A stretch of DNA of 58,504 bases from Gammaproteobacteria bacterium (GTDB lineage: Bacteria; Pseudomonadota; Gammaproteobacteria; Steroidobacterales; Woeseiaceae), in assembly GCA_018699395.1 (NCBI GenBank), contig JABIQN010000097.1:1-58504 (forward strand), written 5' to 3'. The notes under the pieces are model-generated. The model searched no databases. It was not told the DNA's origin and worked only from the letters and a program-made list of their open reading frames with translations. Positions within the stretch are counted from its first letter, which is position 1; every line of letters starts with the position of its first letter. The translations under genes were made by a program, and so were the position numbers. This document shows, piece after piece, positions 1 to 58,504 of the stretch.

Positions 1-352
1 TGACAAGGGGCAGTATGGTGACAACCTCCATAGTCTCGCCGGAGTAAGAAATGGCGAGCAATAGGTCCTGGCTGGTGATCATACCGAGATCACCATGACT
101 GGCTTCGGCGGGGTGCATGAAGAATGCTGGTGTGCCGGTTGATGAGAGCGTCGCCGCAATCTTGTTACTTATGTGACCCGATTTACCCATGCCACTGACC
201 ACGATGCGCCCCGGGGTCTCCAAACAAAGCTTGCAGGCTGCGATGAATTCGTCGCCAAGGCGATCTCGCAGGGCATCAACAGCACGTGACTCGATAGCGA
301 GTACTTCACTCGCAAGTTTGAGCAACTCGTCATTTGTTGGTTTGTCAGGCAA
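1..352 (-). CDS. kdsD: D-arabinose 5-phosphate isomerase, N-terminal part (cut by window edge)
   Basis: It interconverts ribulose 5-phosphate and arabinose 5-phosphate, the first step to the LPS sugar KDO. About 117 residues are visible. After an N-terminal helix comes the SIS-domain start with VVSGMGKSGH, then a segment with MHPAEASHGDLGM and ISYSGET, the hallmarks of KdsD. An in-frame TGA lies four codons before the TTG at 352, so that TTG is the likely start; no ATG fits. It lies 43 bases downstream of the YrbG-like exchanger, the same yrbG-kdsD order as in E. coli. The sugar-binding end and CBS domains lie outside the window. Confidence 0.9.
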   Translation of the reverse strand, partial: MPDKPTNDELLKLASEVLAIESRAVDALRDRLGDEFIAACKLCLETPGRIVVSGMGKSGHISNKIAATLSSTGTPAFFMHPAEASHGDLGMITSQDLLLAISYSGETMEVVTILPLV

Positions 353-395
353 TGGAAACTCTCAGATTAGGTCTGATGTCTATTCTAAAGGTTGA

Positions 396-1376
396 TCAGA
401 TATTTTGCGCGATTACATACGTAGAATATGTAATGTAGGCGGTCAGCAACGCGATGCCTTTCATTCTGGATAGCAGTGCCTTGCCGTCATAGTCGTAGGT
501 CATCACGAATAATACGAGTGTAAATGCGACCATGACGAAAATATGAAGTGATAATACGCTGAGCGCGATAGTTGCGGGTTGGATTACTGCAGCGATACCT
601 ATTACTGCCAGCAAATTGAATATATTCGAACCGACGATGCTGCCAATTGCGAGGCCGTACTCACCCTTTAGTGCGCTGACCAGCGATATGGCAAGCTCCG
701 GTACGCTGGTACCGAATGCGACAATAGTGATCCCAATAACGACTTCGCTTACGTTCAGCGACACTGCGACGCCCATCGCACCGTCAACCAGCCAATCCGC
801 GCCAATGAGTAATGCTATCAATCCAACCGAAAGCCAGACAAATGCCATTTTTGTTGTGACGTCTTTGGGTATTTCAGCCTCATAGTTCATTTTGAGTGGG
901 TAATTTGCGGCTGATCGAATTCCCAGTCGCACGAACCAGATCATGACGATAATAAGACTCGTTAGCATGACAATGCCATCGGGACGGCTGATACGGGTGT
1001 CCAGAAATAACAATACCGTCAGCAAAGACATGGCGAGCAGAGCTTGCATCTGTCGCCGCAATGTCGCCGATTCCAGAGAAATCGGTCGGATCGTTGCGGT
1101 TACACCGAGCACGAGTCCGATGTTGACGATATTCGATCCAATCGCGTTACCAACAGCGAGACCGGGCTCTCCCTGACTGGCCGCAATGATAGAAACAAGA
1201 ATTTCGGGTGCAGACGTCGCAAATGCAACGATCGTCAGTCCGATTAGCAACGGTGCGACACCAAAGTTGCGGGCTGACGCTGATGCGCCATACACGAATC
1301 GATCGCTCCCCCAGATCAGGAGAGCTAGGCCGGCGACAATCAAGCCAGCATGTGAAATATCGATATTGCCAATCAT
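396..1376 (-). CDS. yrbG: CaCA-family calcium/sodium:proton exchanger (YrbG-like)
   Basis: This is a 326-residue inner-membrane cation/calcium exchanger with about ten hydrophobic segments. Its two inverted alpha-repeats are clear: ATSAPE at about residues 53-58 with GSN at 80-82, and GTSVPE at 222-227 with GSN at 249-251. These acidic and small residues form the ion path in the family. The ion actually moved cannot be read from sequence. It is the first gene of the minus-strand unit leading into kdsD, and is divergent from ibaG-murA. The link to LPS synthesis is positional only. Confidence 0.9.
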   Translation of the reverse strand: MIGNIDISHAGLIVAGLALLIWGSDRFVYGASASARNFGVAPLLIGLTIVAFATSAPEILVSIIAASQGEPGLAVGNAIGSNIVNIGLVLGVTATIRPISLESATLRRQMQALLAMSLLTVLLFLDTRISRPDGIVMLTSLIIVMIWFVRLGIRSAANYPLKMNYEAEIPKDVTTKMAFVWLSVGLIALLIGADWLVDGAMGVAVSLNVSEVVIGITIVAFGTSVPELAISLVSALKGEYGLAIGSIVGSNIFNLLAVIGIAAVIQPATIALSVLSLHIFVMVAFTLVLFVMTYDYDGKALLSRMKGIALLTAYITYSTYVIAQNI

Positions 1377-1450
1377 GAATTACTGATACTTACTCAATAT
1401 TGAAGAATAAACCGGGGAAAGCTACAAACCGCCAGCCGTCGTGGGCCGAA

Positions 1451-1456
1451 TATAAT
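1451..1456 (+). promoter_or_regulatory. Possible -10 box for ibaG-murA
   Basis: A perfect TATAAT lies 95 bases before the ibaG start in the divergent spacer. No good -35 hexamer is found at 16-18 bases upstream, so this is a candidate only. Confidence 0.4.
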
Positions 1457-1551
1457 ACACAAACAATGCAGTGCAGTGGGAAGGAGTATGCTTTGCAGTT
1501 AGACTCTCCTCCCAATTACAGTCAGCGCTGATGATCAAGGAGCATCATAAT

Positions 1552-3061
<1,510 letters not shown>

Positions 3062-3234
3062 AGCCTGGGTTCAGGGCCGCTGGATATCGTCGGGTCGTTC
3101 GGTTGCCGTTACAATGGCAAAAAACGCTCACCGTTTCTGACTCTGACCATTTCAATTGTATCGCATGGAGGGGCTTTCACTGAAATAAGTAGCGCTTATC
3201 GCTGTGAGTAGACGAGCTCACCACATATAGCGAC

Positions 3235-3264
3235 TCGCCAATTTCGATTAGCCCCGTGTATAAT
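3235..3264 (+). promoter_or_regulatory. Likely petABC promoter in the 334-base murA-petA spacer
   Basis: A perfect TATAAT at 3259-3264 is preceded after 18 bases by TCGCCA (3235-3240), four of six matches to the -35 consensus. It would give a leader of about 125 bases. The rest of the spacer (3062-3395) holds no convincing gene. Apart from the leader hairpin at 3364-3380 I see no other feature there. Confidence 0.5.
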
Positions 3265-3363
3265 ACGCAGTGATTCTGTATCGAGGTCGTGGGGCAACCG
3301 TAATCCTGACGGCAAACCGAACCTGCTGCAAATCTACCAGACTCGAATATTTAAACTAGAGAG

Positions 3364-3380
3364 GCCGCTAATAGAGCGGC
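3364..3380 (+). promoter_or_regulatory. Hairpin in the petA leader
   Basis: GCCGCT (3364-3369) and AGCGGC (3375-3380) form a perfect six-pair stem with a five-base loop. It ends just before the GGGAG ribosome site of petA and could affect translation. Function is unproven. Confidence 0.4.
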
Positions 3381-3395
3381 GTATGGGAGTGCCTG

Positions 3396-3983
3396 ATGAC
3401 CGAAGACGACCTTGATCCTAATAGGCGTCATTTTCTCGCTGTAGCAACTGCTGTGACTGGCATAGTCGGTGTCACAGCAGTTGCTGTTCCGTTTATTTCT
3501 TCACTTAAACCCAGCGCTCGCGCGCAGGCGCTTGGCGCGCCGGTTGAGGTTCCTATAGGTTCCTTGGGGCCGGGCGAGATGATCCGAGTTCTTTGGCGCG
3601 GTAAGCTCGTGTTCGTCTTGCGTCGAACCGAGGAGATGCTGTCACGCCTTGCGGCGAATATAGAGAACCTGAGGGACCCGGATTCTGCGGAGGTTGAACA
3701 ACAACCTGACTATGCAGTGAATGATACTCGATCAGTCCGACCCGAATATTTGATCGTTGAAGGATCATGCACGCACCTGGGCTGCGCACCATTGGAAGAT
3801 TTCGACGTGCGGCCAGCCGAAAATTGGGGTGGTGGTTTCTTCTGCCCATGCCATGGTTCCAAGTTCGACTTGGCTGGTCGCGTCTTCAAGGGTGTACCAG
3901 CACCAACAAATTTACGGGTTCCACCGCACCGGTTTGTTAGGGATGACCTGATACTGATCGGTCAGGATTCGGGAGCAGCTTAA
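3396..3983 (+). CDS. petA: Ubiquinol-cytochrome c reductase iron-sulfur (Rieske) subunit
   Basis: The 195-residue Rieske protein of the bc1 complex, which takes one electron from quinol and passes it to cytochrome c1. An RR at 10-11 followed by a single hydrophobic segment (about 13-36) is a Tat-type signal anchor, expected because the cluster is inserted before export. The 2Fe-2S ligands are C125 and H127 in CTHLGC and C150 and H153 in CPCHG, and the disulfide cysteines C130 and C152 are present. It is the first gene of petABC, directly abutting petB, with GGGAG before its ATG. Confidence 0.97.
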
Positions 3984-5234
3984 ATGGCTAAAATCGAAGT
4001 AGAAGTTGGTAAGTCGAAAGGCGGATTCATGAAGTGGATAGACGATCGTTTCCCGTTTACGGAGACCATGCGGTATCACGTCACTGAATATTATGCCTCC
4101 AAGAACTTTAATTTCTGGTACGTGTTCGGCGTGCTGGCATTTGTCGTGCTTTTTATCCAGTTGTTTACTGGAATTTTTCTGACGATGAACTATAAACCGT
4201 CGGCAGCGGAAGCTTTCTCATCGGTTGAGTACATTATGCGCGATGTGGAATGGGGTTGGTTGATCCGCTACATGCATTCAACCGGCTCGTCATTCTTCTT
4301 TGTTGTTGTGTATCTGCATATGTTTCGCGCGATGCTCTACGGCTCCTATAAAAAGCCGCGTGAGCTCATCTGGATTATAGGGATGCTGATCTTCGTCGTG
4401 CTCATGGCAGAGGCATTTGCGGGCTACCTGCTACCTTGGGGGCAAATGTCCTACTGGGGTGCTCAGGTCATTATCTCGCTGTTCGGCTCGATACCTTGGG
4501 TAGGTGATGCGCTGGTCGAGATAATTCGTGGCGATTATTCGATATCTGATATCACGCTAAATCGCTTCTTTGCTCTACATGTGATCGCATTGCCGCTAGC
4601 ACTCATTGGTCTGATCTTTGTGCATATTGTGGCTTTGCATGAAGTCGGATCGAATAATCCGGATGGCATTGAAATCAAGAGCAATAAGGGTGCTGACGGA
4701 GTACCGTTGGACGGTGTTGCTTTCCATCCATATCACACGAGTAAGGATTTGGTCGCGATTATTATTTTTCTGATTATCTTCTTCTCTGTGGTGTTCTTTG
4801 CGCCGGATATGGGCGGTTACTTCCTAGAGCATGCCAACTTCGAACCGGCAAACCTGACTGCTACGCCTGAGCACATCGCGCCGGTCTGGTATTTCACGCC
4901 GTTCTACGCGATTTTAAGAGCGGTGCCGGATAAACTTGGGGGATTCATTCTCTTTGGCTTGTCAGTGGTGATACCTCTGTTTCTGCCCTGGCTGGATCGA
5001 GCACGCGTTAAGTCCATTCGGTATCGCGGTTGGATCTACAAGTCTGCGCTGAGTATTTTCGTTGTTACGTTCTTGGTGCTGGGCTGGCTGGGTACGATGC
5101 CGGCAGACCCTCTGTACGTGCTGGCCGCAAGAGTATTTTCTGTGATCTACTTCGCGTTCTTCATACTAATGCCATATTACACGACAATTGATAAGACGAA
5201 GCCCGTTCCAGATAGGGTTGTCTACCATGGTTAA
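3984..5234 (+). CDS. petB: Ubiquinol-cytochrome c reductase cytochrome b subunit
   Basis: A 416-residue polytopic membrane protein holding the two b hemes and both quinone sites. The heme histidines are H98, H112, H199 and H214, and PWGQMSYWGA (151-160) is the conserved cd-helix region. The Qo motif reads PVWY (300-303) rather than PEWY. From memory, this variant is known in beta- and gammaproteobacteria. The N-terminus carries KG, two residues, then MKWIDDRFPF (16-25), a segment nearly copied at the end of bamD. It abuts petA and overlaps petC by eight bases. Confidence 0.97.
   Translation: MAKIEVEVGKSKGGFMKWIDDRFPFTETMRYHVTEYYASKNFNFWYVFGVLAFVVLFIQLFTGIFLTMNYKPSAAEAFSSVEYIMRDVEWGWLIRYMHSTGSSFFFVVVYLHMFRAMLYGSYKKPRELIWIIGMLIFVVLMAEAFAGYLLPWGQMSYWGAQVIISLFGSIPWVGDALVEIIRGDYSISDITLNRFFALHVIALPLALIGLIFVHIVALHEVGSNNPDGIEIKSNKGADGVPLDGVAFHPYHTSKDLVAIIIFLIIFFSVVFFAPDMGGYFLEHANFEPANLTATPEHIAPVWYFTPFYAILRAVPDKLGGFILFGLSVVIPLFLPWLDRARVKSIRYRGWIYKSALSIFVVTFLVLGWLGTMPADPLYVLAARVFSVIYFAFFILMPYYTTIDKTKPVPDRVVYHG
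4015..4059 (+). repeat. 45-bp segment shared with the 3' end of bamD (copy 1)
   Basis: It matches 42909-42953 on the minus strand at 40 of 45 positions, including 20 identical bases (4035-4054), in the same reading frame. Here it encodes residues 11-26 of PetB. Confidence 0.8.
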
Positions 5235-5982
5235 GTTTAAGAATATTGCTAGCCTCGTAATCGTAAGTACATACCTCTTTACGACCCAGGGATTAGCAGC
5301 TAGTGCTGGGGTTGAGCTCGAATCAGCGGATATTGATCCGAGCAACATCCATTCGTTGCAGCGTGGTGCAGCTAACTTCATGAATTACTGCTCTGGATGT
5401 CATTCAGCAAAGTATGTTCGCTATGAAACCATCGGCAAGGATCTCGATCTGTCTGAGAAAATGCTGGTCGATAACCTGATGTTTAATGCCGAAAGGACAT
5501 TCGAAACGATTCAGGCATCCATGCCAAGCGATGATGCAGCACAATGGTATGGTACGACGCCACCTGACTTATCTCTTATGGCTCGAGCTAAAGGTGCAGA
5601 TTACATCTTCAATTTTCTGAAGGGTTTTTATGTCGAGGCTGAAAGCCCGACCGGCGTCAACAATATTGTGTTACCGGGAACCAGTATGCCTCATGTATTG
5701 TGGGAATTGCAGGGCTACCAGTCTGCGCATATTGAAAATCACGAAAACGATGACGGATCTGTAACGACGACGTTCGAAGGCTTCGAGCAGATGACGCCGG
5801 GGATGATGGATTCCGAGGACTACGATAAATTCGTACGTGACACAGTTAATTTTCTTGCTTACATCGCCGAGCCAATTCGCGGATTTCGCGTAATGTTGGG
5901 CAAGTGGGTAATTATGTATCTTATTTTCTTCCTGATCATCGCTAGGATGCTGAAGAAACAAATATGGAAGGATGTAAAGTAA
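5227..5982 (+). CDS. petC: Cytochrome c1
   Basis: The 251-residue c-type heme subunit of the bc1 complex, which delivers electrons to soluble cytochrome c in the periplasm. The signal peptide ends near QGLAASA. The heme site is CSGCH with C55, C58 and H59. The Met in GTSMPH is the likely second iron ligand, and a C-terminal anchor helix (about 225-245) is followed by lysines. I chose the ATG at 5227, which overlaps the petB stop, over the upstream frame start at 5188, because the signal peptide then begins properly. Confidence 0.95.
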   Translation: MVKFKNIASLVIVSTYLFTTQGLAASAGVELESADIDPSNIHSLQRGAANFMNYCSGCHSAKYVRYETIGKDLDLSEKMLVDNLMFNAERTFETIQASMPSDDAAQWYGTTPPDLSLMARAKGADYIFNFLKGFYVEAESPTGVNNIVLPGTSMPHVLWELQGYQSAHIENHENDDGSVTTTFEGFEQMTPGMMDSEDYDKFVRDTVNFLAYIAEPIRGFRVMLGKWVIMYLIFFLIIARMLKKQIWKDVK

Positions 5983-6611
5983 TGGGAGTAATAGCCAATC
6001 GTCGCTCAGTAATGACGCTGTTCTCGCGACCGACAGATATTCACAGTCATCGCACTCGGCTCGTACTGGCCGAAAAGAACATCAATATCAAGATTTCAAA
6101 CATTATGGGGCAAGATTTACCCGAGGATCTGATGGATCTCAATCCTTACCATAGCGTACCGACTCTCGTGGATCGTGATTTAACCTTGTACGACTCACGC
6201 GTAATTATTGAGTATCTTGACGAGCGCTTTCCGCATCCTCCTTTGATGCCGGTTGATCCAGTTACCCGGGCCCAGTTTCGTCTGGTGCTATTCCGTATCG
6301 AGACCGACTGGTATTCGATAGCTGAAGAAGTGGAGACTAGTCCTGATGGTAAATTGGGCAGTAAAGCGCGAAAGATGCTGCGTGAGAGTATTCTGCAAAG
6401 CACCGAGCTGTTCGCCGCACGGCCGTATTTTCTGAGCGAAGAGTTTTCGTTGGTTGATTGCACAATTGCACCGCTCTTGTGGCGCTTGCCTATATATGGG
6501 ATTGATTTGGGTAAAAGTGCCGAACCGATTGAAAAATATATGGATCGGGTTTTCGCGCGACGGTCGTTCCAGCAGGGTATGACTGAGCTCGAGCAAGAAA
6601 TGCGTTTGTAG
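5982..6611 (+). CDS. sspA: Stringent starvation protein A, GST-fold RNA polymerase-associated protein
   Basis: 209 residues (E. coli 212). The glutathione-transferase fold is seen as an N-terminal thioredoxin-like part with SVMTLFSRP and VPTLVDRDLTLYDSRVIIEYL, then a helical C-terminal part. SspA family members bind RNA polymerase and alter stress and stationary-phase transcription rather than conjugate glutathione. The ATG at 5982 shares a base with the petC stop, with GGAAGGA upstream. The link of petABC to sspAB is common in gamma- and betaproteobacteria. Confidence 0.93.
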   Translation: MGVIANRRSVMTLFSRPTDIHSHRTRLVLAEKNINIKISNIMGQDLPEDLMDLNPYHSVPTLVDRDLTLYDSRVIIEYLDERFPHPPLMPVDPVTRAQFRLVLFRIETDWYSIAEEVETSPDGKLGSKARKMLRESILQSTELFAARPYFLSEEFSLVDCTIAPLLWRLPIYGIDLGKSAEPIEKYMDRVFARRSFQQGMTELEQEMRL

Positions 6612-6706
6612 GTCGATCTTTTGTCTTAAGTTAAGCTTGAAGAAGGCGCTCAAATTGGTGGTAAGCTAGCACTCTTTGGCGATGATAAATAAGAAAAAGA
6701 ACAGTG

Positions 6707-7111
6707 ATGGAACAACGCGGCTGCTCAAAACGTCCCTACCTAATTCGCGCAATGCACGAGTGGATGGGCGATAATTCGCATACGCCTCATATCGTTGTAG
6801 ATACATCGGTGGACGGCGTAAGCGTTCCGGTCGAGCATATAAAGGATGGTAAGATCATTCTGAACGTCAGTGACTCGGCGGCGCATAATCTGAAGCTAAC
6901 TAATGATGCAGTCAGTTTTCGAGCACGTTTTAGCGGTGCACAATTTGATGTTTGGGTCCCGATACAGTCAGTACTTGGCATCTATGCCCGCGAAACTGGC
7001 CAGGGCATGGTCTTCTCGCAAGACACTGAAAAAGCCGAACACGCCGAGCCATCAGCTGAAATCGAAGTAGAAGAGACGCGATCACATCCTCACCTCACAA
7101 TCGTCAAGTAG
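6707..7111 (+). CDS. sspB: ClpXP adaptor SspB
   Basis: A 134-residue adaptor that binds ssrA-tagged proteins and delivers them to ClpXP. It shows the family start RPYLIRAMHEW, the tag-binding beta domain with FRARFSG and VPIQSVLGIYARETGQGMVF, an acidic flexible linker, and the C-terminal ClpX-docking tail HLTIVK. A GTG at 6704 lies directly before the chosen ATG. It is the last gene of the pet-ssp group, convergent with diaA. Confidence 0.95.
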   Translation: MEQRGCSKRPYLIRAMHEWMGDNSHTPHIVVDTSVDGVSVPVEHIKDGKIILNVSDSAAHNLKLTNDAVSFRARFSGAQFDVWVPIQSVLGIYARETGQGMVFSQDTEKAEHAEPSAEIEVEETRSHPHLTIVK

Positions 7112-7158
7112 AACGAAACAACGCTTGATCACGCCACAGCCGAACCAATGCGTATTTC

Positions 7159-7809
<651 letters not shown>

Positions 7810-7832
7810 TTATTGATCGAAAAGCATCTTTC

Positions 7833-7861
7833 GGCCACTCGAGCCGTTCACCTGAGTGGCC
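7833..7861. repeat. Perfect inverted repeat between lpoA and diaA
   Basis: GGCCACTC (7833-7840) and GAGTGGCC (7854-7861) form an eight-pair stem with a 13-base loop. There is no clean T-run on either strand, though on the minus strand a GAAAGATGCTTTTCG stretch follows. It may be a weak terminator or processing site between lpoA and diaA. The rest of the 275-base spacer shows nothing else. Confidence 0.45.
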
Positions 7862-8024
7862 TTCGATAGCAACGACAGCGAATCACATCGTGAAATTCGA
7901 AAAGCGATAATACCGTGCGACGAACATAGCTGCTACCCGAATGATTTTGCGCTGTTTATGTTGATCGACTGACTGCAATTAGCGCTTGATGAGTAAGTAA
8001 ATGCCAGTTGCTTAGCGCGTCTGC

Positions 8025-10004
8025 CTACAGTTGTTCTTGTGGCGAGTCATCCCACGGCGATTCATCAGCAGCGTTGGGAGCGATTTTTACACCGTTGTCA
8101 GTAGTGTCTTGTATCGGTCCGCCGACTTCTTCTTGATCTGACAGTGCGACAGCCTCTCCACGTTGAAATTGAGCCCACGCGAGGCGGCGGTGAACACGGC
8201 CTCGCCGATCAAGGAATAGATCGCCTGTCGCACCATTTAATTCCTCCATTCCACCATCGCGATTCGCATATAAGGAGGCGATCAAGTTGTAGGCGTCATA
8301 ACCCATCGCGTGCAATCGACCTAGGCGGCGCTCTTCAGGCCAATTCTGGGCATAGGTCTCAGGTAAGTAGCGAATCCATGGCTGAGGGTCGATCAGCCAC
8401 GGCGCGTCGGCAAACATGATTCCATTGAGGTCTGCATTGGAGCGACCATCCAGCGAATTAACGGACGATGTCGAGTACGCCGGTAAATCTCCCGAGTAAT
8501 GAAATTTGAGCTGGGACTTGAGTAATCGGCCAGGCCCGGCCGCAGCCGCAAGAAATATGACCTCAGCATCTTGGCGTCGTCGTGGATCAAACTGCAAACC
8601 ACTTCCAATGTGCGCGCGTATTTTTTGATAGCGCCGTACACTGCTAGAAAGACCCATGAGGTTTTCGATCTCATTTGAGAAGTCCGTTTTGTCCGGCGTA
8701 TAACTTCTATGGTCCAATAGTATGCCGCCGAGAGCTTCGAACTCTGTCATGAAGCTCTGCAGAACCCGTCGACCACGATCATCATTCGGGACCAGCGCGA
8801 CAGCGCGAGTATAGCCGTCGCCCAGTACGCGAATGGCCACAGACGATGCCTCGTCCTCAGGTGCAAGCGCGAACTGGTATAAGCCCAGCGGTGCGAACAT
8901 ATCATCTGGAAGGTAGTTCAATGCTAGTACTGGAACGGGCATCAGAATATCGTTCGCGAGTTCGGTGACGTTGTTTTTCAAGAGTGGACCGACAACGAAC
9001 TCGGCGCCGTCTGCTACTGCGTTTTGATAAGCGGCGCTTGCACCACCTTCGGAGTTAACATCGTAAATCCGGAGAGACTGGTGGTCATCAAGCGCAGTTG
9101 CTGTGGCAAAGTAGGCCCCTAAAAAGCCGTTTTGAATTGCTTTGCCTACGACGGCAGAGCGCCCGCTCAAGGGTAATAGTAGTGCCACCTGTCGTGGGTA
9201 GTCGAGTAACTCTTGATCAAACGATTTCGCCTTACCGATGATTGTTAGTGCAGGGTGGTCTGGGTTCGCCGTGCGCCAGCGGAATATTCCATTGCTCCAG
9301 CCGACACCCTGTTGGCCGGTAGAGGTTGCGAGTGACCCGAGGGTTAGCCAACCGCGTATTTGTTCGTTCGTTACAATTTGTGCAGCTTGCCGCAGTACCT
9401 GTGGATCGCTGTATAGCAATCCTTGCCAGAGACGGTTCCGATTGGCCTCGATTTGCTTCGAGCCAGAAAGCCATGTCTCGCGCTGCTCCATTAATTCTAT
9501 TGCACGAGCCGGATCCTGCTTCTGGGTCCAGGCGTCGGCGCGCAAAACTTCAACGCGAAGCCGATCTCGTAAAGATAGTGATTGTCGACTCAGCGGCTCC
9601 AGCAACTGCAGTGCCGCGTCGGCGTTGCCGCGATAAAGACTAAGTGCCGCTGAGTTCGTGTTCCAGATTGGCAATAACGGTCCGGAGGAGGGTGTCTGGA
9701 CTCTGGCGCTTGCTCGCTCTGCTCTGCTTAGATCACCCGCATCGAGCCATTGCTCAACCGCTAATAGTATCAGTCGATCGCGCTTAGTTCCGGCAGCATT
9801 GGTTGCCAGGCCAATATAGGCAACCGCTGCGTCTTGGTGCTGACCGTTATCCGCAAGTCGTTCTGCACGATGCTCACCCGAACCCAACAGACGCCCGCTT
9901 CCTGTCGTTTCACAAGCTCCCAGCAATAATATAATCCCGAGCATCGAGACAATACTTGCCAGTGAGTGGAATTTACCTGCAGGATGTCTGTGAGTATTCG
10001 TCAT
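8025..10004 (-). CDS. lpoA: Penicillin-binding protein activator LpoA (LppC family lipoprotein)
   Basis: 659 residues. An outer-membrane lipoprotein that activates a bifunctional peptidoglycan synthase (PBP1A in E. coli). The signal ends in the lipobox LGAC with C31 as the lipidated residue. The N-terminal part is helical and TPR-like (about 40-260). The C-terminal part resembles a periplasmic-binding-protein fold: VALLLPLSGRSAVVGKAIQNG starts it near 279, then GPLLKNNV and ALVPNDDRGRR. It is divergent from rsmI, the same neighbourhood as in E. coli (rsmI, lpoA, diaA). Confidence 0.93.
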   Translation of the reverse strand: MTNTHRHPAGKFHSLASIVSMLGIILLLGACETTGSGRLLGSGEHRAERLADNGQHQDAAVAYIGLATNAAGTKRDRLILLAVEQWLDAGDLSRAERASARVQTPSSGPLLPIWNTNSAALSLYRGNADAALQLLEPLSRQSLSLRDRLRVEVLRADAWTQKQDPARAIELMEQRETWLSGSKQIEANRNRLWQGLLYSDPQVLRQAAQIVTNEQIRGWLTLGSLATSTGQQGVGWSNGIFRWRTANPDHPALTIIGKAKSFDQELLDYPRQVALLLPLSGRSAVVGKAIQNGFLGAYFATATALDDHQSLRIYDVNSEGGASAAYQNAVADGAEFVVGPLLKNNVTELANDILMPVPVLALNYLPDDMFAPLGLYQFALAPEDEASSVAIRVLGDGYTRAVALVPNDDRGRRVLQSFMTEFEALGGILLDHRSYTPDKTDFSNEIENLMGLSSSVRRYQKIRAHIGSGLQFDPRRRQDAEVIFLAAAAGPGRLLKSQLKFHYSGDLPAYSTSSVNSLDGRSNADLNGIMFADAPWLIDPQPWIRYLPETYAQNWPEERRLGRLHAMGYDAYNLIASLYANRDGGMEELNGATGDLFLDRRGRVHRRLAWAQFQRGEAVALSDQEEVGGPIQDTTDNGVKIAPNAADESPWDDSPQEQL

Positions 10005-10009
10005 ATAAT
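10004..10009 (+). promoter_or_regulatory. Possible -10 box for rsmI
   Basis: TATAAT on the plus strand overlaps the lpoA start codon in the 48-base divergent gap. It would give a leader of about 37 bases with GGAGCGAGG in it. No clear -35 box. Confidence 0.3.
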
Positions 10010-10052
10010 TGTTTCATCAAATATTCAATCCGGAGCGAGGATCTAAAGCCCA

Positions 10053-10889
10053 ATGAGCGGCACACTTTTCATTGTTGCAACGCCGATCGGTAATCTTGAA
10101 GACCTAACATCTCGAGCACGCCAAACACTCGTTGAGGTGAGTCTTATTGCAGCTGAGGATACTCGGCACACCGGGCGATTGCTAATGCATATTGGCTGTA
10201 AGACGAGACTTATGGCATTGCACGATCATAATGAAGAAAAGATCGTCGGTAGCATTATCGAACGACTTGAGGCAGGCGATGACGTCGCACTGGTTAGTGA
10301 TGCGGGAACCCCCTTAGTTAGTGACCCGGGCTTTCGACTCGTCCGTGCAGCGCATGAGCGCGATGTCGTCGTTTCTCCGATTCCGGGTGCGAGCGCTGGT
10401 ATTGCAGCGTTGTCAGTGGCGGGAATTCCGACTGACCGATTTTGCTTCGAGGGATTTGCGCCATCGAAACGCATCGCCAGAAAAGATTGGTTGGAAAAGC
10501 TTGCCAGCGAATGCCGCACGATAATAATTTACGAGTCAGTGCATCGTATCGTGGAGTGTCTGGACGATATGGTCGATATTTTCGGTCCGGACCGACAGGC
10601 ATTCATTGGTCGGGAACTGACAAAAATGCATGAACAATGCATTCAGGAATCGCTGCAAGAACTGCAAAGGCAGATCGGGGACGGGACCATCGTTCGGAAG
10701 GGTGAATTTGTCATCGTTGTGTCGGGGTCCACAGAGGGGCATGAATCGCCATTGGAGGTTGATCGTCTGTTGCGGGCGCTTTGTAAGCACTTGTCTGCAA
10801 AGGATGCAGCTAAGGTTGCAGCTGACGCCACAGGCCTTAAGCGAAATGCGCTGTATGAAAGGTTACTTGAGCTCAAAGATGGGCTATAA
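10053..10889 (+). CDS. rsmI: 16S rRNA (cytidine-1402-2'-O)-methyltransferase
   Basis: 278 residues. It methylates the ribose of C1402 in the decoding centre of 16S rRNA; RsmH in this window methylates the base of the same nucleotide. Family features are the start GTLFIVATPIGNLEDLT, AEDTRHTGRLL, VSDAGTPLVSDPG, the SAM-binding IPGASAGIAALSVAGIPTD region and EGFAPSK. It is divergent from lpoA and is followed by the rnpB locus. Confidence 0.96.
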   Translation: MSGTLFIVATPIGNLEDLTSRARQTLVEVSLIAAEDTRHTGRLLMHIGCKTRLMALHDHNEEKIVGSIIERLEAGDDVALVSDAGTPLVSDPGFRLVRAAHERDVVVSPIPGASAGIAALSVAGIPTDRFCFEGFAPSKRIARKDWLEKLASECRTIIIYESVHRIVECLDDMVDIFGPDRQAFIGRELTKMHEQCIQESLQELQRQIGDGTIVRKGEFVIVVSGSTEGHESPLEVDRLLRALCKHLSAKDAAKVAADATGLKRNALYERLLELKDGL

Positions 10890-10934
10890 CTAACACCTCA
10901 CACAGCTGGTATAGCTAATGTAATGATCGCCGTA

Positions 10935-11033
10935 CTAGTCTTGAAATTTTCTTTCTGCGTAGGGATAAAAGACGCAGTTCAGGATCAGCGCGTAGACACC
11001 CGCGACGGCATAGACTGGCCAGTTACCGGCCAC
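10935..11033 (-). CDS. Possible small membrane-protein ORF (unrecognised)
   Basis: From a GTG at 11033 the frame encodes 32 residues. A hydrophobic stretch with WPVYAVAGVYALIL is followed by NCVFYPYAERKFQD and a TAG. The composition looks like a real membrane segment with a charged cytoplasmic end, not noise. The frame remains open upstream into rnpB antisense without an ATG, so it could instead be the tail of a decayed gene. No ribosome site is obvious. It lies in the rsmI-rnpB spacer, convergent with rsmI. Confidence 0.25.
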   Translation of the reverse strand: MAGNWPVYAVAGVYALILNCVFYPYAERKFQD

Positions 11034-11078
11034 TAGATCATTAATGACAAGGTAGCTGTCAATTGACCTGAGATGATT

Positions 11079-11107
11079 TACTGCATTACTGGCGGTAAAA
11101 TGCAGTA
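11079..11107. promoter_or_regulatory. Inverted repeat overlapping a -10-like box before rnpB
   Basis: TACTGCATT (11079-11087) and AATGCAGTA (11099-11107) are perfect nine-base arms with an 11-base loop. TAAAAT at 11096-11101, a possible -10 box about 18 bases before rnpB, runs into the right arm. TTGACC at 11063-11068 is 27 bases upstream of that box, too far for a normal -35. The symmetry suggests a protein site or hairpin at the rnpB promoter. Confidence 0.4.
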
Positions 11108-11118
11108 GACTCGCCGCC

Positions 11119-11500
11119 GAGAAAGCCGGAGTTGGTCAGACAATCGCTGTAGTTCGCTATAGAGGAAAGTCCGGGCTCCTTCGGACAGGGCGCCAGGTAA
11201 CGCCTGGGAGGCGCGAGCCTATGGAAAGTGCCACAGAAAATATACCGCCGGCGTGATCCTCGGATCATCGTCGGTAAGGGTGAAAAGGTGCGGTAAGAGC
11301 GCACCGCGCGACTGGTAACGGTTCGCGGCATGGTAAACCCCGCCCGGAGCAAGACCAAATAGGGGAGTACGCAGGCTTAGCTTGCACCGTCGGTCCCGAG
11401 CGGACTCCCGGGTAGGTTGCTTGAGGTGGCTGGTGACAGTCATCCCAGATGAATGATTGTTCTCGACAGAACCCGGCTTATTGCTGGCTCCGGCTTTCTC
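11119..11500 (+). ncRNA. rnpB: RNase P RNA, bacterial type A
   Basis: The catalytic RNA that removes 5' leaders from tRNA precursors. Long segments match the E. coli RNA: GAGGAAAGTCCGGGCTCC (11162-11179), CAGGTAACGCCTGG, GTGCGGTAAGAGCGCACCG, GGAGCAAGACCAAATAGG, CCCGGGTAGG and ACAGAACCCGGCTTA near the 3' end. The ends are set by P1: GAGAAAGCCGGAG (11119-11131) pairs perfectly with CTCCGGCTTTCTC (11488-11500). Length is about 382 bases against 377 in E. coli. A T-rich run follows (ACTTTCCTTTTATCC), a plausible terminator tail on P1. Confidence 0.98.
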
Positions 11501-11509
11501 ACTTTCCTT

Positions 11510-11716
11510 TTATCCTTTAAGATCAAGTAGATGCAATGACTCTCGTGCTGTGATGGTTAGCCCCGGCGCGAATTGCGCGTTAAGCGTTCGATTTACCCCT
11601 AAATTACCAGTTGTCTTCGAAATTTTATCTCGTTGTAAGGCTGTATTTAATAAGCACTTATAAGCAATTGATTTTCCTAGCGCAGATGCCTCCACTTTTC
11701 GCCTAATTTGAGCCAT
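11510..11716 (-). CDS. Possible small hypothetical ORF between rnpB and mraZ
   Basis: 68 codons read from an ATG at 11716, with AGGG about nine bases upstream. It contains no domain I recognise and no membrane segment; it is basic at the N-terminus (AQIRRKVEASALGKS). It lies antisense to nothing known, in the 380-base spacer between rnpB and mraZ. It may be chance. The remaining spacer holds the mraZ promoter and operator. Confidence 0.2.
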   Translation of the reverse strand: MAQIRRKVEASALGKSIAYKCLLNTALQRDKISKTTGNLGVNRTLNAQFAPGLTITARESLHLLDLKG

Positions 11717-11740
11717 CGAAGTGCCCTAAGTCCCTGTACA

Positions 11741-11768
11741 GCAACAATTAATCAGTACATGTTGTTGC
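11741..11768. repeat. Inverted repeat overlapping the mraZ -35 region
   Basis: GCAACAA (11741-11747) and TTGTTGC (11762-11768) are perfect seven-base arms with 14 bases between. The right arm covers part of the proposed -35 TTGCAC, so a repressor or activator site is possible. No known regulator motif is recognised. Confidence 0.3.
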
Positions 11769-11793
11769 ACATAATTAGGGCCATCTCTATAGT
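11765..11793 (+). promoter_or_regulatory. Proposed dcw (mraZ) promoter
   Basis: TTGCAC (11765-11770) and TATAGT (11788-11793) are separated by exactly 17 bases. A start site near 11800 would place the MraZ repeats in the first transcribed bases, close to the E. coli arrangement. Confidence 0.55.
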
Positions 11794-11802
11794 GTTGAAA
11801 GG

Positions 11803-11826
11803 TGGAAAAAAGTGGGAGGAAATGGG
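11803..11826 (+). promoter_or_regulatory. MraZ operator: three TGGR repeats at 10-bp spacing
   Basis: TGGA (11803-11806), TGGG (11813-11816) and TGGG (11823-11826) recur at exactly 10 bases, one helical turn. Known MraZ sites are TGGGN repeats with five-base gaps before mraZ. The site lies between the proposed promoter and the GTG start, so MraZ autorepression of the cluster is expected. Confidence 0.7.
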
Positions 11827-11880
11827 CTAAATGCCCGGATATCGTGTCAGAAAAGCGATTCCTGGCAAGTCCGAATCACC

Positions 11881-12330
11881 GTGTTTAGAGGGGCTACAAA
11901 AGTATCACTCGACGCCAAGGGGCGCATGGCAATACCAACCCGGTATCGGGAGCGGCTGTCTGCTCGTTGTGAGGGTGAGTTGATTGTGACTGTGGATAAG
12001 GACCACTGCCTCCTCGTGTACCCGCTGCCCGACTGGGAAGAGCTTGAGCGCAAGTTAGTGCGATTGCCCAGCATGAATAAGGTCGCACGCCGAATAGTGC
12101 GGATTATGGTTGGTTATGCAACCGAGATCGACATGGATGGTAATGGCCGGATCCTTGTTTCGAAAGAACTCAGGGAATTCGCCAGCCTCGATAAGCAGGG
12201 AATACTGATAGGTCAGGGCAATAAGTTTGAATTGTGGGATGAAGTAACCTGGAACGAAAAGCGCGACGCATGGCTTAGCGACGAGGATGACGGCGACATG
12301 CCGGCCGACCTCGAATCCATTTCATTCTAA
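11881..12330 (+). CDS. mraZ: MraZ, transcriptional regulator of the dcw cluster
   Basis: 149 residues (E. coli 152) with two SpoVT-AbrB-like DNA-binding halves. The first begins FRGATKVSLDAKGRMAIPTRYRE; the second has EIDMDGNGRILVSKELREFA and GNKFELWDE. It forms rings that bind the repeats upstream and repress the cluster. The GTG at 11881 gives the family start; a GTG at 11812 would add 23 unrelated residues and sit inside the operator. No Shine-Dalgarno is seen before 11881, so translation may be weak. Confidence 0.93.
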   Translation: MFRGATKVSLDAKGRMAIPTRYRERLSARCEGELIVTVDKDHCLLVYPLPDWEELERKLVRLPSMNKVARRIVRIMVGYATEIDMDGNGRILVSKELREFASLDKQGILIGQGNKFELWDEVTWNEKRDAWLSDEDDGDMPADLESISF

Positions 12331-12345
12331 GAGGCTGATCATTTC

Positions 12346-13281
12346 ATGAGCAGCAACGAGCATGTCCCGGTGCTGCTGGGGCCAGTCCTTGAAGGGCTGG
12401 ATATAAAAAAAGACGGCTGTTACGTCGATGGAACGTTCGGCCGCGGTGGCCACAGTGGGGAAATACTGAAGCACCTTAATTCGAATGGAAGGTTGATCGG
12501 CATCGATCGAGATCCAGACGCGATAGCTTCAGCACCGAAAATCCTGACTGACGATCCGCGATTTGAATTGATCAGGGGTGAAAGTGCGCAACTTCAGAAA
12601 CTCATTGAAGAAAGGAATCTACAGGGAGAAGTGGACGGACTCCTCTTCGACCTGGGGGTTTCCTCACCGCAACTGGATGCGCCTCATAGAGGCTTCAGTT
12701 TCCTTCGTGACGGCCCGCTCGATATGCGAATGGATCCGGACTCGGGTACGTCCGCGAGTGATTTCATTGCAAATGTGGAACAAAGAGAATTGATACACGT
12801 TTTACGAAAATTTGGTGAGGAAGCTCACGCATTACGAATCGCACGTGCTATTTGCGATGCACGCGTGAATTCGCGAATAGAGACAACAGTACAACTTGCG
12901 ACGATCATTGAGGCGGCAGTACCTGCCAAAGTGCGCGCCAAGAAGAAACATCCTGCGACGAAAACCTTTCAGGCAATTCGTATCGCGATCAACGGTGAGC
13001 TCGAGCAATTAGAGGCGCTCTTGTACCAGTCGATGGACGTATTGAGAAAAGGTGGTCGGCTTTGTGTGATCAGTTTCCACTCGCTGGAAGACCGAATGGT
13101 AAAGCGCTTCATACGCGATATGTCGCGTGAGCCAGAGCAGTACCGTGGAATGCCGACGATACCGGACGAGTTTCGACCAAAGATGAAGACCATCGGTAAG
13201 GTTGTTGTGGCGACGGATGATGAGATTCAGATGAATCGAAGATCGCGCAGTGCTCGCCTCAGAATTGGGGAAAGTGTCTGA
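12346..13281 (+). CDS. rsmH: 16S rRNA (cytosine-1402-N4)-methyltransferase
   Basis: 311 residues. It uses SAM to methylate N4 of C1402 in 16S rRNA. The N-terminal HVPVLLGPVLEGL, the SAM loop GTFGRGGHSGEIL, FDLGVSSPQLD, DGPLDMRMD and the C-terminal ISFHSLEDRMVKRF are all family signatures. It is the second dcw gene. Its TGA shares a base with the ftsL ATG (TGATG), indicating coupled translation. Confidence 0.97.
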   Translation: MSSNEHVPVLLGPVLEGLDIKKDGCYVDGTFGRGGHSGEILKHLNSNGRLIGIDRDPDAIASAPKILTDDPRFELIRGESAQLQKLIEERNLQGEVDGLLFDLGVSSPQLDAPHRGFSFLRDGPLDMRMDPDSGTSASDFIANVEQRELIHVLRKFGEEAHALRIARAICDARVNSRIETTVQLATIIEAAVPAKVRAKKKHPATKTFQAIRIAINGELEQLEALLYQSMDVLRKGGRLCVISFHSLEDRMVKRFIRDMSREPEQYRGMPTIPDEFRPKMKTIGKVVVATDDEIQMNRRSRSARLRIGESV

Positions 13282-13568
13282 TGCAGACGACAAAATCGCG
13301 ACAGCCGTTTCTGCTGGTATTTGTTTTCGCTCTTGTATGCGTCTTGAGCTCGGTGGCATTGGTGTATACGAAGCATGAATCACGAGAATTATTTATAGAG
13401 CTCGAAGGGCTTACGCATGAACGAGATGAATTGAACATTGAATGGGGCCAGCTGCAAATTGAACAAAGTACTTGGGCCACGCATGCACGAATTGAACGGG
13501 TCGCGACTGATGAATTGTCCCTTGTGCGACCTGCATCAACGGAAATCTACGTAATTGAGCGGCCATGA
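13281..13568 (+). CDS. ftsL: Cell division protein FtsL
   Basis: 95 residues. A bitopic inner-membrane protein of the FtsQLB division complex. A short cytoplasmic N-terminus precedes a single membrane helix (about 10-28), then a periplasmic coiled coil rich in E, L and Q (about 33-70). Sequence is poorly conserved in this family; the call rests on size, topology and position between rsmH and ftsI. It overlaps ftsI by ATGA. Confidence 0.9.
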   Translation: MQTTKSRQPFLLVFVFALVCVLSSVALVYTKHESRELFIELEGLTHERDELNIEWGQLQIEQSTWATHARIERVATDELSLVRPASTEIYVIERP

Positions 13569-15307
13569 CACGCGGAGCAGAAAAAAAACAAAAAACTGCA
13601 CGGCGGATCGGCGGCAGAGTGACGCTGGTGATAACGTTCTTTGCACTGGTGGCGTTATCGCTGATGGTGCGTGCGGTTCAGCTGCAAGTCCTTAATAAGG
13701 ATTTTCTGAATCGGCAGGCTGACACGCGTCATCTGCGTACGGAATCGATCTCGGCACATCGCGGCAATATACTCGACAGAAATGGCGAGCCGCTTGCGAT
13801 TAGCACTCCTGTCGACAGCATTTGGGCCAACCCAAAAGAATTTGCTAGCTCTGTCGAAAAAATTCCACAGCTCGCTAAGGCTCTCGGTGTCGATTCAGAG
13901 ACATTGATGCGTCGAATTACGCGCAACATGGACAAGGAATTTCTTTACCTCAAACGGCATTTGAATCCTAATCCGGCATTACGTGTAATGGCGCTTAAAT
14001 TGCCCGGTATTAATGTTCAACGGGAGTACCGTCGTTACTATCCAGCGTCGGAAGTTACAGGGCACTTGGTCGGTTTTACCAATATTGATGATGAAGGTCA
14101 GGAGGGACTCGAACTTGCGATGAATCATTGGCTCGAAGGCGAGTCTGGTGCAAAGCGAGTTCTGAAGGATCGTCTGGGTAGATCGATAGAAAATGTCGAA
14201 AGCATACGTCCCCCACGTCATGGCAAGGACCTTAGAATAAGCATCGATCTTAGGCTGCAGTACCTTGCGTATCGCACACTAAAAGCTGCGGTGAAAACAC
14301 ATAACGCACGCTCTGGCTCAGTGGTTATCCTGGATGTTCAGACAGGTGAGGTATTGGCGATGGCGAATCAGCCCACCTATAACCCAAATGATCGATCACA
14401 ATTTGTGGCAGCACGCTACAGAAACAGAGCCATCACTGATATTTTTGAACCAGGCTCGAGCATCAAGCCTCTGATTATTGCAGCGGCGCTGGAGAGTGGC
14501 CAATACCACCCGAGTAGCTTGGTCGATACCTCACCAGGATATATAACTGTCGGCGCCAAGAAAATCGAAGATCACCGAAACCTTGGTCGCATTAGCCTGA
14601 CAACTATACTCGCACGCTCCAGTAATGTTGGTGTGACCAAACTGGCGATGACTCTGCAATCAGATCAGCTGTGGGGAACAGTATCTCAATTTGGACTCGG
14701 TGAAATGACGAGCAGTGGCTTTCCCGGTGAGTCTGCAGGTATGTTGACGCATTACAGTAATTGGCGTCCTATTTCTCAGGCAACTATTGCATATGGCTAC
14801 GGCGTAGCAGTGACGCCACTACAACTCGCCCAAGCCTATGCTGTGATCGGCAATGGCGGCATTATGCAGCCCATCTCATTGTTTGCAGTTGAAGAGGCGG
14901 CTCGAGGCGAGCGCATTGTGTCGAATGACACAGCGAATGCGGTGCGACGCATGCTGGAAGAAGTAGTTCGACCAAGCGGCACTGGCACGAAAGCATCGGT
15001 CGATGGCTATCGGATTGCAGGTAAGACTGGAACAGCCTGGAAAGCCGCGAAAGGTGGCCATTCACAAAACAAATACTTTTCAATCTTTGCTGGACTGGCA
15101 CCGGCCAGCGAACCGCGGCTAGCAACAGTCGTGGTCATTGATGAGCCCAGCGGTGAGCTATATTACGGTAGCGATGTCGCAGCACCAGTTTTCGCGGACG
15201 TAATGTCAGAATCCTTACGATTATTGGCAGTGCCGCCCGACGCGATGCCTGCTCGGGGTCCCGGTGACGTCATACAAGCAATGGCGGGCCGGAGCGTGAG
15301 CCAATGA
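13565..15307 (+). CDS. ftsI: Peptidoglycan D,D-transpeptidase FtsI (PBP3)
   Basis: 580 residues. The septal class B penicillin-binding protein, crosslinking new peptidoglycan at the division site. A membrane anchor lies at about 19-39, then the pedestal with RGNILDRNGEPLA (66-78). The transpeptidase domain carries S298-S-I-K301 (catalytic Ser), S352-S-N354 and K487-T-G-T. All three beta-lactam-enzyme motifs are intact. It partners with FtsW encoded five genes on. Confidence 0.97.
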   Translation: MTRGAEKKQKTARRIGGRVTLVITFFALVALSLMVRAVQLQVLNKDFLNRQADTRHLRTESISAHRGNILDRNGEPLAISTPVDSIWANPKEFASSVEKIPQLAKALGVDSETLMRRITRNMDKEFLYLKRHLNPNPALRVMALKLPGINVQREYRRYYPASEVTGHLVGFTNIDDEGQEGLELAMNHWLEGESGAKRVLKDRLGRSIENVESIRPPRHGKDLRISIDLRLQYLAYRTLKAAVKTHNARSGSVVILDVQTGEVLAMANQPTYNPNDRSQFVAARYRNRAITDIFEPGSSIKPLIIAAALESGQYHPSSLVDTSPGYITVGAKKIEDHRNLGRISLTTILARSSNVGVTKLAMTLQSDQLWGTVSQFGLGEMTSSGFPGESAGMLTHYSNWRPISQATIAYGYGVAVTPLQLAQAYAVIGNGGIMQPISLFAVEEAARGERIVSNDTANAVRRMLEEVVRPSGTGTKASVDGYRIAGKTGTAWKAAKGGHSQNKYFSIFAGLAPASEPRLATVVVIDEPSGELYYGSDVAAPVFADVMSESLRLLAVPPDAMPARGPGDVIQAMAGRSVSQ

Positions 15308-16806
15308 GCATGCCGGCGATACAGATGAATTCATCACTATCACTATCCAAATTACTACATGGATTTGCCGATGCACCAGCTCTTTGTGTAACCGGAATCG
15401 CTAGCGATAGCCGACAAGTGAGGGACGGTTATCTGTTCCTCGCATGCGAGGGAATAGATAGCCATGGACTCGATTATTTACAGGAAGCAATAGCTGCTGG
15501 TGCGTCTGCCGTCGCATGGGATGCAAGTACGGCGGCTACACCGGCGGCTACCGGCATAGCCATGATCACAGTCGACAATCTGGCTTCGCATCTTGGCGAA
15601 ATAGCAAACAGATTTTACGGAAGCCCTTCCCATGCCCTGAAAACCATTGGCGTTACAGGAACCAATGGCAAGACGACGGTTGCCTGGCTATTGGCGCAAT
15701 GTTTGCAGCAACTGGATGATCGTTGTGCTTACATCGGCACTCTGGGTTCCGGCATAGATGAACTGGACAAAATAGCGGGTATGACCACGCCAGCAGCCAT
15801 TGAGTTACATGGCCGACTCGCTGAGTTTGTTGATGCCGATGCCACGTCTGTGGCTATTGAGGTTTCTTCACATGCATTGTCGCAAGGTAGGGTTAACGGT
15901 GTGCAATTTGATGCCGCGATTTTCACTAACCTGACGCGCGATCACCTTGACTATCACGGCGATATGCAAGCGTATTTTGATAGTAAATCAAGACTGTTTC
16001 TCGAGCATGGGCCGAGGCTAAAGATCATAAACCTTGATTCATCTTATGGTATGGATCTGGCGGCACGCTGCGGTCAGGACGTCGTTACCGTATCTACACA
16101 TTTTGATCGTGTTGCGAACGGACGACCCTTCGTCTTCGTGAGATCAGTTGTCGCGAACGAACAGGGCTCCGACATATCATTTACGAGCTCTTGGGGCGAC
16201 GGAAAATTCATGTTGCCATTGCCAGGGGACTTCAATATTGCGAACGCCGCGATAGTTCTCGCCTACCTGCTCGCTAGCGGCGTAGATCTCGACAAGGCAT
16301 CTCATGTCATGAGTTTAACTGAAGCGCCATCTGGTCGTATGCAGAGAGTGCCAAGGACGGATTGTACAGTGTATATCGATTATGCGCATACGCCGGATGC
16401 GATCGAATCAGCACTGAAAGCATTGCGCCCTCATTGTCGTGGAAAACTTTGGTGTGTCTTCGGCTGTGGTGGCGAACGTGACATAGGCAAGCGCCCATTG
16501 ATGGCAAAGCTGGCGGAGCGACTAGCGGATCGGGTCGTAATAACAAGTGATAATCCACGCTCTGAGAATCCGACAGAAATTATTGACGATATCGTTAGTG
16601 GGCTGATAGAGGCAGAAAATGCAACGGTCATTGAGGATAGGGCAGCGGCAATTGCATGGACGATCGCGAACGCGACCCCAAGTGATTTTGTACTGATTGC
16701 AGGCAAGGGCCATGAAAAATATCAGGAAGTGAATGGTAAATGCCGGCCGTTTTCAGATATCGCGCTGGCAAATCGCGCGACCAAGTCCTGGGAGGCGAGC
16801 GAATGA
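15304..16806 (+). CDS. murE: UDP-MurNAc-L-Ala-D-Glu:meso-diaminopimelate ligase
   Basis: 500 residues. It adds the third amino acid to the peptidoglycan precursor. The ATP loop is GTNGKT (119-124), and DNPR with flanking SEN (near 420) is the signature for meso-diaminopimelate rather than lysine. Mur ligase central and C-terminal domains are complete, with GKGHEKYQE near the end. It overlaps both ftsI and murF by ATGA. Confidence 0.97.
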   Translation: MSMPAIQMNSSLSLSKLLHGFADAPALCVTGIASDSRQVRDGYLFLACEGIDSHGLDYLQEAIAAGASAVAWDASTAATPAATGIAMITVDNLASHLGEIANRFYGSPSHALKTIGVTGTNGKTTVAWLLAQCLQQLDDRCAYIGTLGSGIDELDKIAGMTTPAAIELHGRLAEFVDADATSVAIEVSSHALSQGRVNGVQFDAAIFTNLTRDHLDYHGDMQAYFDSKSRLFLEHGPRLKIINLDSSYGMDLAARCGQDVVTVSTHFDRVANGRPFVFVRSVVANEQGSDISFTSSWGDGKFMLPLPGDFNIANAAIVLAYLLASGVDLDKASHVMSLTEAPSGRMQRVPRTDCTVYIDYAHTPDAIESALKALRPHCRGKLWCVFGCGGERDIGKRPLMAKLAERLADRVVITSDNPRSENPTEIIDDIVSGLIEAENATVIEDRAAAIAWTIANATPSDFVLIAGKGHEKYQEVNGKCRPFSDIALANRATKSWEASE

Positions 16807-18161
16807 TTAACTCGCTAGCACAGGCTGCGGACTGCATGAACGGGGTGCTTTACGGCGAAGATCGAAATTTTAGTGGAGTCAGCATAGACACGCGAACGAT
16901 CCAAGATGGCGAACTCTTCTTTGCATTGCAGGGACCAAACTTCGACGGTCATGAGCATACTGGAAGTGCCAACTTAAATGGAGTGGCAGGCGTAGTCGTA
17001 AGTGACGACATTGCAGACCAAATTACACAAATAAAAGTGGACGATACTCGTCTGGCGCTCGGCCGATTCGGTGCAGCCTGGCGGAACGGTCAAGACGTGT
17101 GTGTTGTTGGCATAACCGGCAGCAATGGCAAGACAACTTTGAAGGAGCTTGTCGCTGCCTGCCTCAGCATGAAAGCGCCGACGCTTGCGACACATGGCAA
17201 TTTGAACAATGAGATCGGCATGCCCTTAATGCTCACTCGTATCAGTGCGGAGCACGAGTATGCCGTTATTGAAATGGGAGCAAACCACGTTGGCGAAATC
17301 GCATATCTCTCTTCGCTGGCGAATCCTGACGTAGTTGTAATCACTAATGCCGCCGCCGCTCACCTTGAAGGCTTTGGGTCGATTGAGGGAGTCGCGCGCG
17401 CCAAAGGCGAGATTCTCGAGACGCAAAAGCGGCCAACTTTTGCTGTTCTGAATGCCGATGATGACTACTACAGCTACTGGATGTCGCTGGTTGATGATGT
17501 CAAAATCTTGAGTTTCGGATTCACGGTAGCGGCCGATGTCACGGCCGATAATATCGAATTGAATTCCGCGTTTACCACTTTCGATTTACATCTGCCGAAT
17601 ACCAGCATCAACGTGTCGCTGCCGCTACCTGGAATGCACAACGTTCAGAACGCCTGCGCGGCAGCGGCTGTGGCAGTGGCACTGGATGTGGACGTGGAGC
17701 AGATCAAATTTGCGTTGGAAAGTATTCGGCCCGTTGCTGGTCGGTTACAGCCCCTTAATGGCATCAATGGTTGCACACTGTTCGATGATAGTTACAACGC
17801 AAATCCGTTATCGGTCACGATGGCGATGGAATTCCTTGCGGGCCTTGAAGGAGAAAGCTGGCTCGTATTGGGTGACATGAAAGAACTTGGAGACGATGCA
17901 AAGGATTTGCATCGCGAGATTGGAGCATCAGCACGAGCAAACGGTATTGATCGTTTGCTCGCGCTTGGCGATCTTTCGAAGGCCAGTACTGAAGTGTTCG
18001 GCGAGGGTGCCAACTGGTACTCGGATATCGACACACTCATCGAGGATGCCAGGACCGCAGGAAGTACGACGAACGTACTTATAAAAGGTTCTCGCTCAAT
18101 GCGAATGGAGCGTGTCGTCGATGCATTACAAGTTGTTGACCCTGAGAGAGAGGAGACCTGA
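16803..18161 (+). CDS. murF: UDP-MurNAc-tripeptide:D-Ala-D-Ala ligase
   Basis: 452 residues. It completes the cytoplasmic pentapeptide precursor using the D-Ala-D-Ala made by DdlB. The Mur ligase ATP loop is GSNGKT (106-111); [14 protein letters not shown] and [13 protein letters not shown] are typical MurF, and DDSYNANP begins the C-terminal part. The ATG at 16803 overlaps the murE stop by four bases; the reading frame is open further upstream but that part is inside murE. Confidence 0.97.
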
Positions 18162-18163
18162 TC

Positions 18164-19246
18164 ATGCTGCTCTATCTCACAGAATATCTCGCACAGTTCG
18201 AATCCAGCTTTAACGTTTTCAATTACCTGACTATGCGTGCGATTCTCGGTGCGCTAACAGCATTGATAATCTGTTTCATCGTCGGTCCGAAAATGATTAA
18301 GAGTTTGATTGTCAATCAAATCGGTCAACCCGTTCGTGAGGATGGTCCTAAAACTCATTTACTAAAAGTGGGTACGCCGACAATGGGCGGCGCGCTAATC
18401 TTGACGGCGATTTCTATAGCGACGTTATTGTGGGCCGATCTCGAGAACCACTACGTCTGGATTGTGCTCTTTGTTACTTTGTCTTTTGGTGTTATCGGCT
18501 ACATCGACGACTACAAGAAACTCATAATGCAGGACTCTACTGGTATTTCGGCGAAGCAAAAGCTCTTCTGGCAGTCTAGTGCGGCTCTTATAGCTGCCAT
18601 TGCTCTGTATGTTACGGCAACTGATGAGGTGCAGAACTCATTATTGATTCCATATTTCAAGGATCTTTCGATCCCGCTTGGCATGTTTCAAATCGTTATA
18701 ACGTACTTTTTTATTGTGGGCTTCAGTAATGCGATCAATCTGACGGACGGTCTAGACGGTCTTGCGATTATGCCAACGGTATTGGTTGGTGGAGCGCTTG
18801 GACTTTTTGCATACGTAACAGGTAACACAAATTTTTCCGAATATCTGGGTATTCCCTATGTAGCGGGTGCCGGAGAGATCATGGTGTTCTGTGCTGCGAT
18901 GTCGGGCGCCGGATTGGGGTTTCTTTGGTTTAATACATACCCAGCGCAAGTGTTCATGGGTGATATCGGCGCCCTATCTCTGGGTGCTGCACTCGGCGTG
19001 GTTGCAGTTATTGTACGACAGGAAATCGTTCTGGCGATCATGGGCGGTGTGTTTGTTGTCGAAACTCTGTCGGTCATTATCCAGGTCGCCTCATTCAAGT
19101 TAACGGGAAAACGCGTTTTCCGAATGGCGCCTCTGCATCACCATTTCGAATTGAAAGGCTGGGCGGAGCCTAAAATTATTGTCCGATTCTGGATTATTAC
19201 CGTCATCCTAGTGTTGATTGGACTTGCGAGCCTGAAAATACGATGA
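18164..19246 (+). CDS. mraY: Phospho-MurNAc-pentapeptide transferase
   Basis: 360 residues with about ten membrane segments. It transfers phospho-MurNAc-pentapeptide to undecaprenyl phosphate, forming lipid I at the inner face of the inner membrane. Conserved parts are [16 protein letters not shown] (magnesium-binding aspartates), [21 protein letters not shown] and the C-terminal [13 protein letters not shown]. It follows murF by two bases and overlaps murD by four. Confidence 0.97.
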
Positions 19247-20580
19247 GTAAGTCACAGGCATCTGCTGCAAAGAATCTGGTTGTTGGTTTGGGTGCCACTG
19301 GACTATCGATCGCCCGTTACCTGCAGCGCAGTGATATCAGTGCGACGTTCTTCGACAGCAGGGATAAACCGCCCGGAATCGACGAGCTCAGCGAAATCTC
19401 CTCCGATGCGAGGCTAGTTCTTGGCGATATTAAACTGACAAAGGAAATCAGCAGGATCATAGCGTCGCCCGGTATTTCGGATGGCCACCCGTTGATGGTT
19501 AAAGCCCGGAAAAAGAAACTCGAAATTGTCTCTGACATCGAGTTGTTTGCCCGTGACGCAAACGCACCTTTCGTCGTTGTCACCGGATCGAATGGCAAAA
19601 GTACCGTAACGACCTTGCTCTATTATATGTGTCTCGCGGACGGACGAAGCACACTTGCTGGCGGAAATCTTGGTGAGCCTGCGCTGGACCTATTGGCTCA
19701 GGATGAGCCCGATATCTATGTACTTGAGCTATCCAGCTTTCAATTGCATCGGACGCAAAGTCTGCCGGCAAAAGTTGCTGTTCTACTTAATGTGTCACCT
19801 GATCATCTGGATTGGCACGCCGATGAGGATGAATACCGACGAGCGAAGTATCGCGTGTATCGCGAAGCGAAAGCTGCCGTTGTCAATCGCGCGGACGAAG
19901 AAGCTCTGAAGCACGTTAAACACTGCGATCGGATCATCAGCTTTGGGCTCGATGCTCCGGCTAACGGTCAATATGGGCTGCGGATTAATAACGATCAAGT
20001 TTACCTAGCCTGCGGTGGGAAGCTGCTAGTCGCGACGCATGAACTAACTATGTACGGCGTCCATAATCAACTGAACGCATTAGCTGCATTGGCAGTAGGA
20101 GATCTACTCGGACTTGATATGTCCGCAATGCTACAGGTTTTGGTCGAGTTTCCTGGATTGCCACATCGCATGCAGTTTGTCGCGCGAGTCGCCGCCGTTG
20201 ACTACATTAACGACTCGAAAGCGACGAACGTTGCCGCCGCGGTTGCCGCAATCGAGTCGGTTGACTCAATGCTGGTGCTGGTCGCTGGCGGTGATGGAAA
20301 AGGCGGCGATTTTGGAGACCTTGGCGTCGCGGTCGAAGGAAAACTACGTGGCGCTGTTCTGATCGGCAAAGATGCCGAAAAAATTGCGCATGCACTTAAC
20401 ACCGTAATGCCAGTGCACTTCGCCGATACGATGAGTGACGCTGTTAGTATGGCCGCTGGGTGCGCCGAGTCTGACGACACGGTTCTGCTTGCGCCGGCGT
20501 GCGCAAGTTTCGATCAATACAATAACTATGCAGAGCGTGGTGATTTGTTCTGTGCTGCTGTGGAGGCGCTGAAGCGATGA
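19243..20580 (+). CDS. murD: UDP-MurNAc-L-alanine:D-glutamate ligase
   Basis: 445 residues. It adds D-glutamate to UDP-MurNAc-L-Ala in the cytoplasm. The N-terminal Rossmann part starts [17 protein letters not shown]; the ATP loop is GSNGKS (115-120); ELSSFQL and VSPDHLDWH follow; the C-terminal domain has INDSKATN and [15 protein letters not shown]. It overlaps both neighbours by ATGA. Confidence 0.97.
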
Positions 20581-21770
20581 CGATTCACAGCGCAACCTGG
20601 CCGTTCCCGGCGCGCATGAAAACAGAATTACAAATTGATTCTGTATTACTGATCATCGCGATGGCGCTGCTGATGGGCGGCTTTGTGATTCTCACGTCAG
20701 CATCGATATCAATCTCCAACAATACGGCGAACAATCCTTTTTTCTATATACAGCGGCAACTGGTTGCAGCTGCGATTGGCGCGGTGGCGGGGTTTATCTG
20801 TTTGTTCATTCCTATGCGGCTTTGGCGCAGCCTTGGCCCACTGATCTTGCTTGTTGGTTTCATGCTTCTAATAGTCGTTCTCATACCAGGAATTGGCCAT
20901 GAGGTGAATGGCAGCACTCGTTGGGTACGACTTGGCGTAATGAATCTTCAAGTATCAGAACCCGCGAGGCTCTGCTTTATTCTCTATCTTGCCGGATATC
21001 TAGTGAGACGTAACAAGTCGTTGCGTGAGGAGTTCACGGGTTTTCTGCGGCCGATGATTGTCCTGAGTCTGGCATGTGTCTTACTGCTGATGGAGCCAGA
21101 CCTCGGTGCCACCGTAGTGTTGCTAGCTACGGCGATGGTCATGATGTTTGTCGCTGGCGCACGAATTCGTGATTTTCTAGTATTCCTCGTAACCGCGGTG
21201 CTGGCACTGGTGGTTCTTGCTGTTGCATCGCCATATCGAATGCGGCGTATCACTGGCTTTCTTGATCCCTGGGCTGATCCATTTGATTCTGGCTTTCAGC
21301 TAACCCAGTCACTCATCGCTATCGGTCGTGGTGAGTGGTTTGGTGTCGGTCTTGGCGACAGTGTACAGAAGCTTTTTTACCTGCCTGAGGCGCATACCGA
21401 CTTCGTCTTTGCAGTGTATGCGGAGGAGTTCGGCTTACTGGGTTCATTCATATTGATTGCATTGTTCCTGGCACTACTTTGGCGTGTATTCAAACTCGCC
21501 ATGCGCGCTGCGGATGCGGAGCGGCTCTTTGAGGCATACATCGCGATAGGCCTTGGAGCCTGGCTTGGAATGCAGGCTTTCATCAATATCGGCGTAAACA
21601 TGGGCATGCTACCGACCAAGGGTTTGACGCTCCCACTAATTAGTTATGGGCGTAGCAGTCTGATTATAACGATGATTTGTATTGCTCTGCTGCTTCGCAT
21701 TCATCATGAACTGGCGGTCAATGCCAAGCCTGTAAATCGTAAACGTCGTGAGCGGAGCAAGACATTATGA
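20577..21770 (+). CDS. ftsW: Peptidoglycan glycosyltransferase FtsW (SEDS family)
   Basis: 397 residues with about ten membrane helices. It polymerises lipid II into glycan at the septum, working with FtsI. SEDS features are INGSTRWV-like VNGSTRWVRLG, QVSEPARL, LLLMEPDLGAT with the catalytic-region acidic residue, the loop EAHTDFVFAVYAEEFGLLG, and PTKGLTLPLISYGRSSL near the end. It starts at the ATGA overlap with murD and overlaps murG the same way. Confidence 0.96.
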   Translation: MTIHSATWPFPARMKTELQIDSVLLIIAMALLMGGFVILTSASISISNNTANNPFFYIQRQLVAAAIGAVAGFICLFIPMRLWRSLGPLILLVGFMLLIVVLIPGIGHEVNGSTRWVRLGVMNLQVSEPARLCFILYLAGYLVRRNKSLREEFTGFLRPMIVLSLACVLLLMEPDLGATVVLLATAMVMMFVAGARIRDFLVFLVTAVLALVVLAVASPYRMRRITGFLDPWADPFDSGFQLTQSLIAIGRGEWFGVGLGDSVQKLFYLPEAHTDFVFAVYAEEFGLLGSFILIALFLALLWRVFKLAMRAADAERLFEAYIAIGLGAWLGMQAFINIGVNMGMLPTKGLTLPLISYGRSSLIITMICIALLLRIHHELAVNAKPVNRKRRERSKTL

Positions 21771-22855
21771 GCTCGCGACCAATACTCATCATGGCAGGTG
21801 GAACAGGTGGCCACGTATATCCGGCCTTAGCGGTTGCACGCGCGCTACAGGCGAGTTCACGAGAAATTGTATGGCTTGGAACGCATCATGGATTGGAAGC
21901 GCGCATTATTCCTGAGACCGGCATCGATATGGAATGGATTAGCGTGAAGGGTCTGCGCCGAAAGGGTGCACTCGCTTTGATTATCGCTCCATTGCAACTT
22001 GGCTGGGCGTTACTCCAAGCGCTCGCTGTAATAATTCGTCGTCGTCCTGCTGCGGTTCTTGGCATGGGTGGATTCGCAAGTGGGCCTGGTGGTATTGCCG
22101 CTTGGTTGACTCGTCGGCCCCTCCTGATTCACGAGCAAAATGCAGCAGCAGGAATGACTAACCGTCTTTTGGCGCGTTTTGCTCAGGTTGTGCTGCAGGC
22201 TTTCCCGGACAGCTTTAATACCGATGTTGTCGCGGAAACTGTGGGTAATCCGGTTCGTGAAGATATTACTGCATTGCCGCTGCCTGCCGATCGTTACAGC
22301 AGCAGGCAGGGTCGCATGCGCCTACTGGTGCTAGGCGGTAGTCAGGGCGCATTAGCATTGAATCAGACAGTGCCCGCCGGACTCGGGTTGCTTGATCCTG
22401 AGGTTCGACCGGTCGTTCGTCACCAATGCGGTGAGCGGACATTGCAAGCGGCTGAAGAGGCCTATATCAGTCACGATGTCGATGTTGAATTGTTGCCATT
22501 TATTGAGGACATGGCCACCGTTTATGAATGGGCAGACTTGGTGGTTTGCCGGGCCGGTGCGTTAACGGTTGCTGAACTGTGCGCCGCTGGAGTACCGGCA
22601 CTATTCGTTCCTTATCCAACAGCCGTTGATGATCATCAAACCGCAAACGCGAAGCCGATGACTACAGCAGGCGCAGCCGCAATTATTCAAGAAAGTGAAT
22701 TGACACCGGAGCTGCTGGCGGACTTGCTTCGCGACTGGTTGCAGTCGCGCTCAGCTCTATTGGAAAAAGCGAACAAGGCGCGCGCATTGGCAAAATCCGA
22801 TTCATTGTCTCGCATAACCGAGCTGTGCCTCGAACAAGCTGGAGGTGTCTCATGA
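21767..22855 (+). CDS. murG: UDP-GlcNAc:undecaprenyl-PP-MurNAc-pentapeptide GlcNAc transferase
   Basis: 362 residues. A GT28-family peripheral membrane enzyme turning lipid I into lipid II. The N-terminal donor loop [40 protein letters not shown], the C-terminal [12 protein letters not shown] and [15 protein letters not shown] with [15 protein letters not shown] are standard. It overlaps murC by four bases. Confidence 0.97.
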
Positions 22856-24276
22856 TTAAGAAAATGCGACGCATCCATTACGTACATTTTGTTGGTATTG
22901 GCGGCTCTGGCATGTCAGGTATTGCAGAGGTGATGTTAAGCCTCGGATATGCAGTGCAGGGCTCTGATCTGAAGCCGAATAAACAGACAAAGCGCCTTGA
23001 AGATCAAGGTGCTACCGTATTCATTGGTCACGCTTCTGACAACATTCAAGATGCTGATGCCATAGTTGTTTCCAGCGCGGTCGATGAAACCAACCCCGAA
23101 GTTGCTGCTGCCAGAGAGCAACTGATGCCAGTCGTCAGTCGGGCAGAAATGTTGGCTGAGCTTATGCGCTTCAGATACTCGATCGCGGTTGCCGGTACAC
23201 ATGGTAAGACGACTACGACTAGTTTGATTGCCAGCATGTTGGCCGAAGGCGGTCTCGATCCGACCTTTGTAATTGGCGGCCGATTGAAGAGTGCGGATGC
23301 GAATGCCCGGCTGGGGCAGGGCGACTATCTGGTCGCGGAGGCAGACGAGAGTGATGCGTCGTTTGTTCATCTGAAGCCGATGCTCGCGGTTGTGACCAAC
23401 ATCGATGCAGACCATATGTCGACCTATGATGGCGATATCGAAAAACTAAAAAGTGGCTTCATTGAGTTTCTGCGTAACTTGCCATTTTATGGCCTGGCAG
23501 TTGTCTGCATTGACGATCCTGGCGTTAACGATGTACTCGCCGATATCGGCCGTTCGGTAACCTCTTATGGAATAAATGAAGACGCTGATGTTCGCGCGGT
23601 CAATATCATCTTTGATGCAGCAACTACTGAGTTCGATGTCATAAGAAAATCCAGCGAAGATAGTTTGCATATCAAGCTTCAGTTGCCGGGAATGCATAAC
23701 GTGCGTAATGCCCTAGCAGCAATCGCTGTAGCTAACGAATTGCAGGTCGGTAACGCTGCTATTGCAAAATCACTCGAAGAGTTCGAGGGAATTGATCGGC
23801 GCTTTCAACGCATGGGCGATATCAAAACTGCAGCCGGCACCATGATGCTGGTTGATGATTACGGTCACCACCCAACGGAAATCGCAGCAACCTTATCGGC
23901 GGCGCGGTCGGGATGGCCTGATAAGCGTGTCGTTCTAGTTTTTCAGCCACATCGTTACTCGCGAACTCTTGACTTAATGGAGGATTTTGCGACCGTACTC
24001 TCTGATGCTGATGTGTTGGTATTGCTTAACGTCTACGCAGCGGGTGAAGAGCCCATCGCTGGCGCCGATGGGCGAGCAATGGCTCGCGCTGTTCGGACGC
24101 GTGGATCTGTCGAACCGGTATTCATTGAGTCGTTTGATGCCTTGCAATCGGTTCTGCTGGACTTGCTGGAGGACGATGATCTTTTGCTGACCATGGGTGC
24201 GGGTGACATCGGCACTTATGCGGCGAAACTTCCCGATCTGATCAATGAAGGGCCGGCATTGAAGGTGTACAAATGA
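22852..24276 (+). CDS. murC: UDP-MurNAc:L-alanine ligase
   Basis: 474 residues. It adds the first amino acid to UDP-MurNAc. [15 protein letters not shown] starts the nucleotide-fold domain, the ATP loop is GTHGKTTT (115-122), then EADESDASF and [11 protein letters not shown]. The C-terminal domain has [10 protein letters not shown] and FQPHRYSR. The ATG at 22852 overlaps the murG stop and has GGAGG close upstream; the longer frame from 22825 is rejected. Confidence 0.97.
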
Positions 24277-25175
24277 TGGCTGCCGCAAGAGACTTAAGTG
24301 TGCAAGGTGAGTTGCGCTACGAAGAGTCGATGAGTCGACATACGTCGTGGCGTGCGGGCGGCCCCGCGGAAATCTTCTTTGTACCAGCTAGCATCAAAGA
24401 TCTCTCCGAATTCCTCAGAGAGCTGGACGCAGACACACCCATTTTCTGGCACGGCGTTGGCAGCAACCTCTTGGTTCGTGATGGTGGCTTGCCGGGTGTT
24501 GTCGTGTCAGCGACTAAGATTTTGCGTAACCTCGAGCGCACGGATCATTACCTTGTAAGTGCTGGCTCTGGATTGCCTTGTACACAGTTGGCGCGACAAT
24601 GTGTTCGATGGGAGTTGGGGCCATCAGAGTTTTTCGCTGGCATACCAGGGACTGTTGGTGGTGCGCTTGCAATGAATGCTGGTGCGCACGATGGAGAAAC
24701 CTGGAAGCACGTTGAATCGGTGCGAACGATTGATCGTAATGGCGATATTCACGAACGAGCACCAGATGAATACGCGGTTGGCTACCGCAGCGTGACTGGC
24801 CCAGCAAACGAGTGGTTTCTGGGTGCGACATTCCGCTTTGACGCGGATGCTAAGCCCAGCCTTGATAACATGAACATGATGTTGGAGCGTCGAAAGATGA
24901 CGCAACCGCTAGGACTACCAAGCTGCGGATCAGTTTTCAGGAATCCAAAGGGTGATCATTCGGCACGCCTTATTGAAGCTGCAGGGTTGAAGGGTTGTCG
25001 AATCGGCGGAGCAGAGGTTTCCGAAAAGCATGCAAACTTCATCATCAATCGAGAGAATGCCTCAGCAACGGATATTGAAGAACTCATCGAACATGTTCGA
25101 CAGACAGTAATCGACGAACATGGAGTGAGCTTGATACATGAAGTGTGCATCGTCGGGGAGCGACTCGATGATTAA
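24273..25175 (+). CDS. murB: UDP-N-acetylenolpyruvoylglucosamine reductase (type I-like, short)
   Basis: 300 residues. An FAD enzyme reducing the MurA product to UDP-MurNAc with NADPH. FAD-binding segments are [15 protein letters not shown] and [12 protein letters not shown], and then [19 protein letters not shown]; the proton-donor serine region is CGSVFRNP, and [12 protein letters not shown] is near the end. Its length is like the shorter B. subtilis-type enzymes rather than the 342-residue E. coli form. It overlaps murC and ddlB. Confidence 0.95.
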
Positions 25176-26169
25176 GTCCATGGGGGCATTTGAGCAACGC
25201 AGTATGATTACAGACGCATCCGATTTTGGGCGCGTTGCGGTTATGCTTGGTGGCGATTCCAGCGAGCGGGAAGTATCGCTTAACAGCGGTGCGGCAGTGC
25301 TAAAGGCGCTGCAATCGAAGGATGTTGATGCGCACGCTTGGGATCCTGCCGAGAAATCGATGGCTGAATTCGGCGACGCTGGATTCGATCGAGCCTGGAT
25401 AGCGTTACACGGTCCCGGTGGTGAAGACGGCATGTTGCAAGGTGCGTTGCAATGGCTGAATGTTCCGTATACGGGAAGTGGCGTAATGGCATCAGCTATC
25501 GCTATGGATAAAGTACGAAGCAAACATCTATTTTGCGCAGCTGATATACCGACACCTGATTATGCCGTCGCGCGATCTCTTGCGGAGGCTTCCGTCGCGG
25601 CCGAGCAGATCGGATTTCCCCTGATCATCAAGCCCTCGGGGCAGGGCTCCAGTGTTGGCATGTCAAAAGTGTTCGAGCGGCCGGAACTCAACAAAGCTTT
25701 TGATGTGGCGCTGTTGTACGGCGACACAGTGCTTATCGAGAAGTGTATTAACGGTGACGAATTTACCGTGTCGGTTCTTCAGGGTCAGGCATTGCCGAGC
25801 ATTCGAATCGTTACACCGCGTGTTTTTTACGACTACCGCGCCAAATACGAATCTGATCGCACGGAATATGTTTGTAAAGGGACCTCAAGTGACGACGAGG
25901 AGCAACGCTATGCGGATCTTGCTATTGCTGCATTCGACGAATTGGGTTGCAGTGGTTGGGGTCGGGTAGATTTTATGACTGGCTCAGACGGCCAGCCGCT
26001 AGTGCTTGAAGTGAATACAGTGCCGGGCATGACAAGTCACAGCCTGGTGCCGATGGCGGCACAACGAGACGGCATCGATTTTGCTGAATTGTGCTGGAGA
26101 ATTCTGGAAACGAGTTTTGTCGCTGGCCAAATAGAAAACAACGTTGAGGTAGCCGCACATGGTGCTTAA
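25168..26169 (+). CDS. ddlB: D-alanine--D-alanine ligase
   Basis: 333 residues from the ATG at 25168. An ATP-grasp enzyme making the D-Ala-D-Ala dipeptide for MurF. AVMLGGDSSEREVSLNSG, LHGPGGEDGMLQG, KPSGQGSSVGMSKV, CSGWGRVDFM and EVNTVPGMTSHSLVP are family blocks. The chosen start overlaps the murB stop and has GGGGAG seven bases upstream; an ATG at 25204 is the other option and fits other Ddl lengths as well. Confidence 0.94.
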   Translation: MIKSMGAFEQRSMITDASDFGRVAVMLGGDSSEREVSLNSGAAVLKALQSKDVDAHAWDPAEKSMAEFGDAGFDRAWIALHGPGGEDGMLQGALQWLNVPYTGSGVMASAIAMDKVRSKHLFCAADIPTPDYAVARSLAEASVAAEQIGFPLIIKPSGQGSSVGMSKVFERPELNKAFDVALLYGDTVLIEKCINGDEFTVSVLQGQALPSIRIVTPRVFYDYRAKYESDRTEYVCKGTSSDDEEQRYADLAIAAFDELGCSGWGRVDFMTGSDGQPLVLEVNTVPGMTSHSLVPMAAQRDGIDFAELCWRILETSFVAGQIENNVEVAAHGA

Positions 26170-26971
26170 GCAAGCCAATAGACGTAAGAAGAAAGCCACG
26201 CCACGCATGCAGTGGCCGAAGATTCGAATAGGCAAGATACTTACACCGTTTTTTGTGATCACCATGGTGGCAGCTATCTACCAGTTGAGTCTCACAATGC
26301 TCGACAGAGAGATCACATCCATCGAGATCAGCGGACCATTTCAGCGAGTCACTGCTTTGCATATTGAAGATGCCATAAGTGAAGAGATCGACGCTGGTTT
26401 TGTTGGCGCTGACATCGATCGGATTCAGGATTTGATCGTTGCGCTGCCGTGGATCGATCAGGCACGTGTCGCTCGCCACTGGCCAAATCGAATATCGATC
26501 ACCGTCACCGAGCAGGTTCCCGCTGCAGCGTGGGGCGACAAGGGCCTTCTGAATACGCGTGGTGAATTATTCATTGACGAGTCACGTCATGTGCCAGCTG
26601 AATTGCCGAGACTCAGTGGGCCAGATACTAGTTCTACCGAAGTTGCTACACGCTATCTGGCTGTTCGCGAACAACTGATTCCAAGGGGGCTGGACGTTCG
26701 CCGAGTTCACCTCGATGCGCGTGGCTCTTGGGAAATGACTCTTGGCAATGGAATTGATGTTCGCTTGGGTAGAAAAGCTGTTGCTGATCGAACGGACCTT
26801 TTTCTTAATGTTGTCGCGGACATCATCACCAGCCGTGGAAAGGAAATCGACTATGTCGATATGCGATACGGAAATGGCTTCACGATTGGCTGGAAAGGTA
26901 GTTCGCCGACACCAGTAAGTGATCCAGAAAGGGCCAAGCAGGAAATGCTTGCAGCCAGAGGAATAAATTGA
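26159..26971 (+). CDS. ftsQ: Cell division protein FtsQ
   Basis: 270 residues. A bitopic division protein that links early and late divisome parts through FtsL and FtsB. A basic cytoplasmic N-terminus (RRKKKATPR) is followed by one membrane helix (about 25-45), then a POTRA domain with LPWIDQARVARHWPNRISITVTEQVPA-type pattern (the LPW-W-P core) and the beta domain. Position between ddlB and ftsA is canonical. Confidence 0.93.
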   Translation: MVLKQANRRKKKATPRMQWPKIRIGKILTPFFVITMVAAIYQLSLTMLDREITSIEISGPFQRVTALHIEDAISEEIDAGFVGADIDRIQDLIVALPWIDQARVARHWPNRISITVTEQVPAAAWGDKGLLNTRGELFIDESRHVPAELPRLSGPDTSSTEVATRYLAVREQLIPRGLDVRRVHLDARGSWEMTLGNGIDVRLGRKAVADRTDLFLNVVADIITSRGKEIDYVDMRYGNGFTIGWKGSSPTPVSDPERAKQEMLAARGIN

Positions 26972-28210
26972 ATGTCTAAAAGACCTGACAAAAATCTGAT
27001 TGTCGGACTCGACATTGGCACTTCGAAAGTGGTGGCGATTGTTGGCGAAGTGAATGAAGACAGCGAAATAGAGATCGTCGGAATTGGTACGCACCCTTCA
27101 CGCGGCCTGAAGAAAGGTGTTGTCGTTAACATCGAGTCAACGGTGCATTCGATTCAACGTGCCGTGGAGGAAGCGGAGCTGATGGCAGGTTGCGATATTC
27201 ACTCGGTGTATACAGGAATCGCGGGCAACCATATTCGTAGTCTCAATTCGCACGGTATCGTTGGGATCAGAGACTCCGAAGTTAGTGCCAGCGACGTCGA
27301 TAGAGTTATCGATGCCGCGCGTGCAGTGGCTATTCCTGCTGACCAGAAGATATTGCATATCCTTCCACAGGAGTTCGTCATCGACAAGCAGGAGGGTATT
27401 CGCGAGCCCATCGGTATGTCGGGTGTTCGTCTTGAGGCGAAAGTGCATATGGTCACCGGCGCCGAAAGTGCCGCACAGAATATTGTTAAGTGCGTGAAAC
27501 GATGTGGTCTCGAAGTTGACGACATCGTCCTTGAGCAGCTGGCGTCTAGTTATGCAGTTCTGACAGACGATGAAAAGGAGCTTGGATCTTGCATCGTGGA
27601 TATCGGCGGTGGCACCACTGATATAGCTGTGTTCCTTGGCGGTGCTATTCAGCATACGGCGGTCATACCGATCGCGGGCGATCAGGTTACCAATGATATC
27701 GCTGTATCGATGCGAACGCCGACGCAATACGCAGAAGAGATAAAAATTAAGTATGCCTGTGCGTTGTCGCAGCTGGCCAATCCGGACGAAACGATCGAAG
27801 TCCCAAGTGTCGGCGAACGCCCACCACGGCGACTGGCCCGTCAAACACTCGCTGAAATTGTCGAACCCCGCTACGAAGAACTCTTTGGGCTGGTCCGAGA
27901 TGAGTTGCGTCGCAGCGGATTTGAAGAACTAATCGCGGCCGGCATAGTTATCACCGGTGGCAGCGCAAAAATGGAAGGTGCGGTGGAGCTCGCGGAAGAG
28001 GTCTTCCATATGCCCGTACGACTCGGGTCACCACAATATGTTGAAGGATTGATTGATGTCATACGCAATCCGATCCACGCCACAGGTGTTGGTTTATTGC
28101 TATACGGTTTCGAAAATATTTCACGCCGGGATCGGCGCAGCACACCGATCGGCGGCAACTTAGGGAAAATTTGGGAGCGCATAACATCGTGGTTCCAAGG
28201 CCAATTTTAA
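26972..28210 (+). CDS. ftsA: Cell division protein FtsA
   Basis: 412 residues. The actin-like ATPase tethering FtsZ to the membrane. LIVGLDIGTSKVVAIVGE starts the phosphate-1 region; the inserted 1C domain follows; VDIGGGTTDIAVF is phosphate-2 and GIVITGGSAKMEG the adenosine motif. The C-terminal amphipathic membrane-targeting helix ends near LGKIWERITSWFQGQF. It directly follows ftsQ. Confidence 0.97.
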   Translation: MSKRPDKNLIVGLDIGTSKVVAIVGEVNEDSEIEIVGIGTHPSRGLKKGVVVNIESTVHSIQRAVEEAELMAGCDIHSVYTGIAGNHIRSLNSHGIVGIRDSEVSASDVDRVIDAARAVAIPADQKILHILPQEFVIDKQEGIREPIGMSGVRLEAKVHMVTGAESAAQNIVKCVKRCGLEVDDIVLEQLASSYAVLTDDEKELGSCIVDIGGGTTDIAVFLGGAIQHTAVIPIAGDQVTNDIAVSMRTPTQYAEEIKIKYACALSQLANPDETIEVPSVGERPPRRLARQTLAEIVEPRYEELFGLVRDELRRSGFEELIAAGIVITGGSAKMEGAVELAEEVFHMPVRLGSPQYVEGLIDVIRNPIHATGVGLLLYGFENISRRDRRSTPIGGNLGKIWERITSWFQGQF

Positions 28211-28251
28211 TAATAGAAGTATCACAAGTTTAAAAAGCGGAGGAAAACTCA

Positions 28252-29394
28252 ATGTTTGAATTAATGGATGCGCACAGTTCGACAGCTGTCATCAAAGTCA
28301 TCGGTGTCGGCGGCGGCGGCGGTAACGCAGTAGCGCACATGCTGGAAACCGGCATCGAGGGTGTCGATTTCATCTGTGCCAACACAGACTCGCAAGCACT
28401 ACAAGGATCGCGCGTGCGAACGTCATTACAGATTGGTTGCAATATTACGAAGGGACTCGGTGCTGGCGCTGATCCTGACATTGGCCGTCAGGCGGCAATG
28501 GAAGATCGCGATCGTATTCTCGAGGTTATCGAAGGCGCAGACATGCTGTTCATCACGGCCGGCATGGGCGGCGGCACTGGAACAGGGGCGGCACCGATCG
28601 TTGCACAGGTTGCTAAGGAACTGGGTATTCTGACGGTCGCAATTGTTACCAAACCTTTCGAGATGGAAGGTAGTAAACGCATGCAAATCGCGGATCACGG
28701 TATCGCGGAACTCGGTAAGTATGTCGATTCGCTTATTACTATTCCAAATGAGAAGCTGCTTACTGTTCTTGGTGGTGAGACAACTCTGCTCGATGCTTTC
28801 CGTTCGGCAAATCAGGTGTTGCAAGGTGCAGTTCAAGGTATTGCTGAACTGATTACTCGGCCAGGCCTGATCAATGTCGATTTTGCAGACGTGCGAACAG
28901 TAATGTCTGAGATGGGTATGGCAATGATGGGATCAGGTACATCGTCGGGTGAGGATCGTGCTCGGGAAGCGGCCGAAGCCGCAGCGTCCAGTCCATTGCT
29001 TGAAGACATTAACTTGGCAGGCGCGAACGGCATCCTAGTAAACGTTACGGCAGGTATGGACTTGTCGATTGGCGAATTCCAGGAAGTTGGTAACGCGGTG
29101 AAGGAATACACATCACCTGATGCCACAGTTGTTATCGGTACGGTTATTGATCCGGAAATGACTGATCGTATCCGCGTAACGGTTGTCGCAACGGGTCTCG
29201 GCCACCAATCAGCCAACGTTGAAGCACCGATGCGTATTGTGCGTCAGTCGGTCACTCAAACCGAACCTAACTACCAGACGCTGGATAAGCCGACGGTGCA
29301 ACGACAACGTGCTGTTGGTGATAGACTGGAGGCGAATGGTCTGCAGGAGGAGTTGCTTGATATTCCAGCGTTCCTGCGCCGTCAAGCTGACTAA
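28252..29394 (+). CDS. ftsZ: Cell division GTPase FtsZ
   Basis: 380 residues. The tubulin-like protein forming the division ring. The GTP signature GGGTGTG is at 106-112; [10 protein letters not shown] starts the fold, and the T7 loop region shows [12 protein letters not shown] short linker precedes the C-terminal anchor [12 protein letters not shown], which binds FtsA, ZapD and others. AGCGGAGGA lies close before the ATG, a strong ribosome site fitting high expression. Confidence 0.98.
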
Positions 29395-29448
29395 GGTCAC
29401 TGTAGTCCGAGCAGTCTGATTACTTGGGGCAGATAATTCCGCTTGTTG

Positions 29449-29466
29449 GCCCGGATTCGTCCGGGC
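29449..29466 (+). terminator. Hairpin between ftsZ and lpxC
   Basis: GCCCGGA (29449-29455), a TTCG tetraloop and TCCGGGC (29460-29466) make a very stable stem. There is no T-run after it, so it may be a partial terminator or an mRNA end-protecting hairpin for ftsZ. Confidence 0.55.
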
Positions 29467-29588
29467 TAGCTGTCTACTTGGATCTGGTAATAAACTTCTC
29501 GAATTATGATGCATATTAATTGTCTAACAAATTGAATTTATAAGACTTTTTGGAAGATGAACCCAATTATGATAATCTTTGCCGCGAA

Positions 29589-30497
29589 ATGCTAAGACAA
29601 CGAACTTTAAAAACAACGATTCGGGCTACCGGAGTTGGACTGCATACGGGCGTGAAGGTCTATATGACTTTGCGGCCGGCAGCCGTAAATTCAGGCATCA
29701 CTTTTCATCGCGTTGATTTGGAAGAGCCGGTCGCCATACCAGCTGATCCAAGGTTGGTCGGTGAAACCATGCTTGGTACGACGCTAGTAAAAGATGGCGT
29801 CAAAGTCGCGACAGTGGAGCATTTATTGTCGGCATTGGCGGGCCTTGGTATCGATAATCTGCACGTCGATCTGTCGGGACCCGAAGTTCCGATCATGGAC
29901 GGTAGCGCTGGACCATTTGTTTTTCTCTTGCAATCTGCTGGAATCGAAGAGCAAAACGCAGCCAAAAAATTGATTCGGATCAAGAAAAAAATACGCGTAG
30001 AGGATGGCGATAAGTGGGTTGAGCTTTTGCCATTTAATGGTTTTAAGGTAGACTTTGAGGTGTATTTCAATCACCCCGTCTTTAATAAACTAAGTCAGCA
30101 AGCGACAATCGATTTCTCATCGACGTCTTTTCTTAAGGAAGTTAGTCGAGCAAGGACCTTTTGCTTCTTACGCAACGTAGAGGCTTTGCGCGAACAAAAT
30201 CTCACCTTAGGCGGCAGTATGAATAACGCCATCGTTCTTGACGATTACCGTATTCTTAATGAAGATGGTCTTCGCTATGCGAACGAATTCGTCATTCATA
30301 AGATTCTCGATGTGATTGGTGATGCCTACTTGCTTGGTCATAACCTCGTTGGTGAAATTCGTGCGTACAAGTCGGGTCATGATCTAAACAACACATTGTT
30401 CCGAGCGATGCTCGAAGATGAAAGTGCGTGGGAAGTGGTTACCTTCGACGACCCAAACAAAGCGCCCATTTCGTATGCGACTGCGTTATACGCTTGA
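29589..30497 (+). CDS. lpxC: UDP-3-O-acyl-N-acetylglucosamine deacetylase
   Basis: 302 residues. The zinc enzyme of the committed lipid A step. [15 protein letters not shown] starts it; the zinc ligand H78 is in [19 protein letters not shown] holds the active-site region, and HKILDVIGD carries the other zinc ligands. The ATG at 29589 matches the family start; the frame is open to 29550 but adds no family sequence. It closes the dcw cluster, convergent with dciA with a three-base gap. Confidence 0.96.
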
Positions 30498-30500
30498 TTT

Positions 30501-30800
30501 CTAACTCTGACTAACCCGAATTCGGCAGGTATGAGCCGTGACGCCTGCTGTTTTTGCCGCCGCAAGCAAAATTTCAGTTTCATAACGCAAGCGTGACGCC
30601 CAAGCCGATGAAGCACATATAACCACCAATTCACCATCTTCCCTGACATTTGCGGCAACAATGGCACTTCTGTCGGACTCGGGCAGAGCATTACTGAGAA
30701 CGTCGGTGAGCTCTCCCATGCGTCGAGCACGGTTAATGAGATCACCTAAGTCCCCGTCGTTACTGGGATTTAGAATATTCTTGAGCTTGCTGGTGGTCAT
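30501..30800 (-). CDS. dciA: DUF721 protein, DciA-type replicative helicase operator
   Basis: 99 residues. DUF721 proteins (DciA) help load DnaB helicase in bacteria without DnaC. The middle holds the small domain with DGELVVICASSAWASRLRYE, the family's conserved W-x2-L-R region. The N-terminal 35 residues are probably flexible. Location between lpxC and the M23-secA pair is usual in many gammaproteobacteria. No ribosome site is evident before the ATG. Confidence 0.85.
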   Translation of the reverse strand: MTTSKLKNILNPSNDGDLGDLINRARRMGELTDVLSNALPESDRSAIVAANVREDGELVVICASSAWASRLRYETEILLAAAKTAGVTAHTCRIRVSQS

Positions 30801-30838
30801 GATAATGTGACGTAGTTAGCGCTTCTATCCTCTTTCAA

Positions 30839-30852
30839 GTGACCAAGGTCAC
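30839..30852. promoter_or_regulatory. 14-bp palindrome in the dciA-M23 divergent spacer
   Basis: GTGACC-AA-GGTCAC is a perfect palindrome 39 bases upstream of dciA, in the size range of a dimeric regulator site. The 307-base spacer (30801-31107) also has ACGGAC/GTCCGT (31032-31048, five-base loop) and a weak TTGCAC-N17-TAGAGG (31060-31088) before the M23 gene. No convincing gene is seen in it. Confidence 0.35.
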
Positions 30853-31107
30853 CGTTCCCGGAGCCTCGCCTTGTAATGATTTCCGACATTATGCATAGTT
30901 TCGCTCTCAATAAAGGCATACCCGTTGAAAAGCGTGGTCGCAAATCCACCGATCTGCGGGAAATTCCTAAGGCAGCGGGGCTACCGAAGTGAGCGCGGAC
31001 AGCAAGTTTGTAACAACGAGAACAAGTGAATACGGACTAATTGTCCGTGACTTCGCAACTTGCACAATACCGATGCGATCGATAGAGGCGCGTCTGGGAC
31101 GCACTAA

Positions 31108-32040
31108 ATGAATATAGTTATTTTTGGTAAGGGGTTCAGATCACCCCGGCAGGTGAACCTGACTGGCGTGATGGCTGGCCTGTCTATCGTTGTCGTTGTC
31201 GCACTCATAGTAAGTGCAGGTTTTATGGTTGGCTCATGGCATGCGTCACGTACTGCGTCCAGCGTAAGTTTAGATGAACTTCAGGGGCTCACCGGTAAGC
31301 TGGACGAGCAGCGCAACAGCATTAACACTATCCGCCAGGAAAACGAAGGTACATTGGACGCGCTGTCCATTCGTATTGCACAAATGAACGCCCGTATGAT
31401 TCGCCTGGATGCACTGGGTCGCCGGTTGATCGATATGGCGAACATTGATGATGGCGAATTTGATTTTGACTCCAACCCAGCAGTTGGTGGACCGGAAGAG
31501 CCAATGTCAGCAGGCTCGAATATCGTCGCTTTCGAAATGCTTGATGCAATGAATTTGCTCGGCGAACAACTCAGCAATCGTGAAGCGCAACTTGACGCTC
31601 TCGAAAGCGTGCTAATGAATCAAAACCTCAAAGATCGCGTTTACCCACAGGGCCGACCTGTCAATGCAGGTTGGATTTCTTCTTATTTTGGCAAGCGAAC
31701 TGATCCGTTCACTGGAAAGGCAGCGATTCATACCGGCATCGATTTTGCGGGTAAAAGTGGCGCAGAAATTACTGCCGTAGCCGATGGAATTGTTACGTGG
31801 TCTGCTGACCGATATGGATATGGCATCATGGTGGAACTCAATCATGGTAACGGGTATTCGACTCGCTATGCGCATAATTTAGAAAATCTTGTGTCGATCG
31901 GAGATGAGATTAAGAAAGGGCAGATTATTGCTCTGATGGGCAAAACCGGGCGCGCTACTGGCCCGAATTTGCATTTTGAGGTGCTGCATAACGGCAGCCA
32001 GGTTAATCCGGTGAAGTTCATTCGCGAATCCACGAAGTAA
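31108..32040 (+). CDS. M23-family (LytM-domain) envelope peptidase
   Basis: 310 residues. One N-terminal membrane helix (about 20-42), a coiled-coil periplasmic stretch (about 55-110 and 140-172) and a C-terminal peptidase M23 domain. Metal-ligand positions are H208 and D212 in HTGID and H289 in NLHFE; H256 is in YAH. The residue before the last ligand pair is N287, where active LytM enzymes usually have His, so activity may be altered. The domain order suggests a septal or cell-wall role. It precedes secA, a position common in gammaproteobacteria. Confidence 0.88.
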   Translation: MNIVIFGKGFRSPRQVNLTGVMAGLSIVVVVALIVSAGFMVGSWHASRTASSVSLDELQGLTGKLDEQRNSINTIRQENEGTLDALSIRIAQMNARMIRLDALGRRLIDMANIDDGEFDFDSNPAVGGPEEPMSAGSNIVAFEMLDAMNLLGEQLSNREAQLDALESVLMNQNLKDRVYPQGRPVNAGWISSYFGKRTDPFTGKAAIHTGIDFAGKSGAEITAVADGIVTWSADRYGYGIMVELNHGNGYSTRYAHNLENLVSIGDEIKKGQIIALMGKTGRATGPNLHFEVLHNGSQVNPVKFIRESTK

Positions 32041-32132
32041 GCCAGCCCCACACCCCAGCCATTACTGAACGAATCCATATTGTCGGATAGCTCCTTGTGT
32101 TCAGCTAATTCGCCCATAAATCGCGACATCGC

Positions 32133-32161
32133 TTGGATATTTGTCTCTCCGCTTCTAGAAT
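32133..32161 (+). promoter_or_regulatory. Promoter of secA
   Basis: TTGGAT (32133-32138) and TAGAAT (32156-32161) are separated by exactly 17 bases, 37 bases before the secA GTG. No secM-like upstream ORF with an arrest motif is present in the 157-base gap, unlike in E. coli. Confidence 0.6.
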
Positions 32162-32197
32162 AGCGGCCTTTGTATGACCCGATATTAGGAGCCCTTT

Positions 32198-35074
32198 GTG
32201 GCCAATTTTCTGACACGCATATTTGGCAGCCGAAATGAGCGCCTGGTGCGTCAGTACGCGAAATCCGTTGCCGCTATTAATACGCTTGAAGAGGGCCTCA
32301 AAGCGCTCAGTGATGACGCGTTGCAAGCCAAGACAGCGGAATTTCGGCAGCGATACGGTGATGGCGAAACATTGCAGCAATTATTGCCTGAGGCATTCGC
32401 TGTTGTTCGTGAAGCCTCCGTGCGAACAATGCAGATGCGTCCATTCGATGTTCAACTAGTCGGTGGAATGGTGTTGCATGCTGGCAATATTGCCGAAATG
32501 CGAACAGGTGAGGGTAAAACGCTGATGTCGACTTTGCCGGCATACCTCAACGCAATCGGTGGTGACGGCGTACACATTGTGACAGTCAACGAATATCTTG
32601 CTCAGCGCGATGCAGACTGGATGCGCCCTATTTACGAATTTCTGGGATTGACCGTCGGAGTTTCAAAGGGCGGACAAACGTCCGATGAGAAACGCGAGGC
32701 ATATAAAAGGGACATTACGTATGCGACGAACAATGAGCTCGGCTTTGATTACCTGCGAGACAACCTAGCATTCTCAACTGCAGACAAAGCCCAGCGTGGG
32801 CTAAATTTCGCGATCGTCGATGAGGTTGACTCAATCCTGATTGACGAAGCTCGGACGCCGTTGATTATCTCTGGTCCGACAGAATCCAACACAAATCTGT
32901 ATGCAAAGATTAATAAGATGATCCCGAAGTTGATTAAGCAGGAGGAGACTGAGGATCCCAGCAACTACGATATTCCTGGAAATAAGGTCACGATAAGTGG
33001 CGAAGAGTCTGATGAATTAACGCTTGATGAGGCGATCGAGATCGCCGAGCAACGCGACGCCGACCTTGTAATGACTTCAATTGAAGGCAAGGTTGCTGTC
33101 TGCAGAATTGTAAAGCGTGGCGACTACACTGTTGACGAAAAAGCAAAACAAACTCACATCACCGAAGAAGGGCACGCACGAGTTGAGGCCCTAATGAGCC
33201 AGACTGGCTTACTGTCAGAAGGGGAAAGCCTTTACGATGCAGCTAATATTAAATTACTACACCACCTGGGTTCGGCACTGCGCGCTCACGCCATGTACCA
33301 GCGTGATGTCGAGTACATCGTAAAAGATGGTGAAGTTGTCATCGTTGACGAATTTACAGGACGGACAATGCCGGGTCGCCGTTGGGGCGATGGCCTGCAT
33401 CAGGCTATCGAAGCGAAAGAAGGCGTTTCGATTAAGCAAGAAAACCAGACGGTTGCAGCGATTACGTTTCAGAATTATTTTCGTCTATACAATAATCTGT
33501 CCGGCATGACCGGTACCGCCGATACGGAGGCATTCGAGTTCCAGCAAATCTATGGACTTGAAGTTGTCGTTATTCCAACGCACAAAGACATGATTCGTGA
33601 CGATCAACCCGATCTCGTATACCTAACCGAAAAAGATAAGTTTGAAGCGATTATCGAAGACGTCGTTGATTGCTCTGAACGCGGCCAGCCTGTTTTGGTT
33701 GGTACTACGTCGATCGAGGCATCAGAGTTGTTGTCTTCCTTACTGAAGGGTAAGGGTATCAAGCACAGCGTCCTAAACGCGAAGCAACACGAACGTGAGG
33801 CACAAATAGTACAGAACGCAGGTCGACCTGGTGCGATTACGATCGCGACCAATATGGCAGGTCGAGGTACCGATATTGTGCTTGGAGGAAGCCTTGAGGC
33901 CGCACTGGAAGACGCTCGAAAGCGATACGGAAGCGATGCCGATACTGTAGCAGTGGAAGGCGAATGGAAGCAACGCCATGAACAGGTTCTAGAAGCCGGT
34001 GGTTTGCACATTACCGGCACGGAGCGGCATGAGTCTAGACGCATCGATAATCAGCTCAGAGGACGTTCAGGACGCCAGGGTGACCCGGGCTCATCGAGAT
34101 TCTACCTCTCGATGGAAGACACATTGATGCGTATTTTTGGGGACCCAGAACGGACTAAGAACCTGTTGTCTCGTGCTGGTATGCGCGAAGGCGAAGCGAT
34201 AGAGAGTAAGCTGTTGTCGCGCCAGATTGAGCGTGCGCAACGAAAAGTTGAAGCGCACAACTTCGACATCCGAAAGAACCTTCTTGAATATGACGATGTG
34301 GCGAACGATCAGCGCAAAGTTGTCTATCACCAGCGCGCTGAGTTAATGGATGCGGAGGAGGTCGAAGAGTCCGTAGCAGCGATTCTTGAGGAGGTCGTGG
34401 AAATAACGGCTGAGCAATACGTCCCACCGGGAAGCTTGGACGAAATGTGGGATGCGGATGGCCTGACTCAGGCGCTTGAGTCCGAGTATGGAGTCAGAGC
34501 GGACGTCGCTCGCTGGATGCGAGACAACAAGACCATTAGCGCCGAAGGTATTGTCGAAAATTGTATCAAAGAGGCGCAGGATAGCTACGAAAAAAGGGTC
34601 GGTGATATTGGTGCAGATCTAATGCGCAGCGTTGAAAAGAAAGTGATGTTGCACCAGCTGGACCATCATTGGAAAGAGCATCTGGCCTCCATGGATCACC
34701 TGCGCCAGGGCATCGGATTGCGCTCCTACGCACAAAAGAACCCGAAACAAGAGTACAAACGGGAGGCATTTGAAATGTTCGGCACTATGCTCGAGCAGGT
34801 CAAACATGACACGATCAGTATTCTTTCCCGCATCCGCATCCGAGGCGAAAAAGACCTCGATGAAATGGCGGAACGCAAGCAGTCAGCTGATTCAATGAAA
34901 TTTCAGCATGCTGAGTCGAGTGCGCTGGACGAGCGTGGCAAGACATCTGAACTGGCAGGGCTGCCACCGGCTGAGCCCTTTGTTCGCGATAAACGAAAAG
35001 TCGGTCGCAATGAGGCTTGCCCATGTGGTTCGGGTAAGAAATTCAAGCAGTGCTGCGGCCAATTGCACGCTTAG
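32198..35074 (+). CDS. secA: Preprotein translocase motor ATPase SecA
   Basis: 958 residues (E. coli 901). It drives unfolded preproteins through SecYEG. Walker A is MRTGEGKT (101-108), Walker B and DEAD-like region [19 protein letters not shown], helicase motif VI region [14 protein letters not shown]. The C-terminal zinc-binding [13 protein letters not shown] (about 942-954) binds SecB and phospholipid. The start is GTG with TTAGGAG upstream. The extra length comes from an insertion in the region about 240-300. Confidence 0.97.
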
Positions 35075-35084
35075 TTCGAACGTC

Positions 35085-35474
35085 ATGAATCACTTCGACG
35101 TTGCGGCTGGAATACTCTGCGATTCTCAGGGTAGAATTTTGATCGCGGAACGTTTGGATGGTGGACCGTTTCATGGCCTATGGGAATTTCCGGGGGGCAA
35201 AATCATCTCTGATGAGACGGCTCAGGAAGCCCTGTCGAGAGAACTCGCGGAGGAACTCGGCATCGAAGTTACGATTTCGTCTTCATTCATGAATTTACGA
35301 TACGAATATGAGGACAGAATCGTCACTATCGAGTTCTTTATTGTTAGTGAGTGGAACAGCGACCCGATCGGTCGAGAGGGGCAAGAATTGCGTTGGGTGC
35401 CAACGGAACTGCTGGATACAAATGAATTATTGCCGGCCAATATCCCCGTGGCGAGAGCACTTCGGCGGCATTAG
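35085..35474 (+). CDS. mutT: 8-oxo-dGTP diphosphatase MutT (Nudix)
   Basis: 129 residues. It hydrolyses 8-oxo-dGTP, preventing A:T to C:G mutations. The Nudix box is complete: G-x5-E-x7-REL-x-EELGI, within the segment after FPGGK. GLWEFPGGK is the usual lead-in. The ATG at 35085 lies ten bases after secA; a longer frame inside secA is ignored. secA-mutT is a common pair in gammaproteobacteria. Confidence 0.93.
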   Translation: MNHFDVAAGILCDSQGRILIAERLDGGPFHGLWEFPGGKIISDETAQEALSRELAEELGIEVTISSSFMNLRYEYEDRIVTIEFFIVSEWNSDPIGREGQELRWVPTELLDTNELLPANIPVARALRRH

Positions 35475-35489
35475 GTTAGGCCGGGAAAC

Positions 35490-36290
35490 TCAGCAAATTG
35501 AGAGCTGAAATGGAACGTCATGTTCGGTCTGGACAGCGCGACTGTCGACGGTTGACCACTCCAGGAAGCGAACCGTAAAACGGTGCTGACTGCCACTAAT
35601 CTCTGGAAACAGTGGTGAATCTTCGGTAAGACTCAGCCTTAATAATCGGCAATTGCCGTTTTTCTGCATATTGTGTTGGTACATACCGTTTATGGCTTTT
35701 TTTTGCGTTGGCTGTGCGCTTTCTCGTATTAACCAAAGTACTTCACTAACGCCATCACAAAGCGTTCTAACGGTCTGTATCCACTCGGTGAGGTCTTGCT
35801 GTCGCCGAGCTATGGGTTGCCGCAACCAATGGCTGTACTCCGGCAGGTCGAATTCACAGGTACCCCCTGGGATAGCGCTTCTGTGTTTGATCGCATTCAA
35901 AAAATCGCTGTCTTTCAGGGGTTGTAGAAAGCCGGTTCCGATAAGTGAGATCTGCTCGCGGGTCTTGGATAAATTATTCATGAGATTTCCCAAGCGACCA
36001 CCATCAACGCCGGAATGAGCTTGAAATCGCTCGAAAGCACTGATTTGATGGTCTAGCTCGCTTAATACCTCACTCCGGACGTCACCTCGCAAGAGAATGG
36101 CCTGAATTTCCAGCAGCATGGATATCGTGTCACGGGTTGCCCAGTCATCATCTTTTTCACTGTTCTTGAGCATCGGATGATATAGAAATTCAAGCCTGAG
36201 AAACGTCCGCATACGCTCAGAAACCGGCTGTTCATAGTATTCGATGCCTGGGGCAGGCTGAGTAGTGATTTTTCCAGCAGGTTTGACCAT
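35490..36290 (-). CDS. zapD: Cell division protein ZapD
   Basis: 266 residues. A cytoplasmic protein that crosslinks FtsZ filaments. The family start is seen at EYYEQPVSERMRTFLRLEFL-like sequence (about 17-36; note ERMRTFLRLE), then DVRSEVLSELD, GFLQPLKDSDFL, PGGTCEFDLPEYSHWL and a beta-rich C-terminal part. About ten extra residues precede the usual start. In many relatives it sits with yacG, coaE and pilD; yacG is absent here. Confidence 0.92.
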   Translation of the reverse strand: MVKPAGKITTQPAPGIEYYEQPVSERMRTFLRLEFLYHPMLKNSEKDDDWATRDTISMLLEIQAILLRGDVRSEVLSELDHQISAFERFQAHSGVDGGRLGNLMNNLSKTREQISLIGTGFLQPLKDSDFLNAIKHRSAIPGGTCEFDLPEYSHWLRQPIARRQQDLTEWIQTVRTLCDGVSEVLWLIRESAQPTQKKAINGMYQHNMQKNGNCRLLRLSLTEDSPLFPEISGSQHRFTVRFLEWSTVDSRAVQTEHDVPFQLSIC

Positions 36291-36363
36291 TGGGCTATTT
36301 TGCTCTAGACCGTGAGCCGTAGCAAATAGTTGGCACTATAGGGTGAAGTTGATTTTTTGAACA

Positions 36364-36963
36364 TCAATTCGATGCCAAGCGACGATAACATCGATGTAGC
36401 TCAGTAACCTTAATCTGCATCGCGTCGATTCCTTCGTCATTGCGAATAATGTCATCGGCGATTTCCAGACGACTTTCCTGGCTAGCCTGTGCCGCGATGA
36501 TACGCCGCGCCTGCGCTACCGATTCTTTATCGCGTTTTATCAGCCGCTTGATCTGAGCTTCCTTGCTGCAGTCCACGACCAGAATCCTGTCGACGAAGTC
36601 TCTAAGTGCCGACTCGACCAATAAAGGCACCATAATTATTTGATATTTTCCGCCAGCATCATTTGCTCGGCACTTTGTTTCGATTGAAATCCTGGGGTGT
36701 AAAATTGCCTCGAGGTCGAGGCGAGCGTCTTGATTGGAAAATACGGCAGCTCTCATCGCAGCGCGATCGAGATGACCATTGGCACTTATAAATGAATCGC
36801 CGAATTTCTCTCGTATCTCTTCAAGAGCTGGCTGACCTCTCTGAACGACCTCTCTGGCGATAATGTCGGTATCAATAACCGGAACACCAAGCTTCGCGAA
36901 CTGGTCAGCGACAGTTGATTTTCCGCTGGCTACGCCACCGGTAAGCCCAATTCGAAAAGGCAT
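36364..36963 (-). CDS. coaE: Dephospho-CoA kinase
   Basis: 199 residues. It phosphorylates dephospho-CoA in the last step of CoA synthesis. FRIGLTGGVASGKST is the P-loop, VIDTDIIAREV the DxD-type site, HPRI and VPLLVE the lid region. The ATG at 36963 gives the usual start; a GTG at 36984, just after the pilD stop, would add seven residues. It follows pilD on the same strand, as in Pseudomonas-type pil loci. Confidence 0.94.
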   Translation of the reverse strand: MPFRIGLTGGVASGKSTVADQFAKLGVPVIDTDIIAREVVQRGQPALEEIREKFGDSFISANGHLDRAAMRAAVFSNQDARLDLEAILHPRISIETKCRANDAGGKYQIIMVPLLVESALRDFVDRILVVDCSKEAQIKRLIKRDKESVAQARRIIAAQASQESRLEIADDIIRNDEGIDAMQIKVTELHRCYRRLASN

Positions 36964-36984
36964 GTTGGATTCTTCGTCAGTCAC

Positions 36985-37872
36985 TCAGAACATCAGATCA
37001 ATGTAGGTATTTCTTATCGTCTCACCCCAAAGCATCGTGATCCAGCCAGCTGCCGCTATATAAGGACCGAAGGGAATTGGAGCGCTTCGATCTTTGCCTT
37101 GGAATACGATCAAGGTGACGTTGATTGCCATACCGACAATAGCAGACATCATAATTACGATTGGTAGTTGCTGCCATCCGAGCCAAGCACCGAGGGCTGC
37201 CAATAATTTGAAGTCGCCGTAGCCTATACCGTCTTTCCCCGTTATGAGCTTGAAAAGCCAGAAGACGCTCCATAAGGTTAAATAACCTGCGAGTGCTCCA
37301 ATGATGGCGTCTGATGGGCTAATAAACAGCGTGCCAGCGCCTGATAGGGGATGAAACAGACTCATGCTGAGTCCGACCCACATCAGGGGCAGTACGATTG
37401 AATCTGGGATTAATTGAGTATTCGCATCGATCATCGCTATTACAATCAATGTTACGGCTAACGCGATCGCCGCCAATGCTTCGATGCCAGCGCCAAAATG
37501 CCACGCAGTAATAGCCGCCAAAGACGCAGTGAACAGTTCGACTAATGGATAACGGGCAGATATTGATGCCTTACAATTCGCGCAACGACCTTTCAGGAAT
37601 AAATAGCTAATAACAGGAATATTTTGCAGGGCTGTAATTAATTTTCCGCAGGAGGGGCAGCATGAGCGCGGCATGATTAAATCAAAACGCCCCTCGATTA
37701 ATTTTTTCTCGGGCGGCGCTTTTTGAAGCTCGGCCATCTGATCACGCCATTCACGCTCCATCATAATGGGTAGGCGATGGATAATGACATTCAGAAAACT
37801 ACCAATCAATAATGCGAATGCGAAAACTACAGCAATAAATACCGGCGCAGATTCACTCATTAGTTCAAGCAT
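36985..37872 (-). CDS. pilD: Type IV prepilin peptidase and N-methyltransferase
   Basis: 295 residues with about eight membrane segments. It cuts prepilin leader peptides and methylates the new N-terminal Phe. The cytoplasmic zinc loop has C72-x2-C75 and C97-x2-C100; the two catalytic aspartates are D149 in IDANTQLIPD and D220 in GYGDFK. PilB and PilC, normally beside PilD and pilin, are not in the window. It probably matures both pilins encoded next to it. Confidence 0.95.
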   Translation of the reverse strand: MLELMSESAPVFIAVVFAFALLIGSFLNVIIHRLPIMMEREWRDQMAELQKAPPEKKLIEGRFDLIMPRSCCPSCGKLITALQNIPVISYLFLKGRCANCKASISARYPLVELFTASLAAITAWHFGAGIEALAAIALAVTLIVIAMIDANTQLIPDSIVLPLMWVGLSMSLFHPLSGAGTLFISPSDAIIGALAGYLTLWSVFWLFKLITGKDGIGYGDFKLLAALGAWLGWQQLPIVIMMSAIVGMAINVTLIVFQGKDRSAPIPFGPYIAAAGWITMLWGETIRNTYIDLMF

Positions 37873-37905
37873 TCTTAATCTCCATTAGCTAAGCAGGCCG
37901 GATGC

Positions 37906-37937
37906 AAAAACAGTGTTCGGAGCGTCATCCGAACACT
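37906..37937 (-). terminator. Rho-independent terminator after the first pilin gene
   Basis: On the minus strand AGTGTTCGG, an eight-base loop and CCGAACACT form a perfect nine-pair stem, followed by GTTTTTGC. It lies 15 bases after the pilin stop and isolates the pilin from pilD. Confidence 0.85.
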
Positions 37938-37952
37938 ATCGGCGATCTTTAT

Positions 37953-38447
37953 CTAATTTCGACAGATCGCGGGAAGATATCTTGTCAGAACCGTAGTTGG
38001 TACATAAACAGTACCAGGCATTATAACGGACCCACCGCCCGGTTGACTGGCTGCGCCACAACGCCACACGACCCCGCCAGAAGGAGTTAAGTATGGTGTG
38101 AATGACACTACATCGCCGAAAACATCGGCATGCGCACGGTTACCCATCATCACGTCGACCCGGCCATCGTTAACTTCAATTTGCGACACATATAAGCCAC
38201 GCGAGTCTGTTGCGATGACTGACATGCCGGCAGCCGCTCTGTCTATGGGAGGTGCACCGTCCTGGATGTACGCGTCGACAACCGGCGATTTCACCCCGGC
38301 ACCCATATTGATAGCCTCTGCTATCTGCGCTCGAATGGTGTAGGTCTGATATGCGGAAACAGCCAGAGACGCGAGAATCCCTATAATTGCCACAATGATC
38401 ATCAATTCAATGAGTGTAAAGCCATTATTTTGTCTTATTTTAAGCAT
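37953..38447 (-). CDS. pilA: Type IV major-pilin-like protein (distal copy)
   Basis: 164 residues. A short basic leader MLKIRQNNG is followed by FTLIELMIIVAIIGILAS, the classic type IVa prepilin site, with G9-F10 as the cut and Glu five residues on. A long N-terminal helix and a beta domain follow. Cysteines in VVWRCG and LPAIC near the end can form the usual C-terminal disulfide loop. It differs much from the upstream pilin after residue 40. Its own terminator follows. Whether it is a major or minor pilin cannot be told. Confidence 0.9.
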   Translation of the reverse strand: MLKIRQNNGFTLIELMIIVAIIGILASLAVSAYQTYTIRAQIAEAINMGAGVKSPVVDAYIQDGAPPIDRAAAGMSVIATDSRGLYVSQIEVNDGRVDVMMGNRAHADVFGDVVSFTPYLTPSGGVVWRCGAASQPGGGSVIMPGTVYVPTTVLTRYLPAICRN

Positions 38448-38622
38448 GCCTAGGAAACTCTAAAATTAGTAATAACTCTAACTTATTTGAGGTATAGCAT
38501 CGAGACACTAGTTCGCATGAGCTATTAAATTGATGGTGAAGAAGTCCAAAAAAATCTTAGCAAGCCAAATTTTTTAACTGACATAGCTGACATAGTAAGA
38601 AAGGTTGTTTCAGGTAAACCTG
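38448..38622. other. AT-rich spacer between the two pilin genes, with a 9-bp tandem repeat
   Basis: CTGACATAG occurs twice in direct succession (38578-38595). CAGGTAAACCTG at 38611-38622 is a small palindrome at the end of the upstream pilin gene. No strong terminator is seen, so transcription may run through both pilins. No gene is seen here. Confidence 0.4.
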
Positions 38623-39054
38623 TCACGGGCGGCATATGGCTGGAAGGTGCTTGCTAGCTATAGAGGCACTGGCACAAACCCAGGAAATGGAACTCTGATT
38701 ATCAGTTGCCTGCATTGTAACTGTATTGCCGCTGAGGTACGTAGCGTTGGCATCACCACCGTACGTTATGGTTATAAGGCCGCCATTACTAACTGTTACA
38801 CCCGTAGTGTACTTACCAGCGATTGAGGTAGACAAAGACAGCCCTGCAGTAACGTTATCAGTAGGCCAGCTGCCAGAATCCATGCGAAACTCAGCTGTAG
38901 CGGCCTTCGCAGCGCCAGAAAGCGTCAAGCCTTCAGCAACCTGCGCGCGGATCGTGTAGTCCTGGTAAGCAGGAATAACGATCGCAGCCATAATACCAAT
39001 GATCGCTACAACGATTATCAGTTCGATGAGTGTAAAGCCTTGTTGTTTTTTCAT
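38623..39054 (-). CDS. pilA: Type IV pilin (proximal copy)
   Basis: 143 residues from the ATG at 39054. The leader MKKQQG is followed by [18 protein letters not shown] and [14 protein letters not shown], a standard type IVa pilin start. The C-terminal disulfide pair is WVCA and LPAIC. GGAGAAAACGAG before this ATG fixes the start; the longer frame to 39204 would bury the prepilin leader. It is divergent from sucC. The closest match between the pilins is their first 40 residues and the LPAIC end. Confidence 0.93.
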
Positions 39055-39192
39055 CTCGTTTTCTCCATGAATTTGAGCCTGATTCATTCGCGAATTGTAG
39101 ACTGAATATGGACATGGGTCCCGCAAACCTACAAAATACGCCGTCTTTTTCGCCGCTATTGCGAAATCCTCTGTGTCAACATAAGAAATCCA

Positions 39193-40353
39193 ATGAATCT
39201 TCACGAATATCAGTCAAAAATCTTGTTCAGGGAATACGGTATAGCTGTCCCGCGAGGCATTCCCGCTGATTCTGCGGATGGAGCCGTCAAGGCGGCCGAG
39301 GAACTCGGTGGCAAATTCTGGGTCGTAAAAGCTCAAGCCCATACTGGCGGTCGTGGTAAAGCGGGCGGCGTCAAACTCGCTCGTACGTTCGATGAGGTTC
39401 GCGAATACGCGGATGAAATGCTGGGTATGGCACTGATTACTTATCAGACAGGACCAGAGGGTCTGCCGGTCAACATGATTTATGTTGAAGAAGGCTCAGA
39501 GATTGATCGCGAGCTGTATCTGAGCATACTGGTTGATCGCGAGGTCAGCCGTATCTCCTTTATAGCGTCGGCTGCTGGTGGCATGGATATCGAGAAGGTG
39601 GCTGCAGAAACGCCCGAGAAGATTTTCTCAGTCGCGATCGCGCCAGATACCGGCTTGCAGGACTATCAGGTGCGTCAACTGGCCTTCGGTCTCGGACTCG
39701 AAAAGAAGCAAATACGGCAATTCGGCGATCTCATCAAGAAGCTTTATCAGTTGTATGTTGACACGGACGCCAGTTTGATCGAGGTGAATCCTCTGATCAC
39801 CAATACGGCGGGCGATGTCATTGCGCTTGATGGAAAAATCAACGTCGACGCTAGCGCTCTATTTCGACAAAAAGAAATCGCTAAACTTCGAGATCCGAGT
39901 CAGGAGGATGAAGTGGAGCGAGAAGCAGCGGAACATGATCTGAATTATGTCTCGCTCGACGGCAATATTGCCTGCATGGTTAATGGCGCTGGACTCGCGA
40001 TGGCGACAATGGATCTTATCAAGTTGCATGGCGGTGATCCGGCAAACTTCTTGGACGTCGGCGGCGGCGCAACGGCCGAACGTGTCTCAGCAGCATTCAA
40101 GCTAATCCTCTCCAACGGAAATGTCGCTGCAATTTTAGTTAATATTTTCGGTGGTATCGTGCGTTGTGACTTGATCGCAGAGGGAATTATCAGCGCGGTC
40201 AAAGAAGTCGGTGTCAGTGTTCCGGTCATTGTAAGACTGGAGGGTACAAACGTAACAAAAGGCCGCGACCTTCTGGCAAATAGCGGACTCGCTATCATTG
40301 CGGCCGATGACCTTACCGATGCAGCACTCAAGGCAGTTGCCTCGGCAGCCTGA
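39193..40353 (+). CDS. sucC: Succinyl-CoA synthetase, beta subunit
   Basis: 386 residues. With SucD it converts succinyl-CoA to succinate with ATP or GTP formation in the TCA cycle. [17 protein letters not shown] starts the ATP-grasp domain; [24 protein letters not shown] and [13 protein letters not shown] follow, and [10 protein letters not shown] is the phosphohistidine-facing loop. No ribosome site is clear before the ATG. It is not with sucAB here. Confidence 0.97.
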
Positions 40354-40367
40354 TAGAGAAGAATTTA

Positions 40368-41240
40368 ATGAGTATTTTGGTTAATAAAGACAGCAAGATT
40401 CTTTGTCAGGGCATCACTGGCAATCAAGGTTCATTTCATACCGAGCAGTGCATCTACTACGGCACCAAGATTGTTGGCGGCGTCACACCAGGTCGCGGCG
40501 GCTCCGAGCATCTTGGTGTTCCCGTCTACAACACGATGCAAGAAGCTGTGCAGGAAACAGGCGCGGACGTCAGTATGATTTATGTGCCACCATCGTTTGC
40601 GGCGGATGCGATTCTCGAAGCGGCCGACTCCGGAGTCGCGTTGATTGTATGCATTACTGAAGGTATTCCTGTTAACGACATGGTCAAGGTGAAATCGTCA
40701 TTACGCGACAATAACTGCCGCCTGATTGGGCCGAACTGCCCAGGCATCATTACGCCGGACGAATGCAAGATCGGTATCATGCCGGCATTTATCCATCAAA
40801 AAGGGCGCATCGGCGTCGTGTCCCGGTCGGGCACACTGACCTATGAGGCGGTGTATCAGACGACAACGAACGGTCTAGGGCAGAGCACTTGCATCGGTAT
40901 TGGTGGCGACCCGGTGCGCGGCATGAATTTCATCGATTGTCTGGAGTTATTTCAGGATGATCCGGATACTGACGGTATAATTATGGTCGGCGAAATCGGC
41001 GGGACAGACGAAGAGGCTGCTGCTGAATTCATCCAGAGCAATGTTGCTAAGCCTGTCGTTGCTTATATCGCCGGTGTAACGGCGCCCACAGGAAAACGTA
41101 TGGGACATGCCGGTGCAATTATTGCTGGCGGCAAGGGCACTGCTGAGGACAAATTCAAGGCGTTGGATGCTGCTGGCGTTGCAACGGTTCGATCACCGGC
41201 AGAGCTTGGCTCGAAAATGCTGGAAGTTATTAATTCGTAA
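40368..41240 (+). CDS. sucD: Succinyl-CoA synthetase, alpha subunit
   Basis: 290 residues. It binds CoA and carries the phosphohistidine. [19 protein letters not shown] is the CoA-binding start; [10 protein letters not shown] and [14 protein letters not shown] are conserved; the active His is in RMGHAGAII. It is 14 bases behind sucC and clearly co-transcribed. Confidence 0.97.
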
Positions 41241-41263
41241 GTCTTGGTGTTCCGGAGTTAAGT

Positions 41264-42895
41264 ATGGATCACAATGTCAAAGTCGCGTTGGCTCAGATTA
41301 ACCTGACGGTCGGTGATATAGCTGGTAATACCGAAAAAATAATTTCCTATTCTGCACAAGCTCGCGATGATCTTGATGCTGATCTGGTCATTTTTCCGGA
41401 GCTCAGCATTTGCGGTTATCCGCCGGAAGATCTCCTATTTCATGCCAGCCTTCGTTGCTTGGTTGAAAATGCGATGACGCAGATTAGCGAGAGCATCTCT
41501 GGCATCGCAGTTCTAATTGGTTTCCCGGAATACAGTCAGGGCAAGATCTACAATGCCTGTGAGGTTATTCATGATGGCAAAATTCTTGCCCATTACCGCA
41601 AACAGTCGCTGCCTAATTACAGTGTTTTTGATGAGGAGCGCTATTTTACGCGCGGCAACAGTGCTTCGATCTTTACACTAAATGGTATTCGTATCGGGCT
41701 GAATATTTGTGAGGATGTTTGGAATTTCGGCCCGATGGATAGTGCTTATTCTGCTGGCGCCGAGTGCATTATCGCTATCAACGGATCGCCCTTCGAGAAA
41801 GGCAGCCAGGCAATGCGTGAGACGCAGGTAAAAAAGCGGGTAATGGATGTCCAGCTTCCTATTATTTACGTCAATATGGTCGGCGGTCAGGATGAGCTGG
41901 TATTTGATGGCGGATCGTTCGCCATGTTGGCCGATGGAGAAATGGCATTCCGTGCACCTGCATTTGAGGAAGGTCTTCATACAGTCGATTTACAAGCATC
42001 GGCGTCAGGCGTTGTATTGCAAGCTGAGATTTCCGCGGATCTGTTGGATGCCGATGCCAGCGCTTACAAAGCACTGGTTACAGGCACTCGTGACTACATT
42101 ACCAAACACGGTTTTCCGGGCATTATTCTCGGCCTATCAGGCGGGATCGATTCGGCGCTGGTTGCGAGTATTGCTTATGATGCGATCGGACCTGATCGTG
42201 TACGCGCCGTGATGATGCCTTTTCGCTATACGTCTAACATGAGTCAGGAAGATGCGGCTCTGCAGGCAGCGATGCTGGGTATTCGCTACGATGTGATTTC
42301 AATAGAGCCCATGTACGAGGCGACGATTGCGCAACTGGATCTGGTACTGGGCGAACGCGAACCCAATGTAACCGAAGAAAACATTCAAGCTCGCTGCCGA
42401 GGATTACTTTTGATGGCGATATCGAACAAGACTGGACGCATGTTGCTAACCACGGGCAACAAAAGCGAGATGGCCGTTGGATACGCGACCCTATACGGCG
42501 ATATGGCCGGTGGCTTTGCTCCTATCAAGGACTGCACTAAAACGCTGGTCTATCGTCTGGCCAGGTATCGGAATTCGCTCGGCGCGGCCATACCGGAAAG
42601 AGTCATTGCACGGGAGCCATCAGCCGAACTGCGGCCGGATCAGAAAGACAGTGATTCGTTGCCTGACTATGATGTCCTTGACTCAATCCTCGAGGCGTTT
42701 ATCGAGGAAGACCTTTCTGTCGCGGAGATTGCAGAACGTGGGTTTGAGCGGGATACAGTCGTCCGAATTTTGGAGATGGTGAAACGTAATGAATACAAGC
42801 GCCGTCAAGCGCCGCCAGGAGTCAGAATCAGTGGCCGCGCGTTCGGCCGGGATTGGCGTTACCCGATTACCTCAGGTTACAAATACCCACACTAA
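41264..42895 (+). CDS. nadE: Glutamine-dependent NAD+ synthetase
   Basis: 543 residues, two domains. The N-terminal nitrilase-type glutaminase has the E46, K113, C149 triad (FPELS, YRKQSLPNY, LNICEDVW). The C-terminal synthetase has the PP-loop GLSGGIDSALVA and TTGNKSEMAVGYATLYGD. It makes NAD from nicotinate adenine dinucleotide using glutamine nitrogen. It follows sucD by 23 bases and its stop overlaps that of bamD by four bases on the opposite strand. Confidence 0.96.
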   Translation: MDHNVKVALAQINLTVGDIAGNTEKIISYSAQARDDLDADLVIFPELSICGYPPEDLLFHASLRCLVENAMTQISESISGIAVLIGFPEYSQGKIYNACEVIHDGKILAHYRKQSLPNYSVFDEERYFTRGNSASIFTLNGIRIGLNICEDVWNFGPMDSAYSAGAECIIAINGSPFEKGSQAMRETQVKKRVMDVQLPIIYVNMVGGQDELVFDGGSFAMLADGEMAFRAPAFEEGLHTVDLQASASGVVLQAEISADLLDADASAYKALVTGTRDYITKHGFPGIILGLSGGIDSALVASIAYDAIGPDRVRAVMMPFRYTSNMSQEDAALQAAMLGIRYDVISIEPMYEATIAQLDLVLGEREPNVTEENIQARCRGLLLMAISNKTGRMLLTTGNKSEMAVGYATLYGDMAGGFAPIKDCTKTLVYRLARYRNSLGAAIPERVIAREPSAELRPDQKDSDSLPDYDVLDSILEAFIEEDLSVAEIAERGFERDTVVRILEMVKRNEYKRRQAPPGVRISGRAFGRDWRYPITSGYKYPH

Positions 42896-43746
42896 TCGCG
42901 TTTAGCTTTAAATGGGAAACGATCGTCTATCCATTTCATCAATCTACCTTTCGTCTGGCCGACTTCTACATGGCTTCCATCGCTTGGAAAGTTGGCAGCA
43001 AGAACCCGGCGCGCATCGTCTCGAAGATCATTTATCCCAAGTGCATCGTAGGCCTCGGCCATGATGTGGAGCGACTCTGCGTTTCCGGAAGCGCCATTGT
43101 ACTCCTCTAAAGCGAACTTGGCCCGATTAACCGCAGCTACATAGGCGCCATGGCGTAAGTAATAATCAGCAATGTAGTTTTCGTAAGTCGACATTCGCTC
43201 CTTGATGGCCAGTATGCGCTGTTGAGCATCCGCCGAATACTCACTGTCGGGATAACGCTCAATCAGGCGGCGAAAGGTTGAATACGCGAGATCCGTATCT
43301 CCAGGTGGCCGTTTGGTTATATCTTGTTGGAACCAGCGCTCGAAGAGTCCGGCTTCACCTTCAAAATAGGACAGGCCTTTTATGTACAAGGCGTAATCGA
43401 CGCGGTCGTGGACCGGATTTTCACGAATAAAGGTATCGGCGGCGTCTACCGCTTGCTCAAGCTGACTGCTTTGATAATAGGCATGCATGAGCTCCAGCTG
43501 AATTTGTCGTTCAACGTCACTAAACGGGAATCGAGCCTGAATGGCCTCAAAAATCGCAATACCCTTTCGATAATCCTCATTTTCTATTGCCTCTTGCGCC
43601 GTTTCGTACGCCTCGGCGATGTCATCCACTTCAGAGCGTTGTTCGTCCTTGCCTCCACAGGCCAGAAGGCTCGTTCCAAGAATAACGAGCACAAATAAGC
43701 GGGCGCGTCGAACAAATAGCGGGTTGAGTTGTAATTTTAATTGCAT
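42892..43746 (-). CDS. bamD: Outer membrane assembly lipoprotein BamD
   Basis: 284 residues. An essential part of the BAM complex inserting outer-membrane barrels. The lipobox LLAC gives C30 as the lipidated residue; the mature part is helical TPR-like with EAYETAQEAIENEDY, RFPFSDVERQIQLEL and YPDSEYSADAQQRI. The last 17 residues read KGRLMKWIDDRFPF then KAKRD, matching the start of PetB in this window; I know of no such tail in E. coli BamD. It is convergent with nadE and divergent from rluD, the classic bamD-rluD pair. Confidence 0.95.
   Translation of the reverse strand: MQLKLQLNPLFVRRARLFVLVILGTSLLACGGKDEQRSEVDDIAEAYETAQEAIENEDYRKGIAIFEAIQARFPFSDVERQIQLELMHAYYQSSQLEQAVDAADTFIRENPVHDRVDYALYIKGLSYFEGEAGLFERWFQQDITKRPPGDTDLAYSTFRRLIERYPDSEYSADAQQRILAIKERMSTYENYIADYYLRHGAYVAAVNRAKFALEEYNGASGNAESLHIMAEAYDALGINDLRDDARRVLAANFPSDGSHVEVGQTKGRLMKWIDDRFPFKAKRD
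42909..42953 (-). repeat. 45-bp segment shared with the 5' end of petB (copy 2)
   Basis: It matches 4015-4059 on the plus strand at 40 of 45 bases, with the 20 bases 42914-42933 identical. It encodes the tail of BamD in the same frame as in PetB. Most mismatches are at third codon positions. Confidence 0.8.
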
Positions 43747-43782
43747 ACTATCGTCTACAAAAATCTATCGAAGGTGCATACG

Positions 43783-43797
43783 CCGCCTGCTGGGCGG
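43783..43797. repeat. Small hairpin in the bamD-rluD divergent spacer
   Basis: CCGCC (43783-43787) and GGCGG (43793-43797) with a five-base loop. It would lie in the leader of one or both genes. Role unknown. Confidence 0.3.
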
Positions 43798-43836
43798 TTC
43801 AAGGTCGGCGAGTATACCGTAAACTAGGGCCTAATC

Positions 43837-44790
43837 ATGAGCGCCGAAAAACAAATAAATACGATTCCTGACGAGTTTGCCGGTTTGAGGTTAGACCAGG
43901 CTTTGGCGCGGATGTTTCCTGAGTATTCGAGAAGCCGACTGAAGGACTGGTTACTGGCTGGAGCCATTACGGTCCAGGGAGGGCCAAAACGGCCACGTGA
44001 CGCAGTTTCTGGCGGGGAAACCGTTGAGCTTGTGGCGCAGGTGGAGATTAATGTCAGGACACAAGCGGAGCCCATTGTGCTCGACATTGTGCATGAAGAC
44101 GACGAGCTTCTCGTCGTCAATAAGCCGGTCGGGTTGGTTGTGCATCCCGGGGCCGGCAATCCGGCTGGCACACTCATGAACGGACTATTACACCGATGTC
44201 CGGCACTCGAGGAAGTTCCGCGTGCCGGTATCATTCATCGACTGGACAAAGATACTAGTGGATTATTGGTAGTGGCTAAGACTTTGACGACCCATACCGC
44301 CTTGGTGCGATTGCTAGAGGATAGAGAAATTTCTCGGCACTATCTCGCTATTTGCAATGGCGCCTTGACCGGCGGCGGAATGATCAGCGAGCCGATTTCG
44401 CGTCACCCGGTCGACCGCAAACGTATGAGTGTGCAGCAAAACGGCAAGCCAGCAGTCACCCATTTCACGGTGAAAGAGCGCTTCGCTGCGTTCACTTATT
44501 TAAATGTGAAGCTCGAAACGGGACGTACGCATCAAATTCGGGTGCATTTCGCACACCGCCGACACGCGTTGGTCGGAGATCAGGTCTACGGTGGGCGCTT
44601 GGCGTTGCCCAAAGGCGCATCTGAAGAAATGATTCAGGTATTACGCCACTTTAAACGCCAGGCGCTGCATGCGACTAGACTGGCATTTATCCATCCTGCT
44701 ACCAAGGAGATGATTGATCTCGACATTTCACCACCGAAAGACTTCATGATGCTGGCCGACACAATGCGCCGAGATGCCGCCAGTGCTTGA
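43837..44790 (+). CDS. rluD: 23S rRNA pseudouridine(1911/1915/1917) synthase
   Basis: 317 residues. An S4 domain (about 12-75, with RLDQALARMFPEYSRSRLKDWL) precedes the RluA-type catalytic domain. The catalytic Asp is D139 in HRLDKDTSG, the same number as in E. coli RluD. KPVGLVVHPGAG and LETGRTHQIRVHFAH are typical. It modifies helix 69 of 23S rRNA. It overlaps pgeF by 17 bases. Confidence 0.96.
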   Translation: MSAEKQINTIPDEFAGLRLDQALARMFPEYSRSRLKDWLLAGAITVQGGPKRPRDAVSGGETVELVAQVEINVRTQAEPIVLDIVHEDDELLVVNKPVGLVVHPGAGNPAGTLMNGLLHRCPALEEVPRAGIIHRLDKDTSGLLVVAKTLTTHTALVRLLEDREISRHYLAICNGALTGGGMISEPISRHPVDRKRMSVQQNGKPAVTHFTVKERFAAFTYLNVKLETGRTHQIRVHFAHRRHALVGDQVYGGRLALPKGASEEMIQVLRHFKRQALHATRLAFIHPATKEMIDLDISPPKDFMMLADTMRRDAASA

Positions 44791-45469
44791 TTGGATTGCC
44801 GCGGATTGGGTGGCCCCTGCATCGATTGTCGCCGGTACAACACTTCGTACAATGGACGACTCATCTTTGCCGGTGCCGGGAATTCCTTGCTGGATGAACC
44901 AGGTTCACGGTGTCACGGTGATTACGGCCGCTCAATTTGCGGAGCCACCAGAAGCTGACGGATTGGTCAATGGAGCGCCGGGGATGGTTTGCGTTGTTCG
45001 AACGGCGGATTGTCTGCCCGTCCTTTTTTGCTCACGTGATGGTGCTGTATTTGCTGCAGCGCATGCAGGATGGCGTGGCCTAGCAGCAGGTGTTCTGGAA
45101 AACACAGTCGATAAAATGGCGGTTGATGCCGCTGAATTAATGGCGTGGCTTGGGCCGGCGATCTCCCAACCGTCATTTGAGATCGGTGATGAAGTCAGGA
45201 CCGCATTTATGGCGCATGATCCCGATGCTGAAGCCTGCTTTGTCGCCAATCCTCGAGGTCGATGGCAGGGCGACCTTTACGCTCTGGCGCGCCAACGACT
45301 GACGGCCGCCGGTATTTCCGAAATTTCTGGCGGTGATTTTTGCACTTACCTTGATGAGGAGCGTTTCCACTCATACCGGCGCGACCCAACCTGCGGTCGA
45401 ATGGTTAGTTTCGTCGGCCGGAGACCCTTTGCAAGCAATCCTCCAGCCGCAATTTTGAGCGCAGCCTGA
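44774..45469 (+). CDS. pgeF: Polyphenol oxidase / purine-peptidoglycan-editing factor PgeF (YfiH)
   Basis: 231 residues. The YfiH (DUF152) family has copper/zinc-dependent phenol oxidase or nucleoside activity, and the E. coli protein removes wrongly added L-Ser from peptidoglycan precursors. Conserved parts are NQVHG, ADGLV, RTADCLPVLF, AHAGWRGLAAGV and RFHSYRRD, including the metal ligands H, C and H. It directly follows rluD as in E. coli. Confidence 0.92.
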   Translation: MPPVLDWIAADWVAPASIVAGTTLRTMDDSSLPVPGIPCWMNQVHGVTVITAAQFAEPPEADGLVNGAPGMVCVVRTADCLPVLFCSRDGAVFAAAHAGWRGLAAGVLENTVDKMAVDAAELMAWLGPAISQPSFEIGDEVRTAFMAHDPDAEACFVANPRGRWQGDLYALARQRLTAAGISEISGGDFCTYLDEERFHSYRRDPTCGRMVSFVGRRPFASNPPAAILSAA

Positions 45470-45498
45470 TGCGCGAGGTCACCAATCAATAACTAAGA

Positions 45499-45504
45499 TA
45501 TAAT
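45499..45504 (+). promoter_or_regulatory. Possible -10 box before the FmdB-DUF502 genes
   Basis: TATAAT lies 43 bases before the zinc-ribbon gene. The sequence at -35 (AGGTCA) is weak. A CGGAG ribosome site follows nine bases before the ATG. Confidence 0.4.
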
Positions 45505-45546
45505 CGCTATCCCTCGGCGCCCTAAGTGCATACGGAGTTTTGATAG

Positions 45547-45855
45547 ATGCCGATTTACGGTTACGCTTGCAAGAGCTGCGAACACAGCCTCGATGCTCTG
45601 CAAAAAATAAATGACCCGAAGCTGGTTGACTGTCCTGAGTGCGGTGAACCGTCGCTCAAGAAAATGCTGTCTGCGCCAAAGTTTCGATTGAAGGGCAAGG
45701 GTTGGTATGAGACTGACTTTAAGACGGGGGACCAGCGCAACCTCGCGAGCGAGTCAGATAAAAAACCGGCGAAGACGTCTGCGGATGTGGAGAAGCTGGC
45801 TAAGAAAACCGAGACAAAAAAGAAAGGCATGGATACTAAGGTGAAATCCGCTTGA
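45547..45855 (+). CDS. FmdB-family zinc-ribbon protein
   Basis: 102 residues. A small CxxC zinc ribbon: MPIYGYACKSCEH and VDCPECGEP give four cysteines in two pairs, in the first 45 residues. A lysine-rich tail with no fold (about 65-102) follows. The FmdB family is often called a regulatory protein but its role is unknown. It sits before the DUF502 gene and aspS, a common trio in gammaproteobacteria. Confidence 0.88.
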   Translation: MPIYGYACKSCEHSLDALQKINDPKLVDCPECGEPSLKKMLSAPKFRLKGKGWYETDFKTGDQRNLASESDKKPAKTSADVEKLAKKTETKKKGMDTKVKSA

Positions 45856-46502
45856 AGCGCATACGTCGATATTTGGTTGCCGGTATCCTCGTTTGGGTGC
45901 CACTCGTAGTTACCTATCTATTACTGAGATTCGCGGTCGGTCTCATGGATCGAACGCTGCTGCTGATTCCTACGCCTTATCGACCAGAAGTCCTTTTGGG
46001 TGTAAATATTCCTGGATTGGGTGTGATTCTTGCGATCGTCGTATTACTGTTAACGGGCTTACTGGCCGCAAACTTCGTGGGCCGGGCGTTTGTTGGTGGC
46101 TGGGAAAGCTTGATGGATCGTATTCCGTTTGTGCGAGCCGTCTATTCCGGTGCAAAAAACTTCGCAGAAATGGTGTTTTCTGATTCTAGTCAATCGTTCA
46201 AACACGTTTTGCTGATTCAATACCCGCGTAAGGGGCTATACAGCCTAGCCTTCCAAACATCCTCGAAGCTAGGCGAGGTTCAGGGACGAACGGGTGAAGA
46301 CGTCGTTTGTTGCTTCGTGCCAACCACGCCGAATCCTACTTCCGGCTTTATTATCATTGTCCCACGGAAGGACATTACGGTACTGGATATGGAGGTTGAT
46401 CAGGCACTCAAGATGATTATCTCTCTGGGCGTCGTGATCCCACCGTGGACTAAGGAGCAGACAGCCGAACTTCCGTTTGATATGCCGGACGAGCCAGCTT
46501 GA
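45852..46502 (+). CDS. DUF502 membrane protein
   Basis: 216 residues. Two membrane helices (about 7-32 and 53-75) flank a periplasmic loop, then a soluble domain starting near GRAFVGGWESLMDRIPFVRAVY-type sequence (note the IPFVRAVYSG core). CFVPTTPNPTSGF and VPRKDITVLDM are DUF502 hallmarks. Function is unknown. The start appears to be TTG, overlapping the stop of the zinc-ribbon gene (TTGA), implying coupled translation. It precedes aspS. Confidence 0.88.
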   Translation: MKRIRRYLVAGILVWVPLVVTYLLLRFAVGLMDRTLLLIPTPYRPEVLLGVNIPGLGVILAIVVLLLTGLLAANFVGRAFVGGWESLMDRIPFVRAVYSGAKNFAEMVFSDSSQSFKHVLLIQYPRKGLYSLAFQTSSKLGEVQGRTGEDVVCCFVPTTPNPTSGFIIIVPRKDITVLDMEVDQALKMIISLGVVIPPWTKEQTAELPFDMPDEPA

Positions 46503-46506
46503 TAAG

Positions 46507-46557
46507 CGGGCGTCCAGCCCGTACCATTCCGCCTCTTTTTTCACGGGCTTTTCTTTT
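46507..46557 (+). promoter_or_regulatory. Overlapping hairpins, attenuator-like, directly before aspS
   Basis: CGGGC (46507-46511) pairs with GCCCG (46517-46521). AGCCCGT (46516-46522) can instead pair with ACGGGCT (46543-46549), which is followed by TTTCTTTT, a terminator-like end three bases before the aspS ATG. The two stems share bases and exclude each other. It may be only the terminator of the upstream genes. No Shine-Dalgarno is seen before aspS. Confidence 0.5.
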
Positions 46558-46559
46558 AA

Positions 46560-48338
46560 ATGACGATGCGTAGCCATTATTGCGGAGAGATCAACGAATC
46601 TCTCAACGGGACTGAGATTGAGGTCTGCGGCTGGGTTCACCGGCGGCGAGACCATGGCGGCGTCATTTTTATCGATCTGCGCGATCGGGAAGGGCTATTA
46701 CAGATCGTTTTTGACCCGGATCGGGCTGAAATCTTTGCGCAAGCCGAGCGGATTCGCTCTGAATATGTATTGAACGTTAAAGGCCTCGTACGGCCGCGTC
46801 CAGACGGTACGGTCAATCAGAACATGCGTACGGGTCAGGTCGAAGTGCTGGTGCATGAGCTCGAGATTCTCAATAAGTCCGAAACGCCGCCCTTTCATCA
46901 CGATGAGCAAGCCAGCGAGGAAATTCGCCTAAAGTACCGTTACATCGATCTGCGTCGCGAGAACATGCTTGGCAACCTAATGCTGCGCCACAAAGTAACG
47001 ATGGCCATGCGTAATTATCTTGACGGTAATGGTTTCGTTGACGTCGAAACACCGATGTTGACCAGGGCAACTCCGGAAGGCGCACGGGACTATATCGTTC
47101 CAAGTCGAACGCACCCAGGAAAATTCTTCGCGTTGCCGCAGTCGCCGCAGATTTTCAAGCAGCTACTGATGATGTCGGGGCTCGATCGCTATTACCAAAT
47201 AGTACGTTGCTTCCGCGACGAAGACTTGCGTGCTGATCGCCAACCAGAATTCACACAGCTTGATATCGAGATGAGCTTCGTCGACGAAGATGAGGTAACA
47301 GGCGCTATGGAAGGTATGATTCGTCATCTCTTTAAGGAGGCGATGGGTATCGAACTGCCGGAGATATTCCCGCGAATGACGTATGCCGATGCGATCCATC
47401 GCTATGGTTCGGACAAACCTGACTTAAGAATCGATCTCGAATTAATCGAAGTCGCAGACCTTATGAGTTCTGTTGAGTTTAAAGTGTTCGCAGGACCGGC
47501 ATCAGACCCGGAAGGCCGCGTCGCTGCACTATGCGTTCCAGGCGGTGCTGAGATGAGTCGTAAGGTTATCGACAGCTACACGGCATACGTCGCTTCCTAC
47601 GGCGCCAGAGGCTTGGCTTATATCAAGGTCAATGATGTTGATGTAGGTCGTGATGGACTACAGTCACCGATACTTAAATTTCTTCCCGATGAAGCCATAA
47701 GTGGGATTATCGAGCGCACGGGTGCGAAAACAGGTGACCTGATTTTCTTCGGTGCTGACAAGGCACGCGTAGTGAATGATGCGCTCGGCGCTTTACGAGT
47801 CAAAGTGGGCGAAGATCGTGACCTAGTTTCTGACGGTTGGGCGCCACTGTGGGTTGTGGACTTTCCGATGTTTGAGAGGGACGCGAAGAACAAGCGATGG
47901 ACAGCATTGCATCACCCATTCACTGCGCCGAGCATCGATGATCCTGATGCACTGCGAGCGAACCCTGGTGAAGCACTATCCCGGGCTTACGACATGGTCT
48001 TGAATGGCTCCGAGATAGGCGGTGGTTCGATTCGAATCCACGATCAGGAAACGCAGGCCGCAGTTTTTGATCTGCTGGGCATCAGCAAAGAAGAGGCGGA
48101 CGAGAAGTTCGGCTTCCTGCTCGAAGCACTACAATATGGCTGCCCGCCGCACGGTGGTGTTGCGTTCGGGCTTGATCGAATCGTCATGTTGATGGCGGGT
48201 GCAGACAGTATTCGCGATGTCATTGCTTTTCCGAAAACACAGACTGCCAGCTGCCCATTAACCAACGCACCAGGCGAAGTTTCCCAAGCACAACTCAAGG
48301 AAACTGGCATCCGACTCCGAGTGCCGCGCACTGAATAA
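46560..48338 (+). CDS. aspS: Aspartyl-tRNA synthetase
   Basis: 592 residues. A class II synthetase of bacterial type. An N-terminal OB anticodon domain ([21 protein letters not shown]), the catalytic core with [20 protein letters not shown] (motif 1), [16 protein letters not shown] (motif 2) and [12 protein letters not shown] (motif 3), and the inserted GAD domain (about 290-420). The start may be 46560 or the in-frame ATG at 46566, the latter closer to the family. It may be regulated by the hairpins in its leader. Confidence 0.96.
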
Positions 48339-48376
48339 TACTCAAAGATATGATTAGTATAAAAACCAGTTGAGTA
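48339..48376. repeat. Inverted repeat immediately after the aspS stop
   Basis: TACTCAA (48339-48345) and TTGAGTA (48370-48376) are perfect arms with a 24-base loop. It starts at the base after the aspS TAA. No T-run follows directly. The remaining 70 bases up to the glycosyltransferase hold no clear promoter. Confidence 0.35.
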
Positions 48377-48450
48377 CCCATTAATTCTCTTCGGTGTGTG
48401 GACGTGAGTTACTTCGGCTTTTATGTTGTTATTTTTAGTACCATGGACGC

Positions 48451-49527
48451 GTGAAAATACTGCATGTCGAAACTGGGCGCCATTTTTTAGGCGGCCCACA
48501 GCAGGTTGTCTACCTGATTAATGCGTTACGTGAGCGTGGTCACGATAATATACTCGTTTGTCCACCAGATTCGGGCATCGACAGCGTGGCTCGTCAAGCT
48601 GGAATTCGAGTGCAAAACCTCTTCTGTGTGGGTGATCTGGATTTGCTGTTCGCATATCGTTTATCACAGCTCCTGAAAGAGCAGGCACCAGACATAGTTC
48701 ATTGTCACAGTCGCCGGGGCGCTGATTTTCTGGGCGGTCTCGCCACATCTTATGCCGATATTCCGGCAGTGATGTCTCGTCGAGTAGACCACACCGAGAT
48801 ACGTCTGCTGGCGGCGCGGCGTTACAAGCCATTCAAGAAAATAATCGCGATTTCTGAGGCGATCGCATCGGTCTTGCGAGAGCACCATGTGGAAGCCGAA
48901 CGAATTACAGTGATTCGGAGTGCGGTCGATGCGGCAGCATTTTCGCGCGAACCAGATTACGAGTTGTTCCGGAGTGAATTCGGTATTGATGAGGGAATGA
49001 TTGCGATAGCCGCAGCTGGGCAGTTAATCCCACGCAAGGGCCATCGATACTTATTACAGGCAGCGGCTGCATTGAAGGACAGGTACACAAATTTTCGATT
49101 GGTGATATTCGGCGACGGTTACCTGAAAAACCAGCTACGCTCACAAGCAGTGTCACTGGGGCTCGATAGCGTGGTTCAATTCGCTGGCTTTCGCGATGAT
49201 CTTGATGACTTCGTTGGATGCTTCGACTTACTTGCCCATCCTGCATTAACGGAAGGCTTAGGTGTTGTGGCGCTTAAGGCCGCCGCAGCCGGCGTTCCCG
49301 TGGTGGGATTTGATGCTGGAGGAATGCCGGAAGCTGTGGATAACGGCAAGACCGGAGTACTCGTGACGCCTGAATCTGTGGGCGAGCTGCAAGCCGCTAT
49401 AGCAACTCTGATCGATAGTGAGCCACTGCGTCGCGAATTTGGTGAAGCTGGTAGAGCGCGAATGAAGAACGAATTCTCAATCGCCGCGATGACTGATAAA
49501 CATTTGGAGTTGTATGAATCTCTTTAA
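48451..49527 (+). CDS. Family 4 glycosyltransferase
   Basis: 358 residues with a GT-B fold. The N-terminal half has GGPQQVVYLINAL and HCHSRRGADFLGGL; the C-terminal donor domain starts with AAGQLIPRKGHRYLLQA and ends with NEFSIAAMTDKHLELY. The usual E-x7-E donor motif reads E268-GLGVVAL-K276, so the second Glu is replaced by Lys. The acceptor is unknown. It is probably an LPS or surface-sugar enzyme, with no sugar cluster nearby. The start is GTG. The 189 bases after it hold nothing definite. Confidence 0.85.
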   Translation: MKILHVETGRHFLGGPQQVVYLINALRERGHDNILVCPPDSGIDSVARQAGIRVQNLFCVGDLDLLFAYRLSQLLKEQAPDIVHCHSRRGADFLGGLATSYADIPAVMSRRVDHTEIRLLAARRYKPFKKIIAISEAIASVLREHHVEAERITVIRSAVDAAAFSREPDYELFRSEFGIDEGMIAIAAAGQLIPRKGHRYLLQAAAALKDRYTNFRLVIFGDGYLKNQLRSQAVSLGLDSVVQFAGFRDDLDDFVGCFDLLAHPALTEGLGVVALKAAAAGVPVVGFDAGGMPEAVDNGKTGVLVTPESVGELQAAIATLIDSEPLRREFGEAGRARMKNEFSIAAMTDKHLELYESL

Positions 49528-49716
49528 GTTATTGTTGATAGTCAGTGCTCTGATCTCCGCATAATATAGCCCCGCACGGCATTTGGACGAGATTCAGGGC
49601 AGAATATTTTTTCGTTTCTGAGCGAAGAAAAATGAATTTACATTGATCATGATGCAAAGTAGGTTCACGATCGTTACGATGTAGGCAACTAAATCGGACC
49701 CACTGAATCGATACAA

Positions 49717-50217
49717 ATGGCTGATCACGAATCAATTCGCAAGTTGGCGGAAGCGCTAGTCAACGAGCTCTCAGCAACTGGAAAGACTGTCGCCACCGCA
49801 GAGTCTTGCACCGGGGGTTGGATCGGGAAGGCAATCACGGACATACCCGGCAGTTCCGCAGTCTTTGGTTACGGCGTCGTGAGCTATGCCAATGGTGCGA
49901 AGGAGTTGATCATCGGCGTGCAAAACGTGTCTCTGGAAAAACACGGATCGGTGAGCGCGCAGGTTGTTGGAGAAATGGCGAAAGGAACTTTGAGGCTCAG
50001 CGGTGCCGATATTGCGGTGGCAGTGAGTGGAGTCGCAGGTCCGAGTGGTGGCACGAAGGAAAAACCTATCGGTACGGTCTGGTTCGGCTGGGCTGTCAGA
50101 GACGGCAGCAACGCGCTGGTCGATACAAGATGCGAGTATTTCACGGGAGATCGCGAACTCATTCGGGAAGCGTCTGTAGCTTATGCTTTGCAAGGCGTGC
50201 GGGAACGTATCAAATAG
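49717..50217 (+). CDS. pncC: Nicotinamide-nucleotide amidase PncC (CinA C-terminal family)
   Basis: 166 residues. It deamidates nicotinamide mononucleotide in NAD recycling. The serine nucleophile is in AESCTGG (S30), with GSSAVFGYGVVSYAN and GVAGPSGG following. It has only the amidase domain, not the N-terminal COG1058 domain of CinA. It normally stands directly before recA; here a foreign-looking gene is inserted between. Its product joins the pathway of NadE in this window. Confidence 0.93.
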   Translation: MADHESIRKLAEALVNELSATGKTVATAESCTGGWIGKAITDIPGSSAVFGYGVVSYANGAKELIIGVQNVSLEKHGSVSAQVVGEMAKGTLRLSGADIAVAVSGVAGPSGGTKEKPIGTVWFGWAVRDGSNALVDTRCEYFTGDRELIREASVAYALQGVRERIK

Positions 50218-50282
50218 TGATGCACTCTATACCCAATAAAACATTCCTTTCACACCATGATTTCTGAGATAAATTGATAATA

Positions 50283-52727
50283 TCAAGACCCAAAGCGGTA
50301 TCGAATTTTTAGAATGATTTGGTCGCTCAGCGGATTATCAAAGGTATCTTCAGCAAGATTGCTGAAAGAGGTGTATTTGGCGGTATTCGATCCTGATTTT
50401 GTCAGAACAAAATATACGTCAGACAGCGGTGCAATTTGCCATCGATAACGAATTTGAATATTCAGATCAGAGACACTGAAATTATCACTCTCTGCATAAG
50501 GTTTGCTGATTTGATTGAGTTTGTATTTTTCTGCATCGATTGTATAAAAATCATTTTCCTGCGCCTGAATTCCAACCCATTGTAAATTTAAACTAAGCTG
50601 CTGTTTGGCATTAATAAAATAGTTAAATTTAAAGTCTGTTTCCCACTTTTGATGAAAAAACGATGTAAAGTCTTTCTCTTGTTGATGTAACAACCAACCC
50701 CCACCGCCATCTACATACTTTAATTTAGCGCTAAAACTGATATTACTTTTTGGAAACCAAGTAAATTCAAATTCTCCTTCATTTTTAGCGCCTCCATAAT
50801 CTTGTCCTTGATGAGTAAGAGAGCCCTCATAAGATATTGTTTTAGAGGGGTCAGTTTTATATTTAAACTGTAATCTAGTTTTTGGTCGAATTCTAAATGT
50901 TCCATTGCCATAACTTTCTCTATCTTCATATCTTTTTGGCGAATATAGAATTAAACCTTCAATTACATTTAGATTATTGAGGGTTATATTGTATTTACTG
51001 CCAAGCCAACCAGATATTTGTTGGTTCTCAAAATTTTCTCCATAATTAAAAAAAACATTGAATTCCGTATTTCTAAATCGACTTGAATTAGCATCTACGG
51101 AAGTATAGTTGTAACTTATTTCTTTGAGATCATTTCTACGGTTAAAGCCGAGATCATTTATTTCCATGCTTTCATCAAATATTTTAGTTCCGAGCTTATG
51201 TATTTTTCCTTTGTTTGGGGTATATAAAATATCAAAGAAACCACCTTGTCCAGATCCATCTTCTTGAGTTTTTGACTGAATATATTGACCATCTGCTTTC
51301 CATGTTCCGGTTTCGCTCAAATAATGGAAATCAGCGGCGTTAACGGTGGCATTGGCCTCTGGTTTTGTTACCAGCGTTGAAATAAAACCTAAGCTCCTAG
51401 TATCACCATTGTCAGTATTCTCATAAAGCAACCTAAATGCACCAAAATTTCTTCCTGCCTGGCTGTAGATTTTATTATCATCTGCGATAAGATCAGTATC
51501 ATCCTCTGAGGCTAAAAGGACGCCATATCGAAATTTATCAATCTGGCCAGTAGCTTTGATGGCCCCATTCAAATTTGCCTTAGTAGTCTTTTTTGTCCTC
51601 TTTGAAAAACTTACTCCATCGGGTACATCCGGAAACATCGGCGCGCTACCGATACGCCTTGTATTTAAAACCGTAACTTTATTTCTTCCTCCAAATAAAG
51701 AATCACTAGCTCTGGGTGTTGCTACAAAAATCTCATTTCCTTCTTGGAAAAATAATCTCTTTTCAGGAAAGAAAGTTTCATTTGCTGATAAATTTACGAC
51801 TATATTATCTGCTTCAACAGCACCAAAATCCGGATTAATAGTGGCTGTTATTTGGGCATTTGTAGATGGGCGCCAGAAGAAATCAGCACCAATTTTTGAT
51901 ATTGCCTTGCTATCAAGTCTGTCATAGGACGATGATATATATGGAAAAATACTCCATTGTTGCTTCAGGTCTACATTATTCATCCTTGTGGGTTGAAACG
52001 AGCTAATAAATTGAGGAAATGATGCTGGAAGAGCAGGCCAAGACCACGTTTCATTTAAATGCGCAACCTCTCTAATACTGTGTATATTTATAATTCTTTC
52101 ATCAGTTCCTTTTGGCATGGCAACTTGAGACCAGGGAATATAATATTCTGCGGACCAACCATCTTTAGTTTCAGCAGTGGCGGCATACCAAACACCATCC
52201 CAATCAGTGGAAAAAATTCTTTCTGGCATCAGTGTCCCATCTGCTTCTGAATCACCCAGTGATATTGAAAACCAATATGCATATTTCCCATCACCGGAAG
52301 TGTCTAAAGAAAATCCAACCCTATCTGACTGCGTTTGATAGTCATCTCTAGATTTGAAGCGTTTTACGAGTGAATTTTTGGGCTGCTCCATTTCCATGGA
52401 TAAGTAGAATCCATCTGATGTATAAAAAAATCGTGTTTTAGTTTCGTAGGTTGTTTCACTTAACGTACTTGGAACCGTTACTTTGTATGGATCGTACGCC
52501 GTAAGATTTTTCCATGCCTGCTCGTCTATTTTTCCATCTATCTTTATTTCTATATCTTTTTCTTCTTTTTTTACTTCAATAATTTCAGAGGTATCTATTT
52601 TTAGTCGTATTGATGGTTGGCTATCTTGAGGAAAAGCAACAGCACTCATTAATAGCAATACCACGCAAAGTAATTGCTTTATAAAATATAATGGATTGTA
52701 GTTTCTGGACTTATTACTGAAGTTCAT
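50283..52727 (-). CDS. DUF5916 protein with CBM9-like domain, outer-membrane beta-barrel type
   Basis: 814 residues. A signal peptide (about 1-35, ending near AFPQ) leads to a CBM9-like N-terminal domain (about 55-240, with KIDGKIDEQAWKNL and YIPWSQVAMP). A long beta-rich part with alternating aromatic strands ends in KIRYRFGS, an outer-membrane barrel type of end. NPDFGAVEADNIVVNLS and FPEKRLFFQEG are DUF5916 signatures. Ligand and role are unknown; polysaccharide or protein handling is a guess. The gene is strongly AT-rich (about 30% GC in parts) against about 50% around it, and splits pncC from recA, so it looks transferred. Confidence 0.85.
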   Translation of the reverse strand: MNFSNKSRNYNPLYFIKQLLCVVLLLMSAVAFPQDSQPSIRLKIDTSEIIEVKKEEKDIEIKIDGKIDEQAWKNLTAYDPYKVTVPSTLSETTYETKTRFFYTSDGFYLSMEMEQPKNSLVKRFKSRDDYQTQSDRVGFSLDTSGDGKYAYWFSISLGDSEADGTLMPERIFSTDWDGVWYAATAETKDGWSAEYYIPWSQVAMPKGTDERIINIHSIREVAHLNETWSWPALPASFPQFISSFQPTRMNNVDLKQQWSIFPYISSSYDRLDSKAISKIGADFFWRPSTNAQITATINPDFGAVEADNIVVNLSANETFFPEKRLFFQEGNEIFVATPRASDSLFGGRNKVTVLNTRRIGSAPMFPDVPDGVSFSKRTKKTTKANLNGAIKATGQIDKFRYGVLLASEDDTDLIADDNKIYSQAGRNFGAFRLLYENTDNGDTRSLGFISTLVTKPEANATVNAADFHYLSETGTWKADGQYIQSKTQEDGSGQGGFFDILYTPNKGKIHKLGTKIFDESMEINDLGFNRRNDLKEISYNYTSVDANSSRFRNTEFNVFFNYGENFENQQISGWLGSKYNITLNNLNVIEGLILYSPKRYEDRESYGNGTFRIRPKTRLQFKYKTDPSKTISYEGSLTHQGQDYGGAKNEGEFEFTWFPKSNISFSAKLKYVDGGGGWLLHQQEKDFTSFFHQKWETDFKFNYFINAKQQLSLNLQWVGIQAQENDFYTIDAEKYKLNQISKPYAESDNFSVSDLNIQIRYRWQIAPLSDVYFVLTKSGSNTAKYTSFSNLAEDTFDNPLSDQIILKIRYRFGS

Positions 52728-52985
52728 TGGTATTTTTATTTGTATGAAATTTACGAAATCGATTATTCCTTAGCTTTTTTAATTCTAACCCATAGTTTCT
52801 ATCTTTAAATAGTTAAGAGGGCGAATAAGTCGCTTCATGAGAGGTAACGACACAGCACTGGATTGGTCGACATCCCAAACTACAATTATTTTTTATAGAT
52901 AGTAACGCCGCATATCAACGCCCCATGAAGTGCTCGCGCATTTACCATTGAGTGGCTGTCGCAGGGAGGCCTCGCTGAATGACCT

Positions 52986-53017
52986 GAATTCGAACTGATT
53001 AAGTCAGTTTCGAGTTC
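52986..53017. repeat. Long near-perfect hairpin between the DUF5916 gene and recA
   Basis: GAATTCGAACTGA (52986-52998), a five-base loop and TCAGTTTCGAGTTC (53004-53017) pair with one bulge and one mismatch. It lies in the 463-base spacer (52728-53190). Its near bases 52728-52800 are AT-rich like the DUF5916 gene; the rest returns to about 50% GC. Apart from this, the promoter and LexA box, I see no feature there. Confidence 0.45.
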
Positions 53018-53116
53018 GAGCGATGTTAGCTACACCCCTTTAAAATAGTAGGTTTCGACCGATACTTCGTGCTTCTTGTGGCTTTATCGAGATTTTAGGG
53101 GTGCTGAAGGCTCCTA

Positions 53117-53145
53117 TTGACGAGGCTTTCATGTGATAGTACTGT
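53117..53145 (+). promoter_or_regulatory. recA promoter
   Basis: TTGACG (53117-53122), a 17-base spacer and TACTGT (53140-53145). The -10 hexamer is part of the LexA box, so bound LexA would block polymerase, as in E. coli recA. Confidence 0.65.
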
Positions 53146-53159
53146 GCATATCTACAGTA
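53140..53159. promoter_or_regulatory. LexA (SOS) box of recA
   Basis: The sequence is TACTGT, eight bases, ACAGTA: a full CTGT-N8-ACAG match to the gammaproteobacterial SOS box with the extra TA on both sides. It lies 31 bases before the recA ATG. Confidence 0.93.
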
Positions 53160-53190
53160 CATCCGAAAATCATCAAATGGCGGCAAAATA

Positions 53191-54258
53191 ATGGACGACA
53201 ATCGAAAGAAAGCACTCGCGCAGGCCCTTGGTCAGATCGAAAAGCAGTTTGGCAAAGGCTCAGTTATGCGTATGGGAGATGGTACCTCTATCAGAGATAT
53301 TGAAGCCATATCGACAGGATCTATTGGCCTTGACGTCGCGCTGGGCATTGGTGGTTTGCCGAAAGGCCGCGTCGTTGAGATCTATGGACCAGAGTCATCC
53401 GGTAAGACGACACTCACATTACAAGTCATTGCTGAAGCGCAGAAAGTTGGTGGTACCGCAGCGTTCATCGATGCGGAGCACGCGCTTGACCCGAGCTATG
53501 CAGAAAAACTGGGCGTCAACGTTGACGAATTACTAGTATCGCAACCGGACACCGGTGAGCAAGCACTCGAAATCACTGACATGCTGGTTCGTTCCAGCGC
53601 TGTCGATATCATCGTCATCGACTCCGTCGCAGCATTGACACCGAAAGCGGAAATTGAAGGTGAAATGGGCGACTCACACATGGGCTTACAAGCTCGTTTG
53701 ATGTCGCAGGCGCTCAGAAAACTGACGGGTAACATCAAGCGATCAAATGTGATGGTTATTTTCATCAACCAGATCCGAATGAAGATCGGTGTCATGTTCG
53801 GCAGTCCCGAGACAACCACGGGCGGAAACGCACTTAAGTTTTATGCTTCAGTTCGTCTTGATATCCGCCGAATTGGCGCGATCAAGAAAGGTGACGAAGT
53901 GGTGGGCAACCAGACGCGTGTCAAAGTGGTTAAGAATAAAGTATCGCCACCATTCAAACAGGCCGAATTCGAGATTCTTTACGGTAAGGGAATTTCCCGC
54001 CTGGGCGAGCTCATTGATCTCGGCGTACAGAACGACATCGTTAATAAGGCGGGTTCGTGGTACAGCTATGGCGACGATCGTATCGGGCAGGGCAAAGACA
54101 ATGCCAGCGAGTTTTTGAAAGAGCATCCTGATATGGCCGACGAGATTGAAAAACGAGTTCGTGCCATCTTGATGCCGCCACCCGTCGTAGCCGTTCCGGA
54201 TGTCCCTAAGCTTACAGATGATGCCGAAGCAGAGCCTGCGGCCAAAGAAGCCTCGTAA
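53191..54258 (+). CDS. recA: Recombinase RecA
   Basis: 355 residues. It forms filaments on single-stranded DNA for strand exchange and stimulates LexA self-cleavage. Walker A is GPESSGKT (66-73); Walker B region [22 protein letters not shown] (short core VIDSVAAL), loop 2 with [22 protein letters not shown]-type sequence, and an acidic C-terminus. No intein. It is followed by a small terminator and recX. Confidence 0.98.
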
Positions 54259-54270
54259 GGGCGGCTTTTT
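54248..54270 (+). terminator. Weak terminator at the recA end, before recX
   Basis: AAGCC (54248-54252) and GGCTT (54263-54267) form a five-pair stem, with TTT after. The stem spans the recA stop codon, so translating ribosomes may disturb it. In E. coli a leaky terminator here limits recX expression. Confidence 0.55.
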
Positions 54271-54311
54271 ATATACCCTTGTGTGTCATAGGAGCGCGTT
54301 CTATACGCGAC

Positions 54312-54800
54312 ATGGAGTTACACGAAGAAATTAGTGATCTTCTCGCAGATGAGGGGGAAGATCGTTTTTCGTGCCCGAAAGAAGCGCGCAAGAAGGCAAT
54401 GGATTTTCTGGCTCGTCGTGAATACGGCCAAGCTGAACTCATCAAGAAGCTTGCAGATAAAGGCTATATTCGAAAGATCGTAGAGGCAGCGGTAGTAGCG
54501 CTCACCAGCGAAGGCCTACAAAGCGATGATCGATTCGCCGAGGCCTTTGTTCAATCACGCATCAATCAAGGTAAGGGCCCGGTACGTATTCGCCTCGATT
54601 TGAGTCAACGCGGAATCAGCGATGCGGTGACTGAGATGGCTATTGATGAGTCAGCAGCCGATTGGCATGGTTTGGCGCTCAATGTACGGTTCCGAAAGTT
54701 CGGCGCGAGTAAACCCAAGGACTTCAAAGCTAAGGCGAAGCAGATGCGCTTCTTGCAGTACCGCGGATTCGAGCAGGACCATATCCAATCGGCGTTTTAG
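54312..54800 (+). CDS. recX: Regulatory protein RecX
   Basis: 162 residues. It caps and limits RecA filaments. The three-helix repeats are visible: AMDFLARREYGQAELIKKLADKGY-type first repeat (core AMDFLARREYGQAEL), then SDDRFAEAFVQSRINQGKGPVRI and KFGASKPKDFKAKAKQMRFLQYRGF. The ATG at 54312 is chosen with AGGAG 18 bases upstream; an upstream GTG at 54279 is possible. It lies between recA and alaS. Confidence 0.92.
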   Translation: MELHEEISDLLADEGEDRFSCPKEARKKAMDFLARREYGQAELIKKLADKGYIRKIVEAAVVALTSEGLQSDDRFAEAFVQSRINQGKGPVRIRLDLSQRGISDAVTEMAIDESAADWHGLALNVRFRKFGASKPKDFKAKAKQMRFLQYRGFEQDHIQSAF

Positions 54801-54817
54801 CCGTTACCATACGCTAG

Positions 54818-57424
54818 ATGGCATCGATGACGAGTAATGAGCTGCGCCAGGCATTCCTGGAATTTTTCCGTGAGAACGATCATGAGATCGTTGCGAGCTC
54901 CCCCCTGTTGCCTGGCAATGACCCGACACTCTTGTTTACCAATGCAGGCATGGTTCAATTCAAGGACGTGTTCCTTGGTGACGAGGAGCGCAACTATAAT
55001 AAGGCGACATCTTCGCAGCGTTGTGTAAGAGCTGGCGGCAAACATAACGACCTTGAAAATGTGGGTTATACCGCGAGGCATCACACATTCTTTGAGATGC
55101 TCGGAAACTTCAGTTTTGGAGATTACTTCAAGCGTGAAGCGATTCAATACGGTTGGGATTTTCTGACGGGAACGCTCGGTTTGGCACCGGAGAAACTGTG
55201 GATCACTGTCTTCGAAGACGATGAGGAAGCAGCCGATATCTGGCTAAACGAGATGAAGGTCGATCCCAAGCGTTTTTCACGTTTGAGTGCCAAAGACAAC
55301 TTCTGGGCGATGGGTGATACCGGTCCCTGCGGCCCTTGCTCGGAGATTTTTTACGATCACGGTGCGGACATACCGGGCGGCCCACCTGGATCGCCAGACG
55401 AAGACGGCGATCGCTATGTTGAGATCTGGAATCTTGTCTTCATGCAGTTCGATCGCTCGGCAAACGGAGAGATGACGGCATTGCCTAAGCCGTCCGTTGA
55501 TACGGGCATGGGCCTCGAACGCATCGCTGCAGTCATGCAAGGCGTCCACACTAACTACGATATTGATCTGTTCGCGAACCTGATCACGGCTATCGTTGAT
55601 GTGCTTGGTGTCGAGAAAGACGGCTCAAGTTCACTCAATGTTATCGCCGATCACATTCGTGCCTGTTCATTCCTTATTGTTGATGGTGTCCTACCAGGCA
55701 ATGAGGGCAGGGGCTATGTTCTGCGTCGGATCATTCGTCGCGCTGTCCGCCATGGTAAAAAGCTTGGCACCGACGAGCCGTTTTTCCACAAACTTGTTGC
55801 GCCGCTTGCAAAAGAAATGGGCGATGCGTATCCGGAGCTTGTGAAAGCAATGGCGCACGTTGAGAAAGTATTACAAAAGGAAGAGCGGCGTTTCGCGGAG
55901 ACTCTGGATCAGGGCATGGAAATCCTCGAGTCGGCCATTTCAGAATTGAAAGGTGAGCAAATACCGGGTGCAGTCGTATTCAAGTTGTACGACACCTACG
56001 GCTTTCCAATTGATCTGACAGCGGACATCGCCCGCGAACGCGACCTGACAATTGATCATGACGGTTTCGAGACGGCTATGGGTCAGCAGCGTGAACGCGC
56101 GCGCGCTGCCAGCAAGTTTGGCAGTGCCGCTACAGATTCCTTAAAGACGAATGCTGAGACCGAATTCCTAGGCTACGATGGTACCGACGCTGCGAGCGAG
56201 ATTGTCGCCTTATACAAGGGTGATGAATCGGTCGATTCACTACAGGCCGACGAAGAGGGCATCATCATTCTATCTGCCACTCCGTTTTATGCGGAAAGTG
56301 GCGGCCAGATCGGCGACACAGGCATCCTAGTTTCGGACGGCAAACTATTCTCCGTTCTGGATACCCAGAAAAGCGGTAAAGCGAATATTCATTTCGGTGC
56401 TGTCGAGCAGGGCGAATTTAAAGTTGGCGACGCTGTCGAAGCAGTTGTAGACGCCGAGCGCCGGCAGGCTATTCGCCTTAATCATACAGCGACGCATCTG
56501 ATGCACGCCGCTATGCAGCAGGTATTGGGTGACCACGTGACGCAGAAAGGCTCGCTCGTTGCACCGGATCGACTGCGTTTCGACTTCTCACATTACGAAC
56601 GAGTGACGCCACAGCAGATTCAAGACATTGAAGATATCGTGAATGTCGAGATCCGAAACAACACCGCAACTGTTACAGAGTTAATGACTTACGATGAAGC
56701 TATCGATGCAGGTGCGTTGGCCTTATTCGGTGAAAAGTATGGCGACACAGTTCGAGTGCTGAGATTTGGTGATTTCTCGGTGGAACTGTGTGGCGGAACG
56801 CACGTTGATCGCACTGGAGACATCGGCGCTTTCAAGATTACCTCTGAAGGCGGCGTTGCTTCTGGCGTACGTCGCATCGAGGCCGTAACAGGAAAAAGCG
56901 CGTTGGATTGGGTCGACACGAATCAACAACGACTCGATGATCTGGCGGGCCTCTTAAAGACACGACCCGGTCTCGCCGCGTCGCGCGTTAAACAATTATT
57001 GAACCGCAACAAGGAACTTGAGAAAGAACTGGCGGCCGCGAAGCAGGCACTGATCATAGGAAGTGGCGCTGATTTAACCGATGGTATCCAGAAAATTGCG
57101 GGCATTAAGGTGATGGTAGGCCGCATGGACGGCACTGATGCCAAGACCCTGAGGGCCGCGGTCGACAAGTTTAAGGATAAACTGGGTAGTGCAATTGTGG
57201 TCTTGGGTTCCGTCAATGGCGATCGAGTGCATCTGGCCGCCGGTGTGACCAAAGACAATATCGACAAAATTAAAGCAGGTGAGCTCATTAAACCTATCGC
57301 TGAGCAAATTGGGGGCAAAGGCGGTGGACGGCCCGATTTTGCGCAAGCCGGTGGAGTAGATGTTGCGGCTCTTGATCAAGCGCTCGAATCTGTGGCGGCA
57401 TGGGTGGCGGAACAACTGAGATGA
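54818..57424 (+). CDS. alaS: Alanyl-tRNA synthetase
   Basis: 868 residues (E. coli 876). A class II synthetase with the catalytic core ([41 protein letters not shown]), a tRNA-recognition part, the editing domain with [12 protein letters not shown] and [13 protein letters not shown] for zinc binding, and the C-terminal DHHA1 region ending [12 protein letters not shown]. The start may be 54818 or 54827. It follows recX by 17 bases. Confidence 0.97.
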
Positions 57425-57536
57425 TCTTGCGTTTCAAATTCTATATGAGAACGAAAATAATTAATTATTACAACAGGTTAGGGGTTAGCATGTGCATAAG
57501 AACAGGGCATTGCCCTATCAGGCAGAAGAGTAAGTC

Positions 57537-57749
57537 ATGCTGATTCTGACGCGACAAGCGGGCGAGACAGTAATGATCGGAAGCGATGTCACGATTACGG
57601 TGCTCGGGGTCAAGGGAAATCAGGTCCGGATAGGGATCAATGCACCGAAAGATGTTGCCGTTCATCGGGAAGAAATTTACGAGCGAATCAAAAGTGAACA
57701 GGCCGCTGACGGTGATGCCGCGCCCAGTAGTGATGATAAGTCAGAATAA
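57537..57749 (+). CDS. csrA: Carbon storage regulator CsrA
   Basis: 70 residues. A small dimer binding GGA motifs in mRNA leaders to control metabolism, motility and biofilm. [15 protein letters not shown] starts it; [10 protein letters not shown] with R44 and L4 forms the RNA-binding site. The leader has a small hairpin AGGGC/GCCCT (57504-57516). The aspartokinase gene often found between alaS and csrA is absent. Confidence 0.97.
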
Positions 57750-57797
57750 GCTCGATTTTCGCTTTACCCAAAATACCTCTGACAGTAATATTTTTGC

Positions 57798-57828
57798 CCC
57801 GCGCAGCCAGAGGCATGCGGGTTTTCTT
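57798..57828 (+). terminator. Rho-independent terminator of csrA
   Basis: CCCGC (57798-57802) pairs with GCGGG (57817-57821), with an inner GCC-AGA-GGC stem, followed by TTTTCTT. It ends just before the convergent TIGR02450 gene. Confidence 0.75.
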
Positions 57829-57831
57829 CGA

Positions 57832-58059
57832 CTAGTTTTCCGTTCCTGAAAGCCATCCCTGCTTCCAAACTTGCCCATCCCTTAGACTTTTCCAATCTAT
57901 AGCTTGCTCTCTTTTGGTAAAGACTGCTTCTAATATACAAGAAAGAACTACACCGCCCTCATCGTAATCTACGCTTGTTACTATGAAGTGCTTTTCTTTG
58001 TTTTTTGGATTTACTGCTGTCCACTTACTGTTTAAGAGTTTGTTAGTTAGCTTTTTCAT
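57832..58059 (-). CDS. TIGR02450 family Trp-rich small protein
   Basis: 75 residues from the ATG at 58059. The pattern is the TIGR02450 family: KLLNSKWTAVNPKNKEKHF, a beta segment with ILEAVFTKREQAIDW, then SLRDGQVWKQGWL, with the three tryptophans W17-like, W-K and W-x4-W placed as in relatives. Function is unknown. A longer frame from 58131 would overlap the Sel1 gene; the shorter start lies 13 bases after its stop. Both genes are a little AT-rich compared with csrA. Confidence 0.8.
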   Translation of the reverse strand: MKKLTNKLLNSKWTAVNPKNKEKHFIVTSVDYDEGGVVLSCILEAVFTKREQAIDWKSLRDGQVWKQGWLSGTEN

Positions 58060-58072
58060 CTGCTTGAAATTA

Positions 58073-58504
58073 TCAATTCCCCTGCTGAACCCTGTCAAAG
58101 ATCTTTGTCGAAAGTTTTTGTGCTTTGGCAATTTGGGCGGAGGTCATTTGCTCTTCTACGATTGCCCGATTACCACTCGCAGCTTCATCTCCAGAGGCTG
58201 AAGCGATATTCCACCACGCATACGCTGTTACATAATTAACAGGTACGCCTTGACCCCTGTAATGCATGACGCCAAGATTGTTTTGGGCGATTACATACCC
58301 TTTATCAGCAACTAGTTGATACCATTTTACCGCCTCTATATCGTCTTCAGGCACACCTTCGCCATTTTGATACATGATGCCAAGATTGTATTGGGCGATT
58401 GCATCCCCCTGATCAGCAGCTTCAAGCATTTCTTCAAAATCAGGGGCTTGTCCAACAGCCATAACAGGCGTCAGGAAAAAACCCAATAGGAGGCATTGCC
58501 TAAA
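58073..58504 (-). CDS. Sel1-repeat protein, exported, cut by the window end
   Basis: At least 143 residues. The frame runs open to the window edge, and the residues there (CLLLGFFLTPVMAVG) look like the hydrophobic core of a signal peptide, so the true start lies just outside. Two to three Sel1 repeats follow: EAADQGDAIAQYNLGIMYQNG, VADKGYVIAQNNLGVMHYRGQG and AYAWWNIASASGDEAA (first shown by its AIAQYNLGIMYQNG core). Sel1 proteins are interaction scaffolds; partner unknown. Confidence 0.85.
   Translation of the reverse strand, partial: FRQCLLLGFFLTPVMAVGQAPDFEEMLEAADQGDAIAQYNLGIMYQNGEGVPEDDIEAVKWYQLVADKGYVIAQNNLGVMHYRGQGVPVNYVTAYAWWNIASASGDEAASGNRAIVEEQMTSAQIAKAQKLSTKIFDRVQQGN

Follow-up and report, generated by a model that had tools for sequence, protein, structure and literature searches.

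BamD (YfiO) is a lipoprotein of outer membrane assembly and is essential in well-studied bacteria. Ectopic duplication of short segments, in which a gene fragment is fused in frame to another gene, is a known kind of event. Palindromic elements of the Rickettsia type also insert into genes. An extension of 60 residues is reported for alpha-proteobacterial BamD (PMC3359395). Here we describe a BamD that ends with a peptide resembling the start of cytochrome b. Our comparisons indicate that this tail is a real, lineage-specific ectopic duplication onto BamD, and not a recent one.

The window, i.e. the whole stretch of 58,504 nucleotides that was analysed, contains bamD on the minus strand at 42892–43746, as identified by its open reading frame and by family searches. 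The 284-residue product matches TIGR03302 over residues 16–256 with 227.3 bits against a cut-off of 81.4, and a YfiO family match also names it. The motif LLAC (Cys after LLA) at its residues 27–30 is also present in the BamDs of two related genomes, G004 and G081, and we take it to be the lipoprotein signal. The gene petB, for the 416-residue cytochrome b of the bc1 complex, was recognized by its cytochrome b domains at 3984–5234 on the plus strand, and family searches placed Rieske and cytochrome c1 genes on its flanks. It lies ~39 kb from bamD in the opposite orientation, and the distance and orientation are the same in G004. In relatives whose BamD has no such tail, such as G013 and G027, the two genes are ~48 kb apart. 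A NAD synthase gene of the nadE type (41264–42895, plus strand) is convergent with bamD and overlaps it by 4 bp at the stop codons.

The BamD of the window ends in ...VEVGQTKGRLMKWIDDRFPFKAKRD, and PetB begins with MAKIEVEVGKSKGGFMKWIDDRFPFTET. The match to TIGR03302 stops at residue 256 and leaves a 27-residue tail outside the family model. This added tail, SHVEVGQTKGRLMKWIDDRFPFKAKRD, is encoded by 27 codons at 42895–42975 on the minus strand and is lacking in 66 tail-less relatives of the genus. About 20 of its 27 residues match the PetB N-terminus. A sequence-only reading had counted 40 identical bases out of 45, with 20 in a row, between 42909–42953 (reversed) and 4015–4059, and these counts are exact. 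The real match is longer, at 68 bp rather than 45. Self-comparison of the window aligned 42909–42976 of bamD (minus strand) with 3992–4059 (plus strand), which in petB extends from the end of codon 3 into codon 26 by one base, at 82% identity (E = 1.6e-12). When the tail DNA was compared with its own 1.5-Mb genome, petB was matched over 61 bp at 85% identity (E = 6e-14), and the tail peptide matched PetB with an E value of 2e-7. A search for the motif elsewhere in this genome, with E values up to 10, returned the bamD tail and the petB match and no third copy of the DNA or the peptide.

Two other repeats of comparable size occur in the window. A pair of pilin genes on the minus strand (37953–38447 and 38623–39204) has a common stretch of 122 bp at 70% identity, as in ordinary paralogues. 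A gene for a Sel1-repeat protein has an internal repeat of 74 bp at 78% identity (58240–58421). Both were set aside as ordinary paralogy.

In a 60-base block, the tail and petB differ at 9 positions, of which 6 are third positions; 4 of the 9 mismatches change the residue (Q/K, T/S, R/G, L/F). The earlier statement that the mismatches are mostly at third positions holds here as it does in the 45-base stretch (4 of 5). Shared codon use was controlled for by resampling the tail codons with both peptides fixed (200,000 draws). The observed 51 identical bases out of 60 compare with a mean of 45 (P = 0.0035). An identical run of at least 20 bases had P = 0.019, and identity at 9 of 14 synonymous codons had P = 0.047. 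The DNA identity beyond codon use is real but modest by itself, as expected of an old copy. The main evidence for a copy is the peptide match together with its restriction to one clade. For the five codons at the end of the tail no source was found; they could be former spacer between bamD and nadE.

To see who carries the tail, a C-terminal BamD query of 90 residues (one letter off) was run against 73 genomes of the genus. The C-terminus was found in 69 genomes and in none of G008, G023, G028 and G085. Only three of the 69 carry the tail, namely the genome of the window (G000), G004 and G081. The other 66 ends were all read, and the KWIDDR motif is absent from them. All but one of these end within ~10 residues of the motif NFP or its variants (NFPNES, NFPDEG); the BamD of G080 (L143) has a longer, unrelated end. 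The PetB-like motif was likewise found in none of 20 BamDs from other families of the order.

A search with the tail only was extended to 396 genomes drawn from the order (E 0.01). It matched 92 genomes, with only the three carriers in a BamD frame of 290 codons. The remaining matches, some of them judged by frame length, were in frames about as long as petB or in short frames at the edge of a contig; nearly all of these short frames were identified as petB, leaving one of 40 codons in G009. The motif is rare in BamD, as had been supposed, with 3 of the 396 genomes of the order. A scan of 84,980 species that included the 8-residue pattern MKWIDDRF, and that sees exact matches alone, gave 112 pattern matches; 54 loci were confirmed, two sister BamDs and 52 petB starts, and the other 58 matches were not confirmed. 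The segment occurs widely among the PetBs of the genus and the family, whereas the BamD tail is limited to one clade; the direction of copying is therefore from petB to bamD, as first proposed. The three carriers have the smallest genomes among the genus genomes examined, 1.4–1.5 Mb (at 88–90% completeness) against 2.0–5.4 Mb in the others, so the tail marks a reduced-genome lineage.

To place the gain, a tree of the BamD core was built with the tail columns removed. It included 49 distinct BamDs, 43 from the genus and 6 outgroups taken from the 20 other-family BamDs. The carriers group at 100/100 within tail-less relatives, with one state change over the 49 rows. This places a single gain of the tail on the stem of the carrier clade.

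For the donor, we compared 53 distinct petB segments, 3 from the carrier clade and 50 others. The three tails best match petBs of the clade, at 52, 51 and 50 of 60 bases, and the best of the 50 others reach 49, 49 and 47, a margin of 2–3 of 60 bases. The petB of G081, which is itself changed, scores lower against the tails (47, 44 and 46 of 60). The Ile codon ATA is common to the tails and all three clade petBs and occurs in 3 of the 50 other petBs. Residue 6 of the block is Pro in 44 of the 53 petB segments and Ser (TCG) only in the petBs of the three carriers. At this residue the tail codes for Pro (CCG) in G004 and G081 and for Thr in the window. By parsimony, the donor would have been petB on the stem of the carrier clade, before its Pro-to-Ser change.

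The dS of the bamD core is 0.94 and 1.12 between G081 and the other two carriers and 0.30 between the window and G004. The copying is thus older than the divergence of G081 from G004 and the window genome. This depth of the clade, and the mismatch between Pro in the G004 and G081 tails and Ser in the petBs of the same genomes, rule out the recent copying that had been considered. Taken alone, the origin of the tail as an old ectopic copy of the petB start in bamD is in our view nearly certain.

By eye, the window shows a 4-bp overlap between the stop codons of bamD and nadE; a pattern search finds it also in G004, in G081 and in 5 of 28 tail-less relatives, and it is thus not a general feature of the genus. 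Among tail-less relatives, L062 shares this overlap with the carriers, and others have a short spacer. Compared with an L062-like relative, the net gain is 27 codons, or 81 bp, directly before the stop codon, of which ~60–68 bp are petB-derived. The marks of an ectopic duplication of the petB 5′ end are all seen here: homology at the DNA level, a donor of the same lineage (by the small margin of 2–3 of 60 bases) and an acceptor that is clean in relatives. The sequence-only reading had offered a short duplication or gene conversion. The first of these stands; the second is rejected as the origin because none of the 66 tail-less BamDs of the genus has a homologous tract.

We propose that in the ancestor of the reduced-genome lineage ~60–68 bp of the petB 5′ end were copied by ectopic duplication. 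The source is inverted and tens of kb away, and the copying may have gone through template switching or fragment capture during break repair. The copy was put into the bamD 3′ end at the stop codon. Being in frame, it gave BamD a periplasmic tail of 27 residues, consisting of a variable linker and then KWIDDR(F/L)PFKA. The sequences show the homology, its direction, the single origin on the BamD tree, the order of events and the position, whereas the mechanism of copying and the use of the tail are inferred.

Whether the tail is used was judged from its conservation. The tail had been suggested to be a targeting or interaction peptide shared by two envelope proteins. Targeting is unlikely, because BamD keeps its own lipoprotein signal and because the N-terminus of cytochrome b is on the cytoplasmic side of the inner membrane, whereas BamD is periplasmic. 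An interaction role is possible. We prefer a periplasmic contact peptide, in which a flexible linker would be followed by a short Trp/basic segment, and this segment would touch either the surface of the membrane or a further subunit of BAM. The whole explanation, an ectopic petB copy with its tail in use as a periplasmic contact, is the best one that we have, and we hold it with moderate confidence.

Several measurements bear on such a use. Of the 273 segments of 12 codons in bamD, KWIDDR(F/L)PFKA has changed least in both comparisons with G081, with 1 difference from G004 and 2 from the window. Between the window and G004 many other 12-codon segments are unchanged, and the block does not stand out. 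The reading frames of the tail are open in all three carriers. For the tail as a whole, the three comparisons give dN/dS values of 0.80, 0.40 and 0.37, and for its last 17 codons 0.41, 0.63 and 0.35, against 0.09–0.14 for the core; the tail values rest on only 9–16 synonymous sites. These figures fit a weakly to moderately constrained segment. An AlphaFold2 model, made from an alignment of three sequences, has a helix at 262–275 with pLDDT under 50 for 262–269. The hydrophobic moment of the tail helix is not above that of shuffled sequences (P = 0.33, 0.36 and 0.60), and an amphipathic helix was rejected for this reason.

With the same origin, the tail could instead be a neutral remnant of a harmless chance insertion, drifting and functionless. 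The dN/dS of 0.37–0.80, several times that of the core, points this way, as do the differences among carriers in the linker and the last residues, the structure of low confidence and the ordinary amphipathicity. However, the frames have stayed open, and KWIDDR(F/L)PFKA is nearly unchanged after a core dS of ~1 between G081 and the others and is the least changed 12-codon segment in both G081 comparisons. We regard a neutral remnant as possible but rather unlikely.

The tail might also be kept for its DNA or RNA, and not for its peptide. An imperfect inverted repeat lies within it at 42910–42936, and the predicted hairpin is stronger in G004 and G081 than in the window. In G004 and G081, the inverted repeat contains a perfect 12-bp palindrome, AGACGATCGTCT (found by eye), within a 34-bp identical stretch that is the longest identical run of bamD between these two genomes. 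Their hairpin has predicted energies of -8.1 kcal/mol on the bamD strand and -9.6 kcal/mol on the other strand. Compared with synonymous recoding, the bamD-strand hairpin has P = 0.012–0.014, and the petB copies are unremarkable (P = 0.61–0.67). Local exchange between the carriers was rejected as the cause of the 34-bp run, for neighbouring 60-base blocks are of ordinary identity.

Placed between the convergent bamD and nadE, such an inverted repeat could end transcription or guard the mRNA ends. The long identical run and the hairpins of G004 and G081 favor this, but the hairpin was noticed post hoc. In the window it is weaker (-5.5/-3.6 kcal/mol, P = 0.2) and is missing when a wider region is folded (z = -0.25 and +0.82). 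A terminator scan of 42700–43100 found one site, which is in nadE, and none in the tail; a terminator in the tail was therefore rejected. A role of the nucleic acid in place of the peptide is improbable in our estimate. Slightly less probable still is a double use by the reduced-genome lineage, in which the copied petB start would act in BamD as a contact helix in the periplasm and also, via the inverted repeat, as a boundary element between the convergent bamD and nadE. If this is true, a genome-reducing lineage turned the start of a respiratory gene, whose product belongs to the inner membrane, into a new working component of an essential machine of the outer membrane.

Gene conversion might still have acted between petB and an older, similar BamD tail, or might continue between both copies. 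The window tail has F, as in petB, where the tails of G004 and G081 have L, but this F/L difference is one base. No such tail occurs in the 66 relatives. AAA (Lys) in each of the three tails stands against AAG in each of the three clade petBs, and past the block the tails have AAA against ACG or ACA in petB. In addition, G004 and G081 keep Pro in their tails with Ser in their own petBs. Conversion is accordingly very improbable.

An assembly artefact or a chance likeness, which could be suspected as the other two carriers are metagenome-assembled genomes, has next to no probability and is taken as refuted by the independent carrier genomes, for the three are separate, the other two bamDs are 92% and 75% identical to that of the window with matching junction sequence on both sides of the tail, and the E value is 6e-14 in a 1.5-Mb genome.

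The tail is a clean case in which an unrelated gene, by a piece that can be named, has supplied a protein with a new terminus. The donor, the acceptor, the single origin and the order of events can all be read from sequence. This gain of sequence took place in an unexpected setting, a lineage whose genomes are smaller than all others examined in the genus. Since BamD is essential in well-studied bacteria, the tail makes it possible to test directly how far the BAM machine tolerates, or welcomes, a new peptide.

Compared with the BamD (YfiO) family (TIGR03302/PF13525), the window protein is alike in its core, its lipoprotein signal and its tetratricopeptide repeats, and differs in the 27-residue tail beyond the end of the family match. 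Its best solved structural relatives are BamD chains; 9pxg chain D, with 341 residues, is matched by the window BamD only to 246. BamD C-termini elsewhere in proteobacteria likewise run past the core, to variable lengths. The 20 BamD ends read from other families are not PetB-like, whereas the source gene of the carriers' tail can be named. Aromatic-basic stretches (KRWWKFW, KPWYRLW, RSWWKFWNRL, RRRFFFF) were seen by eye in 8 of these 20 ends (L146–L165), and the carriers' tail may be comparable to them. WWKFW-like tails were not seen among the genus ends read.

A report of such a BamD tail, or of a like bacterial case, was not found in the open-access literature, to which our search was confined. 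Palindromic elements of the Rickettsia type resemble the tail as short in-frame insertions with a palindromic core. They differ in that the tail has only two genomic copies, of which one is a conserved portion of petB itself, and not the several copies of a dispersed repeat; the tail is therefore not a repeat family. The carriers' BamD tail is of the same kind as an ectopic duplication that builds a chimeric protein end.
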